Shown here piece by piece: positions 1-64,000 of a stretch of 64,000 bases of DNA. The DNA is from Streptantibioticus silvisoli (GTDB lineage Bacteria > Actinomycetota > Actinomycetes > Streptomycetales > Streptomycetaceae). Both the position numbers and the translations under genes were made by a program. Under the pieces are notes generated by a model. The model was not told where the DNA came from, did no database searches, and saw only the letters and a program-made list of their open reading frames with translations. Where the stretch lies: contig NZ_JAAGKO020000007.1 of assembly GCF_027947535.2 (NCBI RefSeq), forward strand, positions 62,001-126,000, in the 5' to 3' direction. How positions within the stretch are numbered: the first letter of the stretch is position 1; each line of letters starts with the position of its first letter.

Positions 1-110
1 GGCGGCCAGCCCTCCCGGTGGCCCGCCAGGTTTCGCCGACATCGCTTCCGCCCTCCGCCGTTCCGACTCCGCCGGTGTCCCCGTCGGCGTCCCTGTTGGT
101 GTCTCCGTTG

Positions 111-128
111 GTGTGTAACGATACACAC
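111..128. promoter_or_regulatory. Palindromic operator before the LacI gene
   Basis: GTGTGTAACGATACACAC has perfect 7-bp arms (GTGTGTA/TACACAC) around ACGA and ends 13 bp before the ATG at 142. An even palindrome right at the start of a LacI-family gene is the usual autoregulatory operator. The DNA-binding assignment is inferred from position and symmetry. Confidence 0.6.
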
Positions 129-141
129 CTAGACTGGCGGC

Positions 142-1215
142 ATGACGACGTCTGGCGGCGCCCGGCGCTCCTCCCCCGGTGCGAAACGGGCGACCCTGGC
201 CGAAGTGGCCGCCCTGGCGGAGGTGTCGGTGATGACCGCGTCGTACACGTACAGCCGGCCGGCCCGGGTCTCCGACGAGGCCCGCGCGAAGGTGCTGGCG
301 GCCGCGGAACGCCTGGGCTACGCCGGTCCCGACCCGCGGGCGCGGTCGCTGCGGCGCGGGAGCACCCAGACGCTCGGGGTGGTGCTGGGCGAGCACCTGA
401 CGTACGCGTTCGAGGATCCGCAGGCGGCCCGTTTCCTGGCCGGTATCGCGCAGGTGTGCACGGAACGCGGCTACGGCATGACGATCCTGCCGGTCACCGG
501 CGCCCCGCAGGACGCGGCGCGGGTGCGGGCCGCGGCCGTCGACGGGTTCGTGGTGTGGACGACGGCCGAGGACGACCCGGTGCTGGACGCGGTGCGGGCG
601 GTGCGGCGGCCGGCCGTGGTGCACGGCGGGCCCGCGGTGCCGGGGCTCGGCCTGGTCGGCGTCGACAACCGGGCCGCGGCCCGCGCGGTGGGCGCCGCCG
701 CGTTCGCCGGCGCCGCGCGGCCCGCGGTGATCAGCTTCCCGTTGTCCCGGAGCCGGGAGACCACCGTCGGCCCCGGCGCGGCGACCGACGGCGTGCTGTT
801 CCCGGTGACCCGGGACCGCCTGGAGGGCTACCGGCTCGCCGCCGCCGACGCCGGGTTCCGCTGGGACCGGGTGACGGTGGCGGTCTGCGCCCGCAACGAC
901 GCCGCCGAGGCCGAGGCGGTCGCCGCCCGGTTGCTGGCGCTGCCCGAGCCGCCGGACGCGATCGCCGCGATGAGCGACGAGCAGGCGGCCGGCGTCGTAC
1001 GGGCGGCCCGCACGGCCGGCCGGTCCGTACCGCGCGAGCTGTCCGTCACCGGTTGGGACGACGCCGACGTGGCCGTCGAACTCGGCCTGACCTCGGTCGC
1101 CCAGTCCCTGCGCGACCAGGGCGCCGCGTGCGCCCGCGCGGCACTCGACGGCGGCCCGGCGGTGACGGTGGCGGCCCCCTGGACCGTGGTGCGGCGCGCG
1201 AGCACGCGGGGGTGA
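142..1215 (+). CDS. LacI/GalR-family transcriptional regulator
   Basis: This 357-aa protein has an N-terminal LacI helix-turn-helix (ATLAEVAALAEVSVMTASYT, about residues 18-40), a hinge region near LGYAGPDPRARSLRRG, and a periplasmic-binding-protein-like effector domain to the C-terminus (GVVLGEHLTYAFEDP, VSVTGWDDADVA-type motifs). The helix has SVMTASYTYSRP where most LacI proteins have SxxTVSRVLN, so its base recognition may be unusual. The ATG at 142 places the operator palindrome just upstream. No sugar genes adjoin it, so the effector cannot be read from context. Family membership is certain; the regulon is unknown. Confidence 0.93.
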   Translation: MTTSGGARRSSPGAKRATLAEVAALAEVSVMTASYTYSRPARVSDEARAKVLAAAERLGYAGPDPRARSLRRGSTQTLGVVLGEHLTYAFEDPQAARFLAGIAQVCTERGYGMTILPVTGAPQDAARVRAAAVDGFVVWTTAEDDPVLDAVRAVRRPAVVHGGPAVPGLGLVGVDNRAAARAVGAAAFAGAARPAVISFPLSRSRETTVGPGAATDGVLFPVTRDRLEGYRLAAADAGFRWDRVTVAVCARNDAAEAEAVAARLLALPEPPDAIAAMSDEQAAGVVRAARTAGRSVPRELSVTGWDDADVAVELGLTSVAQSLRDQGAACARAALDGGPAVTVAAPWTVVRRASTRG

Positions 1216-1439
1216 GGCGGGGGGTCCGGACGGGCCGGGGCTCCGCACGGGGGTTCCGAACGGGCCGGGGCAGGGTTCCGGACGGGCCGGGCCGGCGCTC
1301 CGGACGGGCGGAGGAGGCAGTCGGGTGGCCGGAGGGATGGGGCTTCCGGAGCGACGAAGCCGCCCCGACGCACCCCGGCCGTTGACGGCGCGGAGCCTCA
1401 GTCGGGCGTACCCCGGCCGCAGGCCGCGCGGACAGAGCG

Positions 1440-3014
1440 TCAGCCGGCCGGCTCGGGTGCGGGCGACGGCTCGCCGGCCCATCGGCGCAGAGCGGCCTCC
1501 AGGCCGGTGGCGTCGGTGGTGTCGGAGGCCCAGGCGACCACGCCGTCGGGGCGTACCAGCACCCCGGTCGGGGTCGCGTGGTCGTCGGTCACGCCGGTCA
1601 CCCGGCCGGTCCAGGGCGCGGCGAGGCGGGCGAACGCGCCGTCCGCGGTGCGGTCGAGCAGCAGGAAGCCGCCGTGGTGACCGTGGTCGACCAGGCGGGA
1701 GCCGTCCGTCAGCCACAGGTCGGGCACGAACCGGCCGATCAGCGGATGGTCGCCGGGCAGGTCGATGCGCTGGGCGACGCCGGAGATCTTCTTGACCGCG
1801 TAGGTCGTGCCCGCCCGCGTGCTCAGCAGGTCGGCGACCACCTCCCGGAGCGCGGCCGACTTGGCGTCCCCGCGCATGACCCCGATCTGGGCCCGCGTCC
1901 AGTCCAGTACCCAGGCGCCGAGGGGGCGGCGCTCGGCGTCGTAGGTGTCGAGCAGCCCTTCGGCGGCCCACCCGGCGACCACCGCGCCGAGCTTCCAGCC
2001 GAGGTTCATCGCGTCGCCCACCCCGAGGTTGAGCCCCTGACCGCCGAACGGCGAGTGCACGTGCGCCGAGTCGCCGGCCAGGAACACCCGCCCCGACCGG
2101 TAGTTCGCGGCCTGGCGGGCGTTGTCGGTCCAGCGGGACCCGGCGGCGCGCAGCGCGGTCAGCGTGACGTCGGTGCCCGAGACCCGGCGCAGGCCGGCCT
2201 GCAGCTCCTCAAGGGTGACCGGCGCCGAACGGTCGGCGGGGGCGCCGGTGAACTCCACGGTGACCACCCGGCCGGGCTGCGGCCCGTAGCGGTACGCCCC
2301 CCGGGCCGACCACGTCCAGCCGTCCGCGAGCTTGCCCGGGTCGTCGAGGTCGACGGTCCCCATCATCCCGGTGAGTTCGGGGTCGGTGCCGGGGAAGCCG
2401 ATGCCCGCGAGGCGCCGCACGGTGCTGCGCCCGCCGTCGCACCCGACCAGCCACCCGGTGCGCACCGGGCCGGCGGTCGTGCCGACGACCACGCCGTCGC
2501 CGGTGTCCTCGAACGCGGTGACCTCCACCCCGCGTCGCACCGGTACGCCGAGTCGCGCGACATGGCCGGCCAGCAGCTCCTCCAGCTCGCGCTGCGGCAC
2601 CATCCGCGCTCCGTCGACCGCGGTGTGCGCGGCGAGGTCGGGGTCGGAGGCGTCCACGAGGTCGGCGTCGAGGACCATTCCCGCGAAATGCCCGGTGAAC
2701 CGCGACCCGCGCGCCTCCCGACCGCCATCGGTCCGCCGGTCATCGGCCCGGGGAGCGAACGGTCCGACCCGTTCGAGCAGCTCCCGCTGCACCTGTTCGG
2801 CGGCGGGCAGCAGGCCGCGGCGGTCGAGCGCCTCGGCCGTCGGAACGTTGATCGCCCCCGCCTTCATCGATTCGTCCGGCTCGGCCCGCCGCTCGATCAC
2901 CTGCACCGTCGCTCCGGAGAGCGCCAGCTCCGCGGCGAGCACCAGGCCCACCGGTCCGGCTCCGACCACGGTCACGTCCGCGTCCTGGTTCATCTTCGTC
3001 GTCATCATCGTCAT
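1440..3014 (-). CDS. FAD-dependent monooxygenase (aromatic hydroxylase type)
   Basis: A 524-aa class A flavoprotein monooxygenase of the PheA/TfdB/MhpA type. The N-terminus has the Rossmann FAD motif (VTVVGAGPVGLVLAAELA), the middle has the DG motif region (WLVGCDGGRSTVRRLAG), and the second FAD motif is RVFLAGDSAHVHSPFGGQGLN (GD...H). The C-terminal thioredoxin-like fold of this family is present (GFLLLDRTADGAF, VLVRPDGVVAW). It probably hydroxylates an aromatic or polyketide substrate with NAD(P)H and O2 in the cytosol. It diverges from a TetR gene across a 55-bp spacer that is mostly inverted repeat, so it is very likely the repressed target. The start is uncertain: ATGs at 3014, 3008, 3005 and 2993 are all possible and none has a strong ribosome site. 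Confidence 0.9.
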   Translation of the reverse strand: MTMMTTKMNQDADVTVVGAGPVGLVLAAELALSGATVQVIERRAEPDESMKAGAINVPTAEALDRRGLLPAAEQVQRELLERVGPFAPRADDRRTDGGREARGSRFTGHFAGMVLDADLVDASDPDLAAHTAVDGARMVPQRELEELLAGHVARLGVPVRRGVEVTAFEDTGDGVVVGTTAGPVRTGWLVGCDGGRSTVRRLAGIGFPGTDPELTGMMGTVDLDDPGKLADGWTWSARGAYRYGPQPGRVVTVEFTGAPADRSAPVTLEELQAGLRRVSGTDVTLTALRAAGSRWTDNARQAANYRSGRVFLAGDSAHVHSPFGGQGLNLGVGDAMNLGWKLGAVVAGWAAEGLLDTYDAERRPLGAWVLDWTRAQIGVMRGDAKSAALREVVADLLSTRAGTTYAVKKISGVAQRIDLPGDHPLIGRFVPDLWLTDGSRLVDHGHHGGFLLLDRTADGAFARLAAPWTGRVTGVTDDHATPTGVLVRPDGVVAWASDTTDATGLEAALRRWAGEPSPAPEPAG

Positions 3015-3016
3015 CG

Positions 3017-3053
3017 ACACGAACACCGTTCTATATACGAACACCGTTCGTGT
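3017..3053. promoter_or_regulatory. TetR operator region between divergent genes
   Basis: The outer arms ACACGAAC (3017-3024) and GTTCGTGT (3046-3053) are perfect inverted repeats. Inside lie two direct copies of GAACACCGTTC (3021-3031 and 3039-3049), each a GAAC/GTTC half-palindrome, separated by TATATAC, which is unusually AT-rich here. The site lies between the start codons of the monooxygenase and the TetR gene, as expected for an operator controlling both promoters. Two nested sites suggest binding of two dimers (inference). Confidence 0.72.
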
Positions 3054-3069
3054 CAAATAGGATGACCGG

Positions 3070-3792
3070 GTGAACCCGAAAGAGCGACGCGCGGCACGCC
3101 ACCGGCCGCCGAACCCCGAGGCCGAACCCGGCTCCAGGCCGCGGCGCCGCAAGGACCCGATCACCGTCGACCAGGTCGTCGACACCGCACTGGGCCTCGT
3201 CGCCACGGAGGGTTACGAGGCACTGACCATGCGCCGGCTGGCCGGCGCGCTCGACACCGGCCCCGCCTCGCTCTACGCCCACGTGGTCAACAAGGCCGAC
3301 CTCGACGAGCTGCTCATCGGGCGGCTGTGCGCCGGGCTGGTCCTGCCCGAGCCCGAACCCGCGACCTGGCGGGAGCAGCTGCGCGGCGTGTGCGCCCAGG
3401 TGCGCGACCAGTACCTGGCCTACCCCGGGATCTCCCGCGCCGCGCTCGCCATGGCCCCCACCGACCTGGAGACCGTGCGCGTCAGCGAGGGCATGCTGGC
3501 GATCCTGCTCGCCGGCGGCGTCACCCCGCAGGCCGCCGCCTGGGCCGCCGACGCCCTCCTGCTGTACGTGGCCGCCTACTGCCTGGAGATCTCCGTCATG
3601 AGGCAGCGCAAGGCCGACGACGACACGGACTGGGTCGTCGACACCGCCGAACTCCGGCGCCGGCTGACCGCACTGCCCGCCGAGACCTTCCCGCACACCA
3701 CCCGCCACGCGGCCGAACTCACCGCCGGCACGGGCCACGAACGGTTCGACTTCACCGTCACCCTGATGATCGATGGCCTGGCCCACCGTTAG
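3070..3792 (+). CDS. TetR-family repressor
   Basis: A 240-aa regulator starting with GTG, with the first bases of AGGATG before it as a weak ribosome site. A basic extension (RPRRRKDPITVDQVVDTALG) leads into a TetR helix-turn-helix at about residues 33-80 (YEALTMRRLAGALDTGPASLYAHVVNKADL). The remainder is an all-helical ligand-binding and dimer domain of the TetR class C-terminal type. It is divergent from the FAD monooxygenase and shares the operator region with it. The simplest reading is a repressor released by the monooxygenase substrate or a related aromatic compound. Confidence 0.93.
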   Translation: MNPKERRAARHRPPNPEAEPGSRPRRRKDPITVDQVVDTALGLVATEGYEALTMRRLAGALDTGPASLYAHVVNKADLDELLIGRLCAGLVLPEPEPATWREQLRGVCAQVRDQYLAYPGISRAALAMAPTDLETVRVSEGMLAILLAGGVTPQAAAWAADALLLYVAAYCLEISVMRQRKADDDTDWVVDTAELRRRLTALPAETFPHTTRHAAELTAGTGHERFDFTVTLMIDGLAHR

Positions 3793-3841
3793 GGCGCCGG
3801 CGCGCGATGGGACCGCGCCGCGGACACGGGGTCGGCGGCGC

Positions 3842-3885
3842 GGGCCGCATTCGCGGGGTGGGCGGGCCGCATTCACGGGGTGGGC
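3842..3885. repeat. 22-bp tandem repeat
   Basis: Two units of 22 bp differing at one base (GGGCCGCATTCGCGGGGT.. and GGGCCGCATTCACGGGGT..) are followed by a degenerate third. They lie in the gap after the TetR gene. No coding or regulatory role is visible. Confidence 0.7.
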
Positions 3886-3951
3886 GGGCCGAACTCGCGG
3901 GCAACGGTGGTTCCGCGGTCGGCCGGCGTGGTGACTCTCGTCCTGGGGGCG

Positions 3952-4174
3952 GTCCTTGAGCGCCGCATCCTCACCGGCACGCCGGGTTCCGGGAAGACCG
4001 ACGATGCTACGGGCGCCGGCGCGGCGCGGGTTCGGGCGCATGAACCGAGCCACCGGCGCTCCGACTACGACCTCGTCGGCTCGGCTACGACCTCGTCGAG
4101 ATGCCGGCGGGCGAGGTGGCCGACCGGGTCTACACGTCACGGCCACGGTCGAACGGCTCGGCCACGACGGCTGA
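3952..4174 (+). pseudogene. Remnant of an AAA_28-type ATPase gene
   Basis: Fragments in different frames match the ends of the small AAA-family ATPases common in actinobacteria. A P-loop start (VLERRILTGTPGSGKT) is followed after a frameshift by TMLRAPARRGFGRMN. After a large deletion comes a C-terminal tail (YDLVEMPAGEVADRVYT, then after a one-base shift VTATVERLGHDG and a stop). Only about 220 bp remain of a gene normally near 550 bp. A short direct repeat, CTACGACCTCGTCG, lies where the middle was lost. The family call rests on motif memory and is tentative. Confidence 0.45.
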
Positions 4175-4209
4175 CCGCTTGCGAGCCGGGGGCGCGGGAG
4201 GGGGCGCGT

Positions 4210-4277
4210 GCGGTGGAGCGGCGCATGCGGTGGAGCGGCGCATACGGCGGAGCGGCGCATACGGCGGAGCGGCGTCA
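4210..4277. repeat. 17-bp tandem repeat, four units
   Basis: Units GCGGTGGAGCGGCGCAT (twice), ACGGCGGAGCGGCGCAT and ACGGCGGAGCGGCGTCA run head to tail. They lie between the ATPase remnant and the 3' end of the PEBP gene. The last unit has diverged. No gene is supported here. Confidence 0.85.
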
Positions 4278-4349
4278 ACCCGCGCGTGCCGGTCGACGCC
4301 GTCCGCCGCATCAGCCCTGACGCCGCACCGCCGTCCTGGACCCCGGCCC

Positions 4350-4919
4350 TCAGGTCGTCCGCGTGCCGGTGAGCGTTCCGGCGGCCAGGACATGTCCCGC
4401 GAGGGTCGACGGCACGGCTTGCATGTCGGCGACCTCGGTGAAGTCGACGTCGGTGTCGAGGGCGTAGAGGTGGAAGCGGTAGCGGTGCGTGCCGTGGCCG
4501 GGGAGCGGCCTCGGTCCGACGTACTTGGCCTGGCGGCGGTGGTTGGGGAGGAACCGGAAGCGCGGGTCGTCCGGCGTCAGGGCGCCTTCCGGCAGGCCAC
4601 CCCCGCTCGGCGCGAACACGGCGACCGTGTGGATGCCGGGCACGGCACCGGGATTGTCGAGGTCTTCGAGCACGAAGACCAGGCCCTTTGTCCCCGCCGG
4701 AAGGGCACTCCACGCGAGGGCGGGCGAGACGTCGTCGCCGATGAACTGCCCGCAGTGCTTGGCGGGCACGACGTCCCCGTCGCGGAAGGCGGGCGAGGTC
4801 AGCGTGATGCGGTTGCCGGTCGCGAGTTCGGGGGCGTTGGCGATGCTCGCGGCTTCGTCGGGGCGCCGGTTGCGCAGCAGTCGGCCGACGGGGACGAGAA
4901 GGGCTTCTACGGGATGCAC
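4350..4919 (-). CDS. YbhB/YbcL family Raf-kinase-inhibitor-like protein (PEBP)
   Basis: A 189-aa phosphatidylethanolamine-binding-protein fold of the bacterial YbhB/YbcL branch. Family landmarks in order are ITLTSPAFRDGDVVPAKHCG (residues 38-57), DDVSPALAWSALP, LVFVLEDLDNPGAVPGIHTV (the DxDxP pocket loop), YVGPRPLPGHGTHRYRFHLYAL (the GxHxY anion pocket) and a C-terminal helix region. There is no signal peptide, so it is cytosolic. The biochemical role of bacterial PEBPs is not settled. It is the second gene after marR, 29 bp downstream and in the same direction, so both are probably controlled by the palindrome at 5388-5429. Confidence 0.92.
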   Translation of the reverse strand: MHPVEALLVPVGRLLRNRRPDEAASIANAPELATGNRITLTSPAFRDGDVVPAKHCGQFIGDDVSPALAWSALPAGTKGLVFVLEDLDNPGAVPGIHTVAVFAPSGGGLPEGALTPDDPRFRFLPNHRRQAKYVGPRPLPGHGTHRYRFHLYALDTDVDFTEVADMQAVPSTLAGHVLAAGTLTGTRTT

Positions 4920-4948
4920 GGTGTTCCTGTTCAGGAGTCGGCGACGCT

Positions 4949-5374
4949 TCAGGAGTCGGCGATGCGGAGGAGGAGCGGAGCGACCCGCAGGAGGTCGTCG
5001 CGTTCGGCGGCGGTGAGTTCGGCGAGCCGGCCGTTGAGCCAGTCCTGCCGGTGGCGACGCGACGCCGTGGACGCTTCCCGGCCCTCCGCGGTCAACGCGA
5101 ACAAGACCTTGCGCCGGTCCTCCGTCCCGCGGGACTTCGTGACGTAGGCGAGTTGTTCGAGCCGCCGGACCGTCTGACTCATCGACCCGAGCGTGACCCT
5201 CGCCGTCGCGGCCAGATCGCTCAGGCTCAGCCGGCCCTGCTTGTCGAGAACGATGAGGACGAGCAGCGCCTCCTCGGAGACCTCTCCCTCAACGCGTTCG
5301 GAGCGGAACCGGCTGTAGAGCCGCACGACCGCGCGCCGCAGCTCCGCGCCGACCTCGTCGATGTGCTCGGTCAC
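4949..5374 (-). CDS. MarR-family transcriptional regulator
   Basis: A 141-aa winged-helix regulator. The GTG at 5374 was chosen because a G-rich ribosome site (GGGGGG) lies just before it; an in-frame upstream extension would cross the operator. The MarR core is plain: LSLSDLAATARVTLGSMSQTVRRLEQLAYVTKSRGTEDRRKVLFALTAEGREA (recognition helix and DRR wing, about residues 50-105), with helices for dimerisation at both ends. It forms an operon with the downstream PEBP gene and probably represses itself through the inverted repeat upstream. Confidence 0.94.
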   Translation of the reverse strand: MTEHIDEVGAELRRAVVRLYSRFRSERVEGEVSEEALLVLIVLDKQGRLSLSDLAATARVTLGSMSQTVRRLEQLAYVTKSRGTEDRRKVLFALTAEGREASTASRRHRQDWLNGRLAELTAAERDDLLRVAPLLLRIADS

Positions 5375-5387
5375 GCCACACCCCCCA

Positions 5388-5429
5388 TTGCTTAGTAGAC
5401 CATAGCATCTACTTAATCCTACTAAGCAA
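5388..5429. promoter_or_regulatory. Inverted repeat upstream of marR
   Basis: TTGCTTAGTAG (5388-5398) and CTACTAAGCAA (5419-5429) are perfect 11-bp inverted arms around 20 bp that include a third half-site, CTACTTAA. This is a sharply AT-rich island directly before the marR GTG. MarR dimers typically bind such sites over the promoter, so autoregulation of marR-PEBP is inferred. Confidence 0.72.
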
Positions 5430-5629
5430 AATGAGGCGGCGAGGCCGACCGGACCGACGGCCCGGCAGCCGGTGAAATGCGACGCGAACGCGAGCCGGGG
5501 AACAGGCGCGGGGCGAGGGCAATCCCGCACGCGGGAGGGGTTCGTCGACCGCGCGGTGGGGCCTCGTCATGCCCGGTCACATCAGGTCAGTCCTGGCGGG
5601 CCCCGGCCGGTCGGGTCAGGCCGGACAGT

Positions 5630-5737
5630 CGATCAACCAGTGGATCAGCCGGTCGGTCAGGCGGTGGGTCAGCCAGTCGGTCAGCCGGTGGGTCAGGCAG
5701 TCGTCCGATCGGTCGATCGGCCAGTTCGTCAGTCGTA
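5630..5737. repeat. 12-bp tandem array, nine units
   Basis: Nine degenerate 12-bp units run without gaps, for example CGATCAACCAGT, GGATCAGCCGGT, CGGTCAGGCGGT, GGGTCAGCCAGT, CGGTCAGCCGGT and GGGTCAGGCAGT. Alternating starts (CGGT/GGGT) give a superimposed 24-bp rhythm. The array lies in the 450-bp gap between marR and the baeRF gene, upstream of the marR promoter. The period is a multiple of three, so all frames stay open, but no start or ribosome site marks it as coding. Confidence 0.9.
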
Positions 5738-5827
5738 TCTACCGTTCAGACGGGTCGGTCCGGTCGGCCCGGCGGCCCGGAACCGCTGGCCGCTCCGAAG
5801 CGGTCCGGCGGGCCGGAGCCCGTCGGC

Positions 5828-6958
5828 TCAGCTCAGGCTGCCCGCCGGCGTCGGCTCCTCGCTCCAGCGCAGGAGCGCTCCGAGACCGCCGGGGGGCGCC
5901 TGGCCGGGGTCGGGGACGGTGACGACGCGGGCGCCGTTCGCGGCGGCCGACCTCAACAGCGCGTCGTCCGCGCGGGCGGACTGCGGGTCGGAGGCGCCAA
6001 GGGACTTCAACTCGTTGCTGCGTACCGCCAGTTGATCGGGCCCGGTGCCGACCCACACCTCGTGGGCCAGGGCGCCGCCGCGCGGGTGGATCAGCAGGGT
6101 GTCGATGCGGTGCTCGCGGGCCGCCTCCACCAGCGTCTCCAGGTCGGACGCGGAGGGCGTGCCGCCGGCCTGGTAGCGCTCGACGTCGCGGTCGGTGCTC
6201 TCCCGCTCGTAGGAGGCACGGGCGGCGGCCAGGTCGCGTTCGAGCAGTCCGGTACCCGACCCCGGGGCCCGGCCGCCGTGGTCGGTCTCCGCGGTGCGCT
6301 CGGCGATGGCGGCGGGCAGGTTCTCGCGTACGGTGTGGCGTTCCCGGGCGCCGCCGGCCAGCAGCAGGAGTTGCGCGCCGCTGTCCTGCCAGGCGTCCTC
6401 GATGTGCCGGGCGATCTCACGGGCGTTCTGCTCCCAGGCGTTCTCCGCCGCGAGGTCGTGGTGGCGCTCGTCCCAGGTACCGCGCCCGGTGCGGTGGACC
6501 GGGGTCGCGGCGCCGTCGACGGTGCCCAGTGGGTGGCTGCGGCCGTCGCGGAGTTCGAGGTCGGCGCCGGTACGGTCCACGTGCGCCACGAGGCACGGCA
6601 GGTCGTCGGCGAGACCGTCGAGCAGCGGCGTGAGCCGGGGCAGCGCCGACCACGTCTCACCGGAGCGGGCGGGCGGGCCGGCCAGGGCGAGGTCGGCGAC
6701 GATGTCACCGTGGGTGGCCAGCACGTAACGGCCCGCCTTCCGGCCGGAGACCCCGGCCCGCGGCGGCGCGGCGAGCGTCTCGTAGACCGCTTCCCTGGTG
6801 CGCTGGTCGGCACCCAGCGACCCCAGGCGTTCCCGCGATCCCCGGGCGGTCAGCTCGCGGCGGTGCTCGGCGTCGGGCGTGTCGTAGGTGGCGTCGATCC
6901 ACACACTGGCCCAGGGGCCGGCGCGCTCGACGGCGGTACCGAGGAATCCGAGGTCCAT
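5828..6958 (-). CDS. baeRF/Vms1-like protein (Rv2629 type)
   Basis: A 376-aa soluble protein related to archaeal release-factor aRF1/eRF1-like (baeRF, Vms1) proteins, such as mycobacterial Rv2629. Characteristic segments are GPWASVWIDATYDTPDAEHRRELT at the N-terminus, GRYVLATHGDIV, LTPLLDGLADDLPCLVAHVDRTGADLEL, LLLLAGGARERHTVRENLP in the middle, and the eRF1-like C-terminal portion ASDLETLVEAAREHRIDTLLI with LLRSAAANGARVVTVPD. A link to stalled ribosomes or dormancy is known only for distant family members. Two ATGs are possible (6967 and 6958); the second has GGAG at a normal distance and was chosen. The gene stands alone. Confidence 0.85.
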   Translation of the reverse strand: MDLGFLGTAVERAGPWASVWIDATYDTPDAEHRRELTARGSRERLGSLGADQRTREAVYETLAAPPRAGVSGRKAGRYVLATHGDIVADLALAGPPARSGETWSALPRLTPLLDGLADDLPCLVAHVDRTGADLELRDGRSHPLGTVDGAATPVHRTGRGTWDERHHDLAAENAWEQNAREIARHIEDAWQDSGAQLLLLAGGARERHTVRENLPAAIAERTAETDHGGRAPGSGTGLLERDLAAARASYERESTDRDVERYQAGGTPSASDLETLVEAAREHRIDTLLIHPRGGALAHEVWVGTGPDQLAVRSNELKSLGASDPQSARADDALLRSAAANGARVVTVPDPGQAPPGGLGALLRWSEEPTPAGSLS

Positions 6959-7122
6959 GATCGTCATCTCCGCTTCTCGCGAGCGTGATCCTTGCGACGA
7001 CCCCATCCGCACGCTCGCAGGCCCGGCCGGGACGGCGAGCGTGCGAAGCGGTCCCCCCACCGTGTTCCACGCACCCGGCGGCGGAAACGGTCACCCGCGC
7101 ACATAACGGCACGGCGCCAAGG

Positions 7123-7554
7123 TCATCGCGCGGGCGCGGCGGGCTTCGGCGACTCCACGGCCCCGGCGTAGTCGGGATCCGTGACCGGCTCCAGCCAGAT
7201 CGTGCGCCCGAGCGAGACCGCGGTGTGGACCAGCAGCCCGTGCGCGGAGGCACCGTGCCAGTGGGTCTCGCCGGGCGGCACCCACACGGTGTCCCCGATC
7301 CGCAGCGGGCGCGGCGGCTCGTCCCGGACTCCGATCAGCCCCTCACCGGCGGTGACGTGCAGGATCTGGCCGTGCTCGTGGCGGTGCCAGTGGGTGCGCG
7401 CGTACGGGGTGAACGTGACGGTGTTGATGGTGACGGTGCCGGCCGCGCCGGCACGGGTGGCGGGCAGCACCGGGTCGGCCCAGACGGTGCCGGTGAAGGT
7501 CGCGGAACGCTGCTCGGCCCGGCCGTGCGCCGCGCGGCCCCGGATGATCTGCAT
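7123..7554 (-). CDS. Cupin-domain protein
   Basis: A 143-aa single-domain cupin. Motif 1 is THWHRHEHGQILHVTAGEG (metal-binding His/His/Glu-type cluster, about residues 54-72) and motif 2 is VWVPPGETHWHGAS (about residues 90-103), followed by VTDPDYAGAVESP. This is close to the carboxymuconolactone-decarboxylase-associated and YjlB-like cupins. GGAG lies 7 nt before the ATG at 7554. The function could be storage, isomerisation or oxygenation; nothing around it decides. Confidence 0.88.
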   Translation of the reverse strand: MQIIRGRAAHGRAEQRSATFTGTVWADPVLPATRAGAAGTVTINTVTFTPYARTHWHRHEHGQILHVTAGEGLIGVRDEPPRPLRIGDTVWVPPGETHWHGASAHGLLVHTAVSLGRTIWLEPVTDPDYAGAVESPKPAAPAR

Positions 7555-8309
7555 GGTGGTCTCCGTGTCGGTCGTCCGGTCGGGGGTTCTTGGTGGGGCG
7601 AGGCCTGGGGGGCTGGCCGGAGGCGGGGGCCTGATGGAGGCGGGGCTTGGCGGAGGCGTGTGTGTCGACGCGATCGCATCGGGCGACGCGGGCGAGCACG
7701 TCCGAGAATTGGCCCTGAGCTGCCCGGGCGCGTCAGGATCGTGGTGAGCCTGGCACGCGGTGGCCGGGGGCCGTACTCCGTGGGCGGCCCGCCGGCCGGG
7801 CGGCCGTGGGAGTCGCGATCCCGCGGAAGGCGACTCCTGCCGGTGACCCGCGCCCCGCGCGCGGCCTGAACGACTCGATCCCCATCCCCTGGACCGGGTT
7901 CTCCGATGGGGGCATGTCACTCCTCGATCGTCCGGACGCGGAGGGCCTGCGGCCGCCGACGGACTACCGGCGGTGGGCGCTCCTACGGTAGGCGCCGGGA
8001 TCGATCAATCCCGCACGAAATGCGACTTTACGATCTTCGTCCGCCCGATCGGCAGACACGACCCGGAGCCGGCAACAACGGACCAATCAGCGACCACGCG
8101 ACATCAGGTATCTCGCCCTCAATTCCCTTCGCGACCGGTCCAACGATCAGATGATCGGAACGGCACTCCCCCGGTGTATTGACCATGAACGTTGTTGACA
8201 GGCGTCGGGTCTATGCACGCAGACCTCCGGTCCGGGGTGGAGCTGTCCAGGACCCCAGCGAGGATGCCCGCAACCGGCAGCCACCACCAGCGAGCGCAAG
8301 AGCGGCAGG
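7555..8309. other. Gene-poor stretch
   Basis: No ORF here has a ribosome site, codon bias and recognisable family together. From about 7990 the base composition falls visibly (AT-rich runs around 8020-8180), marking the approach to the IS remnants. Confidence 0.5.
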
Positions 8310-8511
8310 CCGGTGATCAGCTACAGCCACATCCACTCCGCTGTCGACGACCACTCCCGCCCGGCCTACAGCGAAGTCCTCACCGACGAACGCCAGGAAT
8401 CGCACCGCCGCCCACCGCCTTCCTGTATGACCACAACTACCACCGCTGCCACACCACCCTCGGAGGCCACCCCCGATCACCCGCGTCGAACCCGCAGGTC
8501 ACTACACCTGG
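8310..8511 (+). pseudogene. IS481-family transposase remnant
   Basis: The conserved core segment YSHIHSAVDDHSRPAYSEV (carrying one DDE aspartate) is followed within a few codons, in another frame, by the family C-terminal block FLYDHNYHRCHTTLGGHP. A further shift is needed to read PPITRVEPAGHYTW. About 150 codons of the normal protein are missing before and between these blocks. It is a dead fragment. Family identification rests on these two signature stretches. Confidence 0.75.
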
Positions 8512-8775
8512 AAGTCGAGCTGGCGCTGGATGCGTGAACCGTGCGGCTGGGCAGCCGAGGTGCGGACAGCTGCGGTCCGCCGCTGGCGCGAAAACCAATA
8601 GTCGACCACGGCGAAACATTCAGTGAAAGCGCGATCGGGAGCGAGTTCCGGTGGCCGCTCGCGGGAAATCAGCGCGTCCTTTCGGTGTGAGCTGAATGGA
8701 ACGATGTGGCACCTGTGGACGAGCGGTAATTTCCCCGGCGTGTCGGACGACGACAACCGTGCCATTTCGCGAATT

Positions 8776-8848
8776 CGTTGACTGGTCGTTGTTGATGTCA
8801 ACGGTCTACTGACTCAAAGTCATTGTCGAAGTCAACGACCAGTCAACG
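8776..8848. repeat. Perfect 16-bp inverted repeat
   Basis: CGTTGACTGGTCGTTG (8776-8791) is the exact reverse complement of CAACGACCAGTCAACG (8833-8848), with 41 bp between. It lies 80 bp before the IS5-type transposase remnant. It could be paired operators, an old insertion end, or a transcript hairpin. Confidence 0.8.
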
Positions 8849-8928
8849 GTTTCAGCGAACAGCAACGCTCCTCCGGCGCGACACGCCGGTCCGTCATATA
8901 CGAGTTCGTGCATGGTTGGCCGTAGGGC

Positions 8929-9486
8929 GTGAAACACGATCTCGTCAACGACATCGCCTGGCAACTGCTGCCGACGGAGCTGGGGTTCGGCTCCGGTCAG
9001 ACCTGCTGGCGCCGCCTGAAACGGTGGCAGCAGGCCGGAGTCTTCGACCGGCTGCACCGAATCCTGCTCGCCGGACTGAATGCGGCGGGGGAACTGGACT
9101 GGGCCCACGCGTGTGTGGACGGCTCCCGAAGTGCGACGGACGTGGCACCCCACTCAAGGTGATCACCACGGCCGCCCATGTCAACGACATCACGCAGCCC
9201 CTCACCCTGCTCGATGACATCCCGCCAATCGCCGGGCTCCAACTCCCGCGCCAACCACCGTGAACTGCGAAGACGCATGATCCTGCCCGCCATCTCCCAC
9301 CGCGGCGAGGAAAACATCCACGGACTGGGCAAGCTCCGCTACGTGGTGGAGCAGACCTTCGCCCTGCTCCACCAGTTCGAACGCCTCGCCGCCCGCTGGG
9401 AGCGACGCACCGAACTCCACGACGCCTTCATCTCCCTCACATGCGGCCTCATCTGCTGGAGACGCCTCAAACGAGCCCAACCATGA
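8929..9486 (+). pseudogene. IS5-family transposase remnant
   Basis: The intact N-terminal part (IAWQLLPTELGFGSGQTCWR through AAGELDWAHACVDGS) reads to about 9125. A deletion removes the HIRAKKGG-type block, and reading resumes in another frame as GTPLKVITTAAHVNDITQPL. A second deletion removes the GDKGYDS catalytic block, and a third frame continues as RELRRRMILPAISHRGEENI to the normal C-terminus (LICWRRLKRAQP). With the second catalytic Asp gone it cannot transpose. The ATG at 8929 is the original start. Confidence 0.88.
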
Positions 9487-9585
9487 ACGTCTTACGAGCT
9501 CATAGGGCCTTGTCCCGAGTCTTCGGTGGCCGCGTCGGAGGGGGGTGAGCTTGTTCCGCTGTGACGGACACCGTTGGTGCGCTGG

Positions 9586-10654
9586 TCAGACTGCGAGCGT
9601 GGTTTCGTAGTCGGCGGGGCTGCGGTGGCCGAGGCCGCTGTGCAGTCGGTGCAAGTTGTACCAGCACTCGATGAAGTCGTTATCGACATCGCCTCGCACC
9701 GCATCGTCGGTTGGGCAACCGCCGACCAGGTGCGCACAGATCCGGTCGCCACCTGCCGACAGCGCCGCCCCACCCGTCCGGTGATCTTGCCCTCGGATCG
9801 CGGAAGCCAGTACGCCAGTTGGCAAGTCGCAGCTCTGGCATACGGAGTCCGTCTGTCGGTCGGCCACACCGGACAGTGCTGGGACCACGCACTCGCCGAA
9901 TCGTTCTTCGCCGCCATCACACGCGAAGCGCTCGACACCACCGCCTGGCCCAGCCGGACCGCCGCCCGCACCGCGATCTTCGGTGGTCAGGTAGAGCCGG
10001 CCCTTGTCGGTCGGACATGGGCGTACAGCCCATCGTGAGCGGGCTGGACGTTGCGGACGGTGAGATCGGGACGGGTGGAGGGGCGCGGATCGGGGACTGT
10101 GGTCAGGTGCCGTCGTCCGCGGTGTCGGCCGGTCGGGCTGGCCCGAACGCATCAGCTGTGCGACACGGCGGCGCCCTCGTGTTGGGGAGCGGCATGGAGG
10201 CGGGGAACGCCGTAAGTTCCGCGTAACCTGGCGTGGACGGCGGTGATGCGTTCGGTCAGCCAGGCATCGCGGACCGCGCGGGGGCCGGGTCCGCCCGTTC
10301 GGCGGGCGTAGTGGGTGCGGTTCGGGAGACCCTCAGCAGTTCACGCGCCCGTTTGGCACTGCGACCTGCGCGTTTCCCCGCCTCGAGGAACAGGTGCACG
10401 CTCACCGGGTCCCTTCGCAAAGAAAGCGTGGCCTGTTTGAGAACGTGGACGTCCTCGCGCAGTCGGCGGTTCTCCCGCCGCAGCGCGGCCAACTCCTCGC
10501 GTTCACTGCTGGTCAGCCCGTCCCGATCGCCGGTACGAACGACGAGGGGTGCCGGTCCGATCGGCAGACAAACGCCGCCCCGATCGTCATACGGCGCCAG
10601 CCAGCTCCTCATGCACCCCCGCCAAAAAGCCTCACGCACCCCGGTCCAGCTCAC
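9586..10654 (-). pseudogene. IS3-family element (fused orfA/orfB remnant), internally inverted
   Basis: On the minus strand, an orfA C-terminus (LTSSEREELAALRRENRRLR) runs straight into an orfB start (PVSVHLFLEAGKRAGRSAKR). ITAVHARLRGTYGVPRLHA follows, then damaged sequence, then PTDKGRLYLTT near 10030-9982. The next 303 bp are reversed (see 9679-9981). The gene then ends in minus orientation with DFIECWYNLHRLHSGLGH..SPADYETTLAV and a stop at 9586. Frameshifts in the middle also disable it. Its right end touches the 3' end of the mannitol-dehydrogenase-like gene. Confidence 0.88.
9679..9981 (+). other. 303-bp inverted segment inside the IS3 transposase
   Basis: On the plus strand this reads VIDIASHRIVGWATADQVRT ... 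AARTAIF, the orfB catalytic core with the second Asp (PSDRGSQYAS) and the Glu (ALAESFFAA). Flipping exactly these 303 bp (101 codons) joins LYLTT to VIDIASH and TAIF to DFIECW in one minus-strand frame, the normal IS3 order. The junctions share only GAAG/GAAGT-type microhomology. Confidence 0.85.
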
Positions 10655-12065
10655 GCACCCCGGCCGCCACGTCGGCCGCCAGCTCGGCGTCGTCCGCCAG
10701 ATCGGCCGCGCCGAGGACCGTGAGCAGGCGGCGGACGGCGTCGGCCGGGGTACCGGCGTCCCAGGCGGTGCGCAGCGCGGTCGCGGACGGGTCGTCGAGC
10801 GGCGCGGCGCGGGTGTGACGGGCGTAGGCGGCGAGGCAGCCGGTGAGCGCGGGGGCGGGCCGGCCGGCGGAGCGCAGTTCGCGCAGCGGGGCGAGCCAGC
10901 GTTCCGGGATCTTCAGTGAGCCGTCGGAGGCGATCTGCCGCAGCCGGTGGCCCATGGCGTGGTTGGCGAACCGTTCGACGAGGCTGTCGACGTAGGCGCC
11001 GGTGTCCAGGCCCGGCGCTGCGGGCAGCGTGGCGGCGACCTCGGTCGCGTAGTCGCGGACCGCCCGCTCGCCCCACGCGGTGTCCAGCACGTCGGCGACC
11101 GTGTCGAGGCCGGCGGCCAGGCCGCGGTGGGCGAGCAGTGAGTGGGAGCCGTTGAGCAGTCGCAGCTTGGTCAGTTCGTACGGAGCGACGTCGGCGACGA
11201 GCTGGGCGCCGGCCGCCTCCCAGCGCGGGCGGTCGGCGGTGAAGGCGTCCTCGATCACCCACTGGGTGAACGGTTCGGCGGCCACCGCCGCCTCGTCGCG
11301 CCGGCCGCCGAGGGCGCGGGCGGCGGCGTCCCGGTCGGCTTCGGTGGGCGCCGGGACGATGCGGTCGACCATGGTGGGCGGAAAGGCGACCGAGGTCTCC
11401 AGCCATTCCAGCAGCCGGGCGTGCTCCGGCCAGCCGGCGGCGGTCACGTGGTCGCGGACCAGCCGGGCGAGGACCGTGCTGTTGCCGGTCATGTTGTCGC
11501 ACGAGAGCACCGACAGCGGCGGGCCCCCGGCGGCGTACCGGGCACGCAGTCCGACGGCCAGCTGTCCGACGGCGGTGGCGGGTGGTCCGGCGCCGGCGAG
11601 GTCGGCGCGTACCGCAGGGTCGTCGAGGTCCAGGCCGTGGTGGACCGGATCGCGCCGGTAGCCCTTCTCGGTGACGGTGAGGGTGACGACGGTGACGTCC
11701 GGCGAGGCGAGCAGGGCGCGGAGGCGGTCGGCGTCGGCGGTGGCGTGCAGGGCCTCGGTGACGGCGGCGACGACGCGGGTGGCCGGGCCGCCGGGGTCGC
11801 GGCGGGTGCAGGTGTACAGGCAGTCCTGCGGCCGCAGGGCGTCGAGGACGGCGGTGGAGCGCTGGGCGACGGCTGCGATGCCCCAGCCTCCGCCGTGCGC
11901 GGCCTCGGCGTCCTCGGTGTAGAGCGCCTGGTGGGCGCGGTGGAAGGCGCCGAGGCCGAGGTGGACGACGCGCGGGCGCAGGGCGGCCGGGTCGACGGCG
12001 GGCCGGACCGCCCGCGGCAGGGCGGACAGCGCGGCGCGGTCCAGGCGCGGGGAGACGGCGTTCAC
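10632..12065 (-). CDS. Mannitol-dehydrogenase-family oxidoreductase
   Basis: A 477-aa polyol-specific long-chain dehydrogenase, similar to mannitol 2-dehydrogenase and fructuronate reductase. The N-terminal NAD domain begins VVHLGLGAFHRAHQALYTED and includes LSVLSCDNMTGNS. The C-terminal catalytic domain has KLRLLNGSHSLLA, the K-x4-N-x2-H signature (catalytic Lys, Asn and His). A GTG start is used. The substrate (D-mannitol, D-arabinitol or a hexuronate) cannot be decided from sequence alone. It stands alone, with IS remnants right after its 3' end, so a former operon partner may have been lost. Confidence 0.9.
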   Translation of the reverse strand: MNAVSPRLDRAALSALPRAVRPAVDPAALRPRVVHLGLGAFHRAHQALYTEDAEAAHGGGWGIAAVAQRSTAVLDALRPQDCLYTCTRRDPGGPATRVVAAVTEALHATADADRLRALLASPDVTVVTLTVTEKGYRRDPVHHGLDLDDPAVRADLAGAGPPATAVGQLAVGLRARYAAGGPPLSVLSCDNMTGNSTVLARLVRDHVTAAGWPEHARLLEWLETSVAFPPTMVDRIVPAPTEADRDAAARALGGRRDEAAVAAEPFTQWVIEDAFTADRPRWEAAGAQLVADVAPYELTKLRLLNGSHSLLAHRGLAAGLDTVADVLDTAWGERAVRDYATEVAATLPAAPGLDTGAYVDSLVERFANHAMGHRLRQIASDGSLKIPERWLAPLRELRSAGRPAPALTGCLAAYARHTRAAPLDDPSATALRTAWDAGTPADAVRRLLTVLGAADLADDAELAADVAAGVRELDRGA

Positions 12066-12755
12066 CAGACAGGCGCCGAGCCGTCGCGCCGACCGCCCGT
12101 CGGGGGGTACGCGTACGGAAAACCGGCGTCGGCCCGCTCCCCGTGGCCGGGTGCGCCGGACGGGCGCGGGGCGCCGTCGCGTGGCCGGAGGCGGGGGCGG
12201 CGAGGGAACTCAGCGGTCCGCTGGTCGTGAGCCATGTGCTCCTGGATACCAAGCCGGGCCGGGAGACGTCGAGCGGGACGCGGACCGCGAGGCCGCCGGG
12301 GAACACGCCCGGCGCCGAACCGGGAGCCCACCTCGTGCCGCCGGGTCGAGGGCGTGCCGTGACGACGTCCGTTCGGCACCGTGGCGTTCCGCCCAACGGG
12401 GCCGGTGACTCGCTGACGGGCGGTACGGCCGGGAGTACAGGGGCGCACCCGCAGCATGAACGGCGCCACGTCCGCCGCGATGCGAGCGGCGCCACCCGCG
12501 CGGCTGCCATCGACCGCGCCGGTGGCACGGTGCGAGCCGCGCGACCGGCGGAACGGACCGGAGCACGCGGCGCGGCGGACGATGCCCCGAAGCCCGGGTG
12601 GTGCTCCGGGGGACGCAAAGCACGACCCCGTACAGCCCGGCGGAACGGAGCGGAGCACCTGGCGCAGCGGAAACGGCCACCGGGTGGCCCGGCCGTCCCC
12701 CGGGAGGACAGCCGCCGCGACCCCATGGACGCTGCCGCAGGCGCCCGCTGCCCCG
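12066..12755. other. 690-bp stretch without a supported gene
   Basis: Several long open frames exist on both strands but look like high-GC artefacts, with no family or ribosome site. A 32-bp imperfect direct repeat beginning GGCGGAACGGA is found at about 12547 and 12639, 92 bp apart. Confidence 0.5.
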
Positions 12756-13187
12756 TCAGGGGTGCTCAACCGCTCGGGGCAGCGTGTGGACGATCTCGTC
12801 GCCGAGGCGTTCGAACTCCTTGCGCAGGAAGGGGCCGGCCAGCGCGGCCAGGCCCTTGAAGCGGATGGTCGCCCGGTAGGTGACCTCGGTGCCGCCGTCG
12901 ACCGTCCGGAAGGTCAGGTCGTCGGTGATCTCGGCGGTGCGGTTCTCGCCGGTGAAGACCAGGCGGCGGTCCTGTGACGTGGTGAGGCGGTAGGTCAGTT
13001 CGGTGCGCCGGCCGCGGAACTGCGAGACGTTGTGCCAGCGGGCCCCCTCGCGCGGCGGGCCGTCGTCCTCGCGGACGCAGCTGACCGTACCGGGGTCCCA
13101 CTGTTCGGTGCGGGAGAAGTCCCTGAGGTAGTCCACGACCGCCTCGGCCGGCCGCCGTACGGTCATGGTGCGCTGTACGCGGATCAC
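12756..13187 (-). CDS. SRPBCC / polyketide-cyclase-like protein
   Basis: A 143-aa START-like (SRPBCC) domain: TMTVRRPAEAVVDYLRDFSRTEQWDPGT at the N-terminus, repeated beta strands (TELTYRLTTSQDRRLVFTGE, GGTEVTYRATIRFKG) and the long C-terminal helix FLRKEFERLGDEIVHTLP. The GTG at 13187 was chosen because AAAGGA precedes it. Proteins of this type bind hydrophobic ligands or act in polyketide tailoring, but there is no biosynthetic cluster here. Role unknown. Confidence 0.85.
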   Translation of the reverse strand: MIRVQRTMTVRRPAEAVVDYLRDFSRTEQWDPGTVSCVREDDGPPREGARWHNVSQFRGRRTELTYRLTTSQDRRLVFTGENRTAEITDDLTFRTVDGGTEVTYRATIRFKGLAALAGPFLRKEFERLGDEIVHTLPRAVEHP

Positions 13188-13344
13188 GGTGGGGTCCTTT
13201 CGCCGGGGCTGTGACGACCTCCGTCTACCCCGGTCCGCCCCCGATGCCCGTATCCGCCGCGCACCGCCGCGCGCGGACACCGGCGGGGCCGGGCGGTCAG
13301 GGCGCCGAACGGTTACGACGTCGAGCGGTCAGGGTTCCGGACGG

Positions 13345-14526
13345 TTACGACGACGAACGGTCAAGGCCCCGGACGGTCAGAGCGCCGAGCGCCGCGCAGC
13401 CGGCCGCCAGTGCCAGGCCCAGCGGCGGGTGCGGCGCGAGCCCGCCGGCCAGGGCGGCGCCGGCCGACGCGCCGCCGGACATGATGGTGTTGACCCAGGA
13501 CTGCGCCTCGATGGCGGCGCCCCGCGGTGCGGCGTCGGCCGCGGCGGAGAACAGGGCGGCGAGCGTGGAGCCCAGGAACAGCCCGGCGACCGGCGCGGCG
13601 ACCGCGAGCAGCGGTGGGTCGAGGGCGGCGGCGGCCAGCAGGGCGAGGCCGGCCGCGTAACCGGTCAGCAGCAGGGGCAGGCCCGCGCGCCGGGCGCCGG
13701 AGGCACGGCCGCCCAGGGCGAGGGAGCCGGCGATGCTGCCGGCCGACAGCGCCGCGAGCAGGGGGCCGGCGGCCCACAGCGCGCCGGCCTGCCGGACGCA
13801 GGCGGTCAGTGACACCTCGGTGGCGGTCAGCGCCAGGTTGGTCAGCGCGGCGGTGACCAGCAGCCGGCGCGGTGCCGGGAAGCGTTGCGCGGCGGAACGG
13901 CCGGGTGGGCGGGGTGCGGTGGGCGCGGGGGGCGGCGCGGAACGGGCGGCGACCACCGCGGCGGCGGTCGCGGTGAGCGCGAGCAGCACGCCGAGCGCCG
14001 CGTACGGGCCGGCGGTGGTGGCCAGGGCGCCGGCGAGCGCGGGGCCGGCGATGGCGGTGAGGTCGAAGATCACCGCGTCCAGCGCGAACGCGGTGCGGCG
14101 CAGGCCGGGCGGGGTGCCGCGGGCCCACAGGCCGCGCAGGGCGGGGCTGAGCGGCGGGGTGAGGAGGCCGGCCAGGACGGCGGTGGTGGTCAGCACGGCG
14201 GCGGGGGCGGTGCGGTCGACGGCGAGGGCGAGGCCGAGCAGGGCGGTGAGGTAGCCGGCCAGGCAGAGCGGTACGACCGCGCGCAGTCCGTGCCGGTCGG
14301 CGAGCCGGCCGCGCAGCGGCGCGGTGAGGGCCTGCCCGAGCGAGTAGCCGCCGACCACCGCGCCGGCCGCGGACAGCGAGGCGTGGTGGGAGGCGACCAG
14401 CAGCAAGGTGATGCTGACCATGCCCTGCGGCAGCCGGGCGCAGACGTCGGTGACGGCGAGCCGCCGCAGGTCGGGCCGGGCGAGCAACCGGCGGTAGGAG
14501 CCGGTCGTTGGGTCCACAACGGTCAC
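13345..14526 (-). CDS. MFS transporter
   Basis: A 393-aa integral membrane protein with about 12 hydrophobic segments in two halves. The N-terminal part has an MFS A-motif-like loop (GRLADRHGLRAVVPLCLAGY) and the central loop is Pro/Ala-rich (SAPPPAPTAPRPPGRSAAQR). The GTG at 14526 follows AGGGAA; a second GTG three codons inside is also possible. The closest type is the small 12-TM exporters of the arabinose/drug efflux group. Substrate unknown. Confidence 0.88.
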   Translation of the reverse strand: MTVVDPTTGSYRRLLARPDLRRLAVTDVCARLPQGMVSITLLLVASHHASLSAAGAVVGGYSLGQALTAPLRGRLADRHGLRAVVPLCLAGYLTALLGLALAVDRTAPAAVLTTTAVLAGLLTPPLSPALRGLWARGTPPGLRRTAFALDAVIFDLTAIAGPALAGALATTAGPYAALGVLLALTATAAAVVAARSAPPPAPTAPRPPGRSAAQRFPAPRRLLVTAALTNLALTATEVSLTACVRQAGALWAAGPLLAALSAGSIAGSLALGGRASGARRAGLPLLLTGYAAGLALLAAAALDPPLLAVAAPVAGLFLGSTLAALFSAAADAAPRGAAIEAQSWVNTIMSGGASAGAALAGGLAPHPPLGLALAAGCAALGALTVRGLDRSSS

Positions 14527-14690
14527 GGCGTTCCCTGTCCCATCGCACTGCGGCCGGCCGGCGGCGGGCCGCACCCTGCCGTAGCTGCGGGTTGGGCCCT
14601 GCGTGGCAGCGGCCCGCCGCCGCACGTCGGCCGTCCCGTCACGTTGCGGTCTCCCGGCCCACCGGCCCACCGCCACCGTGGGCCGGCGGG

Positions 14691-16433
14691 TCAGCCGCCC
14701 GGCTTGGTGATGAGCAGTTCGGTGTTGTGGTCGCCGGGTCCGCCGAGCTTGCCGGCCGGGTCGGCGTAGGGGTCGTTGTAGGCCAACTCCCGGTACCAGG
14801 AGGCGAGTCCGGCGTCCGAGAGGTCGCCGGGGTCGGCGGTGTAGGGCGCGGCGGACTCGATGAGGGTGGTGAACAGCGACAGGGTGCCGTCGGCGTTGTC
14901 GGCGATCTCGATGATCCGGGCGTGCTGCGGATAGTCGATGTGGGAGGCGGTGTTGATCTCCCACAGGGCCCGTTCGGGGACGGCGTGGCCGTGCGCGGTG
15001 ATCCGGTTCTCGTGGGTGTGGCCGTTCACCCAGGCCAGCGTGTTGGGGTAGCGCTGGAGCAGGGTGAGCAGTTCGGTGCCGGTGTGGCGGCCCTCCAGCA
15101 GGTTGTACGGGTCGGGCAGCGTGTTGCCCATGCTGGTGCTGGTGTGGTGGCTGAAGACCACGACGAGCTGGTCGGCGTGGGAGCCGCGCACCGGGTTGCC
15201 GTCGGTGTCGTACCAGTGGCCGCTGTGCGCCTGGAGGGTGGACTCCAGCCAGGTCAGCTGGGCGGTGCCGATCGAGCCGTCGGCGTCGCCGGCCCGGTTG
15301 GTGGTGTCGAGGCTGACGCCGAGGACGCCGGGGGCGATCGGGAACGTGTAGTACAGCTCGCCGTTGGAGGCGGCGGCGGAGGTGAAGCCGTGGCCGTAGG
15401 GGCCGGGGCCGGTATAGGCGGTCTCCAGGTGGGCCTGTGCGAAACCGGCGTTGGTGAACGGCTCGCGGGCCGGGTCCGGGGTGACGTGCCGGACCGGGCC
15501 GCCGTCGATGAGCTTGACCAGCAGGGTGAGCGCCTCGGCCGGGTCGCCGTCCTCCAGCGCGGCGGCGAGCTGGGCGGCGTCGGCGTCGTCGAGGCCCTCC
15601 AGCTTCAGGCCGCCGGTGTAGACCGAGTTGAGCAGGGTCAGGTCCGGCAGGGTGCCCATGATGCTGTCGTCGTGGTTGCCGGCGGTGACGTACCAGGGGG
15701 TGGTCAGGCCCGGTGCGGTGAACGGCTTGACGGCGGCGGACAGGAAGCCGGGGATCTGCGGGAAGCCGGCTTGCTTGTAGGTGTCGTCGAGCGGCGACTC
15801 GGGGTTCCAGTACGTGGTGGAACCGGAGTTGGCGACGCCCTCGTAGGCGGTGGTGCTGCCGGTGGTGGGGGTGATCGTGCCGCCGCTCATCACCGTGAGG
15901 TACCAGTCGAGTTCGGCGTTCTCGTGGTTGTCGGTGTTGTCACCGGTGGCGATCACCAGGGAGAACGGCAGGCCGGTGTAGGGGCCGCCGGCAAGGGAGT
16001 TGACCCGTTCGACGAGCGAGGAGGCGCCGCGCACGGTCAGCAGGTCGTGCGGGCGGTAGGCGGAGTCGATGTAGCGGGCCAGGTACTCGAAGCGGACCGG
16101 CGACTCGGTGTCGGCCAGGTGCAGGTCGGTGAACTGCACGAAGCTCGCCAGGCCGGTGCGGCGGCTGTCGCGGCCGGTGCCGGCGGCGGCCAGGTCGGTG
16201 CGCACCACCAGCGGCCAGCCGGGGCCGGCTGTCAGTTTCCGGTACGTTCCGGTGCCGGACGCGGTGGCGGCCTGCTCCAGCGTGGTGCCCGCGACCTGGA
16301 CCGCGCGGGCGGCGGTGGCGGCCAGGGCGCGGTCGCGGGCGGCGGCCGAGGCGTAGGGGGCGTTGGCCAGCGTCAGCGCCGCGGTGGCGGCGGCTGCACC
16401 GGCGACGAACTGGCGTCTGCTGTAGGGCGGCAT
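14691..16433 (-). CDS. TIGR03767-type metallophosphoesterase, Tat-exported
   Basis: A 580-aa protein with a twin-arginine signal (SRRQFVAGAAAATAALTLAN, cut near ASA-AA, residues 5-32). The calcineurin-like metal motifs come in order: FTDLHLAD (D-x-H), ATGDNTDNHENAE (GDN), TAGNHDD (GNHD), VFSHHTSTSM and NGHTHENR (GHTH). The insert between motifs is long, as in the actinobacterial TIGR03767 family. It probably hydrolyses a phosphoester outside the membrane, folded with its two metals before export. A small palindrome lies 55 bp upstream. Confidence 0.92.
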   Translation of the reverse strand: MPPYSRRQFVAGAAAATAALTLANAPYASAAARDRALAATAARAVQVAGTTLEQAATASGTGTYRKLTAGPGWPLVVRTDLAAAGTGRDSRRTGLASFVQFTDLHLADTESPVRFEYLARYIDSAYRPHDLLTVRGASSLVERVNSLAGGPYTGLPFSLVIATGDNTDNHENAELDWYLTVMSGGTITPTTGSTTAYEGVANSGSTTYWNPESPLDDTYKQAGFPQIPGFLSAAVKPFTAPGLTTPWYVTAGNHDDSIMGTLPDLTLLNSVYTGGLKLEGLDDADAAQLAAALEDGDPAEALTLLVKLIDGGPVRHVTPDPAREPFTNAGFAQAHLETAYTGPGPYGHGFTSAAASNGELYYTFPIAPGVLGVSLDTTNRAGDADGSIGTAQLTWLESTLQAHSGHWYDTDGNPVRGSHADQLVVVFSHHTSTSMGNTLPDPYNLLEGRHTGTELLTLLQRYPNTLAWVNGHTHENRITAHGHAVPERALWEINTASHIDYPQHARIIEIADNADGTLSLFTTLIESAAPYTADPGDLSDAGLASWYRELAYNDPYADPAGKLGGPGDHNTELLITKPGG

Positions 16434-16487
16434 GCCATGGGCTCCTGACGTCGGGCAGGCGGACGGCGGGTGCGGCGGACGGCGTAT

Positions 16488-16501
16488 TTACCTGTCGGTA
16501 A
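16488..16501. promoter_or_regulatory. Short palindrome upstream of the phosphoesterase
   Basis: TTACC-TGTC-GGTAA forms perfect 5-bp arms in a short AT-rich island 55 bp before the start codon at 16433. It is operator-like, but the regulator is unknown and the match could be chance. Confidence 0.35.
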
Positions 16502-16751
16502 CACACCGCCCGCCAGCATCATGGACCACGATGGACCTGACGTGAACATGGCGTAGCCAATCGGTTCACCCCTGCCCGCCGCCCCGCCGCGCGGCGCGAC
16601 CGCGTACCGCACCGTCCGCCGGCGCACCGCACCGTCCGCCACTGCTCGTCCGCCGCCGCCCGTCCGCCACCGGCGCACAGGACCGCATCGTCCGCCCCCG
16701 CCACACCACACCGCCGGGCCACTGCCGCCGCCGGCTTACCTCCGGACGCGG

Positions 16752-17783
16752 TCAGCCGCCGAGTACCGGTGTGTCGGAGCCGGTCCAGCCCAGCGACGCC
16801 AGGTACAGGCCGCGGTAGGAGGTACCGCCGCGCCAGCCGTGGAAGTAGAGCCAGTCGCCAGACCCGGTGCGCAGCACGCTGGCACCGCCCGGTCCGGTGA
16901 CGCCGGTGCCGGAGGAGGTCATCCAGGTGCCGCCCGCCTTGGTGTACGGCCCGGTGACCGAGGTGGCGGTCGCGTAGTTCTCCTCGTAGCCGGCGCCCGC
17001 GTAGGAGCCGGCGGAGTAGAACAGCACGTAGTGGCCGCCCTGGTGGACCAGGTAGGGCGCCTCGATGACGCCGGACTCGTCGGAGCGGTCGTCGGTGAGC
17101 AGCGACACCGGGTCGCCGGCGGTGGCGGTGCCGTCGGCGCTCATCGGCTGCGCGTACAGGTGGGTCGGCTGGCCGATGGAGTTGCCGTCGTTCTTCCACA
17201 TCATCCAGTGGCTGCCGTCGGTGTCGGTGAACGCCGAGGCGTCGATGGCGCCGCCCTGGTCGCCGGGGCACACCAGCGGCGCGGCGCCCTGCGGCTGGAA
17301 CGGGCCCAGCGGGCCGGCGGAGGTGGCCACACCGACGCACTCGTGGCCCAGCCCCGGGTCGTCGGCGGTGAAGTACATCAGCCACGAGCCGTCGGAACGG
17401 CGTGAGACGTCCGGCGCCCAGTAGCCGCCGTTCGCCCAGGCCGGCGGGTTCGGCATCGCGTCGGTACCGGTCCAGTTCCACGGGCCGGCGGGCGAAGAGG
17501 CGGTGGCGGTCTGGTAGTTGAGGCCGGCCGAGGAGGTGGCGTAGGCGTAGTAGGTGGTGCCGTCGGTGGCCACCGACGGGTCGGGGAAGTCCCGGTCGAG
17601 GGCGAGGGTGACGCCCTGCGCGGCGGGAGTGGCCCGCGGAGCAGGTCCGGCGGCGAGGGCCGGCGGAGCCGCGGGGGCGAGGAGGGCGGCCGCGGCGAGC
17701 AGTACGCCGGCCGCGGCGGCGCGGATCGGGGTACGGCGGCGCGCGGCGGATCGGGGCGCATGGGGGGTGGGGGCTGAGAACAC
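16752..17783 (-). CDS. Secreted GH43-family glycosidase (arabinanase/xylosidase type)
   Basis: A 343-aa protein with a cleavable signal peptide (RTPIRAAAAGVLLAAAALLAPAAPPALAAG) followed by a five-bladed beta-propeller glycosidase. The catalytic base is in LDRDFPDPSVATDG, the pKa-modulating Asp in GGAIDASAFTDTDG, and the acid Glu in GVIEAPYLVHQG. GH43 enzymes act on arabinans, xylans or galactans outside the cell. It faces the same way as the ABC genes but is 520 bp from them, and has its own copy of the TTCAACGTTGTA operator upstream. It is therefore inferred to belong to the LacI regulon at 21815. Confidence 0.92.
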   Translation of the reverse strand: MFSAPTPHAPRSAARRRTPIRAAAAGVLLAAAALLAPAAPPALAAGPAPRATPAAQGVTLALDRDFPDPSVATDGTTYYAYATSSAGLNYQTATASSPAGPWNWTGTDAMPNPPAWANGGYWAPDVSRRSDGSWLMYFTADDPGLGHECVGVATSAGPLGPFQPQGAAPLVCPGDQGGAIDASAFTDTDGSHWMMWKNDGNSIGQPTHLYAQPMSADGTATAGDPVSLLTDDRSDESGVIEAPYLVHQGGHYVLFYSAGSYAGAGYEENYATATSVTGPYTKAGGTWMTSSGTGVTGPGGASVLRTGSGDWLYFHGWRGGTSYRGLYLASLGWTGSDTPVLGG

Positions 17784-17936
17784 GACTTGTCTCCCTGCTG
17801 TCCGTACGGCCTTGCGGCGTTGGGGGCGCGTGGGGGGGTGGGGAAGCCGTTCGAGCGTCCCGCCCGGCCGGGTCGCGGGGAGGCGGCCCGTCGCCGGTCC
17901 GGCGAGGGCGGCCGGCCGGGACTCTCCGAGCGAGAG

Positions 17937-17948
17937 TACAACGTTGAA
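17937..17948 (-). promoter_or_regulatory. LacI operator copy 1 (GH43 gene)
   Basis: TTCAACGTTGTA on the minus strand (CAACGTTG palindrome core), 154 bp before the GH43 start. Directly after it the strand reads CTCT, giving a possible -10 (TACTCT) with TTCGCA 16 bp upstream. The same 12-mer occurs at 21708 and 22883. Confidence 0.75.
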
Positions 17949-18116
17949 TCGCCGTGCGAACAGCCCTGTGACACGGGTCGGTCGGGCCGATCGGCGATCA
18001 ACTCACCGCGTTCACCGGGCCGGTGGGGCGGGCGGGCACGCACCGGCAGGCCGTTGGGCGCAACTCCCGTCACAGCGGGGGCATTTCACACCGGATCTCC
18101 GCCGCGGCGCGGTCGC

Positions 18117-18290
18117 CTCGCACCGGCGGCTCGCATCGCACCGGCGGGGTCGTACGGGGTGGCTCCCGCGGTCGCACATCGCACCGGCGGGATCGCACCG
18201 GACGGCACCCCCGCACCGGCGCACCCCCGCACCGCCGAGATCGCACCGGACGACACCCCCGCACACCCCGCACCGCCGGGATCGCGCCGA
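18117..18290. repeat. Degenerate CGCACCGGCGG-type repeats
   Basis: Many imperfect copies of TCGCACCGG(A/C)CGG and CCCGCACCG fill the gap between the GH43 promoter and the end of the permease gene. The period is irregular. No gene is supported; a transcript-stabilising or neutral role is open. Confidence 0.55.
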
Positions 18291-18303
18291 GCGCCCCCCG
18301 TCG

Positions 18304-19218
18304 TCACTTCAAGCCCGTCCCGGCGATGCCCTCGACGATGCGGCGCTGGAAGAACAGGAAGAGCACGATGAGCGGCAGGCCGCCGAGTACCGCGGAGGCC
18401 ATGAGTTCGGCGTAGCGGATGCCGTAGGAGTCCTGGGTGGTGGCCAGGCCCACCGGCAGCGTCATCATCGACACGCTGGTGTCGACCAGCAGCGGCCACA
18501 GGAAGTTGTTCCAGGACCACACGAAGGTGAAGACCGCCACCGCGGAGACCGCCGGGCGGGTGAGCGGCATGACGATGCGGGCGTAGACCGTCCACCATCC
18601 GGCGCCGTCGGCGCGGGCGGCGTCGACGAGTTCGCCGGGGATGCCGTCGATGAACGACTTGAAGACGAACACCGCGATGGCGCTGGGCAGTTGGGGGAGG
18701 ATCACCGCCCAGTAGGTGTTGAGCAGGTGGACGGAGTTCAGCTCCTTGAACTGCGGGACCACCAGCACCTGCGCCGGGATCATCGCGCCCGCCAGGACCA
18801 GCCAGTACAGCGCGCGCCGGCCGCGGAAGTCGACGCGGGACAGCGCGAAGGCGGCCGCGCTGGCCACCACGACGGTGATCACCATGGTCAGCGCCGAGGT
18901 GATGAGGCTGTTGAGGTACCACTGGCCGATGTGGCCGGCGTCCAGCACCGAACGGTAGGCGGCGAGCGTGGGGTGGGCGCCGAACCAGCGGGTGGGGGCG
19001 GTGTTGATCTCCCCGTCCGGCCGCACCGAGGTGGCCAGCGCCCAGGCCAGCGGCAGCAGCCACAGCAGCGCGAAGACCACCAGCACCGCGCCGCACAGCC
19101 GGGTGAACGCCCGTTCCGCCGACGGCTCGCGGCGCGGGCGGCGGCGGCCGGCGCGGACCGGGGCGGGCGCACCGGTGGCGGAACGGTCCGCGGGGACGGG
19201 CGCGGTGGCGGTGGCCAT
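18304..19218 (-). CDS. Carbohydrate ABC transporter permease (MalG type)
   Basis: A 304-aa inner-membrane permease with six predicted helices. The EAA loop that contacts the ATPase is ELVDAARADGAGWWTVYARIVMPLTRP, about residues 200-226. A long basic N-terminal tail precedes the first helix. It lies 3 bp after the upstream permease gene and is the last gene of the binding-protein/permease operon. No ATPase is encoded; in streptomycetes the shared ATPase MsiK usually serves such systems (known for the group, inferred here). Confidence 0.94.
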   Translation of the reverse strand: MATATAPVPADRSATGAPAPVRAGRRRPRREPSAERAFTRLCGAVLVVFALLWLLPLAWALATSVRPDGEINTAPTRWFGAHPTLAAYRSVLDAGHIGQWYLNSLITSALTMVITVVVASAAAFALSRVDFRGRRALYWLVLAGAMIPAQVLVVPQFKELNSVHLLNTYWAVILPQLPSAIAVFVFKSFIDGIPGELVDAARADGAGWWTVYARIVMPLTRPAVSAVAVFTFVWSWNNFLWPLLVDTSVSMMTLPVGLATTQDSYGIRYAELMASAVLGGLPLIVLFLFFQRRIVEGIAGTGLK

Positions 19219-19221
19219 GGG

Positions 19222-20157
19222 TCACACTCCCTGATCGGTGCGGCGCGATACGGCGAACCAGACCGCGGAGACGGCCAGCATCACCAGGAACAGCAGGAAC
19301 GACACCGTGGCGGCGTATCCCACCCGCATGTCGGTGAAGCCGGAGTCGTAGACGTACTCCACGGACGAACGCGCCGCGCCCGCCGGGCCGCCGCCCGATC
19401 CGGCGATCAGGTACACCTGGTCGAAGACCTTCAGCGAGGCGATCACCTGCAGGACGGTGACCAGCGCGGTGGTGCGGCCCAGCATCGGCACGACGACGTG
19501 GCGCAGCCGGCGCACCGGCCCGGCGCCGTCGATGGCGGCGGCCTCCAGCACGTCGGCGGGGATGTCCTGGAGGGCGGCGAGGTAGAGCACGAAGGTGAAG
19601 CCCAGGGTCCACCACACGGTGGCGGCCGCGACCGACGGCAGCACCCAGCGCGGGTCGGACAGCCAGCCGGGCGAGGTGACGCCGACCAGCGACAGCAGGT
19701 GCTGCAACAGGCCGATGCGGTCGGCGTAGACGTAGGTGAAGACCAGCGCGACGGCGGAGACCGGCAGGACGTAGGGGGCGAAGAAGACCGTGCGGAACAG
19801 CCACCGCCAGCGCCGGACCCGTTCGGCCATCAGCGCCAGTGCCAGGCTCAGCGCCACCAGCGGCACGGTGGTCAGCACGGTGAACCACACGGTGTGCCAC
19901 AGCGTGTGCCAGAAGTCCGCGCTGGTCAGCGCCTCGCCGTAGTTGCGCAGTCCGACGAACGGGCCCAGGCCGGAGTGCACCAGGCTGGTGTTGAACAGCG
20001 AGACGACCAGGTTGTAGGCGACCGGGCCGATCATGAACAGCAGGTACAGCAGCAGGAAGGGCAGCACCATCCCGGGGCCCGCCCAGTGGTGGCGGCGGAC
20101 CGCGGCGGGGGCCGCGCGCGGGCCGGCGGCCGGCGCGGTCGGCGAGTGGACGGCCAT
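19222..20157 (-). CDS. Carbohydrate ABC transporter permease (MalF type)
   Basis: A 311-aa permease with six membrane segments (first WAGPGMVLPFLLLYLLFMIG) and the EAA loop VLEAAAIDGAGPVRRLRHVVVPMLG near residues 190-215. The ATG at 20157 was preferred to a GTG 9 codons earlier because GAGGAAGG lies upstream of it. It pairs with the MalG-type permease downstream and the lipoprotein upstream as one sugar importer. Confidence 0.93.
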   Translation of the reverse strand: MAVHSPTAPAAGPRAAPAAVRRHHWAGPGMVLPFLLLYLLFMIGPVAYNLVVSLFNTSLVHSGLGPFVGLRNYGEALTSADFWHTLWHTVWFTVLTTVPLVALSLALALMAERVRRWRWLFRTVFFAPYVLPVSAVALVFTYVYADRIGLLQHLLSLVGVTSPGWLSDPRWVLPSVAAATVWWTLGFTFVLYLAALQDIPADVLEAAAIDGAGPVRRLRHVVVPMLGRTTALVTVLQVIASLKVFDQVYLIAGSGGGPAGAARSSVEYVYDSGFTDMRVGYAATVSFLLFLVMLAVSAVWFAVSRRTDQGV

Positions 20158-20247
20158 GGCGGGGTTACCTTCCTCGCGGTGCACGGAACGGGCACGGAAA
20201 CAGGGACGGGAGCGGGGGCCCGGCGGCGGCCGGGGCGGGGCGGGCGG

Positions 20248-21606
20248 TCACAACGGGCTGGGCCGGGAGGCGAGTTCGCGCAGGCCCGCGCGCAGACTCC
20301 GGACGAATCCGGCCGGGGTCAGCCGTCCGCCGAGCAGCAGCCCGACGGCGCCGCCGGCCACCGTCTCCAGGTCCGAGCCGGCGCCGGAGTACCAGGCGGG
20401 CGGGTCGTAGGCGGCGCCGGCCACCGCGTCCGCGTAGTCCGCCTGCGGCCGCAGGTCGCGGTAGCGCCGCGAGTCGCGGGTGGGCAGCCAGGCGGGGATG
20501 TGGCCGCCCTGCGCCCACACGTAGCTGTCGTCGAGCAGTGAGGTGACGAAGGTCAGCGCCAGGTCGAGCCGGGCGGCGTCGCGCTGCGGCGAGCGCGGCA
20601 GGATCAGCGCGTGCGAGTCGGCCCACACCGCGTACGGCGCGTCGTCGAACAGCCGCGGCACCCGCACCATCCCGAAGGCAGCCTTGGTGCTCTGCACGGT
20701 GGTGACGTCCCACTCGCCGTCCAGCATGAACGCGGCCTTGCCGGAGGTGAACAGCGACACCGCGCCGTTCTGGTCCAGCTCGCCGGGCATCAGCCGCCGC
20801 CCGGTCAGCCGGGCGAGATACGCCGCCGCGCGTTCGGCCCGGTCCTCGTCCAGCACGACGGTGCGCCCGTCGCCGGCCAGCAGGTCGCCGCCGCCGAGCT
20901 GCCGGTAGCACGTCCACCACCAACGCCAGCACATGGACGGGTCGTTGGTGATGCTCATGACGGCGCCCGCTCCGCCGCACGCCTTGGCCCCGGCCGCCAG
21001 CGCGGCGGTGAACTCCGTTGAGCCTTGCAGCGGTTTGAGCTTCCCCGCCGCGTCGAGCAGGCCGGCTTTGCGGCACACGGCGGTGTTGTAGTAGAGGACG
21101 AACGGGTGGGTGTCCAGGGGCATCGCGTACAACGAGCCCTGGTAGTGCGCCTGTTGGTACGCCCTGGGGTCGAACCGCGCGGCGGTGAGCCCGTGCCGTT
21201 CCAGGTCGGCGGAGCGCAGCGGGGTCAGCAGGGACGAGGCGGCCAGTGTCGGCAGCCGCGACAGGTGGGTGACGGCGACGTCCGGCGGCCGCCGTCCGAG
21301 GGTCGCCAGCGTCAGCTTCGTGTAGTACGGGTTGCCCCACGCCAGCGTCACCGGCCGCAGCCGCACCGCGCGGTGCGCGGCCCGGAACGCGTTCTCCATC
21401 TGCTGCATGCGGGTGCCGTCCCCGCCGCCGAACAGGTTCCAGTACGTCAGCGTCCCGGCCGGGTCGGCCGCGCCGAACAGTCCTTGTCCGACGGCTGTTC
21501 CGCAGCCGGTGAGGCCGGCCGCGCCGGCGCCGCCCAACGCGAGCGCGGCGGCGGCCCGCAGCACGCTGCGGCGGCCTGGACGGCTGGTTTCGGCGGGACG
21601 CGGCAT
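20248..21606 (-). CDS. Sugar ABC transporter solute-binding lipoprotein
   Basis: A 452-aa extracellular binding protein of the MalE-like (SBP_bac_1) family. The signal has a twin Arg and a lipobox (RRSVLRAAAALALGGAGAAG then LTGC), so it is lipid-anchored. Family features include TYWNLFGGGDGTRMQQMENAF, YYNTAVCRKAGLL and AAFMLDGEWDVTTV. GGGAGGACC lies just before the ATG at 21606. It is the first gene of the transporter operon, with promoter and operator at 21708-21743. GH43 and GH2 neighbours suggest it binds oligosaccharides released by GH43. Confidence 0.94.
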   Translation of the reverse strand: MPRPAETSRPGRRSVLRAAAALALGGAGAAGLTGCGTAVGQGLFGAADPAGTLTYWNLFGGGDGTRMQQMENAFRAAHRAVRLRPVTLAWGNPYYTKLTLATLGRRPPDVAVTHLSRLPTLAASSLLTPLRSADLERHGLTAARFDPRAYQQAHYQGSLYAMPLDTHPFVLYYNTAVCRKAGLLDAAGKLKPLQGSTEFTAALAAGAKACGGAGAVMSITNDPSMCWRWWWTCYRQLGGGDLLAGDGRTVVLDEDRAERAAAYLARLTGRRLMPGELDQNGAVSLFTSGKAAFMLDGEWDVTTVQSTKAAFGMVRVPRLFDDAPYAVWADSHALILPRSPQRDAARLDLALTFVTSLLDDSYVWAQGGHIPAWLPTRDSRRYRDLRPQADYADAVAGAAYDPPAWYSGAGSDLETVAGGAVGLLLGGRLTPAGFVRSLRAGLRELASRPSPL

Positions 21607-21707
21607 CAGGGTCCTCCCGGGCGGGTGGCGGACCACGCCGGCGGGGGTCGCGCCGGCGCGTTCCCAGAACGCGGACCGCCGCCGCCGCGGCATCCTCGCC
21701 CTGGAGC

Positions 21708-21743
21708 TTCAACGTTGTATCTTCGGCGTCACGGGGGTGTCAA
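21708..21743 (-). promoter_or_regulatory. LacI operator copy 2 overlapping the transporter promoter
   Basis: TTCAACGTTGTA at 21708-21719 lies between the divergent binding-protein and LacI genes. On the minus strand a consensus -35 (TTGACA, 21743-21738) is followed 16-18 bp later by GATACA/TACAAC, which overlaps the operator. Repressor bound here would block RNA polymerase for the transporter operon and could also affect the lacI gene. Confidence 0.8.
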
Positions 21744-21814
21744 TGCATCGGACGGAGATGACACGTTCGCGTGACAGCATGTGAGTCGTTGACGACTGGC
21801 GAAGGGGGGCTGGG

Positions 21815-22831
21815 GTGGGCGCACGGATCGGCCTGAAGGACGTCGCGGCCATGGCCGGGGTGTCGTTCAAGACCGTGTCGAACGTGGTCCGGGGGGAGGG
21901 CCGGGTGTCGGCGGCCACCCGGGAGCGGGTGCTGGCGGCGGTGGCGGAGCTGGGATACCGGCCCAACCATTCGGCACGGCAGCTGCGCACCGGCCGCAGC
22001 GGGATCGTGATGCTGGCGGTTCCCGAGCTGCTGTCGCCGTACTTCGCGGAGCTGGCGGCGGCGTTCATCGCGGCGGCGAAGGAACGGCCGTGCACGGTGC
22101 TCATCGAGGAGACGCAGGGCGATCCGGAGGAGGAACTGCGGCTGGCGGCCGGAATGGTGAGCCCGCTGATCGACGGAGTGGTGCTCAGTCCGCTGCGGCT
22201 GGACCGCGAGCGGCTCGCGGCGCGGGAGGGCGACTTCCCGCTGGTGCTGCTGGGCGAACGCGAGTACGACGTGGCGGCGGACCACGTCGGCATCGACAAC
22301 GTGGCCGCGGCGCGGGAGGCCGTGCGGCACCTGCTGGCGGCCGGCCGGCGGCGGATCGGCGTGCTGGGCCGGCAGGACGACCCGTTGTTCGCGACGGGGG
22401 CGACCCGGATGCGCGGCTACCGGGAGGCGCTGGACGCCGCCGGGGTGGCGTTCGATCCGGCGCTGGCCCCGGCGGTGCCGTGGTACTCGCGCGACTGCGG
22501 GGCGGCCGGGATGCGCGAGCTGCTGACGCTGCCCGAGCCGCCGGACGCGGTGTTCTGCTTCGCGGACGTGCTGGCGTCGGGGGCGCTGCGGGCGGCGCAC
22601 GAGGCGGGGGTGCGGGTGCCGCGGGACGTGGCGCTGGTGGGCTTCGACGACGTGGAGGAGTCGCGGTTCTCGGTCCCGTCGCTCAGCAGCGTGCGCCCGG
22701 ACCGCGCCGGGATCGCGGGGCTGGCGCTGGACGCGGTGCTGGAACGGATCTCGGCGGGCGGCAAACGGCTGGAGCAGCGGGTCCTCACGGCCTCGCACGG
22801 GCTGCGGGTGCGGGAGAGCAGCGGGTCCTGA
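21815..22831 (+). CDS. LacI-family repressor of the glycoside locus
   Basis: A 338-aa regulator. The helix-turn-helix is IGLKDVAAMAGVSFKTVSNVVRG (residues 5-27), with hinge helix HSARQLRTGRSG and an effector domain with LVLLGEREYDVAADHVGIDN, PDAVFCFADVLASGALRAAHEAGVRVP and ALVGFDDVEES. The GTG start follows GAAGGGGGG. It is divergent from the transporter and upstream of the GH2 gene. Three copies of one operator flank all its likely targets, making it the local sugar-responsive repressor. Confidence 0.95.
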   Translation: MGARIGLKDVAAMAGVSFKTVSNVVRGEGRVSAATRERVLAAVAELGYRPNHSARQLRTGRSGIVMLAVPELLSPYFAELAAAFIAAAKERPCTVLIEETQGDPEEELRLAAGMVSPLIDGVVLSPLRLDRERLAAREGDFPLVLLGEREYDVAADHVGIDNVAAAREAVRHLLAAGRRRIGVLGRQDDPLFATGATRMRGYREALDAAGVAFDPALAPAVPWYSRDCGAAGMRELLTLPEPPDAVFCFADVLASGALRAAHEAGVRVPRDVALVGFDDVEESRFSVPSLSSVRPDRAGIAGLALDAVLERISAGGKRLEQRVLTASHGLRVRESSGS

Positions 22832-22882
22832 CCGCGGCCGGCGTCGCGGGCGGGCCGGTGACGGCCTCTTGCGGAGTCGTGA

Positions 22883-22894
22883 TTCAACGTTGTA
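22883..22894 (+). promoter_or_regulatory. LacI operator copy 3 (GH2 gene)
   Basis: TTCAACGTTGTA, 90 bp before the GH2 start. TTGCGG (22869-22874) and TAGTAG (22893-22898) are spaced 18 bp apart and could be -35 and -10, again overlapping the operator, as at the other two copies. Confidence 0.75.
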
Positions 22895-22983
22895 GTAGTG
22901 GCGGGTGCGGACCGGCGGACCGTCCGCCGCACCCCGCCACCGCACCGCCAGGCCCCGTCTTCCGACCAGTACGAGGACTCACC

Positions 22984-24813
22984 GTGACCAGCGTCTCTTC
23001 GGTGTCCGGCGCGGACACCACCTCACTCCCCCGGCCGGAATACCCGCGTCCGCAGTTCGTGCGGCCGGACTGGCTCTGCCTGAACGGCAGTTGGCAGTTC
23101 GAGACCGACCCCGGCGACTCCGGCCTCGAACGGGGGCTGTGCGAGCGGGAGTTGATGTCCCGCATCACGGTCCCGTTCTGCCCGGAGTCGGCCCTGTCCG
23201 GGATCGGGGAGACCGACTTCCTCGAAGCGGTCTGGTACCGCCGCGAGTTCACCGTTCCGCCCGAGTGGGCCGGGCGGCGCGCACTGCTGCACTTCCAGGC
23301 GGTCGACCACGACACGACGGTGTGGGTCAACGGCCGCGAGGTGGCCCGGCACCGCGGCGGTTTCACGCCGTTCACCGCCGACCTGCACGGCGTCGCCGAG
23401 CCGGGGACGCGGGCGGTGGTGGTCGTGCGGGCCCGCGACACCCGGCACGGCCCGCAGGCCCGCGGCAAGCAGGCCACCTGGTACGGCAACACCGGCTGCC
23501 ACTACACCCGGACCACCGGCATCTGGCAGAGCGTCTGGGCGGAACCGGTGCCGCACACCCACCTGCGGCGGCCCCGGGTGACCCCGGACCTGGCCGGTGC
23601 GGCGTTCCACCTGGAGGTGCCGCTGAGCGCCAACCGCCGCGGGCAGCACCTGGTCGCCGAACTGCGCGACGCCGACGGGGTGGTGTGCTCCGCGCGCACT
23701 CGCGCCGACCTGGACCTGACGCCGCGTCTGACGCTGGCGGTGCCACCGGATCGGGTCCGCCCGTGGTCGCCGTCCGACCCCCATCTGTACGACCTGCGGC
23801 TGGAGTTGCGCGACGGGGACAACGAGGTCGTCGACGCCTTCGACTCCTACGCGGGGCTGCGGTCGGTGTCGGTGGACGGCACCTCGCTGCGGCTCAACGG
23901 CGAGGCGTTCTTCCAGCGGCTGGTGCTCGACCAGGGCTACTACCCGGACGGCGTGATGACGGCACCGGACGACGGCGCGCTGGTACGCGACATCGAACTC
24001 GGCCTGGCCGCGGGCTTCAACGGCGCGCGACTGCACCAGAAGGTCTTCGAGGAGCGGTACTTGTACCACGCGGACCGGCTCGGCTACCTGCTCTGGGGCG
24101 AGTTCGGCGACTGGGGTGCCAAGGTGGAGGGCCCGCGCACCGATCTCCAGCGCCCGGACGCCTCGTTCGTCGCCGAGTGGCTGGAGGCGGTGGCCCGCGA
24201 CTACTCCCATCCGTCCGTCGTCGGGTGGTGCCCGCTGAACGAGACGCACCAGGTGCTGCACGACCGGCTCACCGGCCTCGACGACGTCACCACCGCGATG
24301 TTCCTGGCCACCAAGGCCGCCGACGGCACCCGGCCGGTCATCGACGCCTCCGGCTACGCGCACCGCGTCCCGTTCACCGACGTCTACGACTCCCACCTCT
24401 ACGAGCAGGACCCGGCACGGTTCGCCGCCGCGATGGCACCGCTCGCCGAGGGCAGGCCGTACACCAACACCGAGGAGGACGGCACCGCCTGGTCCGTCGC
24501 GTACCGCGGACAGCCGTATTTCTGCAGCGAGTTCGGCGGCATCCGGTGGAACCCGGACCGCACGTCGAGCGACGACTCGTGGGGGTACGGCGAAGCGCCG
24601 CGCGACGAGGAGGAGTTCTACACCCGGTTCGAGGGCCTGACCGGCGCGCTCCTGGCGGACCCGCTGATGTTCGGCTACTGCTACACGCAGTTGACCGACG
24701 TCCACCAGGAGCAGAACGGCCTGTACACCTTCCACCGCGGCCGCAAGCTCGACGTCGCCCGGCTGCGCGCCGCCCAACTCAGGCCGGCCGCCTCGGAGTC
24801 GAAGGACGCGTAG
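22984..24813 (+). CDS. GH2-family glycoside hydrolase
   Basis: A 609-aa cytosolic enzyme. It has an N-terminal sugar-binding jelly roll (LNGSWQFETDPGD ... VWVNGREVARHRGGFTPF), an immunoglobulin-like domain (RVRPWSPSDPHLYDLRLEL), and a TIM-barrel with acid/base Glu420 in CPLNETHQ and nucleophile Glu516 in YFCSEFGGI. The GTG at 22984 follows GAGGAC. GH2 members include beta-galactosidases, beta-glucuronidases and beta-mannosidases; this length and domain set do not separate them. No signal peptide: it probably trims oligosaccharides after import by the adjacent ABC system. Control by the LacI repressor is inferred from the operator upstream. Confidence 0.93.
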   Translation: MTSVSSVSGADTTSLPRPEYPRPQFVRPDWLCLNGSWQFETDPGDSGLERGLCERELMSRITVPFCPESALSGIGETDFLEAVWYRREFTVPPEWAGRRALLHFQAVDHDTTVWVNGREVARHRGGFTPFTADLHGVAEPGTRAVVVVRARDTRHGPQARGKQATWYGNTGCHYTRTTGIWQSVWAEPVPHTHLRRPRVTPDLAGAAFHLEVPLSANRRGQHLVAELRDADGVVCSARTRADLDLTPRLTLAVPPDRVRPWSPSDPHLYDLRLELRDGDNEVVDAFDSYAGLRSVSVDGTSLRLNGEAFFQRLVLDQGYYPDGVMTAPDDGALVRDIELGLAAGFNGARLHQKVFEERYLYHADRLGYLLWGEFGDWGAKVEGPRTDLQRPDASFVAEWLEAVARDYSHPSVVGWCPLNETHQVLHDRLTGLDDVTTAMFLATKAADGTRPVIDASGYAHRVPFTDVYDSHLYEQDPARFAAAMAPLAEGRPYTNTEEDGTAWSVAYRGQPYFCSEFGGIRWNPDRTSSDDSWGYGEAPRDEEEFYTRFEGLTGALLADPLMFGYCYTQLTDVHQEQNGLYTFHRGRKLDVARLRAAQLRPAASESKDA

Positions 24814-24911
24814 GAGGGGGCCGCTCCGCCCGGTCGGCCGTCGTCAGGCGGCCGGTCGGACGGGCGGCAGCAGCAACGCATGGCCGGCCGGCCCGGCAGC
24901 AGCCGTCGCCG

Positions 24912-26021
24912 CTACGCGGTCTGCCGGACCGGCATCAGCAGCGAGAGGCGGCCGGTGGCGCCGGCCGGCCGCAGGACGAGCGGGGCGGTCGGTCCGCCGT
25001 ACTCCAGCACCAGGCGGTCGGCGCCGGCCGCGTCCAGCGCCTGGCACAGGAACTCCCGGTTGACGGCGACCCGTTCACCCGCGCCGCAGGAACTCGGGTC
25101 ACCGTCGGGGCAGACCTGGAGGGTGCCGTCCGCGCCGACGGCCAGCACGGTCAGCGGCCGGCCGGGCTCGTCGCCGTCGACCGGGTGGGCCTCGGCGTCC
25201 GCGCGCAACGCGGCCGTCGCGACCGCGAGCCGCCGGCCCTGCGGTACCGCGACCAGCCGTCGGTAGTCGGGGAACTCCTGGTCCAGGCACTCCCCCGTCA
25301 CCTGCCGGCCGCCGGCGCCGATCTCGACCCGGCCGCCGGCGAGGACCAGCCGGACCGGTTCGTCACCGGTCAGCAGGGCCCGCGCGGCGTCGGCCAGCGG
25401 CGCCGGCACCACCGCGCGGACCGGGCACCGTGCCGGGCCGGCCGTCGGCACCGCGGCGACGGCGAGCCGGTAACGGTCGGAGGCCACCAGGTTCAGCGCC
25501 TCCTCCCCCGCGACTCCCGCCTCGAACAACACCCCGTTCAGCACCGGGAGTTCGGGGTCCGCGCTGACGGCGAACCGGACCGCGTCGAGCGCGGCGGCCA
25601 GCGCCGGGGTCTGCACCGTCACGGTGACGGGCCCGGCGGGAAGAGCGGTCTCGGTCATGGGATTCTCCTTCTGGGTGCTCCGGGCGTTCCGGGCGATCAG
25701 CGAACGGACCGCGGACAGCTGGACGCGCGCGTCGGACAGGGCGTTCTCCATCCGGCGCAGGTGCGCCGCGAGCAGGTCGCCGACCAGTCCGGCGTCACGG
25801 CCGGACCAGCCGGCCAGCACCAGGCGGATGTCGGCCAGCGGCATCCGCGCCCGGCGCAGCGCCGCCAGCAGCCTGGCCTCCTCGACCTGGGCCGGGGTGT
25901 ACCAGCGGTAACCGGTGACCAGATCGACCCGGCCCGGCACCAGGACGCCGGCCCCGTCGTAGAACCGCAGCGCGCTGACGCTCAGTCCGCTGTCCCTGGC
26001 CGTGTCGCCGATCCCGCGCAT
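24912..26021 (-). CDS. MerR regulator fused to a DNA sliding-clamp (DnaN-like) module
   Basis: A 369-aa protein. Residues 1-70 are a MerR winged helix (MRGIGDTARDSGLSVSALRF, TGYRWYTPAQVEEARLLAAL) and a dimer helix follows to about 115. Residues about 130-369 resemble the middle and last domains of the beta clamp: VLNGVLFEAG, LNLVASDRYRLAVAAVP, LDQEFPDYRRLVAVP, VAVNREFLCQALDA and the C-terminal SLLMPVR. The first clamp domain is missing, so a normal replication ring is unlikely. The ATG at 26021 has GGAG upstream. The combination suggests a regulator using a clamp fold for ligand, partner or dimer contacts; function is unknown. Confidence 0.88.
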   Translation of the reverse strand: MRGIGDTARDSGLSVSALRFYDGAGVLVPGRVDLVTGYRWYTPAQVEEARLLAALRRARMPLADIRLVLAGWSGRDAGLVGDLLAAHLRRMENALSDARVQLSAVRSLIARNARSTQKENPMTETALPAGPVTVTVQTPALAAALDAVRFAVSADPELPVLNGVLFEAGVAGEEALNLVASDRYRLAVAAVPTAGPARCPVRAVVPAPLADAARALLTGDEPVRLVLAGGRVEIGAGGRQVTGECLDQEFPDYRRLVAVPQGRRLAVATAALRADAEAHPVDGDEPGRPLTVLAVGADGTLQVCPDGDPSSCGAGERVAVNREFLCQALDAAGADRLVLEYGGPTAPLVLRPAGATGRLSLLMPVRQTA

Positions 26022-26131
26022 CCCGTTCTCCACGCCCCTCACCCTGCGGCCTGCACCAGGTCGAGGGTCAAGCGGTGGCCCGTACTTCCCGGTGGCCGCG
26101 CTGTCACTGGGCCGGTGTAGTGTCCGGTGAC

Positions 26132-26830
26132 ATGATCACTACGTTCAGTGACGCCTTCGGCAGGGCGACCGAGCGGCACGCCGCGTGGGCGGCCCAGCAG
26201 CTCCAGTCGTTCACCGGCTTCCTGCCGGACGGCGAGTGGAGCGCCGACCTCGACACCTGCCGCTACCGGCAGGGCGGGCGCGATCTGCGGATCTCGATGC
26301 TGGGCACGTTCAGCGAGGAGGACGGCTCCTGGCTGTGGGGCTGGGCCAACCCCGGCTTCCAGGGCTCCCCGGTGACGCGGACGGCCGGGACGCTGCGGGA
26401 GATCGGCACCCGTTACGGGGTCCCGGAGTTCGCCGAGCGGATGGTGCCGCTGGCCGGCTTCCCCGACGTGCGGCGGGCGGTGGAGATGCTGGCGTTCGGC
26501 GCGATGGGCGTGCTCGGCGCGGCGGGCTACGTCGGCGTGGAGGCCGGCCCCGGCACCCGGCTGTACCTGCTGGCCGACGACCCCGCGGTGCCGCGCGCCG
26601 CACCGGAGGCGGTGGTACTGCCGCGGGTGCTCATGTACGGGGTGGAACTGCTCGACGTCCCGGCGCGGCCGGTGGTGGCCGGTTACTTCGAGCACCACGG
26701 CCTGCCCTGGCACGAGAGCGAGGAGTCGATCAGCGCGGCACTGCCGTCCGGCGCGACGGCCGAGGTGCGGTTCGACGCCGCCGGCCGGATCGCGTCGGTG
26801 CAGGTGGCCAGCGGGGGTGTCATGGGGTGA
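26132..26830 (+). CDS. DUF6882-like protein
   Basis: A 232-aa soluble protein recognised by FSDAFGRATERHAAWAAQQL, RISMLGTFSEEDGSWLWGWA and VEMLAFGAMGVLGAAGYVGVE, with a late SGATAEVRFDAAGRIASVQV strand pair. This fits the actinobacterial DUF6882 group, which has no known activity. It is divergent from the MerR-clamp gene, 110 bp apart, so the two may share a promoter region. The ATG at 26132 lacks a clear ribosome site. Confidence 0.75.
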   Translation: MITTFSDAFGRATERHAAWAAQQLQSFTGFLPDGEWSADLDTCRYRQGGRDLRISMLGTFSEEDGSWLWGWANPGFQGSPVTRTAGTLREIGTRYGVPEFAERMVPLAGFPDVRRAVEMLAFGAMGVLGAAGYVGVEAGPGTRLYLLADDPAVPRAAPEAVVLPRVLMYGVELLDVPARPVVAGYFEHHGLPWHESEESISAALPSGATAEVRFDAAGRIASVQVASGGVMG

Positions 26831-26867
26831 GGGGCGCTTCGCGGCGGGCGCGGGGTGACGGGGGAAC

Positions 26868-26947
26868 GTTTCCTCTGCGGACGGTGAGCCGGGGTGGGCG
26901 CGGACGGGGTCCGGGTTTCCTCCGCGGACGGTGAGCCGGGGTGGGCG
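26868..26947. repeat. 33-bp direct repeat
   Basis: Copies at 26868-26900 and 26915-26947 differ at one base and contain GCGGACGGTGAGCCGGGGTG. They lie between the convergent ends of the DUF6882 and nucleotidyltransferase genes. Confidence 0.85.
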
Positions 26948-26989
26948 TGCCGGGCGCGGACCGTGCCGGGTGGTGGTCCGCCGGGGGTG

Positions 26990-27883
26990 TCACGGGCCGG
27001 CGGACACCGGGCCCGGGCCGGGGAGGGCGGCGAGGCGGGCGGTGGCGTAGCGGGCCAGTGCGTCGGGGGTGGTGGCGCCGTAGCGGGCGGCGGCGCGGGC
27101 GGAGACGTCGGCGAGCACGGCGGCCGCGTGCCGGGCGGCCCCGGCCAGTCCGGCGGCGGTGAGGTCGCCGACGGTGGCGGCGATGCCGGGCGGCAGGTCG
27201 TGCGGGTCGTGGTCGAGGACCTGGGAGAGGCCGAAGACGGGGTAGCGGGCGCCGCGGTCGGCGGCCCACAGCGCCCAGATGTGGTCGCGGGCCTCCTGGA
27301 GGCGGGCCTGCGCCTCCCAGAACGAGCCGCGTTCGAGGTACTTGGCCAGGTCGGTCAGCGCGTTCCAGCCCAGGAACGCCCACGCGCGGACCTTGTCGGC
27401 GGTGACCACGTCCGCGCCCGGGGTGAACGGCCGGGCCAGCAGGCCGTCCCGGTCCAGCAGCGTCACCTCGTCGGGGGCGCCGCCGGGCCGGGCGGCGGCG
27501 GGCAGGACGACCAGGTCGAGCTGCGAGTCGTCGGCGAACTGCACGAACAGCCGCCGCGAGAGGTGGGCGCCGGGCCACTCCTGCACCAGGGTGTCGACCC
27601 GTTCGCCCAGGTCCAGTTCGGCCAGCCGGCCGGTGACCGCCTCGACCGCGCCGTCGGCCACCCCGATCCCGGCGTCCACGTCGGAGAGCCGGTCGGCGGC
27701 ACCGCGTGCCAGCGAGCAGGACAGCGCGAACCACCGTGCGTCCTGCCCCGCCTCGCAGAAGTCCAACAGCCGCCGCAGAATGCGCTGTTGGGCCACCAGT
27801 TCCGCGGGCAGCGCCTCGATCCACCGTCGTCCGCCGGTCACCGCCCACCACCTTCCCGCCCCGGCCGCCCGCCGACCGTTCAC
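26990..27883 (-). CDS. Nucleotidyltransferase-domain protein (aminoglycoside adenylyltransferase-like)
   Basis: A 297-aa protein with a pol-beta-type nucleotidyltransferase core: FALSCSLARGAADRLSDVDAGI (the GS-x-DxD region, with the first Gly-Ser replaced by Cys-Ser) and LFVQFADDSQLDLVVLP carrying the third acid. The C-terminal half is helical (AKYLERGSFWEAQARLQEARDHIWALW), as in streptomycin/lincosamide adenylyltransferase relatives. Whether it modifies a drug is unknown. A later GTG (about residue 15) is an alternative start. Confidence 0.78.
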   Translation of the reverse strand: MNGRRAAGAGRWWAVTGGRRWIEALPAELVAQQRILRRLLDFCEAGQDARWFALSCSLARGAADRLSDVDAGIGVADGAVEAVTGRLAELDLGERVDTLVQEWPGAHLSRRLFVQFADDSQLDLVVLPAAARPGGAPDEVTLLDRDGLLARPFTPGADVVTADKVRAWAFLGWNALTDLAKYLERGSFWEAQARLQEARDHIWALWAADRGARYPVFGLSQVLDHDPHDLPPGIAATVGDLTAAGLAGAARHAAAVLADVSARAAARYGATTPDALARYATARLAALPGPGPVSAGP

Positions 27884-28176
27884 GCCGGGCCATCATCGCC
27901 ACGGCCCGGCGTGAACGGCAAGCACCACCGCCCGCACGGCGTGCGCGGCCCCGGGTCGCCCGCCGGGGGTGGACGGTCCGGGGGCGCCCGCACGGCGTGG
28001 GCGGGGTCCGGGGCGAGGGTCATGCGGGAACGATCCCAGGACAACGGTCCGCAGTCGCCCGCCCGAGGTGAACGGCCCCCGCGCGAACGGTGCGGAGTCG
28101 CCGGGCGTGCGAACGGCTCCCGCCCACCGGCGCGTTCGGCCGACCGCACGCGAACAGCCCCCAGGCAGTGGCGCGT

Positions 28177-29091
28177 TCAGCGAGAGGTCGTGCGGCGTAG
28201 CCAGGCGGCGGTTCGGGCCGCCCAGGCCGCGACGGCGTCCTCCGGTGTTCCGTCGAGCAGGTGGATCGCCGATCTGTTCGAGGCCGAACGTGGCGTACCG
28301 GACGCGGGCGCGGCGCAGGTCTCCGCGTCGACCGCGGCGCGGACCCCGGCCCAGCCGTGCCAGGACAGGCGAGCGGGGTCCACGGCGCGGCGGAAGGGGG
28401 AGGCGAGGTCCCGCTTCAGGAGACCGGTCAGCCGGCCGGCCGCGTCCCCGTGGGTGGTGCCGCCGGAGCCAGGTGACCGTGGACCAGGCGGGACGGCAGC
28501 GCGGGGAGGTCGGGGCGACCCGCACCCGGCGCAACGCCGCCGGCCACCAGACGGCGGACGGCAGGGCAGCAGGCAGCAGGCAGCAGGCAGCAGGCAGCAG
28601 GCAGCAGGCAGCAGGCAGCAGGCAGCAGGCAGCAGGGCGACGACCTGGCCGGTCATCGGTTCCGCCCACCGCTCGCGGCCGGCGAGCTCGTGCGGGACGC
28701 CCAGGACGCCGTCCAGTGGCGCGAGGTCGACATCACGCAACGCGGCCGGTACGGCGGCCGGTTGAGCCGGGTCGCCCTGGCCCTTCGGGCAGGCCGCGCC
28801 GTCCGGTCAGGGCAGCGCGACGGCGGTCCGGCCGGCGAACGCGGTCACCCCGCCCTGCGGCACCGGAGCGTCGAACGGCGGACCGGCCCACGCCAGCCGC
28901 TCCAACAGCGCCGTGCGGCGCGGCAGTTCGGCGGCGGCCGCCGGGGTACGGGCGATCCGGACGGCGGCGGCACCGGGCAGCAGGACGACGGTGTGCGACT
29001 GGCCGGCGGTGACCAGCGTGCCGGTGAGGTCCTGGCCGGGCAGCGGGGCGGCGACCACCTCCCGTAGAGCGTCGGGCAGGCAGACCGTCAT
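28177..29091 (-). pseudogene. Aminoglycoside-phosphotransferase-family pseudogene
   Basis: The N-terminus is intact (MTVCLPDALREVVAAPLPGQ, SHTVVLLPGAAAVRIART with the ATP-binding region) but stops at 28807. Downstream, in another frame, come LAPLDGVLGVPHELAGRERW and PMTGQVVALLPAA. A run of 7-bp repeats follows, then LVHGHLAP where family members have HGDLA, so the catalytic Asp is His. Two more frames are needed for LASPF, DPARLSWHGWAGVRAAVD and the C-terminal AARTAAWLRRTT. The gene is clearly dead. Related intact proteins are macrolide or aminoglycoside kinases. Confidence 0.85.
28565..28634. repeat. GGCAGCA microsatellite, ten perfect units
   Basis: Ten exact copies of GGCAGCA fill 70 bp inside the phosphotransferase pseudogene. 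In the original minus frame they encode repeats of LLPAACC, seeded by the family motif ALLPA. With 7-bp units each gain or loss shifts the reading frame. Confidence 0.97.
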
Positions 29092-29207
29092 GCCGCCACG
29101 GCACCCGGGCCCCGGAACGGCCACCGGTCGCGCTCGCCAACCACCGCTGCCGCAGAGCGCGTTGGAGTGCTCATGAGGGGCGAACACGGGCGACCGGGCA
29201 AAGGGGC

Positions 29208-30637
29208 TCAAGGGGCGGATCGGGTGCGCAGCGTGCGGTCGGTGAGGGTTATGGCGACCAGGGCGAGGCTGACGCCGATCATGATCCAGGCGATGACATG
29301 GACGCCGCGGTCGGTGACGTGCCGGCGGAAGACGATTCCGGTGATGGCGGAGGACGCGATGGAGCCGACGTAGCCGAAGGTACGCAACAGCCCGGAGGCC
29401 GTGCCGAGTTGTTCGGCCGGGGCCTGGGCGTAGAGGGCGGTCTGGTTGCCGGCGCTGGCGGCTCCCATCGCGACGCCGAAGACGACCGTGATGACGACCA
29501 GCCAGCCGATCCACGCCGAGGCGCTGAGCAGGAGTACACCGGCGGAGGCGATCAGGCAGGTCAGGGCGGCCGCGACGGCGGGGCCGCGGACCAGGTTGCG
29601 GCGGGAGATCGGCGAGATGACCACGCCGGAGACCAGGGTCATCGGGAGCAGCAGCAACCCGGCCTCCGTCTCGGACAGGCCGCGGACGGTCTCGACCCAT
29701 TGCGTGATGCCGTACAGCACGACGTAGACGCACAGCAGCACCAGCCCGAAACGCACGTACGTCCTGGTCAGGGCCCTGTTGCTCGCGAGCAGCCGCACGT
29801 CGAGGAACGGTCTGCGGGCGCGCAGCTCCCAGGCCACGAGGGCGCACCACAGCACGATCGCGAGGCCGAGCACGTACCAGTGCGCGGTGGGCAGCTCGAA
29901 CAGGAACAGCAGGAGGGCGGCCATCGCGGCGGCGAAGCCCGCGATGCCGGTCACGTCGAGGTCGGAGGCGACGGCGCGGGCGCTGCGGGAGCGGTCCGGC
30001 GGGCCGTCCGGCGGGATCCAGGCCAGCGTCGCGACCAGCGCGATCACCGCGACGGGCAGATTGACGAGAAGACCGAGCGCCAGCCGAGCGCGCCGACCAG
30101 GACACCCCCCAGCGGCAGCCCGAGGGAGGAGGTGGCGATGCCGGCGATCTGCAGTCCGCCCAGCACTCCGCCCGGCGGCTGGTCCAGGCCGGCGTCGCGG
30201 GCGCGGCGGCGGATGAGCAGCATCGCCGTCGGGTAGCCGCAGGACGTTCCGAGCCCGATCAGGACCCGGCTGAGCAGCAGCGTGGTCAGGTCCGGTGCGA
30301 GGCCGCCGACGAGGCCGCCGATCGCGACGAGCACGATCCCGACCAGGAACACCCGTCGCGGCCCGAACACCTCGGCGGCCTTGCCGGCGGTGGGCTGGGC
30401 GATCGCGCTGGCCAGGTACAGGGCGGTGACCAGCACGGCGGTCTGCCCGATCGGCACGGCCAGCCCGCGGGCGATCGGCACCAGGGCGGTCGCGATCAAC
30501 GAGCTGTTGATCGGATTGAGCGCCGATCCGAGGAACAGCGGTGCGGTGAATCCGTACGGGAAGGCTGGGCCGCGCCGGCGTGCCGCGTCCGCGGGCTCCC
30601 CCTCGGGAGCGGCCGGGGGGCCACCGGTGGGCATCAC
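29208..30637 (-). pseudogene. MFS transporter broken by a 1-bp frameshift
   Basis: Two frames make one 14-TM-like exporter. The first (30637 down to about 30070) contains MFS motifs FGPRRVFLVGIVLVAIGGLV and GLGTSCGYPTAMLLI and reaches GWRSVF. One base is missing there; adding a C restores FLVNLPVAVIALVATLAWIP. The second frame carries the rest to 29208, ending RTLRTRSAP. Everything else is intact, so it is either a very recent mutation or a sequence error. It follows the marR gene by 23 bp and is its expected target. Confidence 0.85.
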
Positions 30638-30660
30638 GTACTCCAGGGGTTCCGGGCGGG

Positions 30661-31134
30661 TCAGACGAGATCGGCGAGGCGCTGCATCAGCAACGCGGCG
30701 GCGTCGAGGGTCGCGATCTCCTCATCGGTGAACGACGCGTCCAGCACCGCGGCGATCCTGTCCACGAGCGCGCTGCGGCCCGAACCGACCGCGTTCCGGC
30801 CGTCTGCGGTGAGCGTGAGGATCGACCGGCGCCGGTCACCGGCGTCGGGCTCGCGCGCGACCAGGCCGCGCCGCTCCAGACTCGCGACCGTGGCCCCCAT
30901 CGCCTGCGGGGTGATCTGCTCCAGCCGGGCCAGCTCGGCGGTCGTCGCCGGCCCGCGCCGGTCCAGCCGCGACATGGCCGTCAGCTCGGGCCCGGTCAGT
31001 TCACCCTCGGTCGTGGCCTCGCGGGCCCGCCGCTGGAACGCCCCCACCCCGACCCGCAGCCGTGTCGCCGTCTCCCGGACCGCGACCTTCCCGCCGGCAC
31101 CGCTCGCGCCGCCGGCTCTCCTGATCTCGCTCAC
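30661..31134 (-). CDS. MarR-family regulator of the adjacent MFS gene
   Basis: A 157-aa MarR protein: LTAMSRLDRRGPATTAELARLEQITPQAMGATVASLERRGLVARE is the winged helix (residues 55-100) and PDAGDRRRSILTLTADGRNAV the wing. The GTG at 31134 is embedded in a palindrome, a common arrangement for MarR self-repression. It is the first gene of an operon with the MFS exporter, the classic layout for drug efflux control. Confidence 0.93.
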   Translation of the reverse strand: MSEIRRAGGASGAGGKVAVRETATRLRVGVGAFQRRAREATTEGELTGPELTAMSRLDRRGPATTAELARLEQITPQAMGATVASLERRGLVAREPDAGDRRRSILTLTADGRNAVGSGRSALVDRIAAVLDASFTDEEIATLDAAALLMQRLADLV

Positions 31135-31159
31135 ATTCGACAGGCTAGGCTGTTGAATG
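31134..31159. promoter_or_regulatory. MarR operator over the marR start
   Basis: CATTCGACAG-GCTAGG-CTGTTGAATG is a 26-bp palindrome with 9 of 10 arm positions paired. It begins at the first base of the marR start codon (GTG, 31132-31134 on the minus strand). Binding here would block both transcription and access to the start. Confidence 0.78.
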
Positions 31160-31225
31160 CGGCTTTGCAAGGCTGGCCTTCCCATTTCTCGGGGGTGCCG
31201 CCGGGGGCGTGACGTCGGTAGGAAG

Positions 31226-31361
31226 GTCGGTACGTAGTCCTGTCGGTACGTAGTTCTGTCGGTACGTCGCTCCGTAGTCCTGTCAGTCTGTTGTTACGTC
31301 GGTACGTCAGCTCGTCGGGACATCGGTACATCGCTACATCGGTCCGTCAGTACGTTCCGTC
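31226..31361. repeat. 8-bp tandem array, seventeen units
   Basis: Seventeen units of 8 bp with consensus GTCGGTAC run without gaps (GTCGGTAC, GTAGTCCT, GTCGGTAC, GTAGTTCT, GTCGGTAC, GTCGCTCC ... ATCGGTAC, ATCGCTAC, ATCGGTCC, GTCAGTAC). The array is AT-richer than its surroundings and begins 67 bp beyond the marR operator, on the upstream side of marR. Confidence 0.92.
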
Positions 31362-31544
31362 CCGACGTTCCGTACCGGTGTCCCGCCCGAGGTCAACCGG
31401 CTCCAACCCGCACTGCTTGGCGGCCCGGGCGCCGTGGCAGGCGTGGCTGGAGCCGTCCGCCGACCGCGTGAATGCGTACGCGGGCGACCGGCCGCCGGGC
31501 CGCCGGCCTCCCGCCTTGAGCGGTCACCGCGGCCCGGGACGCCG

Positions 31545-32213
31545 TCAGCCCAGTGCCGCCAGCTGCCGTACGCCGCTGAGCGGTGAGGTGAGCACCGGGA
31601 CCGTGATGCCGCCGGTGGGGACGGTTGCGACGGCCTCGGCCATGGGGGCCTGGGCGAGGACCAGGACGTCGACCTCGTGCGTCATGCGTACCGCTTCCTG
31701 GGCGATCAGCCGGTCGTGGCCGGCGTGGTCGCCGGCGACCCATGCCTCGTGGGCACCGGGGCAGACCGACGTGGTGACGTCGACGGCGGCACCGGTCTCG
31801 GCGGCGACCTGGCGAATCAGGTCGGCGGTGGGGTCGAGGGCGGCGTGCAGCGTGCCGAGTACGCCGACGTGGTGCCCGCCGGCGACCGCCTCACGGGCCA
31901 TCGGCTCGTCGATGCGCAGCAGCGGGATGCCGGCCAGCGGGCGGGCGAGTTCGACGGCCCGGCCCATGGACGGGCAGGTCACCAGCACCGCGCGGGCGCC
32001 GGCGTCCTGCGCGAGGGTGGCGTACGCGGCGAGGCGGCGCACGGTCTGCGGCAGCAGCCCGTGCACGACCGTGTCGCCGAGCAGGCTCTCGTCGACCACG
32101 TGGTAGGCGGCGGTGCGCGGCGCCTCGCGGGCGATCAGCGGGCCGAAGACGGCCGGCAGCGAGGCGACGGTGTGCAGCACGCACACCCGGGATGATTCGG
32201 CGCTCCAGGTCAT
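31545..32213 (-). CDS. Aspartate/glutamate-racemase-family protein
   Basis: A 222-aa protein of the Asp/Glu racemase superfamily. The first catalytic position is Cys80 in VTCPSMGRAVELA. The second family cysteine is replaced in VLVLAQAPMAEAV (Ala near residue 187), as in decarboxylase- or isomerase-like branches rather than true two-base racemases. GTLHAALDPTADLI and GITVPVLTSPLSGVRQL complete the fold. Its ATG overlaps the stop of a tiny ORF that in turn overlaps the FGGY kinase gene, so the genes are translationally coupled. Substrate unknown. Confidence 0.87.
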   Translation of the reverse strand: MTWSAESSRVCVLHTVASLPAVFGPLIAREAPRTAAYHVVDESLLGDTVVHGLLPQTVRRLAAYATLAQDAGARAVLVTCPSMGRAVELARPLAGIPLLRIDEPMAREAVAGGHHVGVLGTLHAALDPTADLIRQVAAETGAAVDVTTSVCPGAHEAWVAGDHAGHDRLIAQEAVRMTHEVDVLVLAQAPMAEAVATVPTGGITVPVLTSPLSGVRQLAALG

Positions 32214-32392
32214 GCCGCGCTCCCGTCGGCCGTGCGGGCGGCGGGAACGGGCCGGCCGCCGGGGACGGCTTCCGCGGGGACGGGCGCCGTGGCTGCCGCG
32301 GCCGACGGGCGAGCCGGGGCAGCCGGGACGGCGCCGTGAGCGGGGTCGGCCGGGGTGGGCGCCGGGACGGGCTGGGCGGGCAGGTGGGTCAC
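32210..32392 (-). CDS. Possible 60-aa Ala/Pro-rich small ORF
   Basis: GTG at 32392 overlaps the kinase stop (GTGA) and the TGA at 32210 overlaps the racemase ATG (ATGA). The product (starting MTHLPAQPVPAPTPADPAHG) is low in complexity and matches no family I know. The double 4-nt overlap is the only evidence for translation. It may simply be a coupling bridge between kinase and racemase. Confidence 0.35.
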   Translation of the reverse strand: MTHLPAQPVPAPTPADPAHGAVPAAPARPSAAAATAPVPAEAVPGGRPVPAARTADGSAA

Positions 32393-33861
32393 GGCTGGCT
32401 CTCCTCGGTCGGTTGCGGTCGGGGTGCGGTCACGGCGGGCAGAAAGCGCTGCCGGTGCTCCCGCTGGTAGGCCTGCCCGGTGTCGCCGGGAGCACTCAGG
32501 ATCCGAACCGGGCAGGTCAGCGCGGTCGGGTCCAGGCCGAGCGCGGCGCCCGCCCAGGCCGCGGCGCCGAGGCAGGGCGCCTCGGCGGCCCGGCACACCC
32601 GGGTACGCCACGGGCTGACGGCCGCCTTGATCGCCGTCCATTCCGCCAGCCGCACCGGGCCGCCCAGCAGCGTGACGCTCGCGGGTGCGGCGCCGGTCAG
32701 TTCGCCCTGCATGTCGGCCATCCACCGCGCCTGGTGCGCGGCGCCCTCCAGCAACGCCCGCGCCAGCTGCGGCAGTCCGTGCCCGGCGCCCAGCCCGTGC
32801 ACCGCCAGCCGTCTGCCGCGGTCGGGGAGCGGTGCGGACCGGCCGGCGAGGTAGGGCTCGACCAGCAGGCCGGTCGGCCCGTCGCCGGCCTCGGCGACCA
32901 GCGCGCGAAAGCGTGCGTACCGTTCGGCGGACGGGCGGTCGGCCAGACCGAGGAAGCGGTCGCAGAACCACTCGACCAGGCCGCCGGAACTGGGCAGCCC
33001 GGCGACCACGCACCAGGCTTCCCCGTCGGCGTGCCGCCCGTAGGACATGCCCTGCGCGGCGGCGGCCGCCGGGTCGGGGGCGTGGTCGGCGACGGTGAGT
33101 ACGGCCTCCGCGGTACCCATGGAGTCGGCGGCCTGTCCCGGCCCGCGCACCCCGGCGGCCCAGGCGCCGACCAGGTGGTCGTGGCCGGCGACCACCACCG
33201 GTACGCCGTCGGCGGTGCGGCCGGCCGGCTCGCCGGGGCGGCGCACGTCGGGCATCCGGGCGGCGTCGAGCCCGGCGAGGGCCAGCAGGTCCTCGTGCCA
33301 GGCCCCGGCGCGCGGGTCCCACGCCATGGTGCGCTGGGCGAACGTGCCGTCGGTGGCGACCACCCCGGTGAGCGCCTGGGCGACCAGGTCGGCGGCACCG
33401 GCCCAGCGGCGGGCGCGGCGGACCAGGCCCGGTTCCTCCGCCGCCAGCCACAGCCACTTGGCGAGCGGCACCTTGGCGGAGGGCAGAATCCCGGTGACCG
33501 CGTGCAGGTGCCCGGCGCCGACCTCGCGGCGCAGCCGGTCGGCGTACCGGGCGGGGCGCGGGTCGGCCCAGGACAGCGCGGGGGTCAGCGGTTCACCGCC
33601 GGCGTCGAGCAGCGCGCCGGTCTCGGCCATGCCGGTCAGCCCGATGGCGTCCGGCCGGCGTCCGGCGTGCCGCACGCAGTCCGCGAGCGCCCCGAGCGCG
33701 GCGCCGGTGAGGGCCCGGACGTCGTAGGTGCGGCCGGTGGGATCGCCGGGCGTCGGACGTTCGGCCCGCGCGAGCACTCCGCCGTCCGGCGCGCACAGCA
33801 CCGCCTTGCAGTGCGTACTGCCGACGTCGACCCCGGCGAGCACGGGCGGTCCGCCGGTCAC
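32389..33861 (-). CDS. FGGY-family carbohydrate kinase
   Basis: A 490-aa sugar kinase: the phosphate-1 motif is LAGVDVGSTHCKAVLCAPDG (residues 8-27), IGLTGMAETGALLDAGGEPL follows, VVAGHDHLVGAWAAGVRGPGQAADSMGTAEA forms the middle, and SVTLLGGPVRLAEWTAIKAA is the C-terminal adenosine-binding region. GTG start. Such kinases phosphorylate ketopentoses, ketohexoses or polyols. The partner racemase-family gene suggests a less common acid or keto sugar, but this is only inference. Confidence 0.92.
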   Translation of the reverse strand: MTGGPPVLAGVDVGSTHCKAVLCAPDGGVLARAERPTPGDPTGRTYDVRALTGAALGALADCVRHAGRRPDAIGLTGMAETGALLDAGGEPLTPALSWADPRPARYADRLRREVGAGHLHAVTGILPSAKVPLAKWLWLAAEEPGLVRRARRWAGAADLVAQALTGVVATDGTFAQRTMAWDPRAGAWHEDLLALAGLDAARMPDVRRPGEPAGRTADGVPVVVAGHDHLVGAWAAGVRGPGQAADSMGTAEAVLTVADHAPDPAAAAAQGMSYGRHADGEAWCVVAGLPSSGGLVEWFCDRFLGLADRPSAERYARFRALVAEAGDGPTGLLVEPYLAGRSAPLPDRGRRLAVHGLGAGHGLPQLARALLEGAAHQARWMADMQGELTGAAPASVTLLGGPVRLAEWTAIKAAVSPWRTRVCRAAEAPCLGAAAWAGAALGLDPTALTCPVRILSAPGDTGQAYQREHRQRFLPAVTAPRPQPTEESQP

Positions 33862-33974
33862 CGCAGGCGGGCGGAAGCGCCGGCGGCGGGCTCACCGGCG
33901 GTGAGGGGCTCAACCGTTGCCGTCATGCCTGCCCGGCGGGGAAGCCCGGCGGCGGGCCCGGTGAAGGGGGTCAT
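33858..33974 (-). CDS. Possible 38-aa leader ORF before the kinase
   Basis: ATG at 33974 with GGAG 7 nt upstream reads MTPFTGPAAGLPRRAG and continues through an internal ATG to a TGA that overlaps the kinase GTG by 4 nt (GTGA). No family is recognised. It could couple translation of the kinase or be chance in GC-rich DNA. Confidence 0.3.
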   Translation of the reverse strand: MTPFTGPAAGLPRRAGMTATVEPLTAGEPAAGASARLR

Positions 33975-34274
33975 GGGGCGGCTCCAGGGTCGGCCGGGTC
34001 ACGGCACAGCCGGATCGGCGTCGGATACGCCCTGTCGCATACCCCGTGGTGGCCTGGCGGGACCGGACATCACCGGTACGTGGCACGCGGCACGGTCGGA
34101 GTGCCGCGTTCCCGGATGCTGGGCGGAAGCGTTCCGTCGTGGGCCGGAAGCGTTGCGGATGCGGGCCGAACGCGGGCCGGACGCATTCCGGATGCGGGCC
34201 GGCCGCCGGAGTTCCGAACGCGAAGCCCTCAACGTCACCGTGCGGAGGGCCATCGTGGCGGACATCACCGTGGC

Positions 34275-34349
34275 GGGACGTCAGCCCGGTGGGACGTCAG
34301 CCCGGTGGGACGTCAGCCCGGTGGGACGTCAGCCCGGTGGGACGTCAGC
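34275..34349. repeat. 16-bp tandem repeat, four and a half units
   Basis: Four exact copies of GGGACGTCAGCCCGGT and a partial fifth. Each unit contains the palindrome GACGTC. The array lies in a 550-bp gene-free stretch (33975-34526) that also holds irregular GGAAGCGTTCCG- and GCGGGCCG-type repeats at 34120-34210. Confidence 0.95.
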
Positions 34350-34499
34350 GCGGCCAAGCTCACCGTGGCGGAGGTCACCTCACCGGAGGTCACCGCGCCG
34401 GACGTTGACGCCCGGACACCACCGCGCCGGAAACCCACCTTCCCCGTCCCCCGCTCCCCCGCCCAGCCGGTCACCCCGGTCACATCGGCCACCCCGGAC

Positions 34500-34541
34500 A
34501 CCCCGGCGCACCCCCCGGCGGGCCCCCTACTGCGCCGGGGT
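34500..34541 (-). terminator. Hairpin at the end of the STAS gene
   Basis: ACCCCGGCGCA and TGCGCCGGGGT are perfect 11-bp arms around 20 bp, and the loop contains the stop codon at 34527-34529. There is no T run, as is common for actinobacterial terminators. It may also protect the 3' end. Confidence 0.45.
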
Positions 34542-34934
34542 CGTACGGTCACCCGGCGGGCGGCTGCGGACGGTCGGCGGGGCGCCGGTCGGGCTGGCGG
34601 TGACGCGGCGCGGCGGGGTGGTGTGGTCCGCGGTGCCGAAGACCTCGTGCGCGCCGACCAGGTCGAACAGGCCGCGCGGCTGGCCGGTCAGGCCCACGAC
34701 GACCAGCCGTATGTCGGCCTTCAGCAGGCGCAGCCGCAGCCGGAGCAGCAGGTTGAGGCCGGAGGAGTCCATGAAGGAGACCTCGGACATGTCGAACAGC
34801 ACGGAGGTGCAGCCGACCGGCAGACGCAGCGCCGCGTCGAGCCGGGGGCAGGAGTCGAGATCGATCTCACCGGTGACGCGCAGCGTGTACACGCCGCCGC
34901 GCAGTCCGGTGCTCACCGCGAGGGTGTGCGGCAT
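34527..34934 (-). CDS. STAS-domain anti-sigma-factor antagonist
   Basis: A 135-aa protein of the SpoIIAA/RsbV type. VYTLRVTGEIDLDSCPRLDAAL is the first strand and helix. VLFDMSEVSFMDSSGLNLLL carries the phosphorylatable serines (Ser57/Ser58), and VVVGLTGQPRGLFDLVGAHEVF ends the domain. A Pro/Thr-rich tail follows. A strong ribosome site (GGGAAGGGGGGA) precedes the ATG at 34934. It is divergent from the SigB-like sigma gene, fitting a partner-switching circuit, though no anti-sigma kinase lies nearby. Confidence 0.92.
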   Translation of the reverse strand: MPHTLAVSTGLRGGVYTLRVTGEIDLDSCPRLDAALRLPVGCTSVLFDMSEVSFMDSSGLNLLLRLRLRLLKADIRLVVVGLTGQPRGLFDLVGAHEVFGTADHTTPPRRVTASPTGAPPTVRSRPPGDRTTPAQ

Positions 34935-35367
34935 CGTTCCCCCTTCCCTGGGGGCTTCCCTGGGGGCATGGGCCCGCCGCGGCGCCATCCGTGGCACCGC
35001 CGGCTGCACGGTGGTCGACACCATGCGCAGTCCGGCGACGCACCCGCGCCGGAAGTGGTCACGGGGAACGTGACCACGGTGGCGGTGCGGGGATGAGCCG
35101 GGCCAGGCCGGTCTGCGCCCACCATCGCACAGCGCGTGCGGCCCACGCCAGGGCGGATACCGGTCTACCGGCGCGTTTGTCCCCGTCCGGCGGCGGGCAC
35201 CCGGCGATCCCGGCGCCGCGGGGGACGGGAGCGCGCCGGGATGGGACGGGCGGCGGGCCGGCGGGGGCCCGGCCGACGGCGGGGTCCGGCGAGGGCCCGC
35301 CCGCCAGCACGGGTGACCCGGTCACGCCAGTCGAACGCGGCCGTTCGAGGGTCGCGGTGTGATATCC

Positions 35368-35392
35368 GATTCCAACCGATTTGTAGGGGTAA
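35368..35392 (+). promoter_or_regulatory. Possible SigB-type promoter of the sigma gene
   Basis: GATT-N15-GGGTAA fits the streptomycete SigB-class pattern (GNNT, 14-16 bp, GGGTA). It would place transcription about 70 bp before the GTG at 35473, giving positive feedback. The match is by eye only. Confidence 0.42.
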
Positions 35393-35472
35393 GGGCTACG
35401 TGTGCTCCATCCGGAGGACACCCGTCCGTCGTACCGCCCCGTGCGGGCCGCCGGATCAGGGCTGCCGCCCGA

Positions 35473-36447
35473 GTGACCACGGAGACCACGTTGCGCACCT
35501 CCCCCAGCGGCTCCCCGCGTCGTCCGCCCCCCACCGGCCGCACCGGACCCCCCGGTTCCGCGGGTCCCGCGGGCCCCGCAGGTCCCACCGGGCCCCCCGG
35601 CTCCACGGGTACGCCCGGCCCCGCAGGGCCCCCCGTTCCCGCGAGCACCCCCGTCCCCGCAGGCCCGGCGGCCCACGGGCTGCGGCGGCGGCACGACGAC
35701 ACCCCCGACACCGACCAGGCGTTCGCCCGGATGGCGGTGCTGGACGCCGGGCCGGAGCGGGACGCCCTGCGCGGCGAGGTCATCGAGCAGTGGGTTCCGG
35801 TGGCGGAACGGCTGGCGACCCGGTTCCGCGACCGGGGCGAGGAGGCGGAGGACCTGCGGCAGGTCGCGGTGGTCGGCCTGATCAAGGCGGTGGACCGCTT
35901 CGACCCGGCGAAGGGCTCGTCGTTCCTGAGCTTCGCGGTGCCGACGGTGACCGGTGAGATCAAACGGCACTTCCGTGACCACCTGTGGGGCCTGCACGTC
36001 CCGCGCCGGGTGCAGGAACTGCGGGCCCGGGTGCGCGCGGCCTGCGGGGAGCTGGCGGTGTCGGTGGACGACCGGGGGCCGCGGGTGGCGGACGTCGCCC
36101 GGCACACCGGGCTGCCGGAGGAGGACGTCCTGCTGGGCCTGGAGGCGCTGCACAGCTACTCCACGCTGTCGCTGGACCTCGCCCCGCCCGGTTCCGACGG
36201 GCACTCGCTGCTGGACACCCTCGGCCTGCCCGACGACCGCATCGACCTGGTGCTGGACCGCGAGGCCGCCAAACCGTGCCTGCGCTGCCTGCCGGACCGC
36301 GAGCGGGCCATCCTCTACCTGCGGTACTTCCGCGGCATGACCCAGGGGCAGATAGCGGACCGCCTCGGCCTGTCGCAGATGCACGTCTCGCGGTTGCTGA
36401 GCAGCACCTGCGAGAAGGTACGCGCCCAGGTCCAGGCCGACGGCTGA
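35473..36447 (+). CDS. SigB/SigF-type RNA polymerase sigma factor with collagen-like leader
   Basis: A 324-aa sigma-70 family protein of the B/F/G group. Region 2 is EVIEQWVPVAERLATRFRDR..EDLRQVAVVGLIKAVDRFDP and SFLSFAVPTVTGEIKRHFRD. Region 3 is VPRRVQELRARVRAACGELA, and region 4 ends RERAILYLRYFRGMTQGQIA with LGLSQMHVSRLLSSTCEKV. Before region 2 lies an odd Gly-X-Y stretch (TGRTGPPGSAGPAGPAG.. to about residue 60) and a Pro/Ala linker. GTG at 35473 was chosen because an upstream frame would start before the proposed promoter. It is likely stress-responsive and controlled by a STAS/anti-sigma system. Confidence 0.9.
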   Translation: MTTETTLRTSPSGSPRRPPPTGRTGPPGSAGPAGPAGPTGPPGSTGTPGPAGPPVPASTPVPAGPAAHGLRRRHDDTPDTDQAFARMAVLDAGPERDALRGEVIEQWVPVAERLATRFRDRGEEAEDLRQVAVVGLIKAVDRFDPAKGSSFLSFAVPTVTGEIKRHFRDHLWGLHVPRRVQELRARVRAACGELAVSVDDRGPRVADVARHTGLPEEDVLLGLEALHSYSTLSLDLAPPGSDGHSLLDTLGLPDDRIDLVLDREAAKPCLRCLPDRERAILYLRYFRGMTQGQIADRLGLSQMHVSRLLSSTCEKVRAQVQADG

Positions 36448-36473
36448 CCCGCCCGCCCGGCGGTCGCGGTCGC

Positions 36474-36590
36474 GGTCGTACCACGGCAGGCCCGTCCGCG
36501 GTGGTCGTGTCGCGGCGGGCCCGTCGCCGGTGGTCGTGTCGCGGCAAGGCCCGCCACCGGCAGTCGTATCGCGGCAGGTCCGCCGTTCGC
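36474..36590. repeat. 29/30-bp imperfect tandem repeat, four units
   Basis: Units begin at about 36474, 36503, 36532 and 36562, each with GGTCGTGTCGCGGC or a close variant followed by GGCCCG. The array fills the gap between the sigma and araC genes. Confidence 0.7.
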
Positions 36591-36655
36591 GGGCGGGTCC
36601 GGGGCCGTCGCGCGAGCTGTGCGGCCGGGCCGGGCGGCGACCGTAGGCTGGGCGC

Positions 36656-37114
36656 ATGACACCGGAGGCGCTGGCGGAGCTCGCGCGACTGAGGAAGGCG
36701 CGCGACCTGATGGACCGCGAGTACGCCCGGCCGCTGGACGTGCCCACGCTGGCCCGGTCGGCGTTCATGTCGTCGGCGCACTTCTCCCGCCGTTTCCGGG
36801 CGGCGTACGGGGAGAGTCCGTACGGTTATCTGATGACCCGGCGGATCGAGCGGGCCAAGGCGTTGCTGCGGCGCGGCGACCTGTCGGTGACCGAGGTCTG
36901 CGTCGAGGTGGGGTGTACGTCGCTGGGGTCGTTCAGCGCCCGTTTCACCGAACTCGTCGGCCTCAGCCCGAGCGCGTACCGCGCCGGCGACCACTCGGCG
37001 GCCCGGCCGGTGCCGGCCTGCGTGGCGAAGGCGAGCGGCCGGCCGAGCCGGGGGCGGGCCGGGGCTGCCGCACCGAGCAGGAACGAAGAAGCACCGCAGG
37101 CCGGCGGGCTCTAG
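36656..37114 (+). CDS. Short AraC-family regulator
   Basis: A 152-aa protein that is almost only the AraC double helix-turn-helix: PLDVPTLARSAFMSSAHFSRRF and SVTEVCVEVGCTSLGSFSARFTELVGLSPSAYR (residues 25-115). A disordered Ala/Arg tail follows. It lacks a ligand domain. The VOC gene starts 9 bp later; such AraC-glyoxalase pairs are common in actinobacteria, so both are one transcription unit. Confidence 0.9.
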   Translation: MTPEALAELARLRKARDLMDREYARPLDVPTLARSAFMSSAHFSRRFRAAYGESPYGYLMTRRIERAKALLRRGDLSVTEVCVEVGCTSLGSFSARFTELVGLSPSAYRAGDHSAARPVPACVAKASGRPSRGRAGAAAPSRNEEAPQAGGL

Positions 37115-37123
37115 CGTGGTCGT

Positions 37124-37534
37124 ATGAACATCTCGGTCTCCCACTTCTTCATCACCGTGCACGACCCCGACGAGGCGCTGGCGTTCTACCGCGACGCGCT
37201 CGGTCTGCGGGTGGTCAACGACGTCGCCAACGAGGGCTTCCGCTGGGTCACCCTGGGCTCTCCCCAGCAGCCGGACGTCGAGATCGTGCTCTCCCAGCCG
37301 CACGGCGGCCGCCCGGCCGCCGACGGCGACGCACTCCTCGAACTGCTGACCAAGGGTTCACTGCCGGGCGTGCTGTTCCGCACCGACGACGTGGACGCGT
37401 TCTTCGAGTCGGTACGCGCCAAGGGCGCCGAGGTCCTCCAGGAGCCGACCGACCAGCCGTGGGGCGTACGGGACTGCGCGTTCCGGGACCCGTCCGGCAA
37501 CCTGATCCGCATCGCCCAGGCCCCGCGCGGCTGA
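37124..37534 (+). CDS. VOC-family glyoxalase/dioxygenase-like protein
   Basis: A 136-aa vicinal-oxygen-chelate domain: VSHFFITVHDPDEALAFYRDALGLRV (first beta-alpha-beta, His and Glu-type metal ligands) and LFRTDDVDAFFESVRAKGAEVLQEPTD to CAFRDPSGNLIRIAQ (second module with the last ligand region). It may detoxify or bind an electrophile or antibiotic. It is co-transcribed with the AraC gene just upstream. Confidence 0.9.
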   Translation: MNISVSHFFITVHDPDEALAFYRDALGLRVVNDVANEGFRWVTLGSPQQPDVEIVLSQPHGGRPAADGDALLELLTKGSLPGVLFRTDDVDAFFESVRAKGAEVLQEPTDQPWGVRDCAFRDPSGNLIRIAQAPRG

Positions 37535-37786
37535 GGTTCCTGGGGGCGGAGCCGGGGAGCGGTCACGCAGGCGGACCCGGAGGCGGTCACGCAGGCGGAG
37601 CCGGGGGCTGAGGTCGTCCGGGCGGACGCAGGAGGCCGGCATCGTGCGGGCGGTGCCCAACGGCTGACGTCGCACCGGCGCCCCCATTCCCGGGGCCGTG
37701 CCCTCCCCCGCCTCCGTTCCCCCGCGACCGTCCCTTACCGCACCGACGCCCCGCCGCCGGAGGCGTCCTTCCTCCGCCACCGTCCC

Positions 37787-38857
37787 TCACCGCACCGGCA
37801 GCCTCCGTCCTCCGGTGAGCGGCTGGAACTCGGCGCCGCGTATCCCGTCGCCCGGTATCAGCGGCCGGCCCAGCAGCAGGGCGGCCGGTGAAGTGTCCGC
37901 GTGGTGGGCGGCCCGGGCGAGGTCGGCGGCGGCGTGCCGCACCGTGGAGCGGGCGAAGCCGTACAGCTCGTCGGGGGTCGCGGCGCGCAGCGCGTGCGGG
38001 GCGTGCCGGGCTACCGAGTCGAGCAGGGCGGCACCGGCGCCGACCAGCGGGGCCGGCAGATAGTCGATGCCCCGGTGGTGCAGGATGCCGGAGACGGTCG
38101 CCTCGTCGTCCAGCAGCGCCTCCGCCGGTCCGACGACGGCGCCGCAGCGCAGCCGGTGCGCCAGCGCGGCGTCGACCAGCGGCCCGACCGCGCAGGGCAC
38201 CAGCACGTCGAACGGGTCGTGCCGCCAGTCGTCGGACGGTACGCAGCCCGGCACCCGCACGCCCGGCCGCACGTCGTGCGTGACGACCAGCGCGCCGGCC
38301 TCCGCCAGCCGGGCGGCGACGACCGTGCCGACCTTGCCGATCCCGTGCACCACGACCCGCAGCCCGTGGACCGGGCCCGGCGCCCACGCCTCGACGGCGC
38401 CCAGCACACCGTGGGCGGTGGCGGTGCTGGGGTCGACGCGGTGGGCCGCGGTGTCCAGCACGTACGGGGTCAGCGCGCCCAACTCCCGCATGGCGGCGGC
38501 CGTCACCCCGGCGCCGACCCCGGCGAGCAGGTCGCCACGCTGACGGTTCAGCAGTTCGGCGACGGTACGCAGCAGCACGCGGTCGTCCGGCGCGGCGCCG
38601 GTGACCACGATCGCGGCGCCGCGGAAACCGGTGCGGTGGATCTCGTGGGTGACGCGGGACTCGTGCGCGAGTCGCCGGGCGAGTCTGCGGGCCTCGGCGT
38701 CACCGACCCGGCCGGCGCACCACCGCAGGGCGCCGTGGGCCGGGAAGGCGCGCCGGGCGGGGTCGGCACGGGCGACGGCCAGGTGCAGCGTCGCCCCGCC
38801 GGGACCGGTGAAGCGCCGGACCCGGATCGCCCCGTCGGGGACGGCCCGGCCGGTCAC
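37787..38857 (-). CDS. Divergent Glu/Leu/Phe/Val-dehydrogenase-like protein
   Basis: A 356-aa protein whose second half is a clear amino-acid-dehydrogenase NAD domain (HGLRVVVHGIGKVGTVVAARLAEAGALVVTHDV, then DVLVPCAVGPLVDAALAHRLRCGAVVGPAE and GIDYLPAPLVGAGAALLDS). In the first half the family block GLPxGGGKAVI with catalytic lysines is replaced by HEIHRTGFRGAAIVVTG, so normal deamination is doubtful. GTG at 38857 is the likely start, since upstream is low-complexity repeat DNA. It could be a specialised oxidoreductase or a decayed paralogue. Confidence 0.8.
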   Translation of the reverse strand: MTGRAVPDGAIRVRRFTGPGGATLHLAVARADPARRAFPAHGALRWCAGRVGDAEARRLARRLAHESRVTHEIHRTGFRGAAIVVTGAAPDDRVLLRTVAELLNRQRGDLLAGVGAGVTAAAMRELGALTPYVLDTAAHRVDPSTATAHGVLGAVEAWAPGPVHGLRVVVHGIGKVGTVVAARLAEAGALVVTHDVRPGVRVPGCVPSDDWRHDPFDVLVPCAVGPLVDAALAHRLRCGAVVGPAEALLDDEATVSGILHHRGIDYLPAPLVGAGAALLDSVARHAPHALRAATPDELYGFARSTVRHAAADLARAAHHADTSPAALLLGRPLIPGDGIRGAEFQPLTGGRRLPVR

Positions 38858-38898
38858 CGCGCGCCCGGACCGCGGTCGCCGTGGCCGGCGGAGCCGAT

Positions 38899-38973
38899 GG
38901 CGGTGCGGCCGGTGCCGGTGCGGCCGATGCCGGTGCGGCCGATGCCGGTGCGGCCGATGGCGGTGGAGCGGGT
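38899..38973. repeat. 15-bp tandem repeat, five units
   Basis: Units of GCCGGTGCGGCCGAT (three exact, two variant) lie 40 bp upstream of the dehydrogenase-like gene. Open frames through it encode only simple AGAAD or GRTGI repeats. The rest of the 816-bp spacer (38858-39673) shows no gene; it must hold the promoter of the MFS gene at 39674. Confidence 0.85.
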
Positions 38974-39673
38974 GCGGGTGCCGGTGCGGCCGGTGCCGGT
39001 GACGGACGTCCAGCTCCCGGCGCCGACCGCGCGACCGCTGACGGCGGCAACCGCGCCGCCCGCGTTCGCGGTGACCGCACGACCCGTCACGTCCGAGCCG
39101 GGAACCGGGCGGGGGCGGCCGCGGTGCGGATCGAGCGGCTGGTCGCCGGTGTGGGGCCGTCGTCGCGTCATGTGAACTCGCGCGTCGGTGCGTTCCGGCA
39201 CTGTCGTCCTCTCCGCCACCCTTGGCCTCCCCTGTCTGCATTGGTCGGATCGTGTGGACTTCACCTTTCTTTCCATGGGTTGCGCCGGGGAAAATCCCCG
39301 CGGCCCGGTGTGCGGGAGCGCGGCCCGCCCCCGGGCGCACTCCGCACGCCCGCGCCGACCGCCGTGCGCGCACGTTCCCCCGGCGTACGGGCGACGGACG
39401 CCGGGCCGCGACGCCCGCCCGGTGCCGTTTCGCGGTGACCGGCCGGGGCAGCCGTCCGGGATGTCCGGGCAGGGCAGGGGCAGCCCGGGGACAGGGCAGG
39501 GAGAGCACGGCAGCGGGCGGGAGGCCGGCGCGAGCGGGACGCGCCGGGCCGCCGGGTGCGGCGGCGGGTGTGCCGCGATCCGCCATGATCCGTTACGAAC
39601 GCCGCGTACCCCCGCCCTCACCGGCCGCCCGGCCGCCCGGCCGAACGACGACCGTCGACGAAAGGCAGCAGCC

Positions 39674-41239
39674 GTGACCTCACCGCGCCGACCATCGGAC
39701 GACTCCCCGTCGCACTCCGCGCACGGCGGCGGGGCGGGCGGCCGGAAGGGAACCGACGGAACCGGAGCCGGAGCAGGAACCGGAGCCGATGGGAGCGGAA
39801 CCGGTGGGTCGGCGCCGTTCGGCAACCGCTGGCCGGCGCTGGCGGTCTGCCTGGTGGCCGGATTCATGACGCTGCTGGACGTCAGCATCGTCAACGTGGC
39901 GCTGCCGTCCATCCGTTCGGGTCTGCACACCTCCGACAGCGCGTTGCAGTGGGTGCTGTCGGGATACGCGCTGACGTTCGGCCTGGTGCTGGTGCCGGCC
40001 GGTCGGCTGGGCGACGCGCGCAGCCGCCGGGCGGTGTTCATGACGGGCCTGGCGCTGTTCACCGTGACCAGCGCGCTGGTGGGCGCGGCGCAGAACGAGG
40101 GGTGGCTGGTCGGCGCCCGGCTGTTGCAGGGCATCGCGGGCGGCATCCTGGTACCGCAGAACTCCGGTTTCATCCAGCAGTTGTTCCGCGGCGCCGAACG
40201 CGGCCGGGCGTTCGGCCTGCTGGGCGCCACCATCGGCCTGTCCACCGCGGTCGGCCCGCTGCTCGGCGGCCTGCTCATCCAGGCGTTCGGCACCTCCGAG
40301 GGCTGGCGGTGGGTGTTCTACGTCAACCTGCCGATCGGTCTGGTCGCGCTGCCGCTGGCCTACCGGCTGCTGCCCGCGCCCGACACCTCGGGGGCCGAAC
40401 GCGAGCGCATGCGCGGCGACTTCGACCCGGTCGGCGTCCTGCTGCTGGGGTGCTCGACGGTGCTGCTCCTGCTGCCGTTCGTCCAGGAGGAGCAGTGGAA
40501 GGGCTCGGCGAAGTGGCTGCTGCTGGTCGGCGCCGCGCTGCTGCTGACCGGCTTCGTGCTGTGGGAACGGCGTTACGGGCGGCGCGGCGAGCCGGTGGTC
40601 AACATGGTGCTGTTCCGGGCGCGTTCGTACACGCTGGGCACCGCGCTGTCGCTGGTGTACTTCGCCGGATTCACCGCGATCTTCTTCATCTTCACCCTGT
40701 ACCTGCAAAGCGGCCTGCGCTACACCGCGCTGGACGCCGGGCTGGCCATCACGCCGTTCGCACTCGGTTCCGGTGTGGCGGCGGCGGTCGGCGGCCGGGT
40801 GGTGCACCGGATCGGCCGGCCGCTGGTGGTCGGCGGACTGTCCATGGTGCTTGTCGGACTGGTCGGCGCGGCGGTCGCGGTGCACGTGGGATCGGGGCGC
40901 GGGGTGGGGTGGCTGACGGCGGCTCCGCTGCTGTTCGCCGGCATCGGCAGCGGGCTGGTGATCTCCCCCAACCAGACGCTGACGCTGCGCGACGTCGACG
41001 TGGTGCGGGCCGGCAGCGCCGGCGGCGTGCTCCAGACGGCACAGCGGATCGGCTCGGCCGTCGGCATCGCGGCGGTCGGGTCGCTGTTCTTCTCGCACGT
41101 CGCCTCGCACCACGGCGACTGGGCCGGCGCCTTCCAGCTCGGCGTCGAGATCGCCTGCGCGTTCGTACTGGCGGCCCTGGCGGTGGCGCTCACCGATGTG
41201 ATCGGCGGCCGGCGCTCGGCCGAACCGGGCAAGACCTGA
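39674..41239 (+). CDS. DHA2-family MFS multidrug exporter
   Basis: A 521-aa protein with about 14 membrane segments. It starts with a Gly/Ser-rich cytosolic tail, then VCLVAGFMTLLDVSIVNVALPS (motif D1), GYALTFGLVLVPAGRLGDARSRRAV (motif A), LLQGIAGGILVPQNSGFIQQLF (motif B/C region) and LGLLGATIGLSTAVGPLLGGLL-type motif C. The GTG at 39674 has AAAGG upstream; a longer frame exists but is non-coding in character. It is a proton-driven exporter of drugs or metabolites; substrate unknown. Confidence 0.93.
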   Translation: MTSPRRPSDDSPSHSAHGGGAGGRKGTDGTGAGAGTGADGSGTGGSAPFGNRWPALAVCLVAGFMTLLDVSIVNVALPSIRSGLHTSDSALQWVLSGYALTFGLVLVPAGRLGDARSRRAVFMTGLALFTVTSALVGAAQNEGWLVGARLLQGIAGGILVPQNSGFIQQLFRGAERGRAFGLLGATIGLSTAVGPLLGGLLIQAFGTSEGWRWVFYVNLPIGLVALPLAYRLLPAPDTSGAERERMRGDFDPVGVLLLGCSTVLLLLPFVQEEQWKGSAKWLLLVGAALLLTGFVLWERRYGRRGEPVVNMVLFRARSYTLGTALSLVYFAGFTAIFFIFTLYLQSGLRYTALDAGLAITPFALGSGVAAAVGGRVVHRIGRPLVVGGLSMVLVGLVGAAVAVHVGSGRGVGWLTAAPLLFAGIGSGLVISPNQTLTLRDVDVVRAGSAGGVLQTAQRIGSAVGIAAVGSLFFSHVASHHGDWAGAFQLGVEIACAFVLAALAVALTDVIGGRRSAEPGKT

Positions 41240-41251
41240 GGGCGCGACGGC

Positions 41252-41372
41252 GGTTCGGCGGAGGCGGTTCGGCGGAGGCAGGTCGGCGGAGGCGGTTCGG
41301 CGGAGGCAGGTCGGCGGAGGCAGGTCGGCGGAGGCGGTTCGGCGGAGGCAGGTCGGCGGAGGCAGGTCGGGG
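41252..41372. repeat. 14-bp tandem array, eight units plus a partial
   Basis: Two unit types, GGTTCGGCGGAGGC and AGGTCGGCGGAGGC, alternate irregularly over eight copies. The array sits between convergent genes (MFS stop at 41239, DUF3040 stop at 41525). Confidence 0.95.
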
Positions 41373-41524
41373 CTGGGGTCGGAACGGGTCGGGCGGCGCC
41401 GGTGGATGGGGGCGTGGTCGGGGCGGGCGGCGCCGGCGGCTCACCGTCGTCCACCGAGCCCGCCGCCCACCGGGCCACCGGTGTCCGCCTGCGGAGAACA
41501 GCACCGCCCACCGCTCGGTGAGTG

Positions 41525-41851
41525 TCAGCCGGCCGGGGCCTGGCGCCGGGCCGCGGCGCTGCGGGAGACCACGGCGGTGGTCAGCAGGGTCGCCGTCCAG
41601 CAGGCGGCGAAGCCCCAGACGACGCCGATGCTGGAGCTGCGCATCGCGGTGACCAGCAGGACCGCGGAGGCGACGCCGAACAGGATCGCCAGGCCCGCGA
41701 GCGGCTGTCCGGCGCGACGGCGCAACCTCAGCCAGAGTCCGGGCGTCATCTCCCTCAGCCGCCGGTCCAGGCCGCTCGCCTCCAGGCGCAGCGTGTCCTC
41801 GATCGCCTGGAGAGCACGCCGCTCGCCCTGCGACATCTCGTACCCTTCCAC
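41525..41851 (-). CDS. DUF3040 membrane protein
   Basis: A 108-aa protein of the actinobacterial DUF3040 family: MSQGERRALQAIEDTLRLEASGLDRRL at the N-terminus and two hydrophobic helices (LAGLAILFGVASAVLLVTA, GVVWGFAACWTATLLTTAVV). GTG at 41851 with AGGAGG 8 nt upstream is used; ATG six codons in is an alternative with GGAAGGG. Function unknown. Confidence 0.88.
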   Translation of the reverse strand: MEGYEMSQGERRALQAIEDTLRLEASGLDRRLREMTPGLWLRLRRRAGQPLAGLAILFGVASAVLLVTAMRSSSIGVVWGFAACWTATLLTTAVVSRSAAARRQAPAG

Positions 41852-42736
41852 CCGTTCGCCTCCTCGACAGGACCCGCCGCCGGCGGATCAGCCCGATTCG
41901 CCCACCACTTCGCGCGATCCGGCCACCGATCCGCCGGACATCCTCTGCCACGCGCCCGTCCGCCGGGCCGCCGGAACGTGAACGCCGGACGTGCGGCGCC
42001 CGGCCACCGGGTGGCGCGGTTCCGACGTGTACCGACGACCGCCCCGCGGTGCGCGCGCGACCGGCCGCCACACCGCCGGAGCGGCGAGCGGCTCGGCGCC
42101 CTGCTTCCACCGGGAGCCGGGGAGACCGTGCGGCGATGTCACGACGGCCGCGCGGGAATCCGGCACGCCGACGCCTTCGGAGACGAAGGGGGAGGCGTCA
42201 TTCGGAATTCCGCCGGACGACATGACTGTCGGATACCCCGCGCTCGTCCGAGCATGCGGCGCGCGACACCACGGCCCGGGCCGGCCCGGCTTCGCACGTC
42301 GGCGGCACCGCACGGTCCACGGCACCGCACGGTCCACGGCGCCGTACAGTCACCGCACCGCACGGCTCACCGCACCGCATGGCTCACCGCACCGCGCACC
42401 GTCGCCGGCGGGACCCTGCCGCGCGCCCGCACAGCCGTTCGGCCCGGCCGGTGGCCGGCGGCGTGCCCGGCACCGGCCGGGGCCCCTGACACGGACGGGT
42501 GGCGTACGGCCGACCCGATCCTCGCGAACCCGCACGAGGCGCTCCGTGCCACCGGTCGTATCGGGCCCGCACCGTCGCAGGTCCGCGCCCCTCAGGTCCG
42601 CACCGGCCACCGCAGGCCGGCGCCAACCACTTCAGGCCGCACCGCATGAGGCCCCGCCCCGGGGCCGGCGGCGGTCACGACGTGCGTGACCGGCTCCCGC
42701 CCCGGGCGGTGATCAGTTCCCGCCCGGGACCAGCGG
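41852..42736. other. Gene-free stretch of about 885 bp
   Basis: Many overlapping open frames but none with a ribosome site and family. It includes the 17-bp array at 42304-42387 and the short symmetric TCGGAATTCCG-type sequence near 42200. Confidence 0.5.
42304..42387. repeat. 17-bp tandem repeat, five units
   Basis: GGCACCGCACGGTCCAC (twice), a 16-bp variant, CGCACCGCACGGCTCAC and CGCACCGCATGGCTCAC in a row, followed by a partial. It lies in a gene-free region. Confidence 0.85.
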
Positions 42737-42916
42737 TCAGTTCTCGCCCAGGATGATGTGCGGTTCGAGGACGATCTCCTCGTAGGCCGTCCGGTCGACC
42801 GCGACCGGGGTCGGCGACCGCCGGGAGCGGGTCGGGGGGCGCGAGTCCTGGAATTCGTCCGCCGGCGGCTGCGCGCCACCACTGAGCTGGGCGGATGTCG
42901 GCGTTCCACGGTCCAT
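42737..42916 (-). CDS. Small hypothetical protein (59 aa)
   Basis: The ATG at 42916 is preceded by a strong ribosome site (AGGAAGGACCC). The 59-aa product is polar and Pro/Ser/Arg-rich, with a distinct C-terminus TAYEEIVLEPHIILGEN. It has no signal or membrane helix and no family I recognise. The conserved-looking tail and ribosome site support translation. It is divergent from the gvpY-like gene, 256 bp apart. Confidence 0.6.
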   Translation of the reverse strand: MDRGTPTSAQLSGGAQPPADEFQDSRPPTRSRRSPTPVAVDRTAYEEIVLEPHIILGEN

Positions 42917-43172
42917 GACGGGTCCTTCCTGCCGGGGCATCCGGCTGCCCGTTGTACCTTTTGCCGGATTGATACCAGACTGGATGCTATGGGAGCGGGT
43001 CACCGTCCGCGCAGGAGAACCGGCGGACCGGTGGCGGGGACGCCCCCGGAGGGGCCGCTGACAGGCGACATGGCGAGCGGCGCCGCACTGGGCCATCCGG
43101 GGGTACCCAGCCTCCCGGAGAGTGCTCGACATTCGCTCGACACTCGCACGACAGCGAAGGAGGCGACGCCTG

Positions 43173-43913
43173 ATGGACGACCAGACGAAGGTGACCATCG
43201 CCGCGGCCCTGGCGGGTGGTTATGTGCTCGGCCGCACGAAGAAGGGACGACTCGCACTCACCGGGGCCGCCCTGCTGATGGGGCGCAGCCTCGAACCACG
43301 CCAGCTCCTCATCGAGGGCGCGCGCCGGCTGCGCACCGTCCCGCAGGTCGCCGCGCTCGGCGACCAGCTGCGCGGTGAGGTCTACCAGGCCGCCCGTACC
43401 GCCGTCGGAGCCGCGGTCAGCAGGCGCCTCGGCGGCCTCACCGGTGCCGTGGGCGGCGGCGAGGCGAAGGACGGCGCCGACGACGAGGCGGACGACACCG
43501 ACGAGGACGAGCCGGAGTCCGACGAGCCCGACGAGGAGCGCGACGACGCGCCGGAGGACGAAGCGGACGAGGAAACCGACGACGCGCCGGAGGACCAAGT
43601 GGACGACGACGCCGAGGACGAAGCCGGCGACGACACCGACGACGAGGCCGACGACGCAGCGGAGGACGACGAGGAGCCGCCGGAGCGGGCCCCGGCCTCC
43701 CGGCGCGGTGCGGGCGGCGGGCGGCGTCCTCCGCCGAAGAGCCCGTCGAAGAGCCCGCCCAAGAGCCCGCCGAAGTCGCCGGAGAAGAAGCCGGGCGCGC
43801 CGAAGAAGGCAGCCGCGAAGCCGTCCGGCCGTGCGACGCCGGCGAAGAAGAGCGCGGCGGCGAAGAAGCCGGCCGCGCGCAAGTCCACCAGCCGTTCCCA
43901 GCGCGGGAGGTGA
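43173..43913 (+). CDS. GvpY-like protein with acidic and basic tails
   Basis: A 246-aa protein. Residues 1-90 resemble the protein encoded before gvpZ in streptomycete gas-vesicle loci: VTIAAALAGGYVLGRTKKGR followed by a helical segment. Then come a long Asp/Glu stretch (residues about 95-175) and a Lys/Pro/Ala tail (PPKSPSKSPPKSPPKSPEKK, KKSAAAKKPAARKS), reminiscent of histone H1 and of the group often misnamed DNA primase. ATG at 43173 has GGAGG upstream. It is the first gene of a three-gene operon; no GvpA or other vesicle gene is in the window. Confidence 0.75.
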   Translation: MDDQTKVTIAAALAGGYVLGRTKKGRLALTGAALLMGRSLEPRQLLIEGARRLRTVPQVAALGDQLRGEVYQAARTAVGAAVSRRLGGLTGAVGGGEAKDGADDEADDTDEDEPESDEPDEERDDAPEDEADEETDDAPEDQVDDDAEDEAGDDTDDEADDAAEDDEEPPERAPASRRGAGGGRRPPPKSPSKSPPKSPPKSPEKKPGAPKKAAAKPSGRATPAKKSAAAKKPAARKSTSRSQRGR

Positions 43914-43920
43914 GCCGTAG

Positions 43921-44871
43921 ATGGCCACCGCGAAACAGCAGACCCCCGACCATCCGATACTCGGCCGAGTCAAGGAGGAGGTCGGCAAGTTCGTCAGCGC
44001 CAGGATCGACGACATGGCGTCCAAGGCCGGCGACAAGCTGACCGACCTGACCGGGGCGCTGACCGATTCGGCGGAGAACGGCAGTCCGCTGAAGATCGGT
44101 TCACGCATCCTCAAGGGCGACTCCCCGGTGAGCGCCGCGGCGGGAGAGACCATGAACAAGGTGAAGGACAAGGTGCCAGGGCTGTCCTCCGGTGACAAGA
44201 GCGAGAAGCAGTCCGGCGGCTCCCAGGACGGTCCTGGTGACGTGAAGGCCACCAGCATCGTGGAGGCGGTCGAGGTCGGCGTCCCGCTGCGGACCGCCTA
44301 TGACCACTGGACGCAGTACGACAAGTTCGACGAGTTCACCAAGGGCGTACGGAGCGTCTCGAAGGACGACGACATCACCAGCGACTGGAAGATGAAGATC
44401 GGCCCGTCGATGCGCAGCTGGAAGGCCACCGTGGTCGAGCAGCTGCCGGACGACCGCATCGTGTGGAAGACCGAGGGCCCGAAGGGCACCACCCACGGCG
44501 TGGTCAGCTTCCACGAACTCGCCCCGACGCTGACCCGGGTGGTGCTCGTCGTCGAGTACTACCCGTCCGGCTTCCTGGAGAAGACCGGCAACCTCTGGCG
44601 CGCCCAGGGCCGCCGCATGCGGCTGGACCTCAAGCACTTCCAGCGGTACGTCACCTTCTCCACCGAGGACGCCGAGGGCTGGCGCGGCGAGATCCGCGAG
44701 GGCGAGATCGTCCGCTCGCACGAGGACGCGACGGCCGACGAGGACGGCGACGAGGACGGCGGCGAGGAGCCGGAGGACGACGAGTACGAAGACAGCGAGG
44801 ACGGCGAAGCCGACGAGGCTGACGAAGACGACGAGGCTGACGAAGACGACGAGGACGACGACGAGGACTGA
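43921..44871 (+). CDS. GvpZ-like SRPBCC-domain protein
   Basis: A 316-aa protein. An amphipathic N-terminal part (ILGRVKEEVGKFVSARIDDM) leads to an SRPBCC domain at about residues 110-235 (SIVEAVEVGVPLRTAYDHWT, FDEFTKGVRSV, WKTEGPKGTTHGVVSFHEL, RVVLVVEYYPSGFLEKTGNL). A very acidic tail of Asp/Glu closes it (about 70 residues). It starts 7 bp after the gvpY-like stop. This matches the gvpY-gvpZ order of streptomycete gas-vesicle clusters, but here without vesicle shell genes. Confidence 0.8.
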   Translation: MATAKQQTPDHPILGRVKEEVGKFVSARIDDMASKAGDKLTDLTGALTDSAENGSPLKIGSRILKGDSPVSAAAGETMNKVKDKVPGLSSGDKSEKQSGGSQDGPGDVKATSIVEAVEVGVPLRTAYDHWTQYDKFDEFTKGVRSVSKDDDITSDWKMKIGPSMRSWKATVVEQLPDDRIVWKTEGPKGTTHGVVSFHELAPTLTRVVLVVEYYPSGFLEKTGNLWRAQGRRMRLDLKHFQRYVTFSTEDAEGWRGEIREGEIVRSHEDATADEDGDEDGGEEPEDDEYEDSEDGEADEADEDDEADEDDEDDDED

Positions 44872-44889
44872 CCAGGAGAGGCGGCAGCG

Positions 44890-44997
44890 GTGTTCCGAAC
44901 GATCGCGGAGGTCTTGTCATCGGTGGGGAACGCGGTGGGCACCGTGGTGTCCGCGCCCTTCCGGCTGGTCGCCCGGCTGTTCGGCGGCGGCCGGTAA
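44890..44997 (+). CDS. Small amphipathic peptide gene (35 aa)
   Basis: GTG at 44890 with AGGAGAGG 9 nt upstream, 18 bp after the GvpZ-like stop. The product, MFRTIAEVLSSVGNAVGTVV followed by SAPFRLVARLFGGGR, is a single amphipathic or membrane-binding helix with a basic end. It is too short for most gene finders. Its position and ribosome site argue for a third gene of the operon. Function unknown; it may anchor the partner proteins to a membrane or surface. Confidence 0.65.
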   Translation: MFRTIAEVLSSVGNAVGTVVSAPFRLVARLFGGGR

Positions 44998-45148
44998 CCA
45001 CCACCCCGGGCGAACCGGGCCGGGTCCGCCCGTGCCCGGGCCACCGTCCGGAAGCCAGAACCCGGCACCCGGAAGCCGGTACCCGGAAGCCAGAAACCGG
45101 CACCCACCCCGCCCACGCCGCAGGATGAGTGGCTCGGCGGACCCGGGG

Positions 45149-45175
45149 CAATCCCCGCGACGGGCGCGGGGATTG
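45149..45175. other. Hairpin just before the M3 peptidase gene
   Basis: CAATCCCCGCG and CGCGGGGATTG are perfect 11-bp arms with a 5-base loop, ending 15 bp before the ATG at 45191. It may terminate the gvpYZ-like operon, or if transcribed from upstream, fold over the ribosome site of the peptidase. A set of GGAAGCC-type repeats lies just upstream at 45050-45105. Confidence 0.55.
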
Positions 45176-45190
45176 TCCTACGCTGCGGCC

Positions 45191-47203
45191 ATGGACCACG
45201 ATCTGCCGGACTACTCCGCGCTCACCCCGGACCTGCTCGCCGAGACCTGCCGGGCCGCCATGGCCGAGTGCGACGCCGCCGTCGCCGCCGTCGCCGCGAT
45301 CCCGGCCGCCGAACGGGACTTCGCCAACACGGTGCTGGCCCTGGAGGAGGCCGAGGAGGCGGTGGTCAAGGCGTCCGGCGCCTGGACGTTCCTGTCCTAC
45401 ACCTCCCCGGACGACGCGCTGCGGCAGACCGCGCGGGAGTGGGAGGAGAAGCTCGGCAAGTACCAGGTGGGCCTGGGGTTCGACGAGGAGCAGTACCGCG
45501 CGGTCAAGGAGTTCGCCGGCACCGGCGCGGCCGCGGCGCTGACCGGTGAGGAGGCCCGGCTGCTGGAGCGCGTCCTGCGCGACTACCGGCGCAACGGTTT
45601 CGAGCTGTCGGGCGGCGAACGCGCCGGACTGCGGGCCCTGTTCGACGAACTGGTGGAGATCGGCTCGCGGTTCGAGCAGGAGATCGCCGAGTGGGACGAC
45701 GGCATCGAGGTGGACCGCGCGGACCTGGCCGGGCTGCCGGATGCGTTCGTCGCCGGTCTGGAACGCGCCGGGGAGCGCTACCGGGTCACGCTGGACTATC
45801 CGCAGTACGTCCCGTTCATGGCCAACGCCCGTTCCTCCGCGCTGCGGCGCGAGCTGATGGCGAAGAACCAGCGCAAGGGCGGTCCGCGCAACGTCGCCCG
45901 GCTGGAGCGGGCCATCGCGGTGCGCGCGGAGATCGCCCGGATTCTGGGCTACGACTCGTGGGCGGCGTACGCCGTCGAGCCGCGGATGGCCGGGCGGCCG
46001 GAGGCGGTCACCGCGTTCCTGGACGACCTGCGGTCCAAGGTCGCGGTGAAGGCCGCCGCCGACCTGGCGGAGTACGCGGACGCGAACGAGGCGGCCGTCG
46101 GCAGCCGGGACGTGCAGCCGTGGGACTACGATTTCGCGCTCAACCGGCTCAAGCGCACCCGGTTCGCCGTGGACGACCTGCGGATCGCGGAGTACTTCCC
46201 GCTGGACGCCTGCCTGGACGGGCTGTTCGGCGTCATGCGGGACGTGCTGGGGGTGCGGTTCACCGAGCGGCCCGACGTCCCGGTCTGGCATCCGGACGTA
46301 CGCGCCTTCGACGTCACGGATGTCACGGACGCCGCGGGGAGCGGCGGCGCCGAGGACGGCGGAGGCGGGCGGGAGGGCGGCGAGCCGTTCGCCCGGTTCT
46401 TCATGGACCTGTTTCCGCGGCCCAACAAGTTCAAGCACGCGGCGGCCTTCTCGCTCCAGCGGGCGCGGCGGCGGGCCGACGGCGGCTACCAGCGGCCGGT
46501 CTCGGCGATCGTCGCCAACTTCACCGAGCCGGCCGCCGGGCAGCCGTCGCTGCTGCGGCACAGCGAGGTCGTCACGCTCTTCCACGAGTTCGGCCACGTC
46601 CTGCACGGGACGCTGACGCGCACCGAGCGCGGCCGGTTCGCCGGCACCGCGACCGAGCGCGACTTCGTCGAGGCGCCGTCGCAGATGCTGGAGCACTGGT
46701 GCTGGGAGCCGACCGTGCTCAACCGGTTCGCCCGGCACCACGAGACCGGCGAGCCGCTGCCCAAGGAGCTGCTGGAGGGCATGATCGCCGCCAAGCAGGC
46801 CGGCTCGGGCGTGGCGACCATGCGTCAGATCTTCTTCGCCACCCTGGACTTCGCCTACCACTCCCCCGGTTTCGGCGGCGACACGACGGCCGCTTTGCGG
46901 GACGTGCACGCCCTGCACGGCATCCCGTACCTGGCGGGCACCCACTTCCAGTCCGGCTTCGGCCACCTGTTCGGCTACGACGCCGGGTACTACGGCTACC
47001 TGTGGTCGCGGGTGCTGGGCGACGACATGTACACCCGGTTCGCGGCGGCCGGCGCCCTGGACCCGGCGACCGGCGACCGGTACCGGCGGCTGGTGCTGGA
47101 GCGCGGCGGCAGTGCGGACGGCGACCGGATGGTGCGCGAGTTCCTGGAGCGCGAGCCGGACAACGCCGCCTTCCTGCGGGAACTGGGCCTGGAACGGTCC
47201 TGA
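45191..47203 (+). CDS. M3-family oligopeptidase
   Basis: A 670-aa zinc metallopeptidase of the thimet oligopeptidase/oligopeptidase A family. The active site is HEFGHVLHG (H465, E466, H469), with the third ligand in the downstream ERDFVEAPSQMLEHWCW block. Other family marks are LDYPQYVPFMANARSSALRR, ARFFMDLFPRPNKFKHAAAF and the C-terminal GYDAGYYGYLWSRVLGDDMY. It is cytosolic and degrades short peptides. A Gly/Glu-rich insert (AAGSGGAEDGGGGREGGEP) just before ARFFMDLF is unusual. The ATG at 45191 is close to the hairpin described above. Confidence 0.95.
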   Translation: MDHDLPDYSALTPDLLAETCRAAMAECDAAVAAVAAIPAAERDFANTVLALEEAEEAVVKASGAWTFLSYTSPDDALRQTAREWEEKLGKYQVGLGFDEEQYRAVKEFAGTGAAAALTGEEARLLERVLRDYRRNGFELSGGERAGLRALFDELVEIGSRFEQEIAEWDDGIEVDRADLAGLPDAFVAGLERAGERYRVTLDYPQYVPFMANARSSALRRELMAKNQRKGGPRNVARLERAIAVRAEIARILGYDSWAAYAVEPRMAGRPEAVTAFLDDLRSKVAVKAAADLAEYADANEAAVGSRDVQPWDYDFALNRLKRTRFAVDDLRIAEYFPLDACLDGLFGVMRDVLGVRFTERPDVPVWHPDVRAFDVTDVTDAAGSGGAEDGGGGREGGEPFARFFMDLFPRPNKFKHAAAFSLQRARRRADGGYQRPVSAIVANFTEPAAGQPSLLRHSEVVTLFHEFGHVLHGTLTRTERGRFAGTATERDFVEAPSQMLEHWCWEPTVLNRFARHHETGEPLPKELLEGMIAAKQAGSGVATMRQIFFATLDFAYHSPGFGGDTTAALRDVHALHGIPYLAGTHFQSGFGHLFGYDAGYYGYLWSRVLGDDMYTRFAAAGALDPATGDRYRRLVLERGGSADGDRMVREFLEREPDNAAFLRELGLERS

Positions 47204-47290
47204 TCCGGGGCCGTGCCCCGGACGGCGGCGCCGCATGTCAGGTTCAAGTCAAAGGTAGGTCAAGACATCCCTGGTCAATCGTGACCCGGT

Positions 47291-47301
47291 GTTCACCTCC
47301 G
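47291..47301 (+). promoter_or_regulatory. Possible PHO-box unit upstream of the phosphoesterase
   Basis: GTTCACCTCCG fits 10 of 11 positions of the streptomycete PhoP direct-repeat unit as I recall it. Further GGTCAA-type half sites lie at 47241-47280, but their spacing is not a clean 11 bp. Low-confidence regulatory hint 83 bp before the gene. Confidence 0.3.
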
Positions 47302-47383
47302 TGACATGGTGATGCGTTCAGAGCCCGGCCGGCCGCCGTCGCGGCGTGCCGTCCGGGCCGACCACCGGCGAAGGAGACACCGA

Positions 47384-49243
47384 ATGAGCAGGGGCACACG
47401 GTCCGGCGCCAGACGCCGAGCCGCCCGCTGGGGAGGAATGGCGGGCGCCGCGGTCCTGGCGGCAGCGGCCGCCTCCGCTCCGGCATCCGCGGTTCCCGCC
47501 CACCAGGGGGGCATAGCCGCCACCGCCACCCCCATCAAGCACGTCGTGGTGCTGTTCGACGAGAACAACTCGTTCGACCACTACTTCGGCACCTACCCGA
47601 AGGCCGCCAACACCGACGGCACCCGGTTCACCGCGTCCCCCCGCACGCCCAAGGACGTCAACAACCTGGTCACCTCCGGGAACCTCACCAGCAACGCCAA
47701 CGAGTACGCGCCGCAGCGGCTGACGCCCGCCGAGGCGGTCACCTGCGACCAGAACCACTCCTACAGCCCCGAGCAGTACGCCTACGACGGCGGCAAGGCG
47801 GACCAGTTCGTCCAGAGCACCGAGACCAGCAAGTGCTCGGGCGGCCTGTTCGGCGAGCCCGGCCTGTCGATGGACTACTTCGACGGCAACACCGTCACCG
47901 CGCTGTGGAACTACGCCCAGCACTACACGCTGTCGGACAACTCGTTCGGCTCGGCCTACGGCCCCTCCTCGCCGGGCGCGATCGAGCTGGCGTCGGGGCA
48001 GACGCACGGGATCATCTCCACCGACCCGGCCTCCGGCACCACCGACCCGAAGCAGACCGCCACCCCGGACCCGTACACCGTGGCCTCGCCGAACGCTCAG
48101 GGCGTCGGCACCATGATCAACGACCCGGACCCGGCGTTCGACGACTGCTCGGACACCGACCACACCGCCACCGACGCGCTCGGTGAGCTGACCGGCCGCA
48201 ACATCGGCGACCTGCTCAACGCCAAGGGCATCAGCTGGGGCTGGTTCCAGGGCGGCTTCACCCCGGGCACCGCGTGGGACGGCAAGTCCGGCGACTACGC
48301 CAAGTGCGCCTCGGTCACCCACGCCAACGTGGCCGGCAACCCGGTCGAGGACTACAGCCCGCACCACGACCCGTTCAACTACTACAAGTCGACCGCCAAC
48401 CCGCACCACCTGCCCCCGGTGTCGCTGGACGAGGTCGGCCACAACGGCCAGGCCAACCACAACTACGACCTGAGCTGGTTCAACAAGGTCGCCGCGGCCG
48501 GCAAGCTGCCCGCCGTCAGCTTCCTCAAGGCGCCCGCCTACCAGGACGGGCACGCCGGCTACTCCGACCCGATCGACGAGCAGCACTTCATCGTCAACGA
48601 GGTCAACGCCGTACAGAAGTCGCCGCAGTGGGCCGACACCGCGGTCGTCGTGGCCTACGACGACTCCGACGGCTGGTACGACCACGTCTACGCGCCGCCG
48701 AAGAACGGTTCGAAGGACACCACCGTCGTCAACGGCAAGACGGTCGACGCCGCCGGCTGCCAGGCCGGACCGGCCGCAGTCGCCGGCTACCAGGACCGCT
48801 GCGGTCCCGGGCCGCGGCTGCCGATGCTGCTGATCTCGCCGTTCACCAGGACCGACGCGGTCAACCACACGCCGCTGGAGCAGACCTCGATCATCCACTT
48901 CATCGAGGACAACTGGCACACCGGCCGCATCGGCGACTCCTCCTTCGACGCCCGCGCCAACTCGCTGGCGGCGCTGATGGACTTCCGCCACCCCAACGAC
49001 CAGCAGGTGCTGCTGAACACCGACGGCTCGGTCGCCTCGGTCCGGCCCATCCCGCACCACGGCGACATCGAGTCCGGCGACCCGACGTCGGGCGGCATCA
49101 CGTTCGCCTCCGACACCCAGCAGCTGTCGGCCGGCTCCGGCCTGCCGTCCGGCCCGCTGACCGCCGGCGCGGCCCTCGTGGTGGTCGCCGCGGCGGGCGT
49201 CGGCTACGCCCTGCGCCGCCGCTCGGTCGCCGCCAGGGGCTGA
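47384..49243 (+). CDS. Secreted phospholipase-C/acid-phosphatase-family phosphoesterase
   Basis: A 619-aa protein. A signal peptide (RRRAARWGGMAGAAVLAAAA, cut near ASA-VP) is followed by a phosphoesterase domain: IKHVVVLFDENNSFDHYFGTY (metal-binding start), SDNSFGSAYGPSSPGAIELA (nucleophile region), DDSDGWYDHV (second metal site) and LLISPFTRTDAVNHTPLEQT. A C-terminal hydrophobic helix with a basic tail (AGAALVVVAAAGVGYALRRR) likely anchors it in the membrane. AAGGAGA precedes the ATG. It probably releases phosphate from phospholipids or other phosphoesters outside the cell. Confidence 0.93.
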   Translation: MSRGTRSGARRRAARWGGMAGAAVLAAAAASAPASAVPAHQGGIAATATPIKHVVVLFDENNSFDHYFGTYPKAANTDGTRFTASPRTPKDVNNLVTSGNLTSNANEYAPQRLTPAEAVTCDQNHSYSPEQYAYDGGKADQFVQSTETSKCSGGLFGEPGLSMDYFDGNTVTALWNYAQHYTLSDNSFGSAYGPSSPGAIELASGQTHGIISTDPASGTTDPKQTATPDPYTVASPNAQGVGTMINDPDPAFDDCSDTDHTATDALGELTGRNIGDLLNAKGISWGWFQGGFTPGTAWDGKSGDYAKCASVTHANVAGNPVEDYSPHHDPFNYYKSTANPHHLPPVSLDEVGHNGQANHNYDLSWFNKVAAAGKLPAVSFLKAPAYQDGHAGYSDPIDEQHFIVNEVNAVQKSPQWADTAVVVAYDDSDGWYDHVYAPPKNGSKDTTVVNGKTVDAAGCQAGPAAVAGYQDRCGPGPRLPMLLISPFTRTDAVNHTPLEQTSIIHFIEDNWHTGRIGDSSFDARANSLAALMDFRHPNDQQVLLNTDGSVASVRPIPHHGDIESGDPTSGGITFASDTQQLSAGSGLPSGPLTAGAALVVVAAAGVGYALRRRSVAARG

Positions 49244-49350
49244 CCGCGCGCTGATCCGCCGGACGGAGCGGACCCGGTATCCGCCGCCCGCCACGAATGT
49301 GGAGTGACGGCGAAACCCCGGGGCACAGGTGGCCCAGGAGGTTGATAACA

Positions 49351-49518
49351 ATGGGTCCGCTTCTTCTGGTACTGCTTCTCGCACTGATCCTTTTCGGCGT
49401 CGGATTCGCCGTCAAGATCCTCTGGTGGGTGGCGATCATCGTGTTGGTCGTCTGGCTGCTGGGTTTCGTGATGCGCTCGGGTTCCGGTGGCGGCCGCAGC
49501 CGCTGGTACCGATGGTGA
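49351..49518 (+). CDS. Small hydrophobic membrane protein
   Basis: A 55-aa protein with two hydrophobic stretches (MGPLLLVLLLALILFGVGFA, ILWWVAIIVLVVWLLGFVM) and a basic Gly/Arg/Tyr tail. AGGAGG is 9 nt before the ATG. Such small hydrophobic proteins are common in streptomycetes and have no known role. A strong terminator follows at 49577. Confidence 0.85.
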   Translation: MGPLLLVLLLALILFGVGFAVKILWWVAIIVLVVWLLGFVMRSGSGGGRSRWYRW

Positions 49519-49576
49519 TCCACCGCCCTGACCACGGCTTCCACGCCGTACGGTGAGCGAGGGACACCACAGTGAC

Positions 49577-49625
49577 GCGCCGCGGGCGGCGCCCCGGACC
49601 TCCGGGGCGCCGCCCGCGGCGCTTT
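49577..49625 (+). terminator. Strong intrinsic terminator
   Basis: Arms of 22 bp at 49577-49598 and 49601-49622 are perfectly complementary (GCGCCGCGGGCGG.. outer part), with a CC loop and TTT immediately after. It ends the small-membrane-protein transcript. Confidence 0.92.
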
Positions 49626-49786
49626 CGTACCCCGATTTCGTCCGCCGGTTTCCCCGCGCCGTTCCGCCCGTCGTTTCGGTCCCGCCTTCCGGGGCAGGCG
49701 TATTGACAAGTCGTCAGTTCCTGAGGCCGCGTACGGTGCATTACCGGGCCGGCGGACGGGCGGAAACGGAAAGGGGAATCGGGGTC

Positions 49787-50059
49787 ATGGCGAACAACAC
49801 GCCGAACACCGGTGAACGGTCCGAGCCCGGCGCGCGGGGGCGGTCGTCGCGCTGGATCAAGCCGCTGGGCTGGGTCGGGCTGGCGGTCGGCTTCGTCCTG
49901 CTGGTCGAGGCGCTGTCGAAGCTGCTGGCCGACGGCGGCCACACCGCGGCCGGCCTGACGCTGGAGATCGTGCTGGCGGTGATCTCGGTGCTGCTGATCG
50001 CCCAGAGCGCGGACGGCGTGCGCCCCCGCGGCCGGCACGGCCGCACCCTGCGCCACTGA
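49787..50059 (+). CDS. Small two-helix membrane protein
   Basis: A 90-aa protein with two transmembrane helices (WVGLAVGFVLLVEALSKLLA, LTLEIVLAVISVLLIAQSAD) and basic tails. AAAGGGGAA precedes the ATG. A TTGACA at 49703 may belong to its promoter, though the nearest -10-like hexamer is badly spaced. Family not recognised. Confidence 0.75.
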   Translation: MANNTPNTGERSEPGARGRSSRWIKPLGWVGLAVGFVLLVEALSKLLADGGHTAAGLTLEIVLAVISVLLIAQSADGVRPRGRHGRTLRH

Positions 50060-50183
50060 CCGGCCCCGGACCCCGTCACCCGTGCGCCCGGGCCGGTCAC
50101 GACGCGTCACCGCCTTCGCCGCGGTCGCCGTATCGGTACGGGCCACCGTGAATCAGCGCTGGTCCACGGGGTAGCCGACAGAC

Positions 50184-50546
50184 ATGAGGGTACTGAGCGA
50201 AGAAAACATCGCCGTGGCCCGCGACTACCTGGTCGGGATCGTTCCCGCGGTGATCGGCGTCATCATCGTCATCGGCCTCGTCATGGCCGTCGTCTACGGT
50301 CGCCGCCGGCGCGCGCAGGAACCGCCGGCGCCGCAACAGCCGCAGCCCCGGGCCGGTGCCTGGCACATTCGCCAGGAGCTGGGCGAGGACACCCCGGCCG
50401 ACCACGGCCCCGGGCACCAGAACGCGCACCCGGTGGAGTACGAGTACGAGCCGGAGGACCAGGAGCCGGAGGAGATCGAGCGGACCTCCCAGCGCGAGCG
50501 GCTGCGACCGCAGCAGATCCGCCCGCACCAGGGCCCCCACAGCTGA
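50184..50546 (+). CDS. DUF6479-like single-pass membrane protein
   Basis: A 120-aa protein with one N-terminal helix (LVGIVPAVIGVIIVIGLVMA), a basic stop-transfer (VVYGRRRRAQEPP) and a long polar acidic C-terminal tail (YEYEPEDQEPEEIE). The layout matches the streptomycete DUF6479 group. No ribosome site is obvious before the ATG. Function unknown. Confidence 0.75.
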   Translation: MRVLSEENIAVARDYLVGIVPAVIGVIIVIGLVMAVVYGRRRRAQEPPAPQQPQPRAGAWHIRQELGEDTPADHGPGHQNAHPVEYEYEPEDQEPEEIERTSQRERLRPQQIRPHQGPHS

Positions 50547-50741
50547 CCCCGGCGGAGCGGGCCCGGCCGGCCCCCCACGGCGTGGCCGAGGGATGGGCGC
50601 GGCCCCGCGCCGGTGCTTACGGGCCGGACGCACCGGTGACGCCGGTGCGTCCGGACCGGACCGCACCCGGTGCTTACGGGCTGGGCCACGGGGAAAAGTG
50701 GTCGCCGGTCCGGCGTCGGCCGCTGCCCCGCCCGCTGTCGG

Positions 50742-50936
50742 TCACGGGGCCGGCCGCTCGGCGAGTTCCGGCAGCAGTGCCGGGTTGACGATGCCGACGA
50801 CGGTCTCGATGTCGCGGCGGTCGATCGCGGCCCACAGGACGTCGCGCGCGGCCCGGTACTTCGCGGCGAGGCGTTCGCGCTGGTCGGGCGGCAGTGCGGC
50901 GGCGCGGTCCGGACGGCTGTTGTGCGCGTTGTCCGC
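50742..50936 (-). pseudogene. 3' part of an HD-domain hydrolase gene cut by the transposon
   Basis: On the minus strand this reads ADNAHNSRPDRAAALPPDQR through the C-terminus NPALLPELAERPAP and a TGA at 50742. It lacks a start. Joined to 55606-55929 after removing the transposon and one GTCCGC copy, the frame is continuous (LVKIADNAHNSRP) and yields a 170-aa MESH1/SpoT-hydrolase-like protein. See the 5' part for the active-site motifs. Confidence 0.93.
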
Positions 50937-50945
50937 TTTACCGAC
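50931..50945. repeat. Left end of the Tn554-like element
   Basis: The host hexamer GTCCGC (50931-50936) is followed by the element end TTTACCGAC (50937-50945). The same hexamer, and the inverted end GTCGGTAAA, occur at the right junction. Confidence 0.92.
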
Positions 50946-51050
50946 CGCAGGAGCTCATGAACCGGCTCTGAACTGCGACGTTTCATAGACTACATGTCCG
51001 CGACGGGGAGTTGGGGCCGTTGCTGGAGTTCGTCTGGATGGTCTCATGGG

Positions 51051-51083
51051 GCGGCCCGTCCACCGGGACGGTGGACGGGCCGC
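51051..51083 (-). terminator. Hairpin after tnpC
   Basis: Perfect 15-bp arms (GCGGCCCGTCCACCG / CGGTGGACGGGCCGC) with a 3-base loop, 21 bp downstream of the tnpC stop. It probably ends tnpABC transcription before the host gene fragment. Confidence 0.82.
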
Positions 51084-51104
51084 GATCTGGTCAGCGGAAC
51101 ACGA

Positions 51105-51692
51105 TCAGGTGACTGCTCCAGGGTCGGTGATGCGGGCCTCGAGGTCAGCGACGCGGCGGTCCTGGAAGCGGAGGTTGGAGCGGGCGGCCTTGAGTCGCTC
51201 GTCGAGCGTTCGGTTGTCGGCCGTGAGCTGACGGACTCGTTGCTTGAGGGTGGTGTTCTCGGTGGTGATCCTTTGGATGGCTTCCTCGGTCCACTCGGCT
51301 TCCAAGTCCCGGATTTGGCCAAGGAGTTCACCGATACGGGTCCGCTGGGTGAGGATCTCGCCGTGGGTGGCCTTGAGGGCGTCTTCAGCGTTCAGAGCGC
51401 GTTCGCGCCAGGTTGCCTGACGTTCCTCGTCCTGGTCGGCGAGCAACTGGGTTCGGAGGCCTCCGGCCTCGGCCAGTGCGGAGGCGATGACGGCTCTGGC
51501 CTCGGGATTGTCATAGAGGAAAGTGCGGGAGACGTCCGCGCGACGGGCAACGGCGGCGACGCTAATCTGGGCCTTCTCGCGCCGGAGCCGGGTGATGGCT
51601 TCGCGGACCCGCTTCAGAGCCGTCTCGGTCTTGTGGCGGCGGGCAGCCAGAGCTGCGGCTGTGCGGGATTCGGGAACTGCAGCGGTCTTCAT
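51105..51692 (-). CDS. tnpC: TnpC-type transposition factor (DUF6262)
   Basis: A 195-aa protein. Residues 20-75 hold a helix-turn-helix-like unit (AITRLRREKAQISVAAVARRADVSRTFLYDNPEARAVI). Residues 85-180 form a long heptad coiled coil (WRERALNAEDALKATHGEIL, LLGQIRDLEAEWTEEAIQRI, LKQRVRQLTADNRTLDERLK). This is the DUF6262/TnpC layout; in Tn554 TnpC affects orientation and frequency of transposition. Its ATG overlaps the tnpB stop (ATGA). Confidence 0.9.
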   Translation of the reverse strand: MKTAAVPESRTAAALAARRHKTETALKRVREAITRLRREKAQISVAAVARRADVSRTFLYDNPEARAVIASALAEAGGLRTQLLADQDEERQATWRERALNAEDALKATHGEILTQRTRIGELLGQIRDLEAEWTEEAIQRITTENTTLKQRVRQLTADNRTLDERLKAARSNLRFQDRRVADLEARITDPGAVT

Positions 51693-54307
51693 GCGATGTC
51701 CTGCTCGGGGTCGATGTCGGTTGTGCACGTATCGCTGTACTCGCTCTGCTCGTCGTCTCCCACGTCGGCGAGGTCGGCGGCGCGGAAGGCGGTGGACCAG
51801 ATGCGGTGGAAATAGTCCTGGGGTTTGCGCAGGTCCAGGGCGAGGGCGTCATCGAGGAGGCCGAGACCGGCCAGGGCCTTCTCCAGCCCGTCGATAGCGC
51901 GGGCGGTGGGCTCGAAGTGGCGGTGGAGATAATCGGCCGTGGCGTCGTCGGGGGCACCCTCGGCCAGCAGTCGCCACTGTTCGCGCTTCCGTCGCCAATA
52001 GAGGAGGTCAGCGCCGGAGAGTACGAACTTGTCGCAGTTGTGGCAGTCGAGGTTCCAGGGGCAGGCGCCGCCGTCCACGACGGGCTGGAAGGTGCAGAAG
52101 CCGCCCTCGGCGGGAGTGCTGCGGCGGGCGAGATCGATGGCGAGAGCCTGGGCCCGCTCACGGGTGAGCGGGGCGGTCTCTCCAGCAAGGAGTTCGCCGG
52201 GTTGGGCAGTGCCGGGGCCCGTGACCCAGACGTGCTGGAGGACGTTCTCCAGGTCGTCGCTGGTCAGATGGACGTAGTGCTCGGCCATCCGGTCGGAGAC
52301 CTGGCCGAGGTAACGGCGGATATGCGTGAGGGTCGCGCCGTGCCGCAGCAGGCTAGTAGCCAGAGTGTGCCGAGCTTGGTGGGGGACCAAGCGTCCCAGA
52401 TCGAGGTCGTCAGTCCAGGGTTTGAAGCGACTGTGGAACCACTGGTAGGAGATCGAGATCGTGCCGTCAGGGTTACGGACCTTGCTGGGGAAAAGCGCCA
52501 TGTTCGCGCGCTCGGCGCCGGTGGGCCGGCGCCCGAAGCGGGCGAAATAGCGATCCATCGTCTTGCTCTGCCGGGCCACGATCAGGTTGTAGAGTCGTTC
52601 GGGGATGCGGATCGCGACGTCGTAGTTGCCGACCTTGGTCTGGTCGTGCCAGAACATCGGTAGTCCGCCGTAGCGGCCGATGCAGTCCCAGCGCAGGTTC
52701 AGCACCTCGCCACTGCGCCGGCCAGTGATGACGATGGCCTCCCAGATGTCGCGTACTCCCTGATCCTCAGGGTCGTAATCCTCAGCGAACCGGTTCAGGT
52801 TCACCTCGTCCGCGAGCGCGCGGGCGACCTCGTCGGGAAACGGGCGGCGGGCCCGGATCGTGACGCCGCCGGCGGCAGGCATCTCGGTGATGAACTCCCG
52901 CTGCAGGTGAATCTGTTCGGCCCTGCCGGTCTCCATTGCCTCGCGCAGCACCTTTCGGACGGTGTTGAAGACCACGCTGCGGGTGACGGAAGTAACGGTG
53001 GACGGCTTGCCGTCCCGGCCCTTCATCGCCAGGGAGGGCAGCTTCTCGTTTTCGCGCTGGCGCTGGTCGGCGATGAACCGTCGCATGTGATCAACCGTCA
53101 GCACCCGTGGGTCGTGGCCCCCTCCGGGGGCGTCGATCTCCAGGAAGACACCAAGTTCTGTGATGCCGCGGCGGACTGTGTCGATTGGCATCGCACTCCG
53201 CGGGCTGACTGGTGACCGCAGCAGGTCGGCGATGTGGTCCCAGAGCAGGTCCCGCAGCCAGCGCTGTGGGACAGCAGTGAGGTCGACGTGGCTGGCACGA
53301 TGGTGCAGGCGCACTCCGAAATGGTCGATCTCCAGGAACCCAGCCTCTTTGGCGTCGTCCGGGGTGAAGTAGACCTGCCGCAGCAGGTGGAGCATGGTTC
53401 GGACTATGCCACCGCAGAAGCGTGGGGCGTCCTCCAAGTCAAGATCGACCAAAGAGTTCGCCTCCTGCTCCCGGCAGAGGTTGGCGAGCTTTTGAAGCCA
53501 GGACAGGCCCCAGAGACCAGGGCGATCGCGTTGAGTGTGGGCGAACAAGCTGTACTGGATCTCCGCCCGCAGCAGTGGCCGCAGCCCCCGCAGATTGATC
53601 TGTCCTGGCCAGAGGATCGGCTTCGCCGACACGCACCAGTCACGGAAGGCGGCCTCGTCGGTGCAGTTCACCGGCGCCAAACTGCCGTGCAGTTTGTCCC
53701 CGTGGGAGCCGTTCTTCGACACCTCGACTCCCGCGGGGCGCCTGTCCTTCTCATATCGGGTGGCGTGCCCGGAGCACAGGCCGTTGCCCGAGGCGGCCAG
53801 ACTTGGACAGACCAGGACACTGCATCTCCCGAAACCGGGGTAGGAAACTCCGTCGGCAAGCCATTCCGCGATATCCGCTTCGCCAGCGGACTGAGCGCGG
53901 TAGAACTTCCAATTCACATGGTGGCGGGCGCAGAGCTGCAGCGTGATGTGGGAGGCCGGGCGCTCGGGACAGAGACGGCAGACCGCCTCCTCCTGCCAGC
54001 CCACCGCCTCCAGCGGCTGGGCGTTTTCCAGGAAGGCCGCCATGCCGCGCCCGGCGGCGCGAGACCCGGCCCACTCCAGGCCGTGGACCTTGCAGAGGCG
54101 AGAGCCGCCGGAGCGGCCTCGCTCGCAGTCTCGGACGACGCATCCCCAGCTGAAGACTGGATGATTACGGGGAATCCGCACAATTTCGGCGCGAAAGATC
54201 GGGTCGAAGGAAGGGGCGCCGATCAACGCAGTGAGGATCTCCAGTCGGTCCCGGCTCTCGCGGTCGGGACGTTCGGTGTAGAGCGGCAGCAACGAGTTCG
54301 CGGTCAC
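51689..54307 (-). CDS. tnpB: TnpB-type tyrosine recombinase
   Basis: An 872-aa protein. The N-terminus holds three Cys/His zinc-finger-like repeats: C56-C61-C72-H75, C110-C113-C126-H129 and C162-C167-C178-H181. A SAM-like core-binding domain (about 380-475) precedes the catalytic domain: Arg531 in VITGRRSGEVLNLRW, His643/Arg646 in VPHQARHTLATSLL and the nucleophile Tyr678 in MAEHYVHLT. A further Cys set (C738, C749, C755, C758) follows. It starts within the tnpA stop (4-nt overlap). With TnpA it carries out the paired strand exchanges of transposition. Confidence 0.94.
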   Translation of the reverse strand: MTANSLLPLYTERPDRESRDRLEILTALIGAPSFDPIFRAEIVRIPRNHPVFSWGCVVRDCERGRSGGSRLCKVHGLEWAGSRAAGRGMAAFLENAQPLEAVGWQEEAVCRLCPERPASHITLQLCARHHVNWKFYRAQSAGEADIAEWLADGVSYPGFGRCSVLVCPSLAASGNGLCSGHATRYEKDRRPAGVEVSKNGSHGDKLHGSLAPVNCTDEAAFRDWCVSAKPILWPGQINLRGLRPLLRAEIQYSLFAHTQRDRPGLWGLSWLQKLANLCREQEANSLVDLDLEDAPRFCGGIVRTMLHLLRQVYFTPDDAKEAGFLEIDHFGVRLHHRASHVDLTAVPQRWLRDLLWDHIADLLRSPVSPRSAMPIDTVRRGITELGVFLEIDAPGGGHDPRVLTVDHMRRFIADQRQRENEKLPSLAMKGRDGKPSTVTSVTRSVVFNTVRKVLREAMETGRAEQIHLQREFITEMPAAGGVTIRARRPFPDEVARALADEVNLNRFAEDYDPEDQGVRDIWEAIVITGRRSGEVLNLRWDCIGRYGGLPMFWHDQTKVGNYDVAIRIPERLYNLIVARQSKTMDRYFARFGRRPTGAERANMALFPSKVRNPDGTISISYQWFHSRFKPWTDDLDLGRLVPHQARHTLATSLLRHGATLTHIRRYLGQVSDRMAEHYVHLTSDDLENVLQHVWVTGPGTAQPGELLAGETAPLTRERAQALAIDLARRSTPAEGGFCTFQPVVDGGACPWNLDCHNCDKFVLSGADLLYWRRKREQWRLLAEGAPDDATADYLHRHFEPTARAIDGLEKALAGLGLLDDALALDLRKPQDYFHRIWSTAFRAADLADVGDDEQSEYSDTCTTDIDPEQDIA

Positions 54308-55482
54308 TTCGTCTCACCCCAGACCGTGCGAAGCGCGGCGTCGAAGACCGGGTCATGAACATCGACATGCCCGTAGACCTCGTCGACCATCGCGGCCGAC
54401 GCCCAGCCGCCGGCGTCCCGGGCGATCAGGGTGTTGCCGTTCGCGGCATCGAGAACCGCCGAGGTAAAGGTGTGCCGGAAGGCGTGGGGCTTCACCAGCC
54501 CCAACCCGGCGCGTTTCCCGGCCCGGCCGAGCATCCTCCGGGCTCCGACCGGTGCCCACGGCTGGCCGGTATCGGCACCGTGCAGCTGGACCAGGAGCAT
54601 GCCGTGCCCGGCGCCGCGCGGGTACTCGGTCGTCATGTACTCGAAGTAGGAGTGCACCATCGCCGGGCTGACCCGCTTGATCAGCCCGCCGGTCACCGTC
54701 CCGCGCTCGACCTGCCAGGAGTGCTTGGTCTTGGCCTCGGCCCGGTTCGGGTTGCCGGGCCGGTGGCAGACGTGCAGATGCGGGGTGCGGCACTCGCCGC
54801 AGGCCGCGTTCTCCCGCAGGTGCAAGTCGACCAGGTGCAGCCCGCAGAGCTCACCGATCCTCAAGCCCCCGTCGGCGAGCCAGTCGACAACCAGCCGGTC
54901 CCGGGCGGCGTTCACCGTCCCCAGCAGCCTCTCCCTGGCCCCCTCCGGCAGCATCTTCGGGTGCCGGCGGTGCGGTCCCTTCGGCGCCAGCGGGTTGGTC
55001 GGCAGTGTGTTCTTCACGTGCCCCAGGAACGAGCGGCGCTTGTCCGCCCGCGTCGGCAGCCGAGACTGATCGAGTTTCTTGCCGAGCTCGCCGTCGATGC
55101 CGCGAGAAGCCTGCTGCAGGTAGAAACCCTTCAGACAGGCCGCCGCGGTCGACAGCGCCGAGCGCCCGTAGGGGCGCTTGCCCACTCGCCACGGTTCCCC
55201 GAGCGGCATGCGAACCTCGGCGCCGACGATCCCCATGTACCGTTCCAGGTCTCGCAGCTGGACCGTGTCGAACGCCAGACACTCGCGCTCCAGCCATCGC
55301 AGGTGATCCACAAGGTAGTACGCGTACGTCTTCTGCGTTCCCGAGCCCTCGTGCTCACGCAGGAAGCGATCCGCCTCAGTGTGCAGTGTTCCCTCGGGCC
55401 AGACGATCGTCCACGACCGCTGCCCGTCCTTCCGCTCGATCCGCTGGACCCTCAGGTCCCCAACCACGACGTGCCGTACCAC
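54304..55482 (-). CDS. tnpA: TnpA-type tyrosine recombinase
   Basis: A 392-aa integrase. GTG at 55482 was chosen because GGAGGACAA precedes it. An N-terminal SAM-like domain (GTQKTYAYYLVDHLRWLERE) leads to the catalytic domain: Arg in DGGLRIGELCGLHLVDLHL, His-x-x-Arg in KPHAFRHTFTSAVLD and Tyr in AAMVDEVYGHVDVHDP. A Cys pair in ENAACGECRTPHLHVCHR is inserted after the first catalytic Arg, typical of TnpA relatives. It is the first gene of the transposon. Confidence 0.93.
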   Translation of the reverse strand: MVRHVVVGDLRVQRIERKDGQRSWTIVWPEGTLHTEADRFLREHEGSGTQKTYAYYLVDHLRWLERECLAFDTVQLRDLERYMGIVGAEVRMPLGEPWRVGKRPYGRSALSTAAACLKGFYLQQASRGIDGELGKKLDQSRLPTRADKRRSFLGHVKNTLPTNPLAPKGPHRRHPKMLPEGARERLLGTVNAARDRLVVDWLADGGLRIGELCGLHLVDLHLRENAACGECRTPHLHVCHRPGNPNRAEAKTKHSWQVERGTVTGGLIKRVSPAMVHSYFEYMTTEYPRGAGHGMLLVQLHGADTGQPWAPVGARRMLGRAGKRAGLGLVKPHAFRHTFTSAVLDAANGNTLIARDAGGWASAAMVDEVYGHVDVHDPVFDAALRTVWGETK

Positions 55483-55587
55483 TTGTCCTCCGTACCGACT
55501 CCAGAACATGACAGACGTCCCGGACACGGTCGGTAAACAAGCCCAGGACGTGCTGGTCACAGTCCCAGACGGACATCACGGGCAGGA

Positions 55588-55929
55588 CTACGGGCAGTCG
55601 GTAAAGTCCGCGATCTTGACCAGGGTCGCCTCGCGGCTGGACGTTATGCGGCGGATCTTCTCGGCGTACGGCACGCCCGGCTGGTTGGTGACCGCCTCGA
55701 CCACGCCGACGACCCGGTCCGGGACGCCGAGCGCCCGCAACTGCCCGGCGGTCCAGCCGGTGTCCTCGATGACGTCGTGCAGCAGGGCGGCCATCCGCAG
55801 TTCGGGCCCGAACGGCGCGACGCCGGCCGCGACAGCGCGGACGTGCTCGACGTACGGCACGCCGGCCTTGTCGACCTGCCCGGCGTGGGCAACCGCCACG
55901 AACGCGTCGACTTCCCCAACGGTCCTCAC
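55588..55929 (-). pseudogene. 5' part of the HD-domain (MESH1/SpoT-like) hydrolase gene
   Basis: GTG at 55929 with AAGGAGAG upstream. The protein shows the alarmone-hydrolase-like signature HAGQVDKAGVPYVEHV (first His and binding loop), ALLHDVIEDTGWT (HD pair and ED) and VTNQPGVPYAEKIRRI. After LVKIAD it runs into the transposon as FTDCP and stops at 55588, giving a 113-aa truncated product that loses the ...ADNAHN motif and C-terminal helices. The intact 170-aa protein would have the size of single-domain MESH1-like (p)ppGpp or NADPH phosphohydrolases. Confidence 0.93.
55597..55611. repeat. Right end of the Tn554-like element
   Basis: The element end GTCGGTAAA (55597-55605) is followed by the duplicated hexamer GTCCGC (55606-55611). 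Just inside, CTGCCCGT occurs twice on the minus strand (possible recombinase arm sites). Confidence 0.92.
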
Positions 55930-56097
55930 TCAGGCTCTCCTTCACTGCGTGGCGGGCCGCTGCGCGGAACGCGGCCGGCGACCGTGCGGCCTTCGGCGGC
56001 CGGTGATCCCCGGGCGCCGGAGCCGGGCCCCCGCCGTCGGGACGGCGGCCGACCGGAGCGCGCCCGGAAGGTGGGCCGGGCGCGAGAGAATGTGGTC

Positions 56098-56325
56098 ATG
56101 ACCCACGCGCCAGAGTCCACACCGATGCAGCTCACCGTCGAGCAGTACTACCTGCTCCGGGCCGAACTCGACAAGAGCCTGCCGGATGCCGGGCGCGGGC
56201 CCCACTGCCCCATGTGTGCCCGTCGCGTCGCCACGTTCTACCAGACCAACACCCCCGCACCCCCGCACGTCCTCGCCGACCCGTGCGGCCACCGGTTCAC
56301 ACTGCCCGACGGAGAGGCGATATGA
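56098..56325 (+). CDS. Small CxxC protein (75 aa)
   Basis: A 75-aa protein with TVEQYYLLRAELDKSLPDAG followed by CPMCARRVATFYQTN and a later DPCGHRFTLPDG. The two Cys sets look like a short zinc ribbon. ATG at 56098 follows GAGAGAATG; GTG two codons upstream is possible. Divergent from the disrupted HD gene. Family not recognised. Confidence 0.7.
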   Translation: MTHAPESTPMQLTVEQYYLLRAELDKSLPDAGRGPHCPMCARRVATFYQTNTPAPPHVLADPCGHRFTLPDGEAI

Positions 56326-56421
56326 CCGATCGCCCGTCCGGGTGGCACGAACCGGCGCAACCGTGAGAGGACCGGCCGCGAGCGGGGAGCCGGCGGCACG
56401 AACCGGGGTGCCGCGGCACCG

Positions 56422-56601
56422 TCACGCCGCGACGCTGACGGTCTCCCGCCACGCCCGCACCCATTCCCGCTGCCACTCGGCCAGTTCCAGCCGCTGTCCC
56501 GGCGTGAGGCCGCCGCGCTCCGTCAGCGCCCGTATCGCCGCCTGAGCACGCGCGAGCCGCACCTGGGCAGGCGGCGGCAAGGGCTCAACGGTGGGGGTCA
56601 T
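56422..56601 (-). CDS. Small hypothetical protein (59 aa)
   Basis: Reads MTPTVEPLPPPAQVRLARAQ, continues through AAIRALTERGGLTPGQRLEL and ends REWVRAWRETVSVAA. It is one long helix pair with good codon bias and an ATG in a low-GC promoter-like context. It is below the usual length cut-off for gene finding. Convergent with the CxxC gene. Confidence 0.6.
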   Translation of the reverse strand: MTPTVEPLPPPAQVRLARAQAAIRALTERGGLTPGQRLELAEWQREWVRAWRETVSVAA

Positions 56602-56969
56602 GTGTTGATCCTACGGCGAAAAAGTGACGGTGGCGCCCATCGCGTCCCAGGTGATATGTCACGCGACGGTGGCACGCCCCGGGCACCGGCGGGTTTCCGC
56701 ACGTCCGCGCACGTCCGCGCGTCCGTACGCCTGCGGGCCACCGGTGTTTCCGGGCGCCGGCGGGGAGCGCCCGGCCGGCCTGGCGAGCGGCCGACGGCCG
56801 GCACGGGGTGCCGGCCGAGGCGCTCCCTCCCGGCCGCGAACCACCGTGGAGGCGGTACGGCCTGCCGCCGGCGCTGCGGGAGGTGGGACCGGCGGGAAGC
56901 GGTGGCTGGGGGGCCGGCGCGACCGGCGAGGGGCGTGGTCGGCGCATGTTGCGACCGTCCGACCCGGCA

Positions 56970-57068
56970 CCGGCGTCATCCGGCCGCCCGGCACCGTCTT
57001 CGCACGAGCCCGCCCCGGCGTCATCCGGCCGCCCGGCACCGTCTTCGCACGGGCCCGCCCCGGCGTCA
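56970..57068. repeat. 45-bp tandem repeat, two units plus a partial
   Basis: Units start at 56970, 57015 and (partial) 57060 and are nearly identical, each containing GTCATCCGGCCGCCCGGCAC. They fall in a 718-bp stretch (56602-57319) with no supported gene. Confidence 0.9.
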
Positions 57069-57319
57069 TGGTCCCGGCGCCTCGGCCCGAGCCGATCGGC
57101 GCCAGCGGGCCACCGGTGTGCCGCTCGACCCACGCCGGACCCGCGTCAGCAGACCCCTGCCCGCCGACGGCCGCACCGACCGGGTACCCGCCGCCGCACC
57201 CGGTATCCGCCGATGTCGCCCGCCTGGCGGGACGGCCCGCGGCCGGGAGAATGGATGGCGGCGGTGCCGGTGGGCAGGCGAAACCGCGGACAGTGATCAC
57301 CGTCGACCGAGGAGGCCGC

Positions 57320-57877
57320 ATGTCCGAGCCCGAGATCCCCGACGAGGAAATGACCGGGGACGAGGTCTACCAGCCGCAGCCGGACGAGGAGGTCACCGAC
57401 GACGCGGGTGTGCTGGACCCGGAGGACACCCTGGACGACCGGGGGATCGACCCGGCGCTGGACGAGGGCTACTCGCCCCCGGAGAAGCCGCTGGAGGTCG
57501 ACCGCCGGGGAACCACCGTGGCGGAGCAGCGCGAGGGCGAGAGCCTGGACCAGCGCCTCGCCGAGGAGCTGCCGGACCAGCCCGACCCGCGCGACCTGGC
57601 CGGCGACGGCATCGGTGACGCGCCCGGCGCCGAGGGCGAGCCGGTGGACCCGCAGGCCGGTGAGGAGCGCTCCGGGCGGCTCATCGGTACCGACGAGGGC
57701 GTGCCGCGCCGGCCGGGCTCCGGGGTGGAGGACGTCACCGCCACCGACGCGGGCCTGGCGGGCGGCGCCGCGTCCGCCGAGGAGGCCGCCGTGCACACCG
57801 TGGAGGACGAGGACGCGGTGCCGTTCGACGCGGACGAGACCGGCGGCAGTGAGGGCGGCTCCCCGCAGGAACGGTGA
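57320..57877 (+). CDS. DUF5709 protein
   Basis: A 185-aa, highly acidic, low-complexity soluble protein: DAGVLDPEDTLDDRGIDPALDEGYSPPEKP, then VAEQREGESLDQRLAEELPD, RSGRLIGTDEGVP and a C-terminal AVHTVEDEDAVPFDADETGG. These blocks define the actinobacterial DUF5709 family of unknown role. GGAGG precedes the ATG. Confidence 0.9.
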   Translation: MSEPEIPDEEMTGDEVYQPQPDEEVTDDAGVLDPEDTLDDRGIDPALDEGYSPPEKPLEVDRRGTTVAEQREGESLDQRLAEELPDQPDPRDLAGDGIGDAPGAEGEPVDPQAGEERSGRLIGTDEGVPRRPGSGVEDVTATDAGLAGGAASAEEAAVHTVEDEDAVPFDADETGGSEGGSPQER

Positions 57878-58313
57878 GGCCGCCGCGGCGCCGCGCGGGG
57901 TGCCGAAGACGCGCAGGACGGCGGGAAGGCGCCGGCCCCGGCATGGGGCCCGGCGCCTTCCGGCGTCCAGGGGCGCGGGCCGCTGCGGCTTCCGGCTCCC
58001 CTCTTCCCCGTCTTGCCCTCGTCCCCGTCTTGCCCTCGTCCCCGTCGTGGCCGCCCGGGTCCGGGTGGTCGGGCTCCGCCTCGATGGCGTACGGGCCGCC
58101 GGGCTCATGGTGGCCGGCATGCCGCGCGTTTCTCCGCGGCACGCACGTGCGGAACGCGTACCGGTCGGCCGACGAGCCGGACGCGGCGGTGCGGGCCCCC
58201 TTTCCGGCGGACCTCCCACCTTTCCGCGGACCTCCCGCAGCCGACCGGGTGCGGCCCGCACGTCGTACCTGGGCCAGCAGTAGCACCCGTCACGTCCGCG
58301 CCGGCACCACACG
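57878..58313. other. Spacer without a supported gene
   Basis: About 436 bp between convergent genes. It contains a duplicated CTTGCCCTCGTCCCCGT near 58011-58045. No gene or clear terminator was seen. Confidence 0.5.
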
Positions 58314-60164
58314 TCACACCTGCGCCAGCAACACCAGGAGCAGGACCGCGATGCCGCCGGCCAGCCAGCTGACGTAGTCGCCGAGGTGGCCGGAGTGCAG
58401 CCGGCGCAGCGGCAGTATCACCCGGCGGCTCGCGGTGCGCACGGTGAGGGCGGCCCGGCGGCCCGCCGGCCACGGCACCTTGGCGCCCCACACCGATCCG
58501 GCGGCGCAGGCGACCGCCAGCAGCGCGGACAGGCAGCCGAGCAGGACGCCTTCGGTGGTCCAGCCGGCCTGGGGTACCGGGTTCGTGCGGCCGGCCGGGC
58601 CGTCGGCGGCGGCGCTGAGGTAGCCGGCCCGGTCGGTGAAGGAGGCGGCCGCACCGGCGAGCGCGTGGGCCACGGCGGGCAGCACGCCGACCGCCAGGGA
58701 GCCTGCCAGCAGGACCGCGGGCACCACCAGCATCGGTGCCGGTACCCGGCGGGACGCCTCGCGGATCTCCGGTTCCTCGGCGTCCCCGGTGGCCTGCGGG
58801 CCCGGGCGGTGGTGGTCGGCGGTCCCGGCGCCGGCGAAGACGTGCAGGGCGGCCCGCAGCACCGCGCCGCCGGTGGCGGCGGAGACGGCGACGAAGACCG
58901 CCGGCAGCCAGCGCAGGTCCGCAGCGGCGGCGTGTTCGGCGACCGCCTTGCCCAGGCCCAGGCCGAACGGCGGCAGTCCGGCGAGCGCGAGGCCGCCCAG
59001 CGTGAACAGCACGCCCGCCAGCGGGAGTTCACGGGCCCGGCCGTGCAGGGTGTCCTCGTCGACCGATCCGTAGCGATCCAGCAGCACCCCGGTGACGCCG
59101 AACAGCGCGGCCTTCGCCCCGGCGTGCCCGGCCACGTACAGCGCGGTGCCCGCCAGGCCCTGCGGGGTCAGCAGGGCCACGCCGGTGAGGAAGAGTCCGA
59201 CGTGGGCGATGGTGGAGAAGGCCAGCATGCGCTTGAGGTGCCGCTGCTGCCAGCACATGACGGCGCCGGTCAGCGCGGTCAGCACGCCGAAGCCGACGAA
59301 GGTGTCGCGGAACGCCCCGTGCGGGATGCCGTGCGGTCCGGCGAAGACCACCGTGTAGACGCGGGCGACGCCGTAGACGCCCAGTTCCACCATGACGCCG
59401 GACAGCAGCATGCACACCGGGGTGGGGGCGACGGAGTGCGCGTCGGGCAGCCAGAAGTGGAACGGCACCACGGCGGCCTTCACCAGCAGCCCGGTGAGCA
59501 CCAGCACGAACGCGGTCACCAGCAGCGCGTCCGCCCGGTGCCCCTCCAGGGCGGCGCCGATCGAGGCGAACCCCAGCTCACCGGTGCGCGCGTACAGCAG
59601 CCCGATGCCGAGCAGCGTGGCGTACGCGGCGAGGGAGTTGACCACACCGAAGGTCAGTGCGCCCTGGAGCGGCCGGGGGTCCTCGATGTGGTAGCCGGTC
59701 AGGGCGTAGGCGACGGTGCCCATCAGCTCGAAGAAGACGAACGCGTCGAACAGGTCGCCGGTGAGGGCGAATCCGCACATGCCGGCCTCGAACAGCAGGA
59801 TCAGCGCGGGGAAGGTGCCGGCGTGCCGGGCGGGCGGTTCGGCGAAGTACCGCCACGAGTAGCAGACGACGGCCAGCACCAGCAGCGCGGCGAGCAGGGC
59901 CACCGCGACGCCGGTGCGGTCGCCGACCAGGACGATGCCGACGCTGACGCCGTGCCGCGGGCGGTAGCCGCCGAGCCAGTTCACCACCCGGCCGTGCGCC
60001 GAGCCGTGCCACAGCGCCACCAGGTCGGCCAGGACCGCCGCGGCGGCCACGGTGACGATGACGTCGCGGGCCAGCCGCGGCAGCCGGTTGCCGGCGGCGG
60101 CCAGCAGGACGGCGCCGAGCAGCGGGACGGCGACGGCGAGCGGCAGCAGGTCTGCGGTGGTCAC
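58314..60164 (-). CDS. mnhD: Mrp/Mnh antiporter subunit D (NuoM/NuoN-like)
   Basis: A 616-aa membrane protein with about 14-16 helices. The proton-channel core is recognisable: FELMGTVAYALTGYHIEDP (with the conserved Glu of the first channel), LLVKAAVVPFHFWLPDAHSVAPTPV (key Lys and His) and WQQRHLKRMLAFSTIAHVGLF. It is the last gene of the operon, 10 bp after mnhC. A long C-terminal extension with a polar loop follows helix 13. It probably drives cation/proton antiport at the cytoplasmic membrane. Confidence 0.92.
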   Translation of the reverse strand: MTTADLLPLAVAVPLLGAVLLAAAGNRLPRLARDVIVTVAAAAVLADLVALWHGSAHGRVVNWLGGYRPRHGVSVGIVLVGDRTGVAVALLAALLVLAVVCYSWRYFAEPPARHAGTFPALILLFEAGMCGFALTGDLFDAFVFFELMGTVAYALTGYHIEDPRPLQGALTFGVVNSLAAYATLLGIGLLYARTGELGFASIGAALEGHRADALLVTAFVLVLTGLLVKAAVVPFHFWLPDAHSVAPTPVCMLLSGVMVELGVYGVARVYTVVFAGPHGIPHGAFRDTFVGFGVLTALTGAVMCWQQRHLKRMLAFSTIAHVGLFLTGVALLTPQGLAGTALYVAGHAGAKAALFGVTGVLLDRYGSVDEDTLHGRARELPLAGVLFTLGGLALAGLPPFGLGLGKAVAEHAAAADLRWLPAVFVAVSAATGGAVLRAALHVFAGAGTADHHRPGPQATGDAEEPEIREASRRVPAPMLVVPAVLLAGSLAVGVLPAVAHALAGAAASFTDRAGYLSAAADGPAGRTNPVPQAGWTTEGVLLGCLSALLAVACAAGSVWGAKVPWPAGRRAALTVRTASRRVILPLRRLHSGHLGDYVSWLAGGIAVLLLVLLAQV

Positions 60165-60174
60165 CCGGCCGGCC

Positions 60175-60519
60175 TCAGCCCTTCAGCCCGGTCAGCGCGT
60201 CCGGGTCCAGGGTGCCGTGCCGTTTGCGCAGCTGGATGGCGAGCGCGAGCAGCAGCGCGGTGACGGTGGCGCCGACCACCACGTCGGTCAGGGTGAGGGC
60301 CTGCACGACCGGGTCGACCACCCGGCTGCGCGGTGAGGCGTCGGAGAAGACCGGCGCGGTGCCGCCGCGCCGGTAGCCGATGGCCAGCAGCAGGACATAG
60401 GTGGCGCTCTGGGCGACGGACAGGCAGCCGATGGTGCGGATGATGTTGCGGCTGGTGACCATGCCGTAGAGGCCGGCCAGGAAGATCCAGCCGGCCGCGA
60501 GGTAGGGGAGGATGGTCAT
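60175..60519 (-). CDS. mnhC: Mrp/Mnh antiporter subunit C (NuoK-like)
   Basis: A 114-aa three-helix protein: ILPYLAAGWIFLAGLYGMVTSRNIIRTIGCLSVAQSATYVLLLAIG and VVDPVVQALTLTDVVVGATVTALLLALAI. The ALTLTDIVIGxA motif is typical of MnhC. Its ATG overlaps the mnhB end by 4 nt. Confidence 0.93.
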   Translation of the reverse strand: MTILPYLAAGWIFLAGLYGMVTSRNIIRTIGCLSVAQSATYVLLLAIGYRRGGTAPVFSDASPRSRVVDPVVQALTLTDVVVGATVTALLLALAIQLRKRHGTLDPDALTGLKG

Positions 60520-61271
60520 GCGCGGTCTCCGTCCTGCGCGGCGGGCGGGGTGTCGATCTCGACGGCCTGGTCGAGGAAGCCGGCCAGCAGGACGACCAGG
60601 CCGGAGCCGACCTCCAGGCCCACCGCGGCGTTGATGACCGGTACCAGGCCGCCGGACGACAACTGGTTGAAGGTGCCCAGCGGCAGGACGTTGCGCAGGT
60701 AGCCGCTGCCGGCGATCAGCCCGGCCAGCCCCAGCAGCGCGAAGGCCCCGGCGGCGACCGCGTCGGCGACCTCCAGCACCACCAGCGGCCGCACCCGGCG
60801 CAGCGCGCGGTAGTCGGCGGCGACGTAGGCCAGGTGGAGTCCGGTGGCGAGCACCACGCCGCCCTGGAAGCCGCCGCCGGGCGAGAGCTGTCCGTGGGCG
60901 ACGATGTAGACGCCGGTCAGCAGGGTGAGCGGCAGCAGGATCGCGCCGATCAGCCGGGTGGACGGTGGCACGCGCAACGGCAGCGGACTGCTCTCGCGTT
61001 CGTCGCGGGCCGGGCGCAGCAGGGCGACGGCGCCGAGCACCGAGGCGAACAGGATCGACTCCTCCCCCAGCGTGTCGAACGCGCGCTGGTCGAAGTTGAC
61101 GGAGGAGATGACGTTGGCGGTGCGGTGGCGCAGCGCGGCGGCGACCGCCCGGGTGCCGTAGGGGTGCGAGGCGGCGCCGAAGTGCGGCAGGCCGGTGCAG
61201 GCCAGGGTGAAGACCACGGCGAAGACGGCCGCGGCGGCGAGGAAGAGCCCGACCCGGGCGGTACGGCTCAC
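60516..61271 (-). CDS. mnhB: Mrp/Mnh antiporter subunit B
   Basis: A 251-aa membrane protein. The C-terminal MnhB domain is STRLIGAILLPLTLLTGVYIVAHGQLSPGGGFQGGVVLATGLHLAYV, with GTFNQLSSGGLVPVINAAVGLEVGSG following. The N-terminal part (VNFDQRAFDTLGEESILFASVLGAVALLRP) is the block normally found at the end of MnhA (MbhE-like). So a tail of MnhA is joined to MnhB here. It overlaps its neighbours by 4 nt on both sides. Confidence 0.92.
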   Translation of the reverse strand: MSRTARVGLFLAAAAVFAVVFTLACTGLPHFGAASHPYGTRAVAAALRHRTANVISSVNFDQRAFDTLGEESILFASVLGAVALLRPARDERESSPLPLRVPPSTRLIGAILLPLTLLTGVYIVAHGQLSPGGGFQGGVVLATGLHLAYVAADYRALRRVRPLVVLEVADAVAAGAFALLGLAGLIAGSGYLRNVLPLGTFNQLSSGGLVPVINAAVGLEVGSGLVVLLAGFLDQAVEIDTPPAAQDGDRA

Positions 61272-61582
61272 CGTGGTCCGCTCCCGGCGCCGGGGTCGCC
61301 GTCGCCGGAGGCGTCGGGTCGCTCGGCGGCCTCACGGCGGACCTTGCGGACGGTCAGCACGATGAGCAGCGGTGTGAGGGCGCCGCCGACGGCCAGTTGG
61401 GACAGCGCGACGTCGGGGGCCTGCAACGCAGTGAACAGCACGGCGAGTTCGAGGCCGAGCAGGCCCAGCACGATGGCCTGGCGCACCGGTTCGCGGGTGA
61501 GGGCCGCGGCGGTCGCGGTCGCGGTGACCAGGACGAGGGCGACGGCGATGAGGTATCCGTTGAGGGTGTTCGCGTCGTTCAC
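61268..61582 (-). CDS. DUF4040 / MbhD-like antiporter subunit
   Basis: A 104-aa three-helix protein: YLIAVALVLVTATATAAALTREPVRQAIVLGLLGLELAVLFTALQAPDVALSQLAVGGALTPLLIVLTVRKV. PDVALSQLAVG is the DUF4040 signature, also found inside MnhA. It overlaps mnhG and mnhB by 4 nt. Together with the N-terminus of mnhB it supplies the MnhA C-terminal region. Confidence 0.9.
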   Translation of the reverse strand: MNDANTLNGYLIAVALVLVTATATAAALTREPVRQAIVLGLLGLELAVLFTALQAPDVALSQLAVGGALTPLLIVLTVRKVRREAAERPDASGDGDPGAGSGPR

Positions 61583-61926
61583 TGCGGTTGCTTCCCTTCG
61601 GGGTCCAGTGCCGGGCCCGGGGCGCGGTCGGTGTTCTCGTGCTGGGCGGTGGCGCGGCCGAGGGCCATCGTGGTGACCGGGCCGCCGACCGCCAGGACCA
61701 CCGCGATGGCGAGCAGCTTGACGGCGGCGCGGCCGGGGCCGGTCTGCACGGCCAGCGCCAGCGCGATCAGCGGCGCGCCGAGCGAACTGGCCGGCGACAG
61801 CGCGTGCAGCCGCCCGTACGGGCGCGGCAGGACGACGAGGGCGAGGGCCGACAGCAGTACGACGGCGGTACCGGCGGTCAGCAGGACCAGGGCGACGAGG
61901 TGACGGATCGTCATGTGCCGGATCAC
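61579..61926 (-). CDS. mnhG: Mrp/Mnh antiporter subunit G
   Basis: A 115-aa three-helix protein (HLVALVLLTAGTAVVLLSAL, PRPYGRLHALSPASSLGAPLIALAL, VVLAVGGPVTTMALGRA). The GTG at 61926 was preferred because it overlaps the mnhF stop as GTGA, in line with the rest of the operon; ATG at 61914 is the alternative. YxRLHA is the family motif. Confidence 0.9.
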   Translation of the reverse strand: MIRHMTIRHLVALVLLTAGTAVVLLSALALVVLPRPYGRLHALSPASSLGAPLIALALAVQTGPGRAAVKLLAIAVVLAVGGPVTTMALGRATAQHENTDRAPGPALDPEGKQPQ

Positions 61927-62282
61927 CGGCCGCCGTCGGTGTGGCGGGGGTGGCCGGCGTCGGCGGTGCGGGCCGCGTCGGCGGCGTCGTTCGCGTCGTC
62001 GGCCGCGTCGGGCGGGGTGAGCGCGTCGCGGCCCCGGCCGCCGAGGAAGCGGGCGAACACCAGGATGCCGGCCGGCCCGGTCACCGACAGCACCAGGGCG
62101 AGGTCCTGGTAGGAGGTGCGGCCGAAGCCCTGGGACATCAGCAGCAACGCGACGGCGGTGATCACCGAGGCGAGGTTGAGCCCGGCGACGCGTTCGTGCG
62201 GCTCGGTCCGCAGCACCACCCAGCCGCACGGCGGCAGCCCGGCGGTGAGCAGCACGGCGGCGGCCAGCAGCCAGGCGTTCAC
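61923..62282 (-). CDS. mnhF: Mrp/Mnh antiporter subunit F
   Basis: A 119-aa three-helix protein: WLLAAAVLLTAGLPPCGWVV, ERVAGLNLASVITAVALLLM, YQDLALVLSVTGPAGILVFARFL. It has a polar tail rich in Ala/Asp. GTG start overlapping the mnhE stop. Confidence 0.9.
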   Translation of the reverse strand: MNAWLLAAAVLLTAGLPPCGWVVLRTEPHERVAGLNLASVITAVALLLMSQGFGRTSYQDLALVLSVTGPAGILVFARFLGGRGRDALTPPDAADDANDAADAARTADAGHPRHTDGGR

Positions 62283-63058
62283 GAACGGTCCCCGAGCGTC
62301 AGGGCGCGTTCGAGGCCGGTGACGTCGTCGGTCAGCACGTGGACGGTGAGGGTCTCGCCGCGCGGGCGGGGGCGAGGGGCGGGGTTCTCACCGGCCGGGG
62401 AGGCGTGAGCGCCGGAGGCGGGGGCTGCGGAGGCGTCGGCACCGGAGGCGGGGGCACCGGAGGCGGAGGCGTCGATCCCGGGGGCGGGGGCACCGGAGGC
62501 GTCGGTCCCCGAGGCGTCCGCACCGGAGGCGGAGGGGGCACCGGAGGCGTCCGCACCGGAGGCGTCCGCAGCGGAGGCGGAGGCGTCGGCAGCGGAAGCG
62601 CCTCCCCCGCAGGCCCCCTCCCCCTCCGTAGCGCCCGTGTCCTCCTCCCCGTAGCGCCCCACGTCCACCACGTACGCGCCCGGGGTGGCGGACAGCAGCG
62701 CCCCGGCCCAGGCGGCGCCGGTGCCGGGGCGCAGGCGCAGGACGCGGAAGCGGCCCGGGGCCGGGCGGCCGCACAGGACGCCGGCGGTGACGGCGGCCAG
62801 CCGGGCGGTGTCGGTGAGCAGTGCGGCCGGCCAGTGCAGGGCGGCGGCGAGCGCCCGGCCGCCTCCCCCGGTGCCGGCCTCGGCGGCGGTGCGGGCCAGC
62901 CGGGCGGCGACGGCGGCCAGGACGGCACCGGCGGCGCCCACCGCGAACTCCAGCGGGGTGACGTCGGAGATGAGGACCAGGTACAGCGCCGTCAGCACCA
63001 GCCACCAGGCGGCGACTTCACCGGCGGCCGCCGCGAGGGAGCGCGTGGTGCGGCGCAT
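62279..63058 (-). CDS. mnhE: Mrp/Mnh antiporter subunit E with Ala/Asp/Ser/Gly insert
   Basis: A 259-aa protein, longer than usual MnhE (about 160-180). The N-terminal core is VAAWWLVLTALYLVLISDVTPLEFAVGAAG and ALLSATPGAYVVDV. Then a low-complexity insert of roughly 75 residues (ADASGADASGAPSASGADAS and onwards) precedes the final LTVHVLTDDVTGLERALTL. The insert stems from GGAGGCG-type DNA repeats. First gene of the antiporter operon. Confidence 0.88.
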   Translation of the reverse strand: MRRTTRSLAAAAGEVAAWWLVLTALYLVLISDVTPLEFAVGAAGAVLAAVAARLARTAAEAGTGGGGRALAAALHWPAALLTDTARLAAVTAGVLCGRPAPGRFRVLRLRPGTGAAWAGALLSATPGAYVVDVGRYGEEDTGATEGEGACGGGASAADASASAADASGADASGAPSASGADASGTDASGAPAPGIDASASGAPASGADASAAPASGAHASPAGENPAPRPRPRGETLTVHVLTDDVTGLERALTLGDRS

Positions 63059-63166
63059 CCGTTCCTCCTTCGACGCGGGGCCCCGGCCGGGTCTGCCACG
63101 TCTACCCCGCGCTCCGGCGACGATGCGGGGCGCGCGCCGGGCCGGGGTGCCGGGCGCGGGCGGGGT

Positions 63167-64000
63167 TCACCGCGATGGCGCAGGGCGGGGGTGCGAGGGG
63201 CCGCGGACCTCACCGTCGTGCGGGCCCCGGTCGCCGCCGGCGTGGTCCCGGACGCCGTCGTGATCCCGTACACCGTCGTGACGCGGGCCGCCGTCGTGGC
63301 GGGAGGCGCAGCCGTCGTGGCGGGTGTGGCGGGTGGGGGTGTCGTCGAGCGGGTGGTGGCCGGGGGCCGGGGCGGTGTTGATCCGGGGCAGGGCGTAGGG
63401 GTGTTCGCGGCGCAGCCAGTCGAGCATGACCTCGCGGATGGTGCAGCGCAGCGTCCACACGTCGCCGGAGTCCTTGGCGGTGGCCAGGGCCCGTACCTCG
63501 ATCGTGGTGGGGGTGGTGTCGGTGACCGCCAGGCTCCAGCCGCGGCCGTCCCAGGTGGCGTTCTCCTTCAGCACCCGGTGCAGCTCGGAGCGCATCTCCT
63601 CGACCGGGGTGGCGTGGTCGAGGTGGAAGAGGACGACCCCGGTCAGCTGGGCGCCGCCGCGGGTCCAGTCCTCGAACGGGCGGCTGGTGAAGTACGACAC
63701 GGGCATGGTGACCCGGCGTTCGTCCCAGGTGCGGATGACCAGGTAGGTGAGGGTGATCTCCTCGATGGTGCCCCACTGGCCCTCGACCACCACGGTGTCG
63801 CCGAGCCGGACCATGTCGCCGAACGCGATCTGCAGGCCGGCGAAGAGGTTGCCGAGGACGGACTGGGCCGCGATGCCGGCGACGGCGGCGATGACGCCGG
63901 CCGAGGCGAGCACGGAGGTGCCGGCCGTGCGCATCGCGGGAAACTGCATGAGGGCGACCGCGGCGGCCACCACGGCCACCACGACGAACACCACCCGCTG
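63167..64000 (-). CDS. MscS-family mechanosensitive channel, 5' end outside the window
   Basis: The frame is open to the window edge. The visible part has the last helix of the channel (VLASAGVIAAVAGIAAQSVLGNLFAGLQIAFGDMVRLGDTVVVEGQWGTIEEITLTYLVIRTWDERRVTMPVSYFT), which is the TM3-beta domain of MscS, then the cytoplasmic domain to TLRCTIREVMLDWLRREHP. The tail is unusual: His/Asp/Gly-rich (RHDGGPRHDGVRDHDGVRDH), perhaps metal-binding. Upstream helices are off-window. Confidence 0.9.
   Translation of the reverse strand, partial: QRVVFVVVAVVAAAVALMQFPAMRTAGTSVLASAGVIAAVAGIAAQSVLGNLFAGLQIAFGDMVRLGDTVVVEGQWGTIEEITLTYLVIRTWDERRVTMPVSYFTSRPFEDWTRGGAQLTGVVLFHLDHATPVEEMRSELHRVLKENATWDGRGWSLAVTDTTPTTIEVRALATAKDSGDVWTLRCTIREVMLDWLRREHPYALPRINTAPAPGHHPLDDTPTRHTRHDGCASRHDGGPRHDGVRDHDGVRDHAGGDRGPHDGEVRGPSHPRPAPSR

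Follow-up and report, generated by a model that had tools for sequence, protein, structure and literature searches.

The described system closest to the gene analysed here is TipA, a MerR-type regulator whose gene is translated from two starts to give TipAL and TipAS; TipAS traps thiopeptides, and TipAL activates tipA (accessible part of PMC7762955). The same scheme was proposed for AlbA and albicidin, the two products, AlbAL and AlbAS, being assumed by the authors (accessible part of PMC6078987). BmrR has the MerR DNA-binding part, a coiled coil and a long-spacer promoter as well, with a GyrI-like effector domain (same part of PMC7762955) that is unrelated to the clamp. On the side of the drug target, DnaN, the β-clamp, is a validated anti-tuberculosis target; griselimycin and mycoplanecin occupy its two-subsite pocket, and the gene clusters for these antibiotics hold a DnaN copy (accessible part of PMC10817943).

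We analysed a 64,000-nt stretch of Streptantibioticus silvisoli DNA (hereafter the window) in which a MerR segment joined to two sliding-clamp domains had been noticed. The frame and all four clamp landmarks named in that original prediction (SDRYRLAV, FPDYRRL, VAVNREFL and LLMPVR) were found in the translation of the minus strand, and Pfam together with a structure match identifies the two domains as II and III of the clamp. The features of the locus are:

26041–26071, minus strand: MerR-type promoter/operator, TTGACC-19 bp-CAGGGT, whose spacer contains an imperfect dyad
24912–26021, minus strand: MerR-clamp fusion gene, 369 aa, ATG at 26021, stop at 24914–24912
25812–26012, minus strand: MerR winged helix-turn-helix domain, residues 4–70 (Pfam MerR_1, E 2.1e-12)
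25665–25793, minus strand: long helix, presumed dimerisation coiled coil, residues 77–119 (AlphaFold2 model)
25665–25670, minus strand: internal Shine-Dalgarno AAGGAG (codons K118–E119), an aligned element in the close clade
24912–25658, minus strand: predicted second, clamp-only product of 248 aa from an internal ATG (residue 122), from sequence signals
25266–25634, minus strand: β-clamp domain II, residues ~130–252 (Pfam DNA_pol3_beta_2 and structure match)
24921–25265, minus strand: β-clamp domain III, residues ~253–367, with the pocket motif LLMPVR at its end (structure match)

The MerR_1 match scored 47.4 bits against a cut-off of 21.6, and DNA_pol3_beta_2 matched residues 136–252 with 57.7 bits (cut-off 27, E 1.8e-15). 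DNA_pol3_beta_3 reached 13.7 bits over residues 310–366, under its cut-off of 27, and the call of domain III therefore rests on structure and motifs rather than on Pfam. The MerR part takes the place of clamp domain I, which was found neither by Pfam nor in the structure match, so that the order is MerR, long helix, domain II, domain III. The TipAS domain (PF07739) that forms the drug-binding part of TipA and AlbA gave no Pfam match up to E 1; the protein is a MerR regulator that does not belong to the TipA class by domain and is not a standard clamp. The ATG at 26021 is preferred as start over a longer GTG at 26042 because the operator ends 19 nt before the equivalent ATG in 102 of 111 relatives. 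When the genome of the window was searched with PF02767, two genes were returned, this one and an ordinary DnaN.

A single-chain AlphaFold2 model, based on 37 aligned sequences (36 relatives besides the window protein), has a mean pLDDT of 83.5 and a pTM of 0.64. In this model, residues 129–367 superpose on residues 123–366 of the E. coli clamp (8vat_G; VIA-align 2) with a Z of 26.6 and an rmsd of 2.2 Å over 227 residues, which places a clamp fold in residues 130–369, the very region on which the original prediction depended. One long helix, residues 77–119, follows the helix-turn-helix, and a low-confidence stretch (residues 123–126, pLDDT <50) lies between it and the clamp. Dimerisation through this helix as a coiled coil is presumed by analogy with the MerR family.

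To compare the clamp part with true clamps, we took the positions that form the pocket (18 residues) and the dimer interface in the E. coli clamp (accessible part of PMC11139829) and set 111 close-clade genes, all distinct (46 found by genome search and 65 at named loci), against 30 family- and order-level DnaN sequences; loci under 44% identity, genes under 900 nt, identical copies and matches stopping short of the first six residues were left out. Across the close clade, the residue commonest in DnaN filled 83% of cells in the pocket (18 columns), 26% elsewhere (216 columns) and 10% in the ring (7 columns). When the comparison was limited to columns with at least 90% conservation in the DnaN set, the values were 93% for the pocket (9 columns), 32% elsewhere (97 columns) and 12% for the ring (6 columns). 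The pocket value was matched by 1 of 20,000 random draws of 9 columns, a figure that expresses a contrast and not a true probability, since the 111 genes are related. Taken one by one, 15 of the 18 pocket columns carry the DnaN residue in at least 82% of genes; the remainder are L360 (62%), position 246 (2%; mostly Arg in the clade, as in E. coli, versus Ser, Thr or Ala in DnaN) and position 177 (0%; Met or Leu in the clade versus Phe or Leu in DnaN). This pattern supports the earlier suggestion, for which pocket conservation was a proposed check, that the clamp pocket could have been reused for a ligand or peptide. At the ring interface, I272 and L273 (E. coli numbers) are V and D in the window protein; position 272 is Val in 94 and position 273 Arg in 99 of the 111 genes, and at least 110 of the 111 have a gap at interface positions 301–305, whose placement varies between alignments. 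Because domain I is absent and the interface residues are lost, the usual ring is unlikely, and one would not expect the protein to encircle DNA. We draw no argument from a loss of the basic DNA channel, since the clade and the DnaN set could not be told apart by the net charge of the four channel helices.

The search for an operator, proposed along with the original prediction, led to the site at 26041–26071. It is the only such site in the window, and none was found in 100 shuffles. With a 12-base anchor and up to two mismatches allowed, the element was recovered upstream of all 111 close-clade genes, with the consensus TTGACC-CTCGACCTGGTCGAGGGCC-CAGAGT and, within a spacer of 19 bp, as is usual for MerR targets, the dyad CCCTCGACC-T-GGTCGAGGG; in one close-clade gene it ends 100 nt before the ATG. 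Allowing up to three mismatches in 16 genomes, one site was found in 15 of them, in each case at the gene's own promoter, and two in the sixteenth (G406); the reversed control gave 2 of 16. When two mismatches were tolerated in 297 family genomes, a site turned up in 130 of them, against 3 for the reversed pattern among the matches listed; by-hand comparison put nearly all of these sites directly upstream of a MerR-clamp gene and eight elsewhere, six of which were examined more closely. A strict pattern with at most one mismatch, which misses some true sites including the window's own, found a site in 118 of 394 family genomes, with 0 for the reversed control among the matches listed; this sample appears to include the 297, and its newer genomes (G1022 and others) were counted by site alone. 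The best reading of these sequence data is that the MerR-clamp gene is autoregulated through its own promoter.

Some of the additional sites deserve mention as observations in their own right. Those in G613 and G193 stand before what is left of the regulator gene, that in G619 lies before another MerR gene at two mismatches, and G418 and G426 also have sites at two mismatches in the set of 297. In G406, an operator-like site (L102:2374–2404) precedes a frame that by eye looks like a transporter, a possible further target; we leave it as a side point because the frame has no clear start codon.

The second feature recalling TipA is a predicted internal start between the MerR and clamp parts. A Shine-Dalgarno sequence with a start codon 6 or 9 nt downstream is present in 110 of the 111 close-clade genes (105 ATG and 5 GTG), the remaining gene having TTG at the internal-start position. 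The Shine-Dalgarno forms are mostly AGGGAG, AAGGAG or CGGGAG, and at the protein level the relatives have in common a pattern R/K-E-x-x-M between the long helix and the clamp. Codon choice at these positions is marked. Met or Val stands at the internal-start position in 101 genes, encoded by 97 ATG and 4 GTG and by no other Val codon. Within the Shine-Dalgarno, 89 of the 111 genes use the rare codon AGG for Arg, whereas AGG makes up 216 of the 4544 Arg codons of these genes, the 89 included; over 285 columns this Arg showed the strongest codon bias, followed by Leu108 (CTA) and Arg106 (CGA). When pairing with the 16S tail was computed along 354 columns, residue 122 was the best, with a mean of -8.39 kcal/mol against a median of -3.67; residues 240 (-8.30) and 177 (-8.26) were close runners-up. 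Together, these signals predict a clamp-only product, as in TipA.

Just upstream of the internal Shine-Dalgarno, at 25695–25715 of the window (residues 103–109), unusual codons are kept, a sign of constraint at the nucleotide level: of the 105 Arg codons at residue 106, 75 are CGA; of the 99 Leu codons at residue 108, 61 are CTA; and Ser103 is TCC in all 111 genes. A hairpin masking the Shine-Dalgarno appeared plausible in single folds but gained no overall support from synonymous-codon shuffling, in which 59 of 110 genes fell below the shuffle mean with a mean z of -0.23; lower values (0.17 versus 0.36) were seen in a subgroup of 15 divergent loci.

Taking the TipA gene plan and the DnaN pocket together, we read the gene as a self-regulated sensor of, and sink for, ligands of the clamp pocket, probably antibiotics of the griselimycin type. 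It would be a TipA-like MerR device built on a clamp mimic that cannot form the ring; we favour this with slightly better than even confidence. In such a scheme, ligands of the DnaN pocket, most likely clamp poisons of the griselimycin/mycoplanecin type, would bind domains II–III of a MerR dimer, and the ligand-bound dimer would twist its own 19-bp-spaced promoter and so turn on transcription. The induced mRNA would then be translated twice, into the full-length sensor and, from the internal ribosome-binding site, into the 248-aa clamp-only protein, which would mop up the ligand and spare DnaN. In at least one lineage, the operator is also present ahead of a stand-alone clamp-only gene and another complete DnaN.

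The likeness to TipA and AlbA thus lies in the MerR DNA-binding part and in activation of the own promoter (accessible parts of PMC7762955 and PMC6078987), regulation being predicted here, and the likeness to TipA further in a second start, which there yields an antibiotic-sequestering isoform (PMC7762955) and here is predicted from the start signal in the close clade. In contrast to both, the presumed ligand-binding part consists of β-clamp domains II–III. With DnaN the protein has the fold of domains II–III and the ligand pocket in common; it differs in lacking domain I, in its lost ring interface and in its fusion to MerR. GriR and MypR also link a clamp copy to clamp-targeting antibiotics; however, they are DnaN-encoding genes of biosynthetic loci (accessible part of PMC10817943), whereas in the window protein a shortened clamp is attached to a regulator, and no such cluster was seen among the neighbouring genes that were read. 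On this reading, the gene would be a TipA-like sensor-and-sink that uses the drug target's own pocket; we found no paper on a MerR-clamp fusion in the open-licence literature.

A tie between the operator and clamp genes comes from genomes with more than one site. Two strict operators occur in 3 of the 394 family genomes. One of these, G539, simply has two MerR-clamp genes. In G554, the second site lies before a free-standing gene for a 252-aa clamp-only protein, with a complete second DnaN 35 nt further on, and in G528 it lies ~70 nt before a second complete DnaN (dnaN2); each of these two genomes also has a MerR-clamp gene with its own site. The dnaN2 of G528 shares 79% identity with its G554 counterpart and 49% with the main DnaN of G528; the two dnaN2 are orthologues, so the arrangement probably reflects one evolutionary event, and among 70 genomes of their genus a dnaN2 match above 51% identity was found in these two only (limit E 1e-105). 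This arrangement ties the operator to clamp genes and resembles the idea of GriR and MypR. Against the proposed reading, the dnaN2 protein keeps nearly the usual DnaN pocket, and its resistance is for that reason not evident. The clamp-only protein of G554 keeps hydrophobic residues at 272/273 and has Leu in place of the pocket residue Arg365.

Also counting against it, no giant NRPS-like frame was seen by eye in 65 kb of contig around the dnaN2 of G528, and the one giant frame 11 kb from the G554 operon is a DUF11-repeat protein and not a synthetase. A DnaN of Embleya NBC_00896 lies ~21 kb from a MerR-clamp gene, where the sole operator match was at the MerR-clamp gene itself. Of 31 genomes from the family and order, 10 carry additional DnaN copies, complete or split; no TTGAC-type operator was found within 200 nt upstream of the aligned start in any of the 14 stretches taken (L226–L239), the start being uncertain in four, and the third DnaN of G528 has no operator in its locus.

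The main rival, which we consider unlikely although the strongest of the four, is a replication-stress sensor, in which the pocket would read free clamp-binding motifs of DnaE, ImuB or the clamp loader and so report replisome collapse or DNA damage. The pocket matches that of the host group's DnaN, so that host clamp-binding motifs should fit it, and the second DnaN that follows the operator in one lineage would be consistent with replication stress. However, DnaN would face competition from a clamp-only product able to bind host motifs, and in 15 of 16 genomes the sole site detected was that of the gene itself. The distribution of the gene argues in the same direction. A match at E ≤1e-20 was found in 143 of 297 family genomes, a lower bound, with six candidates scored per genome, that mixes a close clade (~45–64% identity), a distant clade (~30–41%) and broken or split copies; this agrees with the expectation that comparable fusions exist in other streptomycetes. 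The other 154 genomes gave no match at that threshold, and several copies are split or truncated (G419, G456, G544, G626, G610, G616 and G650), a pattern of frequent gene decay that would be unusual for a core stress sensor. In-frame TGA codons were also seen in the copies of G443 (C8) and G467 (C1). Frequent absence and breakage fit an accessory resistance gene but prove nothing.

At the level of the class, a search with a two-clade profile gave near-full-length matches in at least 29 of 394 genomes among the matches listed, with one further match, in G023, that misses the first residues. Most of the remaining listed matches were to the clamp part alone, as DnaN would give, or to the MerR part alone, and those in G858 and G941 were partial or split fusions. 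Named relatives, taken from the best 80 of 283, include Streptomyces flaveolus, S. canus, S. lincolnensis, S. albus, Kitasatospora aureofaciens and Actinacidiphila glaucinigra.

Less probable again is that the clamp domains bind an unrelated small metabolite and that the pocket survives through packing. The effector domains of MerR regulators are diverse, and a second MerR-clamp clade (C, stretches L061–L074), ~30–41% identical, indicates that parts of the pocket can outlast a change of ligand: its 14 genes mostly keep subsite I and do not keep subsite II, and they probably respond to a different ligand. The close clade, in contrast, keeps DnaN residues in both subsites, whereas the ring columns and the 97 other DnaN-conserved columns are mostly not kept. 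Clade C has its own features. By eye, a TTGACCTTC promoter is present in 13 of 14 upstream stretches; the internal-start motif is missing from the 14 genes compared; and the next gene on the same strand is of one family in 8 of 14 stretches, with no Pfam match for the one member scanned.

An anti-phage decoy, in which clamp-seizing phage proteins would bind the mimic and trigger the mimic's own synthesis, is improbable. Phage clamp inhibitors exist, and 7evp, a complex of Gp168 with the clamp, was among the structure matches; however, no relative was found in 50,697 phage records, and no neighbouring gene is common to more than 8 of 80 named loci. Least tenable is the four-domain ring on DNA of the original prediction, for although two clamp domains per chain in a dimeric MerR protein make four, the absence of domain I and the replaced and gapped interface positions speak against it.

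The sensor and sink for clamp-pocket ligands, then, is the reading we carry forward. We would extend it, more tentatively and at somewhat less than even confidence, to a streptomycete target-mimicry immunity, in which an excised clamp pocket on a MerR switch senses antibiotics that poison the clamp, supplies a decoy through an internal start and, in some lineages, brings a spare clamp into play. If this were true, one gene would unite sensor-plus-sink resistance of the TipA type with spare-target resistance, the pocket of the drug target serving as sensor, and the spread of the gene would imply that soil contains many more clamp-directed antibiotics than the few known today. Each promoter would then be a ready reporter for finding clamp-directed antibiotics in whole cells. 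It would also account for an architecture annotated merely as 'MerR family transcriptional regulator', the name given to a copy in the public record WP_331734198.1. Large plasmids of Streptomyces and Embleya also carry relatives (6 of 72,556 plasmid records), which means that a trait of this kind could move.

The DUF6882 neighbour, named in the original prediction as co-occurring with the gene, is not conserved: over stretches L001, L008–L080 and L104–L183, tblastn recovered it in two stretches of the window's own genome alone. Near-identical short direct repeats lie at ~28500–28650 of the window, with QQAAGSR and LLPAACC units in their translations. Adjoining the gene, at 18304–24813, is a likely sugar-use cluster with two frames that by eye resemble permeases, a LacI regulator at 21815–22831 and, at 22939–24813, a glycoside hydrolase related to β-glucuronidase that scored under the model cut-off.
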